From positions 1 to 35,022 of the IMG/VR virus record IMGVR_UViG_3300024964_000002: a stretch of 35,022 bases of DNA; one strand, given 5' to 3'. Made by a program: the position numbers and the translations under genes. The DNA comes from a virus. The notes under the pieces are model-generated. The model worked only from the letters and a program-made list of their open reading frames with translations. It had not been told where the DNA came from and searched no databases. Below, piece after piece: positions 1-35,022 of this stretch (position 1 is the first letter of the stretch; every line of letters starts with the position of its first letter).

Positions 1-127
1 GGGTAAACGGTAGCGTCGATACCCAATTCTTTCAAAAATTATCTCACGTTCCGCAACTAGAAAATCAAGTTACACAGAGTGATCAAAACAGGCAGCACTC
101 AACCAAGAATGGCAACGTGACTGTTGA
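1..127. repeat. Terminal direct repeat, copy 1 (circular join)
   Basis: These 127 bases are identical to the last 127 bases of the window (34896-35022). A small ORF that enters the repeat at the right end continues in frame into the sequence after the left copy, so the join is biologically continuous. The exact length of 127 equals a common assembler k-mer, so the repeat most likely marks a closed circular assembly rather than a true phage terminal repeat. Unique genome length would be 34,895 bp. Confidence 0.93.
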
Positions 128-158
128 GGGTAATGTCACAACACATAAATTGAAATAA
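1..158 (+). CDS. 3' part of small phage protein split by the contig ends
   Basis: This is the C-terminal half of a 103-aa protein whose ATG is at 34742. Read across the circular join the frame stays open and stops with TAA at 156-158. The C-terminus is hydrophilic (ends GNVTVEGNVTTHKLK) and has no membrane segment. The family looks like a small conserved protein found next to HNH genes in temperate phages, but I cannot name it. It lies 32 bp upstream of the first DGR target gene and is probably in the same transcript. Confidence 0.8.
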   Translation, partial: VNGSVDTQFFQKLSHVPQLENQVTQSDQNRQHSTKNGNVTVEGNVTTHKLK

Positions 159-190
159 CAATCATCCACCAAAAGAAAGGTTAAATCACA

Positions 191-1108
191 ATGAACACCA
201 TTACTGATGTTAAAAATTTAGGCTTATATGCAAAATATAAAGTCATCCGTACCGACGGCACAAGCTCACCAGGTGCAAAACATGAAAACGATGAATACTT
301 TGTATTAAACCTAAGCACAGATCAACACGCAATTCCTGCAATAAATGCTTATGCTAAATCATGTGCGGAAACACATCCTGCATTATCTGCTGATTTGCGC
401 ATGTTTGTTAACAGCAAGATTCAATCAAATGACGAGTTTATTACCGTACCCGAAACCACCTTACCAAGCGGCATAGTAATAGCAGCCTTTCAGGTAGGTA
501 AATATGCCTGCAGCAAATCAGATTTAGGCACTGCAATTGTGACCGCCTCACGTAAACCTTGGTCAAATATCAATTTTCACAATGCTAAAAAAACTTGCGC
601 AGAAGTTGGCTACTCACTCATTACTGAATTGCAATATTTAGCCATTGCTTACCAAATAACCCAGCAAGATATTAACTGGACCAGCGGCAAAGTTGGTGAA
701 GGTGAAGTCTATCGAGGCCTACATAAAGGCAACGTTGATGAAGCTCAAGACGGCCATTACGAAAGTACTGACACAGCAGAGCGCCGTTGGCATGCTTTAT
801 CTAACGGTGAACGTGTTTACGACTTTAGCGGCAATATTTACAGCTGGGTATTTGATGACGTACAAGGTGATGAGAATGGTGTTGTTGCCAGAGATTTTGC
901 TAAGGACTCCCCAAGCATTACAACGGCCCCTTATCCTAGCCGTGAAAAAGGTATGGGGGATTACAAGGTATGGGATTGGTCTGGCATTGCGCTCGTTCGG
1001 GGCGGCTACTGGGGCTCGGGCGGCAGCGCAGGCGCGTTCTGCCTCGGCGACGCCTGGCCTGGCGTCGACAGCGACCGTGTCGGCTTCCGCTGCACCAAGA
1101 GTCTCTAG
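191..1108 (+). CDS. DGR variable protein 1 (C-type lectin/FGE-like fold)
   Basis: 305-aa target of the retroelement. Residues 1 to about 75 form a separate N-terminal domain (KYKVIRTDGTSSPG, EYFVLNLSTDQHA) resembling small stand-alone phage proteins. Residues about 76-305 are an FGE-sulfatase/C-type-lectin-like domain (GNIYSWVFDD, ALVRGGYW, VGFRC) whose last 40 residues contain VR1. Residues 264-301 are encoded by the variable repeat. No signal peptide or membrane segment is visible. It is a clear paralogue of the protein at 31804-32547 over the lectin-like part, which lacks this N-terminal domain. Known DGR targets of this fold bind ligands through the variable surface; the ligand here is unknown. 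It is preceded by an AAAGG-type ribosome site and lies in the early int-side operon, not with the tail genes. Confidence 0.9.
   Translation: MNTITDVKNLGLYAKYKVIRTDGTSSPGAKHENDEYFVLNLSTDQHAIPAINAYAKSCAETHPALSADLRMFVNSKIQSNDEFITVPETTLPSGIVIAAFQVGKYACSKSDLGTAIVTASRKPWSNINFHNAKKTCAEVGYSLITELQYLAIAYQITQQDINWTSGKVGEGEVYRGLHKGNVDEAQDGHYESTDTAERRWHALSNGERVYDFSGNIYSWVFDDVQGDENGVVARDFAKDSPSITTAPYPSREKGMGDYKVWDWSGIALVRGGYWGSGGSAGAFCLGDAWPGVDSDRVGFRCTKSL
980..1092 (+). repeat. DGR variable repeat VR1
   Basis: Aligned without gaps to the TR at 2239-2351 (113 bp) it differs at 19 positions, all of them adenine in TR (15 A to G, 2 A to T, 2 A to C). All 86 non-adenine TR positions are unchanged. Homology stops abruptly after GTCGGCTTCCGCTG, where TR continues ACCC and VR1 continues CACC; this GC-rich end is the likely IMH. 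About 73% GC, far above the surrounding DNA. Confidence 0.95.
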
Positions 1109-1123
1109 TCACTTGTCACTCAT

Positions 1124-1148
1124 GCCGTCCGCTTGAAAGGCGGACGGC
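1124..1148 (+). other. Hairpin downstream of VR1 (DGR target hairpin or terminator)
   Basis: Perfect 9-bp stem GCCGTCCGC/GCGGACGGC, extendable by a G-T pair, with loop TGAAA. It starts 31 bp after the VR1 end and 15 bp after the stop codon. A hairpin with the same TGAAA loop follows VR2 at a similar distance, and I see none after TR. This matches the cruciform hairpins known downstream of VRs in the Bordetella phage DGR. Only a short T-run follows, so it would be a weak terminator. Confidence 0.65.
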
Positions 1149-1167
1149 TTTAATAGGAGAAAATAAA

Positions 1168-1425
1168 ATGTGTCAGTTAAAAGCTTACAGAATTAGCGAA
1201 TATGATTGGTACGCGGCATACAGTGCTGATCAAGCCATTGAGTTAGCCATGAAAGATACCGGCGAAAGCAAAGAAGATACTGTCGATGATATGTATTACA
1301 CAGGCGAACCTGAGTCTGATGATTTAGAAATTTTCTGTGATGAAGGAAGAACAGAAAAAGAATTGATTACCGTCACTTTAGGGAAAATGACTGAACCTGG
1401 GTGGTGTTTTGGTATTGAGGCCTAA
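1168..1425 (+). CDS. Small acidic protein between VP1 and the Avd fusion
   Basis: 85-aa acidic soluble protein (MCQLKAYRISEYDWYAAYS). The start is ATG 1168, preceded by AGGAGAAAATAAA; the longer open frame upstream only reads through VR1 and the hairpin. It lies two bases before the MutS-like/Avd fusion gene, so the two are probably translationally coupled. The DWYAAYSADQAIELAMKD region suggests a short alpha/beta fold resembling small proteins seen in phage early operons. I cannot assign a function. Its position inside the DGR cassette makes it a possible accessory gene. Confidence 0.75.
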   Translation: MCQLKAYRISEYDWYAAYSADQAIELAMKDTGESKEDTVDDMYYTGEPESDDLEIFCDEGRTEKELITVTLGKMTEPGWCFGIEA

Positions 1426-1427
1426 CT

Positions 1428-2213
1428 ATGCACTCTCAAATCAAAGGCATCGAAGTGACTTTCAGCACGGATAATCCACACGTTGAAATAGCCAAAAAAT
1501 TGCAACAGACCTATCCGCAACACTTGGTATTGGTAGAATCTGGCACGTTTTTACAGGCGTTCAATAAATCCGCCTATGCCTTGCACGTGCTCAAGCAATA
1601 TAAGCTTAAATTGGCTGGCCCAGCGCATACACCGCACCTACGTGTTGGCTTCCCTATTGCTAACTACAAGCAGCGTTTATGGCCGTTGGTGGATGAACAA
1701 AACTTATCTTACGTGTTGGCCACAAAAAGCGGTCTTGAGCTTTGCGAGGCAACCGTGTCAAACATGATGCTTGATACGATTTCTGATGACATAGTTAATC
1801 AGGTAATTGCGGATTTAGTCACCAATAAGCAGCTCAATACAGCATCCACAGCCAAAGCATTGGCCAACCCAAACATGCAGGATTTTCTATTCAAAACTAA
1901 AGCTGAAGAGCTTGATTACCAACTGCTGCAAGACCTGATTAAATTACCACGTGATCTTCGCATCACGTGGGGCGAAAGCGTGCGAGAAACTATGCAACGT
2001 ATCATGTGTAACATCTACCTATACGGCAATGAAGATAACAAGCCACAGCTGCTAAAAAAACTATCCGCAGATATAGATTTACTGCGTCATTACATTTGTC
2101 AGGCTAAAGCACTAAATCGATTCAATTTTGCCTTTGAGCACAGAGTCGGTTTAGTGGTCGAGCTTGGACGCATTTTAGGCGGCTTACAACGCGCACAAAA
2201 GGTGGCCCTATGA
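1428..2213 (+). CDS. avd: DGR accessory protein: MutS-like domain fused to Avd-like domain
   Basis: 261 aa. Residues about 15-100 resemble MutS domain I, the mismatch-recognition N-terminal fold: SGTFLQAFNKSAYAL at 38-52 parallels the GDFYELF-type motif and VGFPIANYKQRL at 73-84 parallels the GVP motif. Residues about 165-253 resemble the Avd four-helix bundle, with LPRDLR at 173-178 and the terminal GRILGG at 247-252. Avd binds the DGR reverse transcriptase and template RNA and is needed for mutagenic cDNA synthesis in the Bordetella phage. MutS-like (MSL) genes are known DGR accessories; here both seem to be in one chain. It ends 25 bp before TR and overlaps the next open frame by ATGA. Confidence 0.8.
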   Translation: MHSQIKGIEVTFSTDNPHVEIAKKLQQTYPQHLVLVESGTFLQAFNKSAYALHVLKQYKLKLAGPAHTPHLRVGFPIANYKQRLWPLVDEQNLSYVLATKSGLELCEATVSNMMLDTISDDIVNQVIADLVTNKQLNTASTAKALANPNMQDFLFKTKAEELDYQLLQDLIKLPRDLRITWGESVRETMQRIMCNIYLYGNEDNKPQLLKKLSADIDLLRHYICQAKALNRFNFAFEHRVGLVVELGRILGGLQRAQKVAL

Positions 2214-2503
2214 ACGATACAGGGTGCGCTCTGGAAAGTCTGGCAATGCGCTCATTCGGGGCGGCTACTGGAACTCGAACGACAACGCAGGCGCGTTCTA
2301 CCTCAACAACGACTGGCCTGACAACGACAACGACAATGTCGGCTTCCGCTGACCCAACATTACAACACCTAGACGGCGGCTTAATTGCCACGGAAGGTTC
2401 AATCTTGGTCGAGAGCATCCCGCAGGAAACTGCAAAAGCAAGGCAAAAAGCCAAACCGAAAACCGCAGCAGTGCCTATGGGTGCTGTTGTGGAAAGCGGT
2501 CGT
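2214..2503 (+). ncRNA. Probable DGR template RNA with 3' spacer
   Basis: In the Bordetella phage DGR the functional RNA contains TR plus about 140 nt of spacer before the reverse transcriptase gene. Here TR is followed by 152 bases (2352-2503) before the first well-placed start codon (ATG 2504 with GGAAAG seven bases upstream). I infer that 2214-2503 is mainly RNA template and spacer. The frame from ATG 2210 happens to be open through TR (Thr-rich in that frame), so a translated alternative cannot be excluded. RNA ends are not determined. Confidence 0.5.
2239..2351 (+). repeat. DGR template repeat (TR)
   Basis: 113-bp template for both variable repeats. Read in the VR frame it is full of AAC and GAC codons (GNALIRGGYWNSNDNAGAF) and contains 27 adenines. 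Of these, 19 are changed in VR1 and 17 in VR2, and no other base is changed in either. It lies between the Avd fusion and the reverse transcriptase, the usual DGR position. The 3' edge diverges from the VRs right after GTCGGCTTCCGCTG, giving the IMH* end. Confidence 0.96.
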
Positions 2504-2806
2504 ATGAACAAACCACCACAAATAGGTGACTTAATAAAAGAGCTTAACGGCTTCTGCAATTACCTTGTTAATGAAGTTTATTTAGCTTATGGCGGACTGT
2601 GTTTTGAGTGTATTGCAAAAAGTCAATTTTCAGATAAAAGTCCATCATATTTCAATAGCTTTGAAATGGTTGATGGTTTTTGCAGAAAAATACACCCATG
2701 GGCAACAGGTTCATCTGGTTACAGTATGAATAAAGGTGGCATGAATGGCGATGGATATGATTATTTAGTAATCGTTGAACGCGCCGCCCAGGGGAGCTTA
2801 TTCTAA
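2504..2806 (+). CDS. 100-aa protein between TR and reverse transcriptase
   Basis: Starts MNKPPQIGDLIKELNGF with a ribosome site GGAAAG and overlaps the reverse transcriptase start by one base (TAATG), so the two are translationally coupled. It has three cysteines and a C-terminal YDYLVIVERA strand-like segment. No membrane segment or known motif is seen. The same frame is open back to ATG 2210 through TR, and ATG 2336 is also possible; I prefer 2504 because the upstream part is low-complexity template sequence. An unrecognised gene in this slot could be a DGR accessory. Confidence 0.6.
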   Translation: MNKPPQIGDLIKELNGFCNYLVNEVYLAYGGLCFECIAKSQFSDKSPSYFNSFEMVDGFCRKIHPWATGSSGYSMNKGGMNGDGYDYLVIVERAAQGSLF

Positions 2807-3792
2807 TGAGCGATTTCACCAACATCACCAGCCTAGACAATCTCTATGCATGCTGGCTTAAATCAAAACGAAGTAAAGGCCATAGCCTACGCATTCAACG
2901 TTTTGATGCTGATGCATTAAATTACCTTACAACGATTCAGCAACGTCTACGCACACGTACATATACCTTTGGTCCATACAAAACATTCACTGTGCGTGAA
3001 AAGAAATTTCGCGATGTAGTGGATGCACCAACCAAAGACCGCGTTGTGCATTGGATGCTTTATCAATACCTATTACCTATCTGGCAACCTAGATTTATTC
3101 ACGACACATTTGGCAACTTGCCAGGACGTGGTAGCCATGCAGCAGTTAATCGACTAGCTAAATTTACCCATAGAGAAAATACACAATGGGTACTGCAACT
3201 CGATATATCAAAATACTTTTACTCAGTACCGCACGCGCAGTTAAAAGAACGTGCTTTACGCTACATTGGCGACCATGATGTACGCCAGCTAATCATTAGT
3301 CTCATTGACTCATATAGAACAGGTGATAACTATGATGAATTATTTGCGCCTGGTTCTTTGTATAGAACCAACTTAAATAAAGGCATGCCAATTGGAAACC
3401 TAAGCAGCCAGCTATTTGCAAACATCTATCTAAATGAGTTTGATCACTGGATAAAAGAAACGCTGCGAGTTAAACACTACATACGCTATGTAGATGACAT
3501 GGTCATTCTCGGTGAAACACGTGAGCAGATGCAGAATATATGCCGATTAATCACTGAAAAACTATCAGCAGAAGGCATCACCATTCACCCAAAGAAAATA
3601 CGTATAGCGCCAACAGCTGCGGGCGTACCATTTTTAGGCTATGTAATATGGCCGCATCACATTTCAGCCGGTGCATACATTCGCAGGCGTTACCACCACA
3701 CACTAAGACAACATGAATCAGGCATCTTCGACAGAAACCAAGCACTAAATTCATACAAAGCAGCATTGGCACATACTGGATTTTCAAAATAA
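2806..3792 (+). CDS. DGR reverse transcriptase
   Basis: 328 aa, typical size for a DGR reverse transcriptase with no extra maturase or endonuclease domain. Visible motifs are QLDISKYFYSV at 131-141 with the first catalytic Asp at 133, GMPIGNLSSQ at 193-202, YVDD at 228-231 and GVPFLGYVIWP at 273-283. The SQ ending of the 193-202 motif, instead of QG, is diagnostic for DGR enzymes over retrons and group II introns. It copies the TR RNA with adenine-specific errors; the cDNA then replaces VR. Ribosome site GGGGAG lies nine bases before the ATG. It is coupled upstream to the 100-aa gene and downstream to the excisionase. Confidence 0.95.
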   Translation: MSDFTNITSLDNLYACWLKSKRSKGHSLRIQRFDADALNYLTTIQQRLRTRTYTFGPYKTFTVREKKFRDVVDAPTKDRVVHWMLYQYLLPIWQPRFIHDTFGNLPGRGSHAAVNRLAKFTHRENTQWVLQLDISKYFYSVPHAQLKERALRYIGDHDVRQLIISLIDSYRTGDNYDELFAPGSLYRTNLNKGMPIGNLSSQLFANIYLNEFDHWIKETLRVKHYIRYVDDMVILGETREQMQNICRLITEKLSAEGITIHPKKIRIAPTAAGVPFLGYVIWPHHISAGAYIRRRYHHTLRQHESGIFDRNQALNSYKAALAHTGFSK

Positions 3793-4073
3793 TGATGATA
3801 AAGTATGTCACTATTAAAAAGTTTGAAGAATTAACCGGCTACACAGAAGCCGCCGTTAATACTAAAATTCGTGATGGCATATGGTTAGAAGGCAAAGTTT
3901 TTGTCAAAGCACCTGATGGCAGAAACTTAATTTCAATTGAAGGATACGAACAATGGGTAGAAACGGCAGCGGGGTTACGCAAGCGTCAGCATCAAGCTAT
4001 GAAATCGCCTTCACGTTTCGTGGCATCAGGTGCCGTGAAAGAATCAAGCTCCAGCCCAGCGCCACTAATCTAA
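3792..4073 (+). CDS. xis: Excisionase-like small DNA-binding protein
   Basis: 93 aa (92 if the second ATG at 3795 is used). The N-terminal 55 residues (YVTIKKFEELTGYTEAAV, DGIWLEGKVFVKAPDGR, SIEGYEQWVE) match the winged-helix putative excisionase family of temperate phages. Such proteins bend attachment-site DNA and direct the integrase towards excision. The gene overlaps the reverse transcriptase stop by one base and the integrase start by about 120 bases. The basic, Ser/Pro-rich tail after residue 65 lies in that overlap and may be poorly constrained. Confidence 0.75.
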   Translation: MMIKYVTIKKFEELTGYTEAAVNTKIRDGIWLEGKVFVKAPDGRNLISIEGYEQWVETAAGLRKRQHQAMKSPSRFVASGAVKESSSSPAPLI

Positions 4074-5128
4074 AGCGCGTACAAAATCACCTAGGCGCAA
4101 TTCTAACAGCCATTGAAAATAATACATTTGATTACAAAGCCACGTTTCCAGATTCACCACGCCGTTTACAATTCATAGAAAGACAAGGTGAAGCATTAGC
4201 TTCAGAAACCTACTTCGATGACTGGATTACAGCTAAAACCAAGCAAATAAAATCATCAACGCTACTTGATTACACAAAAATCATTAACAATCTGATTATT
4301 CCGCAATTTATGGGCATGAACATTAGTGATATAAAACGTGTAGATGTCCGTAAATGGCTAGCAGGAATGACCTGCAGTAATAAACGCATGGCTAATATTC
4401 AAAGTGTAATGCGTAGCGCCCTGCAGGATGCTGTCAATGATGAGCTAATCGAAAGCAATCCGCTTTATGGCTGGAAATATGAGAATAAAGAAGCTCCTAA
4501 AAAAGTGGATGATGTCGATCCATTTACGGCCAATGAACAAGAATTAATACTTAATGAACTAACTGGTCAAGATCACAATATATTTAAGTTTTTGTTTTGG
4601 ACAGGATTAAGAACCAGTGAATTGGTGGCATTACAATGGGATGATATCGATTGGCAGCGCGGTACCATCAAAATAAATAAAGCGATGACACAGGCTTCAG
4701 ATGAGTTTGAAGAGCCTAAAACTAAAGCGGGTAATCGTGAGGTTAAAATATTGGCACCGGCAATGGAAGCCTTGAATGACCAAAAGCAATATACGCTATT
4801 AAAGAATCAAGAAATATTTCAAAGTTCACATACAGGTGAGGCACTAACTGGTGATCAACGTCTACGCAAAGTAATCTGGCAACCTGCTTTAAAACGCGCC
4901 AAAGTTAAATACAGACGTCCATATCAGACTAGACATACCTATGCCAGCATGATGTTAACAGCAGGCGAATCTATCGCATGGCTAGCACAACAAATGGGCC
5001 ACGCCGACTGGGCTAGCCTAAGAAAAACTTACGCTAAATTTATCAAAGACTCTATCCCCGATGCAGGTGATAAAGCCGTTGAGATGTTTAGTAAAAAAGC
5101 TGTCAAAAAGCTGGCAATTAAACCCTAA
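3953..5128 (+). CDS. int: Tyrosine integrase
   Basis: 391-aa phage integrase. Residues 1 to about 65 match the DUF3596-type arm-DNA-binding region (YEIAFTFRGIRCRERIKL, NTFDYKATFP). Residues about 80-175 are the SAM-like core-binding domain. The C-terminal catalytic domain has R220 (TGLRTSEL), a Lys near 258, R327 (PYQTRHTYAS), H350 (QMGHADW) and nucleophile Y360. It recombines attP with a chromosomal site, probably a tRNA 3' end given the core just downstream. Start ATG 3953 lies inside xis and has GGA about eight bases upstream. The last codons overlap two arm-type repeats. Confidence 0.93.
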   Translation: MGRNGSGVTQASASSYEIAFTFRGIRCRERIKLQPSATNLKRVQNHLGAILTAIENNTFDYKATFPDSPRRLQFIERQGEALASETYFDDWITAKTKQIKSSTLLDYTKIINNLIIPQFMGMNISDIKRVDVRKWLAGMTCSNKRMANIQSVMRSALQDAVNDELIESNPLYGWKYENKEAPKKVDDVDPFTANEQELILNELTGQDHNIFKFLFWTGLRTSELVALQWDDIDWQRGTIKINKAMTQASDEFEEPKTKAGNREVKILAPAMEALNDQKQYTLLKNQEIFQSSHTGEALTGDQRLRKVIWQPALKRAKVKYRRPYQTRHTYASMMLTAGESIAWLAQQMGHADWASLRKTYAKFIKDSIPDAGDKAVEMFSKKAVKKLAIKP

Positions 5129-5278
5129 AACACCTTATTAAATTGCCAACTTTTTAACATTCAATCAATATAACATATTGATTTTATTGCACTTTATTGG
5201 TGGAGCTGGCGGGAATCGAACCAACGGAAGACCACGCCAGTCAATGAGTTTAAGAAAAAGCTGGCAAAAAGCTGTTAT
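5094..5278. other. attP: attP: tRNA-3'-end core flanked by arm-type repeats
   Basis: The core at 5198-5222 reads, on the minus strand, as a T-loop and acceptor end of a tRNA finishing AGCTCCACCA. Beyond 5222 the T-stem partner does not fit, so it is a partial copy and not a tRNA gene. Repeats of AAAAAGCTGGCAA flank it: 5094-5106 (GTCAA variant) and 5105-5117 in tandem, 5143-5155 inverted with one mismatch, 5255-5267, and 5266-5278 (degenerate end). The 11-bp spacing within pairs is one helical turn. This is the layout of a lambda-type attP with integrase arm sites on both sides of the core. Confidence 0.8.
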
Positions 5279-5442
5279 TCTAAAAAAAATTGTAATGTAA
5301 AATCTAACACACATCCAAAATAAATAAATAGCAGGTATCCTCCTGAATATATTACTGAATTCCATAAAATTATTAATTTTTGAATTTTTACACTATGCAA
5401 CTAAAACATATAGTGATTTAATATAGATAAATCACTGCATGT
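5279..5442. other. AT-rich gap with one inverted repeat
   Basis: No convincing gene. An inverted repeat AGTGATTT/AAATCACT (5412-5419 and 5429-5436, 9-base spacer containing AATATAGAT) could be an operator or a promoter-overlapping site for the structured region that follows. The rest is AT-rich with no further signal seen. Confidence 0.4.
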
Positions 5443-5618
5443 TGTGCTTATGGAGGAATTTTTAATGAGAAGATGATTTGGTTCTAGTAGCAATGCATGA
5501 TACTACCCTGCTAGAACCATAAAGGAAGGCCCATAAATAGTCCGACCGGGAAGAACGTCTATTTATGAGCCATGGTAGTGCAATACCCAGTAATACTGTA
5601 TTAAGCACACTAAGCACA
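5443..5618 (+). ncRNA. Candidate structured non-coding RNA
   Basis: Three nested or adjacent stems occur in a gene-free stretch. An outer stem TGTGCTTA (5443-5450) pairs with TAAGCACA at 5602-5609, which is repeated at 5611-5618. Hairpin A pairs TGGTTCTAG (5479-5487) with CTAGAACCA (5511-5519). Hairpin B pairs 5528-5540 with 5559-5571, 12 base pairs with one mismatch, around CATAAATAG/CTATTTATG. ACTACC (5502-5507) can also pair with GGTAGT (5574-5579), giving a possible pseudoknot. A strong GGAGGA plus ATG precedes only a three-codon ORF (5465). Strand is not proven; plus is chosen because flanking genes are plus. Confidence 0.45.
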
Positions 5619-5691
5619 TAATAAATGTAAATGTACTTGGTGGCAATTACTCAATACAGTTAGTTTAAATATTTTTTATAGGAAATTTAAA

Positions 5692-5832
5692 ATGGCTAAA
5701 AAACCAAGTAATGAAAAAACCAGTGCTGCAGTAGCAACAAAAGCTTCAGCAATATTACGTGATCCAAATTCAACTAAAGCAGAAAAATCAGTAGCTGCTT
5801 CAGCTTTGACACAGGCGCGAAATAAAAAGTAG
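5692..5832 (+). CDS. 46-aa Lys/Ala-rich phage protein
   Basis: Small basic protein MAKKPSNEKTSAAVATKASA continuing with ILRDPNSTKAEKSVAASALTQ. The ATG has AGGAAA seven bases upstream and the gene ends just before a strong terminator, so it looks real despite its size. Similar tiny proteins (KKPSN, ASxILRDP, KSVAASALxQ) occur in many prophages and plasmids with no known function. It is probably cytoplasmic and helical. It may be the last gene of the plus operon or be transcribed from a promoter in the structured region upstream. Confidence 0.75.
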   Translation: MAKKPSNEKTSAAVATKASAILRDPNSTKAEKSVAASALTQARNKK

Positions 5833-5841
5833 GTTGATTTA

Positions 5842-5867
5842 AATAAAGGGGCTCAGGCCCCTTTATT
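5842..5867. terminator. Bidirectional terminator between convergent operons
   Basis: Perfect 11-bp stem AATAAAGGGGC/GCCCCTTTATT with loop TCAG. It gives U-rich tails on both strands and separates the plus-strand 46-aa gene from the end of the minus-strand lysis operon. Confidence 0.85.
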
Positions 5868-5897
5868 CTTGATATTTTCACTAGGTGTGCCGAATTC

Positions 5898-6482
5898 CTA
5901 CCAGCGATACTCAGCCCCTACTCCCACAAAGTAATCAGGTGAGTCTCTTGCTGAATACCCTAGTGGTTGATCCACAGTGGCCACCGCACCAAATCTAATC
6001 TCTTTTACGCTGAATAGACTTTGTTTTAACTCTAGCCTTGCAGTTGGTGTGCCGTTTTTAATGCCTGTATAAAGACCTGCAGATCCATCATTGCGCCAGG
6101 CAATCCACGGCAATGGTTCACGCCTAACTAAAGTCTCAGTATCACCGGTTTCAGTATTTAAAACTGTGGTAATAGTCTGATCGTGGTCGTCTGAACTCAC
6201 TCGAATAGATTCAAGCACCTGTTTGGCTTCATCTTGCTTAATGGCTTCAGGTAACTTGAGTACTATTTTTGCACGGCTCTCATAAACGCGCACTGTGCCA
6301 CTTTTAACAACGGCTTGATGCTTTGGTATGGCTGCCACTTGCTTGGCTGGCGCTGCGATTTCATGCAAGCCAACTGGGGCAACAGGTTTACTTACATCTT
6401 GCTTAAACCACTGAATGATTAAAAGTAGTGTAATCCCTAGAAATAATAAAACAGCAAAGCCTATGATTGATTTTTTAGTCAT
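5898..6482 (-). CDS. Membrane-anchored protein at end of lysis cassette
   Basis: About 194 aa from ATG 6482 (MTKKSIIGFAVLLFLGITLL), which overlaps the upstream stop; longer starts back to 6548 are possible. One N-terminal transmembrane helix is followed by a soluble part ending GVGAEYRW. The position after the endolysin and its topology suggest an inner-membrane spanin-like or lysis-accessory protein, but I see no Rz-type coiled coil or embedded Rz1 lipoprotein. The aromatic C-terminus and Gly-rich ending recall envelope proteins. Function unknown. Confidence 0.7.
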   Translation of the reverse strand: MTKKSIIGFAVLLFLGITLLLIIQWFKQDVSKPVAPVGLHEIAAPAKQVAAIPKHQAVVKSGTVRVYESRAKIVLKLPEAIKQDEAKQVLESIRVSSDDHDQTITTVLNTETGDTETLVRREPLPWIAWRNDGSAGLYTGIKNGTPTARLELKQSLFSVKEIRFGAVATVDQPLGYSARDSPDYFVGVGAEYRW

Positions 6483-6810
6483 CTTCATCATCCCATTTAA
6501 ACTCTGGCAGCTCGATCGTCTGGCCAGCAAGTTCATGTGTGCAGTCACTCAAATATTGAATGTTTCCATCAGTGACATATGAGTGACAAACTCTAGCTGT
6601 TCGCCACTCTTTGAAATTTTCACCTGCATTAGGATTTGCTGGAAAGTTAACAAGAATTGATGGAGTTAATGTCGGATTTTCAAAATCACCATTAAACCCC
6701 CACCGTTTACTTGGATCAGTATTTACTACATGAACCTGTTTGCAGCCTTTGCAAAAAAATGCCAATCCGCTTGGCTCATTATTCTGATTAAAATCTTGAT
6801 ATATTTTCAT
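6475..6810 (-). CDS. DUF6527-like protein in the lysis region
   Basis: 111 aa from ATG 6810 (MKIYQDFNQNNEPSGLAFFC). It carries a CKGCKQVH zinc-ribbon-like motif, WGFNGDFENPTLTPSILV, CHSYVTDG and DCTHELAGQTIELPE. These match a small family often misnamed ammonia monooxygenase and now DUF6527, common in prophages beside the endolysin. Role unknown; the Cys and His residues suggest metal binding. It overlaps the amidase by four bases and the next gene by eight, so it is cotranslated with the lysis cassette. Confidence 0.75.
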   Translation of the reverse strand: MKIYQDFNQNNEPSGLAFFCKGCKQVHVVNTDPSKRWGFNGDFENPTLTPSILVNFPANPNAGENFKEWRTARVCHSYVTDGNIQYLSDCTHELAGQTIELPEFKWDDEDD

Positions 6811-7358
6811 AGCAGCAAGCTCCCACTCACCGGCATTAATCCATCTTTGATCCATGCAGCAACATCGAAGCCAGGGCAAATCTTTATCCACTCATTGCGC
6901 TCGATGATGCCATCACCATTTAGATCAGGTGAATAGTCACGATGGCCTTTAATCGTAATGCCAGCATCGTTGAACGATTTAAGCATCGAGTCAGCTGTCA
7001 TGATGGTGCGACCTAGTATCTTGCTGGCCAGATTGATTAAGCACTCGCGTAGTGACTTCCATTGCGCTTCAGTGAATTTGTCAGTGCCTACCATGCAAAT
7101 GCCGATTGATTTGGCATTACTACCTTGTACGTGGGCCCCAATCTCTTCAATGCCTCTACCTGTTTTAATGCTGCCATCAACTTCAATCACAAAGTGGTAC
7201 CCAATTGATTTAAGTGTAGGGTTGAAGTTTCTGCAGGCTTGGCTGTCACGTTTAAAGCCGCGTAATGAGTGCATGCCATCTAGCGCTGCAATACTGAAAT
7301 CCTTGCCGTTTGGTGTGGCTGCGCAATGAATGATGATTGCGTTGATCGTTCTTTTCAT
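6807..7358 (-). CDS. Endolysin, N-acetylmuramoyl-L-alanine amidase
   Basis: 183 aa Amidase_2/PGRP-fold enzyme. Zinc-ligand and active-site landmarks are IIIHCAATPNGKD near the start, YHFVIEVDGSI, GAHVQGSN and GHRDYSPDLNGDG. The last runs into an EF-hand-like loop (DLNGDGIIERNEW) followed by CPGFDVAAWI. It cleaves the amide bond between MurNAc and the peptide stem at the end of infection. No signal peptide is seen, so a holin is needed for release. It overlaps the membrane protein upstream by four bases. Ribosome site AGGCGG. Confidence 0.93.
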   Translation of the reverse strand: MKRTINAIIIHCAATPNGKDFSIAALDGMHSLRGFKRDSQACRNFNPTLKSIGYHFVIEVDGSIKTGRGIEEIGAHVQGSNAKSIGICMVGTDKFTEAQWKSLRECLINLASKILGRTIMTADSMLKSFNDAGITIKGHRDYSPDLNGDGIIERNEWIKICPGFDVAAWIKDGLMPVSGSLLL

Positions 7359-7615
7359 CTTAACCGCCTATCTTCAACTAACCAGAGAAATATGCCAAAA
7401 CACAGCACAGCTTTACCAATCACATACAGCGTGCCGTTAACGACTAGCGGTACAAACTCATTGCCACCCAACACACCAACGCCAAATATCAAACAAATGG
7501 CGCTAATGTTATGGCCAGATAAATCATGATCAAGTACGCAAACTTTTAACCAGGCAGCTGCAAATAAGATGAGTAAACTTATTACAAAAAACGTATGGGA
7601 GATGAGTAAAATCAT
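7355..7615 (-). CDS. Small membrane protein, possible second holin/antiholin
   Basis: 86 aa from ATG 7615 (MILLISHTFFVISLLILFAA); GGAGACAACC precedes the ATG and the start overlaps the putative holin stop as ATGA. There are two or three hydrophobic segments (about residues 1-20, 37-55, 60-80) with a charged C-terminus (VEDRRLR). Paired small membrane proteins directly upstream of an endolysin usually act as holin and antiholin; which is which cannot be told from the sequence. Confidence 0.75.
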   Translation of the reverse strand: MILLISHTFFVISLLILFAAAWLKVCVLDHDLSGHNISAICLIFGVGVLGGNEFVPLVVNGTLYVIGKAVLCFGIFLWLVEDRRLR

Positions 7616-8001
7616 GGTTGTCTCCAGTCTTTGATGAGCTGTACGCATTTTTGAGCTATAGGCACGCAGAAAAAACCAAGCAATGAGGCTAACAAACCAA
7701 TCACTGTTGAATGCGGTGCTTGCTTTATAAACTCAAAATAATTCTCAGCGACTAAAGCTAAAACTACAGCGCCTAATGTGCCTAACATCATGGCCAATAC
7801 CGCCCAACCCAAAGCACCGCTAATTTCATCAAACGTAGGCGCTAATTTTGGCTGAATTGCCCGCCAGCAGACTGCGCCCATGAAGGCATAAAACATTGCC
7901 ACATAATCTAAACCGAGAGTCTGACCAATAGCAGCGACCCCCACCATGGATGCAGCAGTTGCATTACTCGCAATGGCCGCGTGTGTTGCTGGATCTGGCA
8001 T
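7612..8001 (-). CDS. Putative holin
   Basis: 129-aa membrane protein with about three transmembrane helices (GVAAIGQTLGLDYVAMFYAF, WAVLAMMLGTLGAVVLALVA, STVIGLLASLLGFFCVPIA) and a short charged tail KDWRQP. It is the first gene of the lysis cassette: holin, small membrane protein, amidase. A holin would open the inner membrane and let the amidase out. It resembles putative phage holins of proteobacterial prophages, but the identification rests mainly on topology and context. Ribosome site AAAGG. Confidence 0.75.
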   Translation of the reverse strand: MPDPATHAAIASNATAASMVGVAAIGQTLGLDYVAMFYAFMGAVCWRAIQPKLAPTFDEISGALGWAVLAMMLGTLGAVVLALVAENYFEFIKQAPHSTVIGLLASLLGFFCVPIAQKCVQLIKDWRQP

Positions 8002-8026
8002 AACTAACCTTTCTTATTTTTAGACA

Positions 8027-8049
8027 TAAAAAAACCGCCCGAAGGCGGC
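8027..8049 (-). terminator. Terminator between tail and lysis genes
   Basis: On the minus strand CCGCC, a TTCG loop and GGCGG are followed by seven T. It points in the direction of late transcription and sits before the holin. Confidence 0.8.
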
Positions 8050-8123
8050 TGAGCTACTTACTTTTTAACTACAGCTTTAAAATAATAAGAGTATCTACAA
8101 AGCATTAAGAATTTTTAGAAGCT

Positions 8124-8474
8124 TCATGGGTATGTCGGCATAAGTGCCACCGCCTCTAATGGTGTTAGCATTGGTTTAGTACCAGCGATAACTTCGGCTT
8201 TATACTGCCCTGCTTCTACCCATACTGAAGCCTCCCATACGGCAAACCCTTGCGCGAGTGATTGGAATTGATTGGTAAACCCTGCATAAAGCATTAGTGC
8301 ATTGCCTCCACTAAAGCCTAGGGCTTGCGCTTTTACATCAATCGCTAACTGCAAAGCTTTTCTAACATCTTCAAAAGTAGGTGCTATTGATAAGTTATAT
8401 GCATCAATTTCTGCTTGCGTAAAAGGCATGCTAGTCACTTCGCCAGTTTTTGCATTCTTATTAACATGAATCAT
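8124..8474 (-). CDS. Tail fibre-associated/assembly protein
   Basis: 116 aa directly after the fibre gene, overlapping it by one base. The N-terminus MIHVNKNAKTGEVTSMPFT and the ending LTPLEAVALMPTYP resemble small proteins encoded after tail fibres that act as fibre assembly factors or chaperones. The middle is helical (VRKALQLAIDVKAQAL). No enzymatic motif. Assignment is by position and weak similarity. Confidence 0.55.
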   Translation of the reverse strand: MIHVNKNAKTGEVTSMPFTQAEIDAYNLSIAPTFEDVRKALQLAIDVKAQALGFSGGNALMLYAGFTNQFQSLAQGFAVWEASVWVEAGQYKAEVIAGTKPMLTPLEAVALMPTYP

Positions 8475-9460
8475 TATTTAACCCCATAAACTAGAATTGA
8501 GCCGTTATCGAATGAGCCGGCACTAAAGCTGAAAGTAATTGAAGTTGAAGCGTTTGTTACACCGGAACTAACGCTTGGAGGTTGCCCCGTTACGTAAGAT
8601 GGCACACCACCACCAACTAACGCTAATTGAATTGCTGTGTATAAAGCATTAGCTGCACTTACATTACTAATTACTTCCGCAGAACCAACTTTAAATATCT
8701 GAGCGGTGCCAGAATTATGACTAACTCCATTTAATTCAATAAATAGTTGTTTATAGCCAGTTAGGGTTAATCCTGAAAGTGTTTGAGTTGTTCCGCTAGT
8801 AGTTATTAGCGTCCCGAGTAAAATGTGGCTATTAGTTGAGAAGCTAGCTGAACCGACATTAGTAATGCGACCATTAGCATCATAAGTAATCACTGGGATA
8901 GATGCAGATCCACCAACTGAGCCGCCTGTTATAATGTCCTCTAGGTTGGTTCCTGTTACCGCCCCTGCTGCACTAGATAGCTTTTCAGTATCTAACTCTT
9001 GAATTGCAGCTTGCACAGTAGATGCTGAAATATTGCCTGCCGGCGAGAACGATATTGTAGCCGCAGAGTTTGCACCTACCGCAGCCATACTGATAGACCA
9101 ACTGGCAAAGGTTCCACTACCAGTCACAGATGTGATATTCATCACCAATGCGCCAGTGCTGACGTTATAGCTAGTTACATCACCAGTCATATAATTAGTC
9201 GATGAATTAGCAATGCGTAGAGTCATCCCTACGATATAGCCCAAACTAACTTGAGCAGTAAATGATTTTGAACCAGTACCAATTGCTACACTGCTTGTTG
9301 ACGATCCATTGGTCGTTAAAGCATATGCTGATCCAACAGCATTTAATTGCTGTATAAATGTAGGCATTGCGCTAAGGCTTGCCTCGACCCCTGCACTATA
9401 AGAAGCTTGAGTTAGCCCCTGGCTTCTAAGGGGAAATGGTGGAACGGTATCAATGTTCAT
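8474..9460 (-). CDS. Tail fibre-like protein
   Basis: 328 aa, rich in Ser, Thr, Gly and Ala, with repeated beta-strand-like segments (TGSKSFTAQVSLGYIVGMTL, VSTGALVMNITSVTGSGTF) and the helical segment SASTVQAAIQELDTEKL found in many trimeric fibre proteins. The C-terminal half (GTLITTSGTTQTLSGLTLTG, SIPVITYDANGRITNV) looks like a tip domain. Likely the receptor-binding fibre. It has no similarity to the DGR repeats, so the DGR does not target it. Confidence 0.75.
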   Translation of the reverse strand: MNIDTVPPFPLRSQGLTQASYSAGVEASLSAMPTFIQQLNAVGSAYALTTNGSSTSSVAIGTGSKSFTAQVSLGYIVGMTLRIANSSTNYMTGDVTSYNVSTGALVMNITSVTGSGTFASWSISMAAVGANSAATISFSPAGNISASTVQAAIQELDTEKLSSAAGAVTGTNLEDIITGGSVGGSASIPVITYDANGRITNVGSASFSTNSHILLGTLITTSGTTQTLSGLTLTGYKQLFIELNGVSHNSGTAQIFKVGSAEVISNVSAANALYTAIQLALVGGGVPSYVTGQPPSVSSGVTNASTSITFSFSAGSFDNGSILVYGVK

Positions 9461-9477
9461 AGGTTTCTTTCAGGCAA

Positions 9478-9502
9478 TAAAAAACCCGCGCTAGGCGGGT
9501 TT
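9478..9502 (-). terminator. Terminator between tail protein and fibre gene
   Basis: Stem AAACCCGC/GCGGGTTT, loop of five. On the minus strand it is followed by TTTATTGCC. Same sequence family as the elements at 15261-15289, 21004-21030, 25663-25697 and 31439-31463. Confidence 0.85.
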
Positions 9503-9517
9503 GTTTGGAGGAGCTTA

Positions 9518-10423
9518 TTAACTTAAACCTTCAATTTCAAGATTAAATAATGTTTCTGTAGGGTACTCAACTACTGCCCCATAGTCTTTATGAAATCCAT
9601 ATATAAATGAACTACTATATTCAGCTGTTCCAATCCAAACCACGGGTATGGCTCTAATTGAATTTAAGAAATTTATAAAACTATCTGTTTGATTTTTCTT
9701 AACATAAGTAATCACACTTAGCTCTTTACTATAAGCTCGTTCAGTAATCACAAAATCACCAAGTTCATCAGCAGATTTCACTGAATAGTCCGTGCTGCCT
9801 ATTCTCATTCCATATTTAGTACTCCCTGCATCAATTAATTTACCTATTAACATGGTTCCGCACTTGGCAATTGAACTAGGACTACTAATAATTACTTGAT
9901 ATGTAGCTAATGCATATGGCGGCAAGTCTATAAATACAATATCTGTTAATTTAACAATAGGATTAAAAAAGTAAGTGTAAGGATCATAAATCCCTTCGAC
10001 TGAAACAAGTGACTGATAAACACTATAAATGATTGATCCAAACTGGTCTTTAGCAATAAAAGTTAAATTAGCTCCATCAACATTTAAAAATGTTGCGGCA
10101 TCATTTTGTCCCACTCCAACAATAGTGACATCAATTGATTCGTTGTTATATGTCTGACTCGTTGACTTTAAGTCAAGCATTTTCCATCGGTTAGTTTCAG
10201 AAATCTTAACCCAGTTAGGATCTGTTTTTATGCCTGTTGGTATATTGCCAACATTACCGGAAATTAAAGAACGAATGACCCAATGAGTATTTGCTTGAAC
10301 AAATATTAAAGTATCATTTAGCGCATAAGTTATAGTTGGATCATATAAATCGTAATCATCTTCAGCCACATTGCTGGCAAGCAATGTGGCATCTTTTGTG
10401 TACTCTGGCTTGATAATTTGCAT
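9518..10423 (-). CDS. Tail protein downstream of tape measure, unrecognised
   Basis: 301 aa, start overlapping the tape-measure stop by one base. Residues about 25-70 (YDPTITYALNDTLIFVQANTH, NWVKISETNRW) resemble the short carbohydrate-binding-like module seen in phage tail proteins. The rest is beta-rich. Its place after the tape measure suggests a distal tail or tail-tip protein, but I see no Dit, Tal or gpJ signature. Function inferred from position only. Confidence 0.6.
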   Translation of the reverse strand: MQIIKPEYTKDATLLASNVAEDDYDLYDPTITYALNDTLIFVQANTHWVIRSLISGNVGNIPTGIKTDPNWVKISETNRWKMLDLKSTSQTYNNESIDVTIVGVGQNDAATFLNVDGANLTFIAKDQFGSIIYSVYQSLVSVEGIYDPYTYFFNPIVKLTDIVFIDLPPYALATYQVIISSPSSIAKCGTMLIGKLIDAGSTKYGMRIGSTDYSVKSADELGDFVITERAYSKELSVITYVKKNQTDSFINFLNSIRAIPVVWIGTAEYSSSFIYGFHKDYGAVVEYPTETLFNLEIEGLS

Positions 10424-13305
10424 TAAGCAGTCCTTTCAGCCGGCAAGCCATCGTTATTAAATTGTTTGAGTGTTTTAGCTGAGTTATAGGTATAAGTGGC
10501 AATAGCCTCTAATACCACTTTCATAGTTGCCCCATTAGATGCTTGCTCTGCGCGTAATGATTTAACTTCAGCTAACAATTCAACATTGCCACTGCTTGAG
10601 CGAGTTGCCATATCCCCCACATAAGGCAATGGTGATTGTCCCGCCATTACATTAGCGCGTGCACTGATGTAGTCTGCATAGGTACTGAACAGATTTTTAT
10701 CTAAGCCTTCAGCTAAAGCTGCATTTACCTGATTGATGCCATCAGCTTGCGACTGCAGTGCTTTGTAATAGCTATCCATCGTTGGTGCTAAATCAATCAG
10801 TTGATTGAATAAGCTTAGGCCGCTAGCTGTCGTTGTATCAATGCCATCAACTAAACTTCTAAATCCATCACGCGTACCAGGTAATGCAACATTTAAACCA
10901 CCAAACGTAGTGCTTAGCTGCTTGGTAAATGTAGCCATCTTTTCTGAATCTGTATAGAACAATCCAGTATAGGTATTGATTGCTGCGAATCTAGCTTGTA
11001 AATCTGCAACTGTATCTACAGTAACCGTGCTCTTGATAGCATCGCCAATTGATTTGAATATTGGTGGCAAGTCGCCTAATGCTGAATTAATTTGCTGAAT
11101 AACACCTAATGCATTAGCTGCAGCTAAAGAATTGTTGAGTACAATATTTGAACGGTCTATTATTTTTTGTAGTGCCGGATCAATATCAATAAAGCCCTTT
11201 TTTATAGCTAGAAAGAATGTATAAGCAGCGCCATTAGAGCTATCATCGGCATTAAAGTTAAAATCAGACCCCCTGCGAGTGCCTTCCCTACCTACAAAAA
11301 TTGAATAGGCATTGTATTTAGATAGATAAACAGTACCCAAGGTAAATGCTTTTTCTATCGTGCCACCAAGTGCTTTAGTTAGCTCGCCAATACTGTCACT
11401 AATACTAAGACCAGCTTTAATCCCTAAATCATAACCGCCATCGCCACCGCCTCTGCCAGTAGTTATTTTTGAATTGAGAAGTTTAGTACCAGTGCTAGAA
11501 ATTTGCGTATTCGCATAAGCTTTAGTTTCAGCATGTCCACTACCACCTAACCAATTGTCCACTAACCCACCTATTGCGCCGCCAACAGCGCCGCCAACTG
11601 GACCAAAGAAATAAGTGCCTACAGCAGAACCAATGGCCGTAGCATATTTACCTTGTGATAAAGCATAAACAGCCCCTAAATAACCAAAACCATCAGAGAT
11701 GGCTGAAGCGTTTTCGCCTAAGTAACCGCCGATAGCATCACCTAATCCGCCGTTACCAGTAGATAAGAATGTGCCTAAATTTTCAATTGTGCTGGTGAAA
11801 TTACTGTTTATTGAGCTAAAGCCCTTGCTAATAGTATCGAATATTGAAGCGCCACTTACTGCACCTGTTGAAGCATTAGCAGTACCTGAACTTAGAGCGC
11901 CACCAATTGCGGCAGAGATAGCGCCGCCAATTGGATTCACAATAAAGCTGATCACTGGCTGTAAAACCAGTGTTTTGAATGTATTGATTAGCGTGTTTTT
12001 AAAGTTCTGAGCAAAGCTTTCACCACTTTCAAAACCGCGCATTAAAGCATCGGTAATGGTCTGGTTGATATTATCTGCACGCTCAGTATCAATACGCTTT
12101 AAGTCATCTTGGCGCTGCAACTCCTCTTCAAATGCTTTTTCACTTTGGCTTTGAATCAGATCGATGTATTTAATTTTATTTTCATAAAGCTCTTTTGCAT
12201 CTTTTAATTCTTTTGCATTTAGAGCTTCCTTCTGTTCTGTTTCAAAATCAATTTCATCTTGAATGTCTTTAAGCTTTTGATCATTTAATCTTTTATGCTC
12301 AGCCATAGCTTTTCTAGCGGCTTCTTTAGCAGCAGACTCTGCGTCTGACTGTGCTTTTTTGCTAGCATTGTTTGCAGCGGTATCGATGACATCGCGTACA
12401 GAGCCACCTTGATATTCAGCAGGTAAACTAAAGCTACCAAATGTTGGTTTATCAGTAATTTTAGGCGCGGCGGTCCACTTACCATCACCTGCTTGTGCTT
12501 TATTAGCCTTGCGGATATTTTCTTCAAGCGTAGCGTAGCCACTAATCAACTTATCGATGTAATCAATCGAAGCTACATACCAAGGCTCGATACTGACTGC
12601 AATTGATGTTTTTAATTTGGTTGAAGCCTCATCAATTTTATCGATTGCAGCACCAATGGCTTTGAACTTTTCATCTGCATCTTCAAAGTTTTTTTTATGA
12701 CTAGCAAAGTCTGAACCTAACCCAGCAATATCAACGCCTTTAACTGCCTTGCCTAATAAAGTCATGGCCACAGCATTACGAGTGACAGGATCTTCAATCG
12801 CAGTTAAACCCTCAAGGGTTTTTTCAAACAAAGCTTGACCATCTAATGTAGCTAAATCTTTTAGGGTAATCCCAACTTTCTTAAATTCAGCTTGTGCGCT
12901 TTCGCTACCATCAGCTGCTTCACCTAATTTTGCAGTTAAGGATGAAAATAGCTTACTAGCATTTTCAGCTTGACCACCATTTAAGCTAAGCGCTTGTGAT
13001 AGATTTAATACAGTACCGACTGCCACTTCATTTGCTAATGAAATATCATTGATTTTGTCAGCGAAGTCGAGTGAGTTGCTTAATAATGAAAGCGCTGCAG
13101 ACACGCTGACAAATGAGGCAACAGGTAACAATACCGCTTTAGCCATACTACTAAATGCTTGGCTCGCGACTTTATCTAAGTCAACTAAGCTGCCTTGTGT
13201 ATTTTTAGAAAAACGCTGTGTTTCTTGAGTAGATTTATCTAAGCCTTTAGTGAATTGAGCTGATTCTAAAGAGAGACTTACTACAAGTTTGCCTAGTGCG
13301 CTCAT
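10423..13305 (-). CDS. Tail tape measure protein
   Basis: 960 aa, the largest protein, placed right after the G/GT chaperone pair. The N-terminus (LVVSLSLESAQFTKGLDKST) is the usual lambda-type start. Residues about 310-420 are a charged coiled coil (AAKEARKAMAEHK-like, EELQRQDDLKRID). Residues about 450-600 are Gly/Ala-rich and hydrophobic (GGAISAAIGGALSSGTANA). It sets tail length and plugs the tube; by the usual 1.5 angstrom per residue a tail near 140 nm is expected. Codes for a long non-contractile tail. Confidence 0.92.
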   Translation of the reverse strand: MSALGKLVVSLSLESAQFTKGLDKSTQETQRFSKNTQGSLVDLDKVASQAFSSMAKAVLLPVASFVSVSAALSLLSNSLDFADKINDISLANEVAVGTVLNLSQALSLNGGQAENASKLFSSLTAKLGEAADGSESAQAEFKKVGITLKDLATLDGQALFEKTLEGLTAIEDPVTRNAVAMTLLGKAVKGVDIAGLGSDFASHKKNFEDADEKFKAIGAAIDKIDEASTKLKTSIAVSIEPWYVASIDYIDKLISGYATLEENIRKANKAQAGDGKWTAAPKITDKPTFGSFSLPAEYQGGSVRDVIDTAANNASKKAQSDAESAAKEAARKAMAEHKRLNDQKLKDIQDEIDFETEQKEALNAKELKDAKELYENKIKYIDLIQSQSEKAFEEELQRQDDLKRIDTERADNINQTITDALMRGFESGESFAQNFKNTLINTFKTLVLQPVISFIVNPIGGAISAAIGGALSSGTANASTGAVSGASIFDTISKGFSSINSNFTSTIENLGTFLSTGNGGLGDAIGGYLGENASAISDGFGYLGAVYALSQGKYATAIGSAVGTYFFGPVGGAVGGAIGGLVDNWLGGSGHAETKAYANTQISSTGTKLLNSKITTGRGGGDGGYDLGIKAGLSISDSIGELTKALGGTIEKAFTLGTVYLSKYNAYSIFVGREGTRRGSDFNFNADDSSNGAAYTFFLAIKKGFIDIDPALQKIIDRSNIVLNNSLAAANALGVIQQINSALGDLPPIFKSIGDAIKSTVTVDTVADLQARFAAINTYTGLFYTDSEKMATFTKQLSTTFGGLNVALPGTRDGFRSLVDGIDTTTASGLSLFNQLIDLAPTMDSYYKALQSQADGINQVNAALAEGLDKNLFSTYADYISARANVMAGQSPLPYVGDMATRSSSGNVELLAEVKSLRAEQASNGATMKVVLEAIATYTYNSAKTLKQFNNDGLPAERTA

Positions 13306-13306
13306 A

Positions 13307-14040
13307 TCAATCCTTTTTATCTTTCGGCTTATTCAGCACTTCTAGCGCTTCACGTTCCATTATTTGTAGCTCGCTAAATAATGTTAATTTTTGTTTCTTT
13401 GGAATGTTTTTAATGCGCATCATGGCTTCAACACCTGTGTAATCTAAACCCACCATGACATTGCCTGACATGCCTGAAACTAAACGCCACTGGGTAGAAA
13501 GCTCAATGAAAAAAATGAATGTTTCCCAGTTATCTGGCCATACTTCAAAGTCTTGTTCACTAGAATTAGGTTTGCGCTTACCTATAAATTTGGCAATATC
13601 TTCAGCTGGCACGCCTGCCTGTTTGAGCGAGTTAACTACGTCATCATCAACGCTGATTTTATTCAGTGCTTCATCACGTTCACCCGCCCAGAATCGCGCC
13701 GCCTCTGCTAGTTTTTTTCTTTTGCCTTGTAGATGCTTGCCCAGAATGCCTCTACCAGTGCCGCTAATGCTTGCGGAATATTCAGCAAAGCTTTTACATT
13801 AGCTTCGTTAAAATCAAGAGGCTGATCATCTTCATCAGTCAGGTCTGAATAACCAACTAACACTTCAACCAAGGCTTCTTTATGTGTTTTTCCACTGTCT
13901 TTAAGTGCTGTTAATTCATCAAAAGTTAAACGCTTAAATTCAGCTTTAAACTCTGAAATATCAAAGCCGCCCCTACCGTTAGGTGTAGCCACTTTTACTG
14001 GCATTTTGTAACTAGGTGTTTGTGCAATTTTAAAAGCCAT
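13307..14040 (-). CDS. Tail assembly chaperone GT, made by -1 frameshift
   Basis: The G frame reads AAA GAA AAA AAC TAG; the heptamer A AAA AAC (minus strand, at 13711-13717) is an optimal X XXY YYZ -1 slippery site directly before the stop codon. After slipping, the frame continues LAEAARFWAGERDEALNKIS and joins the 101-aa frame ending at 13307. The extended product would be about 244 aa. The T part alone also has an internal GTG (13612) but no clear ribosome site. This mirrors lambda gpG/gpGT, where the ratio of the two controls tape-measure loading. Confidence 0.85.
13708..14040 (-). CDS. Tail assembly chaperone G
   Basis: 110 aa from ATG 14040 (MAFKIAQTPSYKMPVKVATP) with AAGGTTC upstream; earlier in-frame starts lie in the terminator. 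It is acidic towards the middle (YSDLTDEDDQPLDFNEANV) and ends FWASIYKAKEKN at a slippery site. Located between tail tube and tape measure, as expected for the G chaperone that wraps the tape measure protein during tail assembly. Confidence 0.85.
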   Translation of the reverse strand: MAFKIAQTPSYKMPVKVATPNGRGGFDISEFKAEFKRLTFDELTALKDSGKTHKEALVEVLVGYSDLTDEDDQPLDFNEANVKALLNIPQALAALVEAFWASIYKAKEKN

Positions 14041-14059
14041 GAATAGAACCTTTTTAGAA

Positions 14060-14092
14060 TAAAAAAGCCCGCATAGTGTTAACCATGCGGGC
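14060..14092 (-). terminator. Terminator after the tail tube gene
   Basis: Stem GCCCGCAT/ATGCGGGC with a ten-base loop; followed on the minus strand by six T. Lies between tail tube and chaperone G. Confidence 0.85.
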
Positions 14093-14119
14093 AAAGCTGC
14101 TAGATTCAGCAGGGAGGAA

Positions 14120-15052
14120 TTATTTAACGCTGATTACAATCTCATCATTACCTGCGTTTGGCTGAAGCGCCAAACTTAGATTAAGGAACGCTAGGCCATT
14201 ATCATCACTAATTGATGGCGCAGTAAGCTGTACCTTCGGTGCGTCGATTTGAACGATGTTGCCAGCAGTTGCACCTTGTACTAATTGCAATGTACCAAGC
14301 GTACCGAGTCGCACAATTGAGTACCAGTCCTTAGTAGCTACAGTATCAAGTTCAAATGCAGTGTTACCTACTGGTTGACGATTGGTAAAAGTCACATTTT
14401 CAGAGCCAATATAGTTACGGTAATCAACTTGGTTTGCCATATCAATACTGAGTGAAGTGGCCTTAACAGCTGCACCATGCAAAGTAAATGTCGGCGTGTT
14501 TTGTTTATTGATTGCCAATGGCGCAATAAAGCCTGAGAAATCTGAACCCGCTGGGTTAGCTGTATCTGTTGGCGTAATTGAAAAGCCTGTGAATTTAAAC
14601 TTCATCACTGGAATTGATTTAGCATTCAAATCAAATGACACAGTGCCTTTGCAATCAGTCATCGCATACTTAATGCCATCTAAATAGCAATGAATGGTTA
14701 CGGCCTCTTGCGCAGTCGTAATTGGTGCATAATCCACTTTTACTGCAGCTGAAACTGTTTCAGAGAAACCGCAAGCACGTAACAATGGGCCCCATTTAGG
14801 CGCAGTACCCGCAGCGCCAGCACCGGCTAATTCAACCTCAAATTCAATCATTGAGTATGATTGCACTTGCACTTGGCCTGTATAACCAAAGTAAGGTCTA
14901 ATCAAGTCACGGTCTGCAAACTCAGCATTCACTGGTTGAGGTGCAATACCACGCGCTAAGATCGAGTTCGCTGCTGCAGTTGGTACGGCATCCGTATTGG
15001 CGACTGGTTGAATCTTAACCAGCAGCAACATATTACGCATGAGTTTAGCCAT
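14120..15052 (-). CDS. Major tail tube protein
   Basis: 310 aa. Features of the siphovirus/myovirus-like tube family: MAKLMRNMLLLVKIQPV start, VQVQSYSMIEFEVELAG, ACGFSE, CYLDGIKYAMTDCKGTVSFD, MKFKFTGF, then a C-terminal part with VTFTNRQPV and LNLSLALQPNAGNDEIVI. It forms the stacked hexameric rings around the tape measure. It overlaps the preceding 57-aa gene by eight bases and is followed by a terminator and then the chaperones. Length is usual for tubes with an added C-terminal domain. Confidence 0.85.
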   Translation of the reverse strand: MAKLMRNMLLLVKIQPVANTDAVPTAAANSILARGIAPQPVNAEFADRDLIRPYFGYTGQVQVQSYSMIEFEVELAGAGAAGTAPKWGPLLRACGFSETVSAAVKVDYAPITTAQEAVTIHCYLDGIKYAMTDCKGTVSFDLNAKSIPVMKFKFTGFSITPTDTANPAGSDFSGFIAPLAINKQNTPTFTLHGAAVKATSLSIDMANQVDYRNYIGSENVTFTNRQPVGNTAFELDTVATKDWYSIVRLGTLGTLQLVQGATAGNIVQIDAPKVQLTAPSISDDNGLAFLNLSLALQPNAGNDEIVISVK

Positions 15053-15218
15053 GTTGTGTTTCTCCTAAATTTTTAACGCGTTGATTGGTGACAGGGTCGA
15101 TAAAGTACGAACCGCCCTGCCCTGCGAATTCGTCTTGATGGGTTTGTGTGGCTGGTGGTGCTTCGACGGCTGCTTCAACGAATTTTTTAGAATCAGCAAT
15201 CGCGGCTTTTTTATTCAT
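15045..15218 (-). CDS. 57-aa conserved tail-region protein
   Basis: Starts MNKKAAIADSKKFVEAAVEA (ATG 15218, GGAG six bases upstream) and ends with a GGSYFIDPVTNQRV motif. A small protein with a G-GG-Y-x-DP-TG-R-like ending sits just before the tail tube gene in many siphoviruses, so this looks real. It overlaps the tube start by eight bases. Function unknown; possibly a tail assembly or tube-associated peptide. Confidence 0.7.
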   Translation of the reverse strand: MNKKAAIADSKKFVEAAVEAPPATQTHQDEFAGQGGSYFIDPVTNQRVKNLGETQHG

Positions 15219-15230
15219 GGCTTACTCCAA

Positions 15231-15289
15231 ACAAAAAGCCCGCTAACATTGCTGGTAGCGGGCATAAAAAAACCCGCACTTGGCGGGTT
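15231..15289 (-). terminator. Two tandem terminators
   Basis: Minus-strand order: AACCCGC/GCGGGTT (15271-15289) followed by a long T-run, then GCCCGCTA/TAGCGGGC (15238-15263) followed by TTTTTG. Both point in the direction of late transcription and lie between the DUF3168 gene and the 57-aa gene. Confidence 0.85.
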
Positions 15290-15305
15290 CTATTGGTGTT
15301 AAAAA

Positions 15306-15659
15306 TTATCCTAAATTACGTTGTAGTCGTATCACATGGTTGCTAAAGTACCCATAAACACTTGCATCATCTTCATAAGCTGCATCACCTCGATCACCAT
15401 CAAGCAAATAGCCTGGTATCACTTCCATTGCAGCAATAACTGCCAAGTTAAGCGTATTCACTTCATTAAGCGTTCTAGCCAAGATGATGACGCTAATAGT
15501 ATGTTGATCATAACCACCGCCTTGCACCCATTGCTGTTCTGGCGTGGTATCAACTTCAAACACAATCGCTGGAAAAGTTGGATCCGCCGGCAATTCAACT
15601 GCCCAGGTATTGCTTAAAACAGCAGATAACGCTGTTAATACTGTTTGCTTGATGCTCAT
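15306..15659 (-). CDS. DUF3168-like tail completion/terminator protein
   Basis: 117 aa: IKQTVLTALSAVLSN, TFPAIVFEVDTTPEQQW, DQHTISVIILARTLNEVN, and a C-terminal strand SNHVIRLQRNLG. Fits the family between the gp10-like protein and the tail tube that caps the tail and joins it to the head. It overlaps the upstream gene by four bases. Confidence 0.75.
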   Translation of the reverse strand: MSIKQTVLTALSAVLSNTWAVELPADPTFPAIVFEVDTTPEQQWVQGGGYDQHTISVIILARTLNEVNTLNLAVIAAMEVIPGYLLDGDRGDAAYEDDASVYGYFSNHVIRLQRNLG

Positions 15660-16273
15660 TGATTGGCCTTTAATAACTCTTTATCGAGCACTTTACCCAT
15701 TTGATTAATAGCTTCTTGCTGCTTGTTTACTAATGACGGTTGAATAAATGGCTTGGCTGCTACAAATCCATTAGATGATCTGCGTCTGCCAGTAATACTT
15801 GCGTTCTTATACTCACGTTTTCTTCTAACGCGCTGACCGTTTCTTAAAGTGGTCATGAAACTGGTGATACCGCCTCCAGACTGGCCATTAAATCTAGCAA
15901 CTGTCTTATGTCCAAGCTCTACAAAGCTCCAATAATAAGGGTCATTCTCTCGCTTGGTGTAAGCCTTGCCACTACGCTTAGAATAAGCCACCGTTTTAAC
16001 TGCTTTTTTGCCTAGTGCTTTACCATGCCGCACGCCAATATTGTATTGAATGGTGTATGGAGGTGGATTTTTCTCACGCTTAATTACAATGTTATTAATC
16101 AAAGCACCTGATTTACGTAGCCCCTTTGAAAGTGCGATTCTTTTCGCCTCTTTTTTAATGATAGCCGCGCCGCTAGAAACCATCTTAAAACTGACTTTCT
16201 TGCTCAGATTGGTATCAAGCTCTTTAAATCTTTTATTAAGCTCTGTTAGACCTGTTATCTGCGTGCCAGCCAT
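15656..16273 (-). CDS. HK97 gp10-like tail/neck protein
   Basis: 205 aa, basic. Residues 1-90 match the gp10 family (GLTELNKRFKELDTNLSKKV, AAIIKKEAKRIA, SGALINNIVIKRE). The middle has YYWSFVELGHKTV and the end AKPFIQPSLVNKQQEAINQM, both usual for this family. Acts at the head-tail joint. Overlaps DUF3168 by four bases. It is longer than the shortest family members because of a basic insert near 95-150. Confidence 0.82.
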   Translation of the reverse strand: MAGTQITGLTELNKRFKELDTNLSKKVSFKMVSSGAAIIKKEAKRIALSKGLRKSGALINNIVIKREKNPPPYTIQYNIGVRHGKALGKKAVKTVAYSKRSGKAYTKRENDPYYWSFVELGHKTVARFNGQSGGGITSFMTTLRNGQRVRRKREYKNASITGRRRSSNGFVAAKPFIQPSLVNKQQEAINQMGKVLDKELLKANQ

Positions 16274-16274
16274 G

Positions 16275-16619
16275 CTATCTACCTTGGTTAAGCCCAGTGT
16301 CGCAGGTTAAGATTAAAAATTTGTGTTGCTCGTTAAAGTCATTCACATGCTTAATGTTGTAAAGCTTGCCAGCATAATTAATACGGTGTTTAGGTGTAAT
16401 GCCAACTTGATAACGAATAGTAAACTCAGTGCGTGCCTCTGGTGCATCACCACCATGCGTGGTGAGCTTACGCTCATTGCCAGATAGATTCATAATCTTA
16501 GCCCACACTACAGCAGATGTAGACCAAGTATCGACCATGCCGCCCTGCGTATCTTTGGTTTGTGTCAGCGCCTCAATGATAATGCGACGATTAAGATCAC
16601 GTGGACAAGGTGCAGCCAT
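16275..16619 (-). CDS. Head closure (head-tail adaptor) protein
   Basis: 114 aa from ATG 16619 (MAAPCPRDLNRRIIIEALTQ), overlapping the upstream stop by one base with GGAG nearby. Motifs KDTQGGMVDTWS, VWAKI, TEFTIRYQVGITPKHRI and KLYNIKHVND are those of the SPP1 gp16/HK97-type head-tail adaptor family. It closes the portal after packaging and connects to the tail. Confidence 0.85.
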   Translation of the reverse strand: MAAPCPRDLNRRIIIEALTQTKDTQGGMVDTWSTSAVVWAKIMNLSGNERKLTTHGGDAPEARTEFTIRYQVGITPKHRINYAGKLYNIKHVNDFNEQHKFLILTCDTGLNQGR

Positions 16620-17173
16620 TACAAACTCCAAATACGATAACGGTCTAGCATTCCATCCATAAAATCATGTGGCAAACTATCGCAACCACAGTTGTACATT
16701 TCAGCAACCGCAAGCATTATCCAATTTTTAATACTGGCGGGCACGCTAGCCTCATCGGCATAACCTGCCTGATAGCGAATTCTGACGGCATTAGTTAGGC
16801 ATAAAGTGCTAGGCCATGAAGTGCCATTAGCTGGGTAAAGCAGACCAGGTTCAGCATCTTTATCTAGCACGTATTGTCCAGATGACAATGTCACCTCATT
16901 GGCTGTAGTTGCATCAATATATTTAATGCTGGTAATGCTGATAATGCTAGGGTTAAGCAGTTTTATGTTGTCACCACCAAAGCCGCTACGCACTTGCTCC
17001 CAAGTTTGCGGCAAAATACTGCGCTTTATCATATGTTCACATTGCTCACGTGCTGCAGTGATTAAGCTACTAATGAGAATGTCATCTTCAGTGCCATCAA
17101 CACGCAATTGTGTTTTCACTTTTTCAAGCGTTACCGGCTCTTCAGTAGGTGGTGTAATTAAACGTGTTGTCAT
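16619..17173 (-). CDS. Head-tail connector (gp6-like)
   Basis: 184 aa. MTTRLITPPTEEPVTLEKVK, QLRVDGTEDDILISSLITAA and REQCEHMIKRSILPQTWEQV are typical of gp6/YqbG-like connector proteins, which bind the portal ring. The C-terminus has the expected helix (PASIKNWIMLAVAEMY). It is followed by the adaptor, gp10 and DUF3168 genes in the canonical order. A terminator hairpin lies just upstream. Confidence 0.87.
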   Translation of the reverse strand: MTTRLITPPTEEPVTLEKVKTQLRVDGTEDDILISSLITAAREQCEHMIKRSILPQTWEQVRSGFGGDNIKLLNPSIISITSIKYIDATTANEVTLSSGQYVLDKDAEPGLLYPANGTSWPSTLCLTNAVRIRYQAGYADEASVPASIKNWIMLAVAEMYNCGCDSLPHDFMDGMLDRYRIWSL

Positions 17174-17184
17174 ATTTTGCTCAA

Positions 17185-17208
17185 GAAAAAGCCCCAGTTA
17201 ATGGGCTG
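17185..17208 (-). terminator. Weak terminator before gp6-like gene
   Basis: Short stem AGCCC/GGGCT; on the minus strand it is followed by TTTTTC. Less convincing than the other late-operon hairpins. Confidence 0.5.
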
Positions 17209-17296
17209 TTTGGTTATCACCTAATTGAGTGATATGATTATTTAAAAAGTAAGTTAATAATTAATAAAAAATTAATAAGAATTTAGGGGCGATACC

Positions 17297-17395
17297 TTGG
17301 CTAAAAAAATAAAATCAATTTGGCGTTGGATTTTCACGCCTGCTAAAGACGTTAAAATGGATGAACAAGAAAGAGATTTTTTTCAAGGCTGGTAG
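17297..17395 (+). CDS. Candidate 32-aa plus-strand protein in the late operon
   Basis: TTG start with AGGGG about eight bases upstream. The product KIKSIWRWIFTPAKDVKMDE ends RDFFQGW. It is on the opposite strand to every surrounding gene, and its TAG abuts the SGNH gene stop without overlap. An AT-rich region upstream (17225-17285) could hold its own promoter (TTGAGT and TAATAAT-like elements). The layout is that of a moron: a small independently expressed gene in a late operon. Small size and TTG start limit certainty. Confidence 0.4.
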   Translation: MAKKIKSIWRWIFTPAKDVKMDEQERDFFQGW

Positions 17396-19243
17396 TTAAG
17401 CCCAAGTTCCAATCACTGTAGTAGCCATTAATTTGGTTGGAGAAATATACTCAAGTTTCATGTATGAGCCTACAGCCGTTGATGTAACAGTGCCAGCCGC
17501 CGCCGTTACTGTTGCTCCATACTGTATAGTTACTCCTGATGGAGCTGTTATGCTTACACCATTAGTATTGTCAACATAGAAGCCTGCTACAAAGCCGCGA
17601 ATGAAAGCTGGGAATGTAAATGGAACTATTGCTACAGCATTCTGATTGTCAAAATCCGCGCCACTTTCTTCTTTAACCAATGTATGAGCCACAGTCCAGC
17701 TTGCTAATCTATTTGGATATGAGTTAGAAGCAATCTCTGGAATTAACTGTAATAATCGGCTTTGATACAAAGCATCAGCCTCACTTGCTGCTTCAAGGTT
17801 AGATAAGCTGGTTGAGTGAGTACCTTCCGTGGTGTACGCAAAAGCTGCGCCATTAACACGCCATTTACCACCAACCTGCTTAATTGATGCAATATCAAAC
17901 ACTCGGCTTGCGGGCATTCTAGGGTCGCCCGCAAGTTGTGCTGTATTGATAGCGCTCATTGCAGTTGCTGTTGTTTGATTGGCTAAAGTTGCATAGCTAT
18001 CTGTGCTTGTATTTCTACTTTCCTGTGTAGCAAAGAAAACATCTTGTAGACCATTAGCTAATAACTTAGTCCTGTATAGCTTCGCATTTTCAATGATGGT
18101 TGCATCAGACACGGCAGCGGCTTTATCGTTATAGCCTAAAGCGACCCATGCATACTGAAACCATTTTTGAGTCATCATATAATCAAGTAAAGCACGACTA
18201 CCAGTTAACGCATAATCTAATCTGTCACCACCAATACCCATATATGAGTGCGAAGTATATTTATCTAACCAACGACCAGGGAAACCTATTGAGCCAGTGT
18301 TGCCAGTTATTAAATCATTAGACGTATTCTTTGTTCCGCGTGAATCTGTGATATATAAAATACTAGGCACATTAGATAATGCTAAACCAGCAAATGGTCT
18401 ATATGTCCAGTTAGCAGTCGTTGTTCCGCCAGCAGTCGATATGTTCCCGCTTATTGCTAAAGGTGATGTCAAGGTACCTTGAGATACTGAATAATAACAC
18501 TGCTCACCTAGAGATACGCCTCGCAAATCTTGAGAGTTATTACCGCCCGACTTTAGAACGCCGCCAGCACTTCTTTGAGAGACAATAATCTGAAATAGGT
18601 CACCTTTTTTGCATCCAACATAAACTTTATCGGAGCCTGTTTGAATTGTGCCAGATGGTACGACTATTGTAGGTTGACCGCCAAATAACTGCGCTCTCGG
18701 TGTTGTATTAACAGGAAATCTAACAGCAATACCTACAGTGATGTCAATGCCAGTGCCAACTATATCAGCACCGACAATAGTAGCATTCATAAATGGAATA
18801 TCAAGATATTCAATATCGTCACCAGCTTCAACTAAACAGGTAGAGTTCATCTCCAATATTGAGGCATCTTTTACCATGTGACCAACGCCTTTTAAGACGT
18901 TACGCATAGTTTTAGCTGATGATGAACCACTCCCCTCAGCCACAAAAGCTGCACTCAATATATTCCATTTCCAAACAACACCAGTTTCAGTCACTCGGTA
19001 TGAAATATTGATATTACTAGGCACACCAGCAGCTTGAACTTGTGCAAATTTGGCAGCACTGACAGTTTTAACATGCAATCCATAACTTGGTACATCTGGC
19101 AATGCTGGATTATAAGCAGTACCACCAGTTAAATTACTCGTTGCAAAGTTTTGTGAGATTAGGGTTGATTCTTCACCGGCACTAAGTGTGACAGTGTCAT
19201 TTGCTTTATATTGTCCATAATCTGCTAGAAAACGAATTGTCAT
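17396..19243 (-). CDS. SGNH/GDSL-hydrolase domain protein in the head module
   Basis: 615 aa. The central region has SGNH-like blocks: ILYITDSRGTKN (block I, nucleophile Ser in DSR), a GIGGDRLDY block II-like segment, VALGYND (block III, GxND) and TEGTHST with the catalytic His (block V-like). The N-terminal third is beta-rich (FLADYGQYKANDTVTLSAGE) and the C-terminus has a small beta domain. It could be an esterase or deacetylase acting on surface glycans, carried as a virion decoration or spike. Its place between capsid and connector genes is unusual for a tail enzyme, and it lacks a signal peptide. Confidence 0.75.
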   Translation of the reverse strand: MTIRFLADYGQYKANDTVTLSAGEESTLISQNFATSNLTGGTAYNPALPDVPSYGLHVKTVSAAKFAQVQAAGVPSNINISYRVTETGVVWKWNILSAAFVAEGSGSSSAKTMRNVLKGVGHMVKDASILEMNSTCLVEAGDDIEYLDIPFMNATIVGADIVGTGIDITVGIAVRFPVNTTPRAQLFGGQPTIVVPSGTIQTGSDKVYVGCKKGDLFQIIVSQRSAGGVLKSGGNNSQDLRGVSLGEQCYYSVSQGTLTSPLAISGNISTAGGTTTANWTYRPFAGLALSNVPSILYITDSRGTKNTSNDLITGNTGSIGFPGRWLDKYTSHSYMGIGGDRLDYALTGSRALLDYMMTQKWFQYAWVALGYNDKAAAVSDATIIENAKLYRTKLLANGLQDVFFATQESRNTSTDSYATLANQTTATAMSAINTAQLAGDPRMPASRVFDIASIKQVGGKWRVNGAAFAYTTEGTHSTSLSNLEAASEADALYQSRLLQLIPEIASNSYPNRLASWTVAHTLVKEESGADFDNQNAVAIVPFTFPAFIRGFVAGFYVDNTNGVSITAPSGVTIQYGATVTAAAGTVTSTAVGSYMKLEYISPTKLMATTVIGTWA

Positions 19244-19287
19244 GATTAGTCCTTAAAATACTCTTGATAAGTCAGTTAAACGCACAA

Positions 19288-19315
19288 ACAAAAGCCCACT
19301 ATTAAGCGGGCTTTA
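19288..19315 (-). terminator. Terminator before SGNH gene
   Basis: Stem AAAGCCC/GGGCTTT with a ten-base loop. On the minus strand it is followed by a T-rich but interrupted run (TTGTTTG). Confidence 0.6.
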
Positions 19316-19336
19316 ATTTGAAAATTTAGCGGTTGA

Positions 19337-19684
19337 TTAAGCTAACTCTGTAAATGCTAATATTGCAGCATCAAGCTTTTCTTTGATTGCTGGTTTTTTA
19401 TCAGCTTCAGCTGCTAATAACTCAGCTTCTAATGCCTTAATTGCTAAGTCTAGCTTTTCAAGCTCAGCTACTTTTTCGGCGTCTGGTTTTTCAGGTGTTA
19501 CTGGTATTACGCCTAATTCTTCTGTGCAGTATTTCACTGCAGCTGGCGTATCATCGACTTGGCCAGATTCTTTTAATGATTTAATTAAATTTGGTTCAAG
19601 ATTCAAAACGCGATTAGCCTCAAAAATCTCATCAAATAGAGTTAAGAGCGTTAATACGCGAACGGCTTTTAGTTTGCTTGCCAT
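19337..19684 (-). CDS. Small head-module protein
   Basis: 115 aa from ATG 19684 (MASKLKAVRVLTLLTLFDEI), with AAAGGAAC upstream. Upstream in-frame codons lie within a terminator. Residues 1-60 are mixed, and residues about 70-112 form a heptad-like Glu/Lys/Ala/Leu helix (EKVAELEKLDLAIKALEAEL). No family recognised; the position right after the major capsid gene suggests a head decoration or accessory protein. Confidence 0.7.
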   Translation of the reverse strand: MASKLKAVRVLTLLTLFDEIFEANRVLNLEPNLIKSLKESGQVDDTPAAVKYCTEELGVIPVTPEKPDAEKVAELEKLDLAIKALEAELLAAEADKKPAIKEKLDAAILAFTELA

Positions 19685-19702
19685 GTTAAGTTCCTTTACA
19701 TT

Positions 19703-19727
19703 AAAAAAGGCGACCGAAGTCGCCTTT
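19703..19727 (-). terminator. Strong terminator after major capsid gene
   Basis: Minus strand AAAGGCGAC, TTCG loop, GTCGCCTTT then more T. Perfect 9-bp stem with a stable tetraloop. Confidence 0.9.
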
Positions 19728-19751
19728 GTGTATTGCAATTAAAACTGCAAA

Positions 19752-20969
19752 TTAAGTTGCAGAGTGTTGGTAGAATTTAACGGCATTCAAATCTAACAAG
19801 TTGCCGCCAGTGCGTGCCCATGCCATAAAGCCATAGCAGCCTTTTTTCACATAAGCTGAATCGTCGAATTTAAACAAGGTAACATCCATTGCATCGCGAA
19901 TGAGATACTTGCTGAAATCACCAAAAGCTAATGATTTTGCATTAGCAGCAGGTGCCGCTAAGTCGTTATTCAAATAAACAGGATAACCAAGCAAAGTATC
20001 TGGCGTTGCTGCAGTCATACCGGCTTCATAGCCTGGCGTCCAAATTGGGCGACCTGCGGTGTCTTTAATTTTGCGAATGACACGGCGCATTGTTTGACTC
20101 ATCATGAAGCCAATATTTGGATTAGCAAGATATGCAGCATCTAAGGCATCAACTAAATCAACGAGATCATCATAAATGATGGTTGTAGTTTGGCCTGTCG
20201 TGCCAGTTTTACCAACACCTGCAGCAGTGGCTAAACCGAATGGTTGACCAGTACCTGAGCCAGTTGAGTAACCTACATTACCTAAGCGACCAATACGTTG
20301 TGCCAAGCGTTTAAATACCAATGCTTGCACATCAATTTGGCTATCTTGTAGTAACTCAATAGGCACGGTGACTACTTTAGATGAAGCTTTGAATGCATTA
20401 ACTGCACGGGTACCAAAAGTAAGATCTAAATCTGTAGCTAATGTATTTTGTGCAACCCACTCACCAATTTCACTAGTACCATCGCTGGTTGGATAGCTTA
20501 AATCAGCACCAGAACTAGTAGTGATTTGGTCTGCTACACCTCGCATAAAACCAAAGGCTTTCATCAGATCAATTAAATCAGACGCGACTGATGGCGCTTG
20601 TGTATAACCACCCTCAGAGCCTGTTGTTGTACTCATGGTATTGCGGATGGCATTAGCTTCTTCATCAGACATTTGACGATCTGTCTTACTCAGGAAAGCA
20701 TTTAAAGCAAATTTAGCTTCGTTAGTTTCTTTGCCTTTTTTGCCTTTGATGCGGAATTCATCAACATCATCGAAGCTGTTATCAGCAGCATCATCTAACA
20801 TTTTTTGATGTGCGTCGATTTGGCTATTCACCAATTCAAGCTTGTCACTAATAACATCAAAACTGGCTTGATCTTCCTTAGTCCAAAGCTTATCGCCTTT
20901 ATTGGTTAAAACGTTGTTTGCTTCTTTACTGAGAGCTGATTTTTGCTCCCGCAATGCTTGGATGCTCAT
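19752..20969 (-). CDS. Major capsid protein, HK97 fold
   Basis: 405 aa. Residues 1 to about 105 are a charged, helical delta-domain scaffold (QALREQKSALSKEANNVL, SDKLELVNSQIDAHQKML). The core starts near GYTQAPSVASDLIDLMKAFG and contains GEWVAQNT, VTVPIELLQDS, RIGRLGNVGYSTGSGTGQPF, PIWTPGYEAG and YPVYLNNDLAAP, all landmarks of HK97-type capsids. The protease gene just upstream would remove the delta domain. Confidence 0.95.
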   Translation of the reverse strand: MSIQALREQKSALSKEANNVLTNKGDKLWTKEDQASFDVISDKLELVNSQIDAHQKMLDDAADNSFDDVDEFRIKGKKGKETNEAKFALNAFLSKTDRQMSDEEANAIRNTMSTTTGSEGGYTQAPSVASDLIDLMKAFGFMRGVADQITTSSGADLSYPTSDGTSEIGEWVAQNTLATDLDLTFGTRAVNAFKASSKVVTVPIELLQDSQIDVQALVFKRLAQRIGRLGNVGYSTGSGTGQPFGLATAAGVGKTGTTGQTTTIIYDDLVDLVDALDAAYLANPNIGFMMSQTMRRVIRKIKDTAGRPIWTPGYEAGMTAATPDTLLGYPVYLNNDLAAPAANAKSLAFGDFSKYLIRDAMDVTLFKFDDSAYVKKGCYGFMAWARTGGNLLDLNAVKFYQHSAT

Positions 20970-21003
20970 TTTGTTTCCTTTCGTGTTGGGTGGTGAGCGG
21001 ACA

Positions 21004-21030
21004 TAAAAAAACCCGCACTAGGCGGGTTTT
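21004..21030 (-). terminator. Terminator between protease and capsid genes
   Basis: Stem AAAACCCGC/GCGGGTTTT, five-base loop, followed on the minus strand by TTTTATG. Member of the repeated CCCGC/GCGGG hairpin family. Confidence 0.87.
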
Positions 21031-21049
21031 GGTCACAAACGCAGGAGCG

Positions 21050-21802
21050 TTATGCGATTTCTAACAATCGTAAGCGGCGTTGATTCGCTTCGATTTGTGT
21101 TTTTGCTTGATTAAGCAGGTCTGGTTCGTTGGGTTTTGGTGGCTCGGTGAGTGCTTTTGGTGCATTTTCAAAAGCTGAAAGGTTCCAGTTTTTTGATTTT
21201 TCTTGCGCTGAGGCGTTATTTGAGGTGCTTTCACCTGTAAAAATGCTATCTACAAAGCCATTATCGAGCGCCTCTTGCGCAGTGAACCAAGTTTCAGCAT
21301 CCATCCATGTGACAATTTGCTCGATGCTTTGACCCGTTTTCTTGGCATAGTCGGCAATAATGGTTGAATCAACCTTGTCTAGCAGATCAGCCGTGCTGCG
21401 TAGCTCGTTTTTATTACCGTATGCTAGCGTCCAAGCGTTGTGAATCATATAAAATCCAGCTTCAGCAATCGCCACTGTTTTAGCCGCGCTAGCAATACGC
21501 GTGGCCGCGCTGGCTGCATAGCCATCAATATGTGCAATCACATCACCATGCTGCTTGATGAATGTGGCCATAGCCTCGGCTTCAAACACATCGCCACCAG
21601 GTGAATTGATGCGTAAATGCACAGTTTTACCGTTATGCTGCATTAACTCTTTGTTGAAGTCAGCCGCGCTTACGCCCCAGTAAGAATCAATCACATCATA
21701 AAGATAGATTGTTGGCTCGTTGGTGTCAGCATTGACTACCAAAATACTTGGTTCAGTGCGATTGATATTGTCTTTAATTAACTGCAGTAGCTTTTTGCTC
21801 AC
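21050..21802 (-). CDS. ClpP-type prohead protease
   Basis: 250 aa from GTG 21802, which has AAGGGGG six bases upstream; the open frame extends to 21856 inside portal. S14/ClpP-fold landmarks are INSPGGDVFEAEAM, the nucleophile Ser in IDGYAASAATRIAS, the active-site His in AGFYMIHNAWTLAYG, then ETWFTAQEALDNGFVD. It processes the capsid delta domain during head maturation. It overlaps the portal gene by 29 bases. The C-terminal 40 residues are a linker and helix. Confidence 0.92.
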   Translation of the reverse strand: MSKKLLQLIKDNINRTEPSILVVNADTNEPTIYLYDVIDSYWGVSAADFNKELMQHNGKTVHLRINSPGGDVFEAEAMATFIKQHGDVIAHIDGYAASAATRIASAAKTVAIAEAGFYMIHNAWTLAYGNKNELRSTADLLDKVDSTIIADYAKKTGQSIEQIVTWMDAETWFTAQEALDNGFVDSIFTGESTSNNASAQEKSKNWNLSAFENAPKALTEPPKPNEPDLLNQAKTQIEANQRRLRLLEIA

Positions 21803-23066
21803 TGGTGGCCCCCTTTGGCTCATAAATAACATCACCACCATCAATAGGTGGCTCATTGTTCAATTTTCTAATTTCATTTAGTGTTAACCAGCCGGGTCCC
21901 ATTGAGCCTCCACGTGCTTGCCTCAATGATTCGCCTTCGGCTTTAGCATCACCTCGTAAAAAGCCTTTGAATTGAAACTCGACAAATTCATCATCTTTAC
22001 GCACTAATTTACGGTTGATTTCTTGTTCCCATAGATAGGCTTTTGGCTCTAAATGGTATTTAACAAAGCCAAGGGTGATTTCACCTACGCCAGTGCCCCA
22101 GCTCGATGTGGTTTCTTGTGCGCCAATAAGCACTGGCGGCACACGACATGCGCGGGCAATATCAATAACAGAGTATTTAAGGTTTTCTAAAAGCTGAGCA
22201 TCAACTGAGCTCATGCTAAGCTGCTCAACTTTCAAGCCCTCAGTTAAGATCATTGGGCGTCCAGCATTGGCTGGGCCCGCATAGCGAGAGTCGTAAACAT
22301 CACGGAACTGATCTATCTGATCAACACCCATTTCTTTATCGGTATGGAATAAATGCTTAGGTGATGCGCCATTTTCAAAGAATTTTTTGCTATATTGATT
22401 GGTTGCCAGGGCAATTCCAATCGAGTGATTAGCATCATGCTGAATAACCGAAAGGCTTTTTTCACCATCAAATCCATTACCAGCAATATGCAGTACATCA
22501 TCGGATGATCTAACATAGGTTTTTCCATCATCAAATGGCGTAAATTGATACAATATCTCATTGCCAATTCGCTTAATTTGCACTCGGTCTGGGTGATAAG
22601 GCAGTAAATTAATCGGCTCACCCTGCTTGTTTCTAATAATCTCAGTGATTGCATCACCGCGAAGAATATTGCAGCGCACCCACCATTGATACATGCTGGA
22701 GGCTGTCCAGTTTTGTATCGGGCTTTGATTCAATAATTTGTTAAGCGGACTATTAACCACACGCTTGCGGTCATCTCCATCGCGTTTGAAATGATGAAGT
22801 GGTAAAGTGGACATTGCATCGCCAATGATGCCGATACATGCGCCCACTGCTGATAAACGCTGCGCCGTTTGCGCATTAACGGCTATCTTGCCTTGGTTGA
22901 TGCCGAATAACTCTAAAACCTTCATGTCACTACTGCGAACCAAAGTACTATCTGAGTTTTGAACAACTGCGCGCGCTTCTTCACGCTCTTTTTTCCAGTT
23001 GGTCAATATAACGCTGCCTTTAATGGCGACTTTATCAGCGTCATACCTAGATTTTTGAGTATTCAT
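21774..23066 (-). CDS. Portal protein, HK97 family
   Basis: 430 aa. Landmarks: GACIGIIGDAMSTLPLHHFK, PNxxxT-like NWTASSMYQWW, GDAITEIIRNKQGEPINLLP, DVLHIAGNGFDG, NGASPKHLF, IARACRVPPVLIG and WEQEINRKLV. It forms the dodecameric vertex ring for DNA packaging. It lies eight bases after TerL and overlaps the protease gene. Confidence 0.94.
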   Translation of the reverse strand: MNTQKSRYDADKVAIKGSVILTNWKKEREEARAVVQNSDSTLVRSSDMKVLELFGINQGKIAVNAQTAQRLSAVGACIGIIGDAMSTLPLHHFKRDGDDRKRVVNSPLNKLLNQSPIQNWTASSMYQWWVRCNILRGDAITEIIRNKQGEPINLLPYHPDRVQIKRIGNEILYQFTPFDDGKTYVRSSDDVLHIAGNGFDGEKSLSVIQHDANHSIGIALATNQYSKKFFENGASPKHLFHTDKEMGVDQIDQFRDVYDSRYAGPANAGRPMILTEGLKVEQLSMSSVDAQLLENLKYSVIDIARACRVPPVLIGAQETTSSWGTGVGEITLGFVKYHLEPKAYLWEQEINRKLVRKDDEFVEFQFKGFLRGDAKAEGESLRQARGGSMGPGWLTLNEIRKLNNEPPIDGGDVIYEPKGATSEQKATAVN

Positions 23067-23074
23067 TTTGATCC

Positions 23075-24805
23075 TTACAGGGCAACAAAGCCTTGTTTAA
23101 TTTTTGTGGCCTCTATTACTACTTCGTTATTGATTTTCCCAGCAGCCATAATCGCTGCCACAATGCCATCAACACGCCCAGTGGCTTTTTCTTTTGTCAC
23201 CTTGCGATTCCCTGCTGGGTCTGTGGCGATAATTGCATTGGCGGCGCACCATGTCATAACGGGGTTGCCGTTGTGACGCAATGTTTTATCAATAATCATG
23301 CTTTCAAAAGTATCAACCGCAGGCGCCATATCTTTGAAGCCTTGCCCAAATGGCGAAAGGGGCAAACTTGCCCCCTCTTGGTCCATCAGCATTTTGAAAT
23401 CTTCTATGCGCCATCGGTCAAAGCCGATACTTTGCACGTCATACATGCTGCAAATTTCTACGGTGCGTTTTAATACAGCAAGCTTGTTAATTGCGCGACC
23501 AGGTAAAGCCTCCAAGTAGCCGGCATCACGCCAAGCAATGTATGGAACGCGGTCCTTATCTGATTTTTCGTGCAATCCGTCACCAGGTAACCAAAAATAA
23601 GGTACCAAACGCCAGTGTTTATCGTGATTGCATGGCTCAAATAATAGAACTAAAGCCGTTAAATCTTGTGTGCTAGACAAATCCAAGCCCGCATAACAGC
23701 GTCTGTCATAGAGTAAATCGTAGTCAAATTCTTTTTCTTGACAGTCAAACCAAGCTTGACTACTAATCCAAGGACTTTCAGCTTCAGTCCACTCGCAAAA
23801 ATTTAAGCGCCTGACTAGTGATTCTTTACTTGGCATACCGCGTGCTTCGGTGACTTGCTCACGCAGATATTTAAAGCCTGGTATTCCATCTTGCAAACTC
23901 GGGTTGGCTTTAGCCCAGCACGCTTCATCTTTGATTGGGTCTTCACCCGCATCTAATGCACATACATAACCAAAGAATTGATCATTAAAATATTTATCTT
24001 GTTCGGTCAATGCCTGATTGACATGAATTGAGGCTTCGTGATAATTCCAGCAAACAGTTTGCTTGTCGTGACCGCTGTTGGTAATCATCACGATTAATGC
24101 TTGTTGGCGACTTTTTGTACCAGCGCGCAACATTTCAACTACGTTTGCAGTTTTATGCTCATGTATTTCATCAAGCAGCACTATGTGCGGACGTGGGCCT
24201 GATTGCCCATCATCTGCACTGATTGGTCTAAAAAAACTACCCGCTTTGTGGTAAGCAAGGTTCCAAGTGCTTGCACCAATGCCAGATTTAGCTAAGGCCG
24301 CTCGCAGTATTGGTGATTGATCAACCATCGCGACAGCGTCACGAAAAAGCACCATCGCCTGGTCCTTTTTAGTTGCAGCAGCATAGACTTCTGCACGCGC
24401 CTCACCATCAGCGACCAAACCATACAAACCAATGCCCGCAGCTAATGGTGATTTACCTGAGCCTTTGGCTGTTTCAATGTATGCAATGCGAAATCTGCGC
24501 ATACCTTGCGCATCCACCCAGCCAAATAGGCTGCCAATGATGAATGATTGCCAGGGCAGAAGTACATATGGCTTGCCTTCAAACTGCCCACCATTGAGTT
24601 TTAATACATCCTTGAAAAAACCAAGCGCTCTGTTTGCTTTTTCAAGGTCGAAAAAAAAGCCCCGTTCAGGGGCTTGTTCTAAATCTCTTAGGTGTCGCGT
24701 ACATGCATCTCGCACATACGGACCCGCTATTATATTTCCAGATAATACCTTTCTCGCGTAACTTGTAACTGCATCACGTGAGGTAGTTTGTACCTGTTTT
24801 TTCAT
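23075..24805 (-). CDS. terL: Terminase large subunit
   Basis: 576 aa from ATG 24805 (MKKQVQTTSRDAV); an upstream in-frame start at 24820 is possible. ATPase: AKGSGKSPLAAGIG (Walker A) and HIVLLDEIHEH (Walker B). Nuclease: CYAGLDLSSTQDLTALVLLF and QSIGFDRWRIEDF, with a late Asp in ATGRVDGIVAA. It belongs to the HK97/P27-associated branch. It packages DNA with TerS and the portal. It overlaps TerS by 32 bases. Its codons for EQAPERGFFFD form a complete terminator-like hairpin (see separate entry). Confidence 0.95.
   Translation of the reverse strand: MKKQVQTTSRDAVTSYARKVLSGNIIAGPYVRDACTRHLRDLEQAPERGFFFDLEKANRALGFFKDVLKLNGGQFEGKPYVLLPWQSFIIGSLFGWVDAQGMRRFRIAYIETAKGSGKSPLAAGIGLYGLVADGEARAEVYAAATKKDQAMVLFRDAVAMVDQSPILRAALAKSGIGASTWNLAYHKAGSFFRPISADDGQSGPRPHIVLLDEIHEHKTANVVEMLRAGTKSRQQALIVMITNSGHDKQTVCWNYHEASIHVNQALTEQDKYFNDQFFGYVCALDAGEDPIKDEACWAKANPSLQDGIPGFKYLREQVTEARGMPSKESLVRRLNFCEWTEAESPWISSQAWFDCQEKEFDYDLLYDRRCYAGLDLSSTQDLTALVLLFEPCNHDKHWRLVPYFWLPGDGLHEKSDKDRVPYIAWRDAGYLEALPGRAINKLAVLKRTVEICSMYDVQSIGFDRWRIEDFKMLMDQEGASLPLSPFGQGFKDMAPAVDTFESMIIDKTLRHNGNPVMTWCAANAIIATDPAGNRKVTKEKATGRVDGIVAAIMAAGKINNEVVIEATKIKQGFVAL
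24651..24675 (-). terminator. Terminator-like hairpin inside terL
   Basis: Minus strand: AAGCCCC, a five-base loop, GGGGCTT, then six more T, forming an uninterrupted run of eight T. It has all features of an intrinsic terminator and the same direction as terL, but lies within its coding sequence around residue 50. Part of the sequence is fixed by the conserved RGF-FD residues, so it may be partly accidental. Confidence 0.5.
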
Positions 24806-25232
24806 TGCCAAATAAATCACCTTGAGAATTTACAGCCACACGCGAACGAGCAGCTGGTGTCATTCCAAATTGTTGCATAATTGCATTTGCTTGTTTAAAT
24901 GCCATTGATTGCGCCACCATCAATTGATTAAGTGACTGACCTTTTTCACCATGTCGAATAAAGTCTAAATTCAATTCATGCGTAGCATGTCGATATTGCG
25001 CAATTGAAATACAAAGCTGGCATACAGATTCAACATCCAAAACAGTTAACAACTTTGCTTTGCGTAATTTTGGTGCCAGATCATCCCAAACTGATTTGGC
25101 AAATACTGGTAAATAACTAGGTGCTCTTAAATCATTTAGGTAATCAGGATCAGGCTCTAAATTATTGACGCCGCGTTTTCCTTTATTACCCTCAATAAGC
25201 TTCAAATGTGTAGGTTTAGGCAATCTAGCCAT
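24774..25232 (-). CDS. terS: Terminase small subunit, P27 family
   Basis: 152 aa. The N-terminus MARLPKPTHLKLIEGNKGKR is the basic start typical of the P27-type terminase small subunit (Terminase_4). It continues with PSYLPVFAKSVWDDLAPKLR, LTVLDVESVCQLCISIAQYR and ends SRVAVNSQGDLFG, a common ending. It recognises the packaging site and recruits TerL. HNH upstream and TerL downstream is the standard order. Confidence 0.9.
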   Translation of the reverse strand: MARLPKPTHLKLIEGNKGKRGVNNLEPDPDYLNDLRAPSYLPVFAKSVWDDLAPKLRKAKLLTVLDVESVCQLCISIAQYRHATHELNLDFIRHGEKGQSLNQLMVAQSMAFKQANAIMQQFGMTPAARSRVAVNSQGDLFGNEKTGTNYLT

Positions 25233-25339
25233 ACATTAACTTGGAGTGAATAACACCCCCCCCTATAAATAACGCGGTAGTACAAAGAAATATAAGCAGA
25301 CGGTCTAGAAAATGAAAGGTTGTAGACTTTTTACCACCC
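25233..25339. other. HNH-terS gap, candidate cos/packaging region
   Basis: 107 bp with no gene. Contains a run of eight C (25256-25263) next to CTATAAATAACGCGG. In HK97-type phages with this gene order the cos site commonly lies near terS and HNH and may be GC-rich. I see no independent proof of a cos site here. Confidence 0.25.
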
Positions 25340-25657
25340 CTACCTCTTTAAATTCCAATGATGATTATTATCAATCGGTAAGCCTGCAACATCACAGCCT
25401 AATATTTGACCTGTTTTTTCAAGTCTCTGCTTGTGACTGTCGTGGCAATGTTTGCAAAGTGATTGCCAATTACTGCTATCCCAAAATAAAAGCATATCAC
25501 CACGATGAGGTTTGATATGGTCAACCACAGTAGCTTTAATAACTTGACTGAGCTTACTATGCTCAATACAAAGCGGATGTTTACGTAGATAAGCTGCTCT
25601 AGCTTTTTGCCATCTTGAATCATAACCACGCTTTGATGATGATTCTCGGTTAGTCAT
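25340..25657 (-). CDS. HNH endonuclease of the packaging module
   Basis: 105 aa from ATG 25657 (MTNRESSSKRGYDSRWQKAR); the longer frame to 25759 would run through a terminator. RGYDSRWQKARAAYLRKHPL then VDHIKPHRGD and WQSLCKHCHDSHKQRLEK give the HNH fold with its zinc-binding Cys pairs. HNH proteins beside HK97-type terminases stimulate cos cleavage by TerL. Gene order HNH, terS, terL, portal is canonical. Confidence 0.9.
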   Translation of the reverse strand: MTNRESSSKRGYDSRWQKARAAYLRKHPLCIEHSKLSQVIKATVVDHIKPHRGDMLLFWDSSNWQSLCKHCHDSHKQRLEKTGQILGCDVAGLPIDNNHHWNLKR

Positions 25658-25662
25658 AGGCA

Positions 25663-25697
25663 ATAAAAAACCCGCAAGCAATAAAGCGTTGCGGGTT
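25663..25697 (-). terminator. Terminator between Q-like gene and HNH
   Basis: Stem AACCCGCAA/TTGCGGGTT with an 11-base loop; the minus strand continues TTTTATTGCC. It separates the delayed-early from the late genes, a place where a Q-type antiterminator would act. Confidence 0.87.
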
Positions 25698-25777
25698 ATG
25701 TAGATACACCAATAAACAGAATAGCTGAAACAATACATTTTAGTCCGATTACCTGTCAAGAACTTTTTAAAAATAAT

Positions 25778-26158
25778 TTAATTTGGTATTGAAATACCAC
25801 AAGATAAGTCATTTAAGAAACCAAGTATTTGATTATGCGCAAGGTCAATTTTAACGTAATAGGTACTCTTTACACAGCCTAAGCTTTGCAGCTTATCAGC
25901 CATAGTTAAATCATTACGACGGTAATGCATGTAAACAGCAGAATACAATTCATGCCTAGTTAAACTCAAAGCCTTCATACATGCATCAATCTCCATTGCA
26001 CCTTCATTTACTTCAAGTGAATAATCCATACCTGATCCACATGGCATGTTGTTAGTAAATGCAGATCTCTTTGGATAACCAATACCACCATCAACGCCGC
26101 GTGTTGCCCAGTTTGCCCAGTTACACATTCTCGAAACTAAATAACTATCAAGCGCCAT
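25778..26158 (-). CDS. Antitermination protein Q-like
   Basis: 126 aa. DSYLVSRMCNWANWATRGVD, GGIGYPKRSAF, NEGAMEIDACMKALSLTRHE, AVYMHYRRND and ADKLQSLGCVKSTYYVKI fit the phage Q-like/late regulator family with a sigma-region-4-like helix-turn-helix near the C-terminus. Such proteins load on RNA polymerase at the late promoter and let it read through terminators. It lies just before the first late terminator. Confidence 0.75.
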   Translation of the reverse strand: MALDSYLVSRMCNWANWATRGVDGGIGYPKRSAFTNNMPCGSGMDYSLEVNEGAMEIDACMKALSLTRHELYSAVYMHYRRNDLTMADKLQSLGCVKSTYYVKIDLAHNQILGFLNDLSCGISIPN

Positions 26159-26160
26159 CG

Positions 26161-26379
26161 TTAACCTTTCAACTCAAAATATTTACATTTACTGCCGATA
26201 CGTGGCACATCTTTGTTGGACAATTTGCGCGGGTCAGTACAGACAACCCTACCAAGCAAGTGAGTATGTTTATTGCATGCCTGACACCCCAACTCACTCA
26301 ACTGTTTACGCTCTATCACAACGGATGGATCACCATAACAATGCGCTGGCAATGCATGACTTGATTCTCTCTCCATCAT
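26161..26379 (-). CDS. Small Cys-rich protein in replication region
   Basis: 72 aa with four cysteines (SELGCQACNKH, RVVCTD, SKCKYFELKG) and four histidines, consistent with a zinc-binding fold. The ATG overlaps the O-like gene stop and the gene ends two bases before the Q-like gene, so it is part of the same transcript. Resembles small Nin-region proteins in position. Function unknown. Confidence 0.65.
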   Translation of the reverse strand: MMERESSHALPAHCYGDPSVVIERKQLSELGCQACNKHTHLLGRVVCTDPRKLSNKDVPRIGSKCKYFELKG

Positions 26380-27236
26380 GCAGCCGCCTTGCTGCCACCA
26401 AGTCCAAGGGAATTACGCAAGCGCTGTCGGTATTCACCCATGCTCTCACCAGCTCTCGCCTCAATCCTAAGCTCACGTCCTTTAGCGATAGTACCTTCAT
26501 CAGTCATAAGCCAGCTGTTATCAGCCTTAGGCTTCAACTCATTGCGGATGATTGCATCCAGATAACCAGCTGCTATTTTTTCAGGCCATGGTTTGTTTTG
26601 TCTGGCAAGTGCCAAGCATTGCTCAATGAAATCTATGGGGATATTGTCAGCTACCCACTTGCATAAAACTGGATGAATGCTGGTCACTGAAACATTGAGT
26701 TTAATCAAGCGACACGCAAGCAATCCTTCTGGTCGCATTGGTGGAATTTCTACAATATTTTTTTCGCTCTCGCGCGGTGTTGTTTTTTCTACGGAAGTAG
26801 GAAAAACAACTGATTGGTTAACTGGATAGTTATATGGATAGTTAGTGTGAACGTCCTTCACTACCTTTTTGTCGTCAGGTTCACTACCTTCTGGAACAAC
26901 GTTCACTACCTTTTCATTAAGGTGATGAATGTCGTTCACTGCCTTTTGCGTATTTTCTTGAGTTGGAAAAGTTGCTTTATATTCATTTCTTGCCCATTTT
27001 TGACCCTTAAAACCATGTTTCTGTCGTGATATAAAACCTGCTTTTTCAGCAATATCTAGGTGAGTAATTACCGCCCGACTACTTAACTTTGTTTTATCAG
27101 CTAAAGTTTCAATACTTGGAAAGCAACTCTCACCAATTTCGTTCATATAGCTACCCAAAACCATCAAAACTAGCCTTGTAGTGGACGCAACATCAGACTC
27201 CAATACCGCATGTCGCCAAGAATAAAAATCAGTCAT
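26376..27236 (-). CDS. O-like replication initiator with winged helix
   Basis: 286 aa. Residues about 10-95 form a winged helix (STTRLVLMVLGSYMNEIGES, SIETLADKTKLSSRAVITHL, AEKAGFISRQKHG). A low-complexity linker at about 100-150 is encoded by DNA that carries four iterons, as in lambda gene O. The C-terminal part (MRPEGLLACRLIKLN, WPEKIAAGYLDAIIRNELKP) probably contacts the helicase. It lies near dnaB and likely binds the origin and loads the helicase. Confidence 0.8.
   Translation of the reverse strand: MTDFYSWRHAVLESDVASTTRLVLMVLGSYMNEIGESCFPSIETLADKTKLSSRAVITHLDIAEKAGFISRQKHGFKGQKWARNEYKATFPTQENTQKAVNDIHHLNEKVVNVVPEGSEPDDKKVVKDVHTNYPYNYPVNQSVVFPTSVEKTTPRESEKNIVEIPPMRPEGLLACRLIKLNVSVTSIHPVLCKWVADNIPIDFIEQCLALARQNKPWPEKIAAGYLDAIIRNELKPKADNSWLMTDEGTIAKGRELRIEARAGESMGEYRQRLRNSLGLGGSKAAA
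26824..26947. other. ori: Candidate replication origin: four phased iterons and AT-rich repeats
   Basis: Four copies of TTCACTACCTTTT-like sequence at 26857, 26880 (ends CTTC), 26902 and 26935 (one change). Start-to-start spacings are 23, 22 and 33 bp, so all lie on one face of the helix. Beside them GGATAGTTA occurs twice 12 bp apart (26824-26832, 26836-26844) in AT-rich DNA. Iterons inside the initiator gene with adjacent AT-rich DNA is the lambda ori arrangement. Confidence 0.7.
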
Positions 27237-27516
27237 TTGGCAGCCTCACCACATAAATTAAATGCTGAATATTAGGAAAGTTATCATCTTGAACGCTATC
27301 AATCACCAAGAATTTTGAATCAATAGCCTCAATGATTGCCTCACTAAATTGTTCATCATTCAAACTTGCCATTCTTTTAACTTCTTTAATAGAATCAACA
27401 GCAACCATTACACCTTGGTCATTAATTTTAATAAAAACCGCTAAAAGAAGTATTTTTGCATTAGCAGATAATTTGCTATCCCATATTGCAGACTTCCATT
27501 GCTCTTTAAATATCAT
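27229..27516 (-). CDS. Small replication-region protein, unrecognised
   Basis: 95 aa. MIFKEQWKSAIWDSKLSANA and KILLLAVFIKINDQGVMVAV suggest a winged-helix-like fold similar to initiator N-termini. It lies between dnaB and the O-like gene, overlapping the latter by eight bases. Possibly a helicase loader or regulator, but there is no specific motif to prove it. Confidence 0.65.
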   Translation of the reverse strand: MIFKEQWKSAIWDSKLSANAKILLLAVFIKINDQGVMVAVDSIKEVKRMASLNDEQFSEAIIEAIDSKFLVIDSVQDDNFPNIQHLIYVVRLPND

Positions 27517-27519
27517 TTT

Positions 27520-28959
27520 CTATTCACTTTCATCTTCCAAATACTCATTTTTTCGCGGAAATTTCGGCGCGGATTTTCCGATTTTTTTAGGTGTTTCAGT
27601 GTTAAGTTCGTAAGTTTGTGCAAGGTTCTCAAAGCGCATCAGGTGTGGCACAAACGTAGTGGCGACTGTGCCTATAGGTCCATTACGCTGCTTAGCTACA
27701 ATCAGTTCAGCAATGCCCTTGTCGTGACTATCTGGGTGATACACTTCATCGCGGTAGATAAAGTAAATGTTGTCCGCATCCTGCTCTAAACCGCCACTGT
27801 CACGTAAATCACTCATCACTGGGCGTTTGTTTGGTCGGCTCTCCAATCCACGGTTAAGCTGCGATAGTGCGATAATTGGAATATGTAATTCTTTAGCCAA
27901 CAGCTTTAATGCACGAGAAACTTCAGCCATCTCGTTTGCGCGGGTATCACCACCGCTAATAGAAATCAGCTGCAGGTAATCAATCACAATGAGGTTTAGC
28001 TCGCCTTTAAGCTCACGCTGTAAGCGCCTAGCACGTGCGCGAATATCATTAACTGTTAGGTTGCTTTCTTCATCAAGATAGATGCCAGCGTCTTTTAAAT
28101 CAGATACAGCCTTACCAATTAAGGACCACTCATCATCATTCACACGACCTACGCTAACGCGCTGCGCGTTGATTTTTGCAACACTGGCAAGCAATCGCAT
28201 GCCCAATTGTTCGTTAATCATTTCAAGGCTGAAAAAAGCCACGTTCTTATGCTCTTTAAGCGCTACATGTTCGGTAATATTTAAAGCAAATGAGGTCTTA
28301 CCCATACTTGGCCGCGCTGCCAAAATAATCAATTGGCCATCTTGCATACCAGTGGTTTTACTATCCAAGTCATCCAAGCCCGTACGCAAGCCCGTTACAT
28401 CATCCGTGCACTCACGCATATACATCTCATCAAGCTTATCGATCACCGTCACCATGACATCACTCACGTGTTTCATGGTGTTATTTGCGCGGTTAAGGCT
28501 TTCGCCAACAGTCATCCAGCGGCTCTGTGCAAAGTCCAGTAGATCTTTAGCACTCATGCCATCGCGTTTTGATATTTTTAAGGAAATTTCAGCGGAAATA
28601 GCCGCCATTTGTCGCAGTAATGAAAAGTCACGCACTGCATTGGCGTAACTCAATGTGTTGTTTGCACCAGGCGTGCTTTGAATTAGCTGCACCATGTAAG
28701 CAACACCACCAGCGTCCTCTAAACACTTGTGGCTATCTAGATATTCAGCCACCGTGACAACATCAACTGGCTTTGCAGCATCTAATAAATGGGAAATTGC
28801 ACGGAAAATCAGTCGATGCTCACGCGGGTAAAAGTCATACTCAGTAATTACGCCAACTAACTTATCGTAAGCCGTGTTATCTATAAAAATACCGCCAATA
28901 ACGCTTTGCTCTGAAAGCTCAGAATACATTGGCTCTGCTGATGATTGATGTTCGCTCAT
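27520..28959 (-). CDS. dnaB: Replicative DnaB-type helicase
   Basis: 479 aa with both DnaB domains. The N-terminal domain (LSEQSVIGGIFIDNTAYDKL, FRAISHLLDAAKPVDVVTVA) and the RecA-like domain with ARPSMGKTSFAL (Walker A), FFSLEM, NLIVIDYLQLIS (Walker B), LSQLNRGLESRP and DLRDSGGLEQDAD. Full length for the family. A phage-encoded DnaB lets the phage bypass host helicase loading. Overlaps the zinc-ribbon gene by four bases. Confidence 0.96.
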   Translation of the reverse strand: MSEHQSSAEPMYSELSEQSVIGGIFIDNTAYDKLVGVITEYDFYPREHRLIFRAISHLLDAAKPVDVVTVAEYLDSHKCLEDAGGVAYMVQLIQSTPGANNTLSYANAVRDFSLLRQMAAISAEISLKISKRDGMSAKDLLDFAQSRWMTVGESLNRANNTMKHVSDVMVTVIDKLDEMYMRECTDDVTGLRTGLDDLDSKTTGMQDGQLIILAARPSMGKTSFALNITEHVALKEHKNVAFFSLEMINEQLGMRLLASVAKINAQRVSVGRVNDDEWSLIGKAVSDLKDAGIYLDEESNLTVNDIRARARRLQRELKGELNLIVIDYLQLISISGGDTRANEMAEVSRALKLLAKELHIPIIALSQLNRGLESRPNKRPVMSDLRDSGGLEQDADNIYFIYRDEVYHPDSHDKGIAELIVAKQRNGPIGTVATTFVPHLMRFENLAQTYELNTETPKKIGKSAPKFPRKNEYLEDESE

Positions 28960-29159
28960 GCTTCAGGGTGCCATCTTGACCAGTCGTCACGGCAATACTT
29001 ATCGCACCAGCGCTTGCCTTCAACGGCAGGCACTATGGGCGCATCACACTCTAAACAAAATCCAGTGGCTTCAGCTGCAGCTGGTTTATTCTGAACTTCA
29101 AAAACAGACGCATTTCGTGCTATTTCTTCTTGTTCGCTAGCTATGTCGCAAATGTCCAT
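28956..29159 (-). CDS. Small zinc-ribbon protein
   Basis: 67 aa. MDICDIASEQEEIARNAS then CLECDAPIV and WCDKYCRDDW give a CxxC...CxxxC zinc site. Proteins with this MDICD start and ending occur between cII and replication genes in proteobacterial prophages. Role unknown. Overlaps neighbours on both sides (one and four bases), so it is translated as part of the early operon. Confidence 0.78.
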   Translation of the reverse strand: MDICDIASEQEEIARNASVFEVQNKPAAAEATGFCLECDAPIVPAVEGKRWCDKYCRDDWSRWHPEA

Positions 29160-29602
29160 TACCGCACTACTCGCTCAATTTTGTTTAAAAAACTCAGCTG
29201 AGTAGAAATATTCTTGTATAACTTGCCGCGCAATGCTTCAAACTCTTTTGTAGTGACATTTCCGTCACTAAAAGCCTCAATAAATGCACAAGCAAACTCG
29301 CCATTACTAGCTGTTGATTGCATAAACCCATCTAGCAAGCTCATATCGCTCGTCAGTTCATCGGTAGGCAACTCCACCACCACCGCATTCACCTTGTCAG
29401 CAAAATACTCAGCCACAGCTAAATTTGCATTGGCAAAATCTGCCAGCATATCTAGCTCTTCAATATTCAAATGATGCGTTTCAGTATTCGGATTTAACTT
29501 GCTAGATAAGACTTTTTCACCGCGCCCCATATCGCTGGCTAACGCAACAATACCGCCTGCATAAGCATGCGCAATGCGATAGATTAAATGAGAAATTTTC
29601 AA
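29159..29602 (-). CDS. CII-like regulatory protein (CP76 family)
   Basis: 147 aa. LIYRIAHAYAGGIVALASDM, LSSKLNPNTETHHLNIEELD and ADFANANLAVAEYFADKV match the phage CII (CP76) regulator family, an N-terminal helix-turn-helix plus helical domain. In temperate phages it activates repressor synthesis and promotes lysogeny. It is the first gene after cro in the leftward early operon, as expected. Confidence 0.85.
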   Translation of the reverse strand: MKISHLIYRIAHAYAGGIVALASDMGRGEKVLSSKLNPNTETHHLNIEELDMLADFANANLAVAEYFADKVNAVVVELPTDELTSDMSLLDGFMQSTASNGEFACAFIEAFSDGNVTTKEFEALRGKLYKNISTQLSFLNKIERVVR

Positions 29603-29681
29603 CGTGTATGTTCCTTAAAAATAACGTAAATATTGTTTATAATCAATAAGATAATGCACATATCAACCAATTATTAATAAG

Positions 29682-29712
29682 CCACCTAAACCTAAAATTC
29701 AGGCTTAGGTGG
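29682..29712. other. Hairpin in the cro-cII gap
   Basis: CCACCTAA/TTAGGTGG stem of eight, one A-C mismatch, then CCT/AGG and a seven-base loop. No T-run on either strand. It is near the position of regulatory sites in lambda (nutR/tR1) and directly before a strong Shine-Dalgarno site on the plus strand. Confidence 0.5.
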
Positions 29713-29730
29713 GTACAACGAGGAGGTAAT

Positions 29731-29823
29731 ATGTCAACGATTCATCGTTATAGCCACATTCGTACTCGCTGCGTTCAGCTTACAAACCAGCCCCGATGTG
29801 GCACGGGTAAAAGGGTTAATTAG
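29731..29823 (+). CDS. Candidate 30-aa ORF antisense to the cro-cII interval
   Basis: AGGAGGTAAT directly precedes the ATG, the best Shine-Dalgarno site in the window. Product MSTIHRYSHIRTRCVQLTNQ, 30 aa, basic. It is on the plus strand, opposite the early operon, ending just inside the cro 3' end. The DNA also contains GCCACAT/ATGTGGC (29753-29759, 29796-29802), so an antisense regulatory RNA (as lambda OOP) is an alternative. Confidence 0.4.
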   Translation: MSTIHRYSHIRTRCVQLTNQPRCGTGKRVN

Positions 29824-30019
29824 AATTTAAAACCTCAGATTTAGAGGAATTTTCATCTATAAAAATTGATGGGGTATGTAGTTTTAAAAAATTAAGCCAA
29901 GCACGTGGAATACCGCGCTTTCTCCATCCAGAAACTACAGCCGGTAATGTAGGAGCACAAATTTCAGCAACTGCTTGGTTGCCGCCAAATGCATCAATGA
30001 TTTCAGTATCGTTTTTCAT
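29816..30019 (-). CDS. cro: Cro-like repressor
   Basis: 67 aa from ATG 30019 (MKNDTEIIDAFGGNQAVAEI); a TTG at 30037 is in frame but lies in an operator. FGGNQAVAEICAPTLPAVVS with GWRKRGIPRAWLNFLKL is a Cro/YdaS-type helix-turn-helix. It is divergent from cI with operator-like repeats between them. It would repress the repressor promoter and reduce early transcription in lytic growth. Confidence 0.85.
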   Translation of the reverse strand: MKNDTEIIDAFGGNQAVAEICAPTLPAVVSGWRKRGIPRAWLNFLKLHTPSIFIDENSSKSEVLNSN

Positions 30020-30029
30020 ATGATGAAAG

Positions 30030-30085
30030 ATTAGCAAATACTAATGTTTAAAGCAATAGTGTTTATGAATTTAGTTTTTGGTAAT
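30030..30085. promoter_or_regulatory. Right operator region between cro and cI
   Basis: ATTAGCAAATACTAAT at 30030-30045 has perfect ATTAG/CTAAT half-sites. TTTAGTTTTTGGTAAT at 30070-30085 matches the reverse complement of the first at 13 of 16, and AATAGTGTTTATGAAT at 30055-30070 at 11 of 16. They occupy the divergent promoter gap, as expected for CI/Cro sites. Promoter boxes are not clear enough to place. Confidence 0.75.
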
Positions 30086-30104
30086 TAAATGGGAAACTTG
30101 GAAT

Positions 30105-30737
30105 ATGGACTTAAAAGAAACTAGAATCCTTCGCTTAAAAGCATTCATAGAAATGAATGGTGGTTCGGCGCAGGTTGCAAGAACCTTTGATATTGATGCC
30201 TCTTACCTATCTCAACTTATTAATAGTCATAGTAGCTTTGGTGAGAAATCAGCTAGAAAGCTTGAAACAAAATTTAATCTTGCCCCATATTATCTAGATA
30301 GGCTTGAAGCAAACCAAGATTTAGCAAACTATGAAGTACAAACTGTCAGCCAGTTAATAAATAAAGTACCAGTATTAGATATGGTGCAAGCAGGTGCATT
30401 TCGAGAAGCATTTGAAGATTTAGAAAGATCAGAATATATCGCTACAGATGCAAGAGTTAGAGAGCACACTTATGCCTTACGTGTCGTCGGCGACAGTATG
30501 CTACCCATATTTACACCAGGTATGATTATAATAGTAGAGCCTGATATGCCATCAGTTAGTGGGGATTATGTCATTGCTAAAAATGGTGATAATGAAGCAA
30601 CACTTAAACAATTGATTAAAGACGGTGCTGACTGGTATTTAAAGCCTTTGAATCCTCAATATCCAATTAAATCAGCTAATAATGTTAACATTGTTGGCGT
30701 AGTTATACAGGCGCAACAAGTAACTAAGTTTAAATAA
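30105..30737 (+). CDS. cI: CI-type repressor with S24 peptidase domain
   Basis: 210 aa from ATG 30105 (MDLKETRILRLKAFIEMNGG); a TTG at 30078 is in frame. Residues 20-60 are a helix-turn-helix (SAQVARTFDIDASYLSQLIN). Residues about 88-205 are the LexA/CI autoprotease: cleavage site Ala96-Gly97 in VQAGAF, nucleophile Ser131 in VGDSMLP, Lys168 in EATLKQL. So the prophage is probably inducible by RecA/SOS. It holds early operons silent by binding operators at both sides. Confidence 0.93.
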   Translation: MDLKETRILRLKAFIEMNGGSAQVARTFDIDASYLSQLINSHSSFGEKSARKLETKFNLAPYYLDRLEANQDLANYEVQTVSQLINKVPVLDMVQAGAFREAFEDLERSEYIATDARVREHTYALRVVGDSMLPIFTPGMIIIVEPDMPSVSGDYVIAKNGDNEATLKQLIKDGADWYLKPLNPQYPIKSANNVNIVGVVIQAQQVTKFK

Positions 30738-30747
30738 TTGGATTAAT

Positions 30748-31422
30748 ATGGCACTACAACCATGTAAAGAGTGTGGCAAGCAAATCAGTGATCAAGCAAA
30801 AAAGTGCCCATATTGCGGAATTGAAATAGATAAAAAAGACAATTCAACATTAATTTTTACAATAATAGTTTTATTAATAATGGTTAGTTGGTTTATAGCG
30901 AGCGGGAAAAAACCAATAGAACAAAACAATCAACTTTATATTAAACCAATAGCAGCAACTAAAGAGCCATCAGCACTTTTACCAATTATAAATACATGGG
31001 AATATGACACTTATTTAGATAATATTTCAAATAAGTCTATTTATTCAGCTACTATAAAAAGTCAAAATGACTATAAACTTGATTTTCCATATGGCGATGG
31101 CAATGTTACCGCACAATTAGTAATTAGAAATCATCCTAAATACGGTAAAGAAATTATATTTTTCGTAAGCAAAGGTCAGCTGCATTGTTCATATAGTGAC
31201 TGTAGAGTTAACTTGAGATTTGATGATGGTGATGTAATTTCATTAGAAGTACATAAGCCAGATGATAGTAGCAGCAAAGTTTATTTTTTAACAAAACCAA
31301 AAACAATTATTAGTAAAATACTTAAATCTAGAAAATTACATATTCAAGTAACTTTCTTTCAAGAAGGCTCACCAACATTTGAATTCAATACTGAAAACCT
31401 TAAAATTGAAAATCTAAAGTAA
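30748..31422 (+). CDS. Zinc-ribbon membrane protein co-directional with cI
   Basis: 224 aa. A zinc ribbon at residues 6-23 (CKECGKQISDQAKKCPYCGI) is followed by one membrane helix (about 35-50, IFTIIVLLIMVSWFI) and a beta-rich extracytoplasmic or cytoplasmic part of about 160 residues. It starts ten bases after cI and ends before a terminator, so it should be expressed in the lysogen. This is the usual place for lysogenic conversion or superinfection-exclusion genes; the specific role is unknown. Confidence 0.75.
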   Translation: MALQPCKECGKQISDQAKKCPYCGIEIDKKDNSTLIFTIIVLLIMVSWFIASGKKPIEQNNQLYIKPIAATKEPSALLPIINTWEYDTYLDNISNKSIYSATIKSQNDYKLDFPYGDGNVTAQLVIRNHPKYGKEIIFFVSKGQLHCSYSDCRVNLRFDDGDVISLEVHKPDDSSSKVYFLTKPKTIISKILKSRKLHIQVTFFQEGSPTFEFNTENLKIENLK

Positions 31423-31438
31423 CCAATCCATCCTAAAC

Positions 31439-31463
31439 AAACCCGCTTAGTGCGGGTTTTTTA
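31439..31463 (+). terminator. Terminator after the cI operon
   Basis: AAACCCGC/GCGGGTTT, five-base loop, continuing TTTATTGCC. Same family as the late-operon hairpins but in plus orientation. It isolates the cI operon from the early rightward operon that follows. Confidence 0.9.
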
Positions 31464-31482
31464 TTGCCTAAATTTAATCAAC

Positions 31483-31544
31483 ATTAGTAAATAATAATAA
31501 ATAATTAGTATTTGCTATTGCATATAACATTAGCATTTGATAAA
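31483..31544. promoter_or_regulatory. Second operator cluster before the DGR-int operon
   Basis: Three sites like those between cro and cI: ATTAGTAAATAATAAT at 31483-31498 (14 of 16 to the first cro-cI site), ATTAGTATTTGCTATT at 31504-31519 (15 of 16 to its reverse complement) and ATTAGCATTTGATAAA at 31529-31544 (13 of 16). Start spacings are 21 and 25 bp. By analogy with lambda this is OL/pL, controlling the plus operon. A weak promoter (TTGCAT near 31518, TAAAGT near 31541) overlaps it. Confidence 0.75.
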
Positions 31545-31577
31545 GTATTTCAAACGCCACTATTCAAGGGTTTGAAA

Positions 31578-31793
31578 ATGTCACTAACCAACACTGAATT
31601 ACAAACTGTTTTCAACCGCAGTAAGTTACCTCAATTAGGTTACACCTTCCAAAAAGCCCTAGCATGTGACGCGATTAAAACCTGCCTTGTACGCATTGCT
31701 ACCAATATGCAAAACAAGCCAGCCACAGCACCAATACGCATAAGCAAAGCACAACAACGCCCAGCTAAAACCTATTGGTTTAATAATATTTAA
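31578..31793 (+). CDS. First gene of the plus-strand early operon, unrecognised
   Basis: 71 aa from ATG 31578 (MSLTNTELQTVFNRSKLPQL) with AAGGG seven bases upstream; a longer in-frame start at 31512 lies inside the operator cluster. Basic C-terminus (ISKAQQRPAKTYWFNNI), one central helical part. It is directly before DGR variable protein 2 and after the second operator cluster, the position of N-like or anti-host proteins in lambdoid phages. Function unknown. Confidence 0.7.
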   Translation: MSLTNTELQTVFNRSKLPQLGYTFQKALACDAIKTCLVRIATNMQNKPATAPIRISKAQQRPAKTYWFNNI

Positions 31794-31803
31794 GGGGATA
31801 TTG

Positions 31804-32547
31804 ATGGACACCTCAAACACAATCGCACCACAAACAGAAGTCGCCAGTCCTGAAACAGTCAGCGATCTATTTATTACCGTACCTGAAACCAAATTACCAA
31901 ACGGCACTGTAGTACCAGCTTTCCAAGTTGGTCAATATGCAACTAGCCAATCAGATGATGGCAAAGCCATTATTGTGGCTAACCGCAAACCGTGGGTAAA
32001 CATCAACTACCACAAAGCCAAAGAAGCTGCTGAAGCTGCAGGCTACAAACTGATTACTGAGCTGCAATGGTTAGCTATGGCATTTAACGCCACCAACGTT
32101 GCCGCAAATTGGACTAAAGGCGAAGTAGGCAAAGGCAAGCTATTCCGTGGAATCCGAAATGGTCATGTGAGCGCTGCTCAAGCAGGTGACTTTATCCCTA
32201 CCGATAAAAAAGAACGCCGCTGGTTAACGTTAAGTAACGGTGAAATTGTTTGCGACATCAACGGCAATGTATTTCAGTGGGTGTTTGATGATGTGCATGG
32301 CGATGAAAACGGCTTAATCAATAAACGTATTGAAGCTGATGACGTATCTCTCATGACTCCACCCTACTTTAGCGAACAAAAAGGCATGGGCTACCGTCCT
32401 GATGGCGCACGTGATTGGTCTGGCAATGCGCTCGTTCGGGGCGGCTGCTGGGGCTCGTACGACCGCGCAGGCGCGTTCTTCCTCAACTACGGCTGGCCTG
32501 GCGGCGACCTCGTCATTGTCGGCTTCCGCTGCACCAAGAGTCTCTAG
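31804..32547 (+). CDS. DGR variable protein 2 (C-type lectin/FGE-like fold)
   Basis: 247 aa from ATG 31804 with AGGGG upstream (a TTG lies one codon earlier). Short N-terminal tail, then the same lectin-like domain as variable protein 1: FITVPETKLPNGTVVPAFQV, KPWVNINYHKAKEAAEAAGY, LITELQWLAMAF, GNVFQWVFDDVHGDENG and ALVRGGCW. Residues 206-243 are encoded by VR2. No signal peptide or membrane helix. It lies about 3.3 kb upstream of variable protein 1 on the circle, remote from TR but served by it. Lacks the extra N-terminal domain of its paralogue. Confidence 0.9.
   Translation: MDTSNTIAPQTEVASPETVSDLFITVPETKLPNGTVVPAFQVGQYATSQSDDGKAIIVANRKPWVNINYHKAKEAAEAAGYKLITELQWLAMAFNATNVAANWTKGEVGKGKLFRGIRNGHVSAAQAGDFIPTDKKERRWLTLSNGEIVCDINGNVFQWVFDDVHGDENGLINKRIEADDVSLMTPPYFSEQKGMGYRPDGARDWSGNALVRGGCWGSYDRAGAFFLNYGWPGGDLVIVGFRCTKSL
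32419..32531 (+). repeat. DGR variable repeat VR2
   Basis: 113-bp gap-free match to the TR at 2239-2351 with 17 differences, all at TR adenines (9 A to G, 6 A to T, 2 A to C). Ends at the same GTCGGCTTCCGCTG boundary as VR1, and shares with VR1 but not TR the next 21 bases through the stop codon. About 68% GC. It is about 4.7 kb from TR across the join. Confidence 0.95.
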
Positions 32548-32559
32548 TCACTAATAGAT

Positions 32560-32578
32560 TTCGCTGTGAAACGGCGAA
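32560..32578 (+). other. Hairpin downstream of VR2
   Basis: TTCGCTG pairs with CGGCGAA (one G-T pair) around a TGAAA loop; it starts 28 bp after the VR2 end. Loop sequence and distance match the hairpin after VR1 although the stem sequences differ. Supports a role in DGR target recognition. Confidence 0.6.
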
Positions 32579-32625
32579 TATCACTCATTAATTAGTCAGT
32601 ATTTAAATTGTATTTGGGGTTAATC

Positions 32626-32802
32626 ATGAATGTTCAAACCGTAAATGTAGAGGTTGAAGACTTAGCAAAACTTGCAGATTTAATCTGCGAACGTGATTCA
32701 AGAACAAGTCCACCAACATTAGAAAATATAGGGGCTTGTCATGACCTAATTATCAAAATGATGGGTGAACATGCCGAAAAACATTACGCGCCTGAAGAAT
32801 AA
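32626..32802 (+). CDS. 58-aa acidic protein
   Basis: From ATG 32626 (MNVQTVNVEVEDLAKLADLI) with GGGG six bases upstream; longer reading starts at TTG. Acidic, helical; no motif recognised. First of a tight run of small genes between the two DGR targets. Function unknown. Confidence 0.65.
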   Translation: MNVQTVNVEVEDLAKLADLICERDSRTSPPTLENIGACHDLIIKMMGEHAEKHYAPEE

Positions 32803-32804
32803 TC

Positions 32805-32927
32805 ATGACTAAAAACATGACACGTAAAGCCTACAAGAGCGCCGAAATGCTTGATAAAAGCATAATGTTTTCTATCGCATTGGCACTCAGTATTTTATTC
32901 ATTCAACCATTACTTACCGCATTTTAA
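32805..32927 (+). CDS. 40-aa single-pass membrane peptide
   Basis: MTKNMTRKAYKSAEMLDKSI followed by one membrane helix (MFSIALALSILFIQPLLTAF). Starts two bases after the previous stop. Basic N-terminus, hydrophobic C-terminus. Typical of small phage early-membrane peptides. Function unknown. Confidence 0.55.
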   Translation: MTKNMTRKAYKSAEMLDKSIMFSIALALSILFIQPLLTAF

Positions 32928-32935
32928 GGAACATC

Positions 32936-33106
32936 ATGCGCCCATCTACAAAATGCTATTTTAGAAAACCTAGTCTATTTAGACGCTTTAAAAGACTCAT
33001 TGGCCGTTTTAATTTACTAAAACGCATTAAAAATACAGCTTATTACATGAAAAATTGTGGTTATGACTTAGCAACTGCATGGCGCAGAGCTGGGATAACA
33101 CTATGA
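32936..33106 (+). CDS. 56-aa very basic protein
   Basis: MRPSTKCYFRKPSLFRRFKR then LIGRFNLLKRIKNTAYYMKN; about a third of residues are Lys or Arg. AAGGAA lies six bases before the ATG. Its end (YDLATAWRRAGITL) resembles small phage proteins with a DLxxAWxxAG motif. It overlaps the next gene as ATGA. Possibly nucleic-acid binding, by charge only. Confidence 0.6.
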   Translation: MRPSTKCYFRKPSLFRRFKRLIGRFNLLKRIKNTAYYMKNCGYDLATAWRRAGITL

Positions 33107-33375
33107 GCGCTCTACTCATATTTTTAAGCACTTTTATTTTGGTGTTTGCGCTTGGCTTTCAAAGCCTGAATGTCAATAACGGCCATTACAAAGCCGCATT
33201 TTTCACAAGTTTTGCTATTGCACTAAGCAACCTCGTTCTATTTAAAACCATACCGCAAGCAGGACTGTTAGAAACTTCCGCTTATCTATTAGCTGGACCA
33301 CTGGCAATTGTGTCAAGCATGTGGGCACACAAACGCTTCATCAACAGTAAATCTAACAAAGTTGCAAAGAGTTAA
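33103..33375 (+). CDS. 90-aa membrane protein
   Basis: From ATG 33103 overlapping the previous stop. Three hydrophobic segments (ALLIFLSTFILVFALGF, AAFFTSFAIALSNLVLF, SAYLLAGPLAIVSSMWA) and a basic tail. Resembles small three-helix phage membrane proteins of unknown role. Coupled to the next gene by a one-base overlap. Confidence 0.7.
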   Translation: MSALLIFLSTFILVFALGFQSLNVNNGHYKAAFFTSFAIALSNLVLFKTIPQAGLLETSAYLLAGPLAIVSSMWAHKRFINSKSNKVAKS

Positions 33376-33629
33376 TGATGGAACTCACCTTAAAACTTAT
33401 ACCAATAGGCTCAACACTAGAGCTAGGTGGCGACACAATGAAACGCAGATTGTATCTGGGTGAATTAAAAGCTGGCTTTGGCGTGCTTTACAAAAGCGAA
33501 GACGATTTTAATGCTAAAAAACCGTGGTTAGTGATGGCAGAACCTGCCCATCGAGTTAAAAACGTACAGTTACCAGCTGGCTTTGATATTGAAAATATCG
33601 TTGGTTGGGCAAGAGGCATGATGCTATGA
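33375..33629 (+). CDS. 84-aa unrecognised protein
   Basis: MMELTLKLIPIGSTLELGGD; a second ATG at 33378 is equally possible. Beta-rich start, then KKPWLVMAEPAHRVKNV. No motif recognised. Overlaps both neighbours by one and four bases, so it belongs to the same polycistronic unit. Confidence 0.6.
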   Translation: MMELTLKLIPIGSTLELGGDTMKRRLYLGELKAGFGVLYKSEDDFNAKKPWLVMAEPAHRVKNVQLPAGFDIENIVGWARGMML

Positions 33630-34093
33630 ACCGTGCCCAACGCCGCCTAGCTGAAAAGAACACCCGCCGAGGCATTACTTACACTGAGCGCGTAGTGCCA
33701 CTCCCTACCCTGTTTGATGAGTTCACCGTGTTTGATATGCCACAAAGCATCTTAGATCAGCTTAAAAATGGTTCGATTGACTGCGCAAATGATGTGCCAG
33801 TGTTTAGAGATAACACAGGTCAATGGACTGAGGTTTTACCAGCACTTAAAGGTTGGCTTTATACCTGGGAAAAAATTAGCACAGAATTAAATTTAAGCCT
33901 TAGTTTTCATTTTTTTAAGATGCTTTCAACACGTCTTGAGCATGGCGTTCTTTTAGACCATCTACATATCAAATGCTGTATTGGCGAGCTATACGCCTGC
34001 CGCCTAGCATTTCGTATAGCAGACCGCAAAGAAATCGTCCGCATTTCTAAAATTGCTCAGCTACAAATTCTACTTAACCCAACGATTAACTAA
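33626..34093 (+). CDS. 155-aa unrecognised soluble protein
   Basis: From ATG 33626 overlapping the previous stop (MNRAQRRLAEKNTRRGITYT). Basic start, then alpha-helical middle (WLYTWEKISTELNLSLSFHF) and an end resembling a helical bundle (CIGELYACRLAFRIADRKEI). No enzyme motif or membrane helix. Function unknown. Confidence 0.65.
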   Translation: MNRAQRRLAEKNTRRGITYTERVVPLPTLFDEFTVFDMPQSILDQLKNGSIDCANDVPVFRDNTGQWTEVLPALKGWLYTWEKISTELNLSLSFHFFKMLSTRLEHGVLLDHLHIKCCIGELYACRLAFRIADRKEIVRISKIAQLQILLNPTIN

Positions 34094-34095
34094 TA

Positions 34096-34764
34096 ATGAC
34101 TAAATCACTAGGCATTAATAAAGCTAAAAAATATTGGACGACAGAAGAAATAACTTTGCTGAAGCATTTGTATGGATGCACTTTTACCAAAACTTTAGCA
34201 AAGTTATTTAATTGCAGATTAGAACAAGTTTATCAGCAAGCTGCAAAGCATCAATTGAATAAAGGTAGCTGGTATCAGAAATCACCGATGGCACAACGTT
34301 TAAGGCAAGGCGATGAAATTGGCAAAGACTACAGATTCAAAAAAGGACAAATACCGCCCAACAAAGGCAAAAAAACTGGCAACCACCCGAAGATGATGCC
34401 AACTCAATTTAAGCCAGGGCAAAGGCCGTTAAATTACAAAGCTGTAGGCACTATTAGATTCACCGGCGGCTACTTTGAAATAAAAATGGCTGAAGGTAAA
34501 CGCCAATGGGTATTGCAACACCGAATGATATGGGAGCGGATGAATGGGAAAATACCACAAGGCTTTATCTTGACCTTTATCGACGGAAACTCAGAAAAAG
34601 TAAAAATTACCAACTTAACCCTAATGACAAAAAAGCAAAATGCACAGCGAAATAGCATCCACAAATACGATAAAGAAATCGCTCAGCTATATCAGCTAAA
34701 AGGTGCAATCACAAGACAAATTAACAAACGGAGCAAGCAAGATGAACGACATACAAGCACTTAG
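34096..34764 (+). CDS. HNH homing-type endonuclease
   Basis: 222 aa. N-terminal part (WTTEEITLLKHLYGCTFTKT) is an HTH/SANT-like DNA-binding segment; the middle is basic; residues about 120-200 are the HNH domain: GKRQWVLQHRMIWERMNGKI, PQGFILTFIDGN and ITNLTLMT. The last H of the HNH is replaced by the DGN segment as in the HNH_3 family. Such genes are often free-standing mobile or used in phage recombination. Overlaps the next gene by 23 bases. Confidence 0.82.
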   Translation: MTKSLGINKAKKYWTTEEITLLKHLYGCTFTKTLAKLFNCRLEQVYQQAAKHQLNKGSWYQKSPMAQRLRQGDEIGKDYRFKKGQIPPNKGKKTGNHPKMMPTQFKPGQRPLNYKAVGTIRFTGGYFEIKMAEGKRQWVLQHRMIWERMNGKIPQGFILTFIDGNSEKVKITNLTLMTKKQNAQRNSIHKYDKEIAQLYQLKGAITRQINKRSKQDERHTST

Positions 34765-35022
34765 AAGCCATCTTTTTAACACGCTGACTGCTTTGCAAGA
34801 CAAAGATGATCCAATGGATATAGAGCGTGCAAAGGCTGTTTGTCAGGTAGGCACTGTAATCATAGATAGCGCTAAAGCGGAAATTGATTTTGCCAGGGTA
34901 AACGGTAGCGTCGATACCCAATTCTTTCAAAAATTATCTCACGTTCCGCAACTAGAAAATCAAGTTACACAGAGTGATCAAAACAGGCAGCACTCAACCA
35001 AGAATGGCAACGTGACTGTTGA
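34742..35022 (+). CDS. 5' part of small phage protein split by the contig ends
   Basis: ATG 34742 (MNDIQALRSHLFNTLTALQD), GGAGCAAG upstream, overlapping the HNH gene. It runs into the terminal repeat and continues at 1-158; the joined protein is 103 aa. The N-terminal half is helical and conserved in appearance (DPMDIERAKAVCQVGTVIID). Function unknown. It lies directly before variable protein 1. Confidence 0.85.
   Translation, partial: MNDIQALRSHLFNTLTALQDKDDPMDIERAKAVCQVGTVIIDSAKAEIDFARVNGSVDTQFFQKLSHVPQLENQVTQSDQNRQHSTKNGNVTV
34896..35022. repeat. Terminal direct repeat, copy 2
   Basis: Exact copy of positions 1-127; see copy 1. Because of it, features in this interval are duplicated in the window and should be counted once. 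Confidence 0.93.

Follow-up and report, generated by a model that had tools for sequence, protein, structure and literature searches.

Genome organization

The window analyzed here, that is, the whole stretch of 35,022 nucleotides, is a complete IMG/VR virus record (IMGVR_UViG_3300024964_000002). Its ends repeat each other over 127 bases (1-127 = 34896-35022), and the contig thus closes into a circle of about 34,895 bp. The window is the whole genome of a temperate phage with a lambda-like gene order and a siphovirus map. No near-identical genome was found among annotated phages, nor was the exact core of the template repeat (TR) found in viral contigs in a search for sister genomes.

The minus strand encodes every gene for head, tail and lysis, from terminase to lysis, as well as those for replication, together with a Cro-type DNA-binding gene and one that is cII-like. 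The plus strand carries, in this order, a cI/LexA-like repressor, a zinc-ribbon membrane protein, a terminator, target gene 2 with VR2, small genes and an HNH gene and, beyond the contig join, target gene 1 with VR1, a small ORF, the accessory gene, the TR, a leader/cargo ORF, the reverse transcriptase (RT), an excisionase and an integrase. Both targets and the DGR therefore lie on the plus strand, on the cI-int side and outside the late/tail operon. The genes concerned are:

30078..30737, plus strand (as both targets): cI/LexA-like repressor, upstream of target gene 2 (profile matches)
31804..32547, plus strand: target gene 2, 247 aa, the same lectin-fold domain as target 1, lacking the N-terminal domain (profiles, target-domain tree)
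191..1108, plus strand: target gene 1, 305 aa, N-terminal domain of ~80 aa followed by an FGE/C-type-lectin-fold domain, with VR1 at the C-terminus (profiles, model)
1168..1425, plus strand: small ORF, 85 aa, between target 1 and avd (weak match to phrog_5459)
1428..2213, plus strand: accessory gene, MutS-domain-I-like N-terminus and C-terminal Avd four-helix bundle (profiles and predicted model)
2210..2806, plus strand: leader ORF, 198 codons, comprising the TR, its 3' flank and a short cargo ORF (ORF reading and relatives)
2806..3792, plus strand: DGR-type RT, 328 aa, SQ motif, YVDD (RVT_1, E 2e-26; phrog_1423, E 4e-100)
3792-4073, plus strand: excisionase-like gene, directly downstream of the DGR (profile matches)
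3953-5128, plus strand: tyrosine integrase, directly downstream of the DGR (profile matches)

Several other features of the genome were recorded. The zinc-ribbon protein, which also has a transmembrane segment (30748-31422), sits just behind the repressor and ahead of a strong terminator (31439-31459), the position of rex in lambda. Near-identical copies of a terminator-like sequence, AAAAAACCCGC...GCGGGTT, occur at several gene ends on both strands (9469-9501, 15257-15289, 20996-21028, 31426-31458 and 25639-25675). Within the head module, a 615-aa protein (17396-19243, minus strand) matches SGNH/lysophospholipase-like esterases. An Rfam scan at gathering thresholds returned no match, and promoter scans around the targets scored at or below the chance level.

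Template and variable repeats

The repeats and the RNA or DNA structures that adjoin them are:

2239..2351, plus strand: TR, with 27 A (alignment with the VRs)
980..1092, plus strand: VR1 (TR alignment)
32419..32531, plus strand: VR2 (TR alignment)
1124..1148, plus strand: hairpin after VR1, 11-bp stem, GAAA loop (GRNA type), 31 nt past the VR (score above the 99th percentile of random windows)
32560..32578, plus strand: hairpin after VR2, 8-bp stem, GAAA loop, 28 nt past the VR (hairpin search)
2352..2505, plus strand: TR 3' flank (spacer), a conserved structured RNA, open in the leader frame (27-locus alignment, compensatory pairs)

TR, VR1 and VR2 align colinearly and free of gaps over 113 bases, 27 of them adenines in the TR and 86 other positions. 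VR1 departs from the TR at 19 positions (15 A>G, 2 A>T, 2 A>C) and VR2 at 17 (9 A>G, 6 A>T, 2 A>C), each a TR adenine, and none of the 86 non-A positions is changed in either repeat. An earlier note on this DNA, made from the sequence alone, had given this alignment and these counts, and our recomputation reproduced them exactly. Under random placement, the chance of 36/36 mismatches falling on A is, by simple arithmetic, ~(27/113)^36 = 5e-23. The distance of ~4.7 kb between VR2 and TR across the contig join, also proposed in that note, holds when counted from start to start: because the contig is circular, closed by the 127-base end repeat, VR2 lies upstream of the TR. No third VR was found in a scan of all ungapped diagonals on the plus strand of the window, a scan that recovers both TR/VR pairs.

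The TR/VR identity reaches one base further at the 5' end and breaks sharply at the 3' end, where VR and TR part after CGCTG; there the VRs read CACCAAGAG and the TR ACCCAACAT, and IMH (GC14/21-bp) and IMH* elements at this boundary are putative. A hairpin with a GAAA-type loop follows 28-31 nt 3' of each VR. In phage DGRs, a hairpin/cruciform with a GRNA loop is a target signal downstream of the VR (PMC3240598), and the hairpins after VR1 and VR2 match this description. Nearly all VRs of the relatives have a hairpin at 24-41 nt, with differing stems; none is present after the remote VR of one relative (L007).

The 3' flank of the TR folds with many compensatory pairs across 27 aligned loci (column-shuffle z about -16), as expected for a counterpart of the BPP-1 spacer, which recruits Avd-RT (PMC12875486).

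Target proteins

Profile searches assign both targets to the FGE-sulfatase/C-lectin fold, with the VRs at the C-terminus. A PDB sequence search with the target and accessory profiles gave nothing significant, and fold comparison was therefore chosen. The closest PDB structure to the model of target 1 is TaqVP, the Thermus aquaticus DGR variable protein (5vf4, E 1.3e-6), with which it shares 14% sequence identity and from which it differs in the N-terminal part. Going by profiles and models, the likeness to FGE/SUMF1 is probably a similarity of fold only, and we treat the domain as a putative binding scaffold. The idea that one template serves two lectin-like targets is borne out, a TaqVP/FGE-type fold being found in both and VR1 and VR2 each matching the same TR. 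Upstream of the VR, the two targets are 53% identical in protein and 60% in DNA.

The N-terminus of target 1 (191-430) has a single-domain form in Achromobacter phage JWF, amid DNA replication genes. In Burkholderia phage BcepF1 it is fused to an FGE-like domain, and no RT or Avd gene is annotated there within 5 kb.

The targets could be tail-borne receptor-binding proteins, like Mtd of BPP-1, a possibility that we take seriously and still consider somewhat improbable. In three RT clades, the majority of viral DGR targets are predicted tail proteins (PMC8144416); the lectin fold resembles that of TaqVP and, as a weak match, that of Mtd, and no signal peptide is apparent in the targets by eye. 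Against a tail location, the minus strand holds every late gene, from terminase to lysis, whereas the targets and the DGR occupy the plus strand from cI to int; moreover, the N-terminal domain of target 1 stands alone in the replication region of JWF and lies in a small-gene cluster in BcepF1. Because both targets sit on the cI-int strand, off the late/tail operon, a role in tail tropism is not to be assumed and, given their position between the cI and int genes and their strand, which is not that of the late genes, we think that early or prophage expression is more likely than that of a late tail protein.

Reverse transcriptase and accessory protein

The translation of 2806-3789 contains the motifs MPIGNLSSQ and YVDD, and the match to phrog_1423 agrees with the assignment of this protein as a DGR-type RT made in the earlier note. 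The same note had an Avd-like protein beside the RT, a description that stands for the Avd part and fails for the protein as a whole, which is not a plain Avd but a fusion to a MutS-I-like N-terminus. The last 100 residues match Avd (NF033474, E 8e-8; phrog_3206, E 7e-6), short of the curated Pfam and NCBIfam cut-offs, and in the predicted model (mean pLDDT 75) the C-terminal bundle matches the Avd structures 4dwl/8ub7 with TM 0.75-0.84. The N-terminus matches MutS_I (PF01624) in sequence with E 0.03, under the Pfam cut-off, and its first 95 residues are modeled as the MutS domain I fold with a probability of 1.00 but an E of 0.009-0.04. The MutS-I/Avd fusion is retained in 20 aligned relatives.

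Relatives and activity of the retroelement

RT searches retrieved relatives from viral contigs and from Methylotenera, Duganella, Gallionella and other Betaproteobacteria, many of them with two VRs. The RT of a Methylotenera oryzisoli prophage (L034) is 84% identical to that of the window, which suggests that the phage may infect a methylotroph-like bacterium. In a tree of the target domain with the VR left out, target 1 groups with near targets and target 2 with remote targets; in Methylophilaceae phages the two kinds make up distinct clades, and the target duplication therefore predates these phages.

Comparison among relatives, a check that the earlier note had proposed, bears on activity in two ways. 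First, the VRs follow the TR of their own genome: at the 7 non-A sites where the TRs of the window and L007 differ, all four VRs agree with their resident TR (7/7, 7/7), as is also the case at 11/11 such sites between the window and L035, a pattern that only rewriting from the TR would easily explain. Second, two relatives (L012 and L014, metagenomes 3300046679/3300046536) with identical TRs (0/112 differ) and 97% identity outside the VRs (3% divergence elsewhere) differ in their VRs at 30/48 adenine positions and 0/176 non-A positions, so that the VRs vary at A positions only and the TR is constant.

These data speak to whether the DGR is an old one, now inactive, its VRs written once and then frozen. 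Identical VRs do occur in some closely related records: L009, L010 and L011 are 100% identical, VR included, and L013 and L016 have the VR in common, from which we conclude that homing is intermittent rather than constant. Nevertheless, we consider a frozen DGR highly improbable: the RT, the accessory gene, the TR and both targets are all intact, the VRs show 0 non-A changes in 172 positions even though the paralogous flanks differ by 40% in DNA, and VRs of near-identical relatives differ, solely at A positions. The characterization of the DGR as apparently complete and active-looking is accordingly upheld on both points. The RT, the accessory protein with its Avd part, the TR and the two lectin-fold targets with VRs and hairpins are present and intact, and concerted VR/TR evolution and A-only divergence among relatives support activity, which would extend to the window genome today.

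One relative (L023) has a tandem duplication of ~1070 bp, from VR to TR, at 3589-5851, with the accessory gene in two copies. Its VR-like copy at 4659 has 100% identity to the TR yet carries the VR 3' flank, which could reflect either real recombination or an assembly artefact.

A leader ORF through the template repeat

The leader ORF starts with the ATG at 2210, in an ATGA overlap with the stop of the accessory gene, and is preceded by AAAGGTGG. Within the TR its frame is offset by one from that of the VR, and its end, TAATG, falls on the RT start. Among 31 distinct related loci with a recognised TR, the TR lies within an ORF that has its start on the avd stop and a Shine-Dalgarno-like site ahead of it. 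The ORF runs in frame into the RT in 24 of these; in five others (the window, L006/L034, L008, L009 and L134) it joins or ends with an inserted gene, the stop of which overlaps the RT start. Inserted cargo includes a DNA methylase (L034), a D12 methylase (L009) and a PAPS-reductase-like gene (L008). The remaining two loci (L018 and L063, RT matches 971 and 935 nt) are exceptions to the leader rule and, given that these lengths are not multiples of 3, we treat them as putative frameshifted contigs.

The stretch from the TR spacer to the RT is a cargo insertion site in Methylophilaceae phages, with inserts in the TR-leader frame (DNA methylases, a PAPS-reductase-like gene and a small unknown) that end on the RT start (window, 2210-2806; L034, 5991-7001; L009, 4877-6004; L008, 4775-6004).

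The TR-spanning ORF might be open merely by chance, in a stretch that is GC-rich and constrained as RNA, with the RT using a non-AUG start of its own close to the conserved RT start. In the TR 3' flank, substitutions are indeed spread evenly over codon positions (65/40/62 and 1203/1169/1205), so that the peptide itself is not what is kept, and a conserved leader peptide was rejected on these grounds. Further, a GTG lies 9-15 nt before the RT start in 6/24 fused loci, four of them with fair Shine-Dalgarno energy; the RT frame of a BPP-1-like phage is likewise open far upstream without a clear start; and the sequences are related and hence not 24 independent trials. We regard a chance frame as unlikely all the same. 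Over 1378 codons from the TR end to the RT, the leader frame contains 0 stops and the other two 37 and 19, and the distances from the TR anchor to the RT in the fused loci take nine distinct values, each divisible by 3 (9/9). Near the RT start, no ATG, GTG or TTG is present in 18/24 fused loci, as against 3/57 distant DGRs (54/57 have one). The anti-Shine-Dalgarno pairing of the leader ATG beats that of other ATGs (p 6e-13, for loci that are related and not independent), and in five loci the frame carries on into inserted genes whose ends fall on the RT start. A translated TR as a trait of all DGRs was rejected, the TR being in the RT frame in 4/57 distant loci.

The simplest reading would be that the RNA is under structural selection and the frame is held open to let ribosomes reach the RT. 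We favor, with some reserve, a model for this betaproteobacterial DGR clade in which ribosomes start at the Shine-Dalgarno-linked ATG on the accessory-gene stop and cross the TR and spacer into the RT or RT-coupled cargo; one RNA would be message, template and RNP scaffold, and competition between translation and template use would control mutagenesis. The leader ORF would then be translated, and in this clade gene calls that place the RT start after the TR would be mistaken. As the RT is apparently readable only through the template, there may be a link in cis between its translation and the assembly of the RNP.

Proposed mechanism

Taken together, the window almost certainly contains a working two-target DGR in a complete temperate phage genome, with one template for two old lectin-fold paralogues. 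By analogy with BPP-1, retrohoming would begin with an RNA consisting of the end of the accessory gene, the TR and the folded 3' flank, bound by the RT and the MutS-I/Avd fusion protein. The RT would copy this RNA with errors at adenines, and the cDNA would replace VR1 or VR2, marked by the shared VR 3' end and the downstream hairpin. One template can diversify two proteins because the targets, which are old paralogues, share a lectin-fold binding face while differing at the N-terminus.

Comparison with known systems

BPP-1 (Rauchvirus; mtd-avd-TR-brt) and the window are alike in the order target-accessory-TR-RT, the A-specific TR/VR differences, the folded spacer between TR and RT and the GRNA-loop hairpin after the VR (PMC3240598, PMC12875486). 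Whereas BPP-1 combines a single target with a plain Avd and has its brt ATG annotated after the TR, the window has two targets, a MutS-I/Avd fusion, the TR inside a leader ORF and an RT that is 31% identical. In reconstituted BPP-1, no clear ribosome-binding site belongs to the native RT gene, and activity rose 100-fold when one was supplied (PMC12875486). In a BPP-1-like phage (L041, 3272-3971), the RT frame is open from before avd across the TR and spacer, with a GTG at 3332 behind GAGGAAG; this open frame, which bears on the missing RT ribosome-binding site, may be due to chance in GC-rich DNA.

About one in seven of the DGRs in DiGReF has several VRs, and some targets are more than 5 kb away (PMC3521204; PMC6642488; PMC10743442). 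The window shares with the multi-VR DGRs of DiGReF, MetaCSST and the nd4/nd12 tentaclin phages a single TR with at least two paralogous or distant targets, and differs in that its target pair, which lies on the lysogeny side of the genome, is an old duplication inherited vertically within a clade of temperate phages. MSL (MutS-like, PF01624) is, alongside HRDC, a known DGR accessory (PMC10053308); a putative MutS domain I in a DGR accessory gene would be common to both, and in the window it is joined to an Avd-like bundle. Both one TR with several targets and a MutS-like accessory have thus been published already (PMC3521204, PMC6642488, PMC10743442; PMC10053308). What the two-target DGR offers is a clean case with evolutionary support, in which one template makes two proteins hypervariable while their bodies have drifted to 53% identity.

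A TR inside an annotated RT ORF was recorded in 2012 as an annotation class and taken as a sign that the order is irrelevant (PMC3521204), and we found no paper reporting dual template/coding use in the literature searched. Unlike that class, the clade of the window has retained the reading frame, a start upstream together with its Shine-Dalgarno-like site, and lengths that stay in frame, and it is this clade-wide leader arrangement, together with the cargo genes inserted between spacer and RT, that is new.
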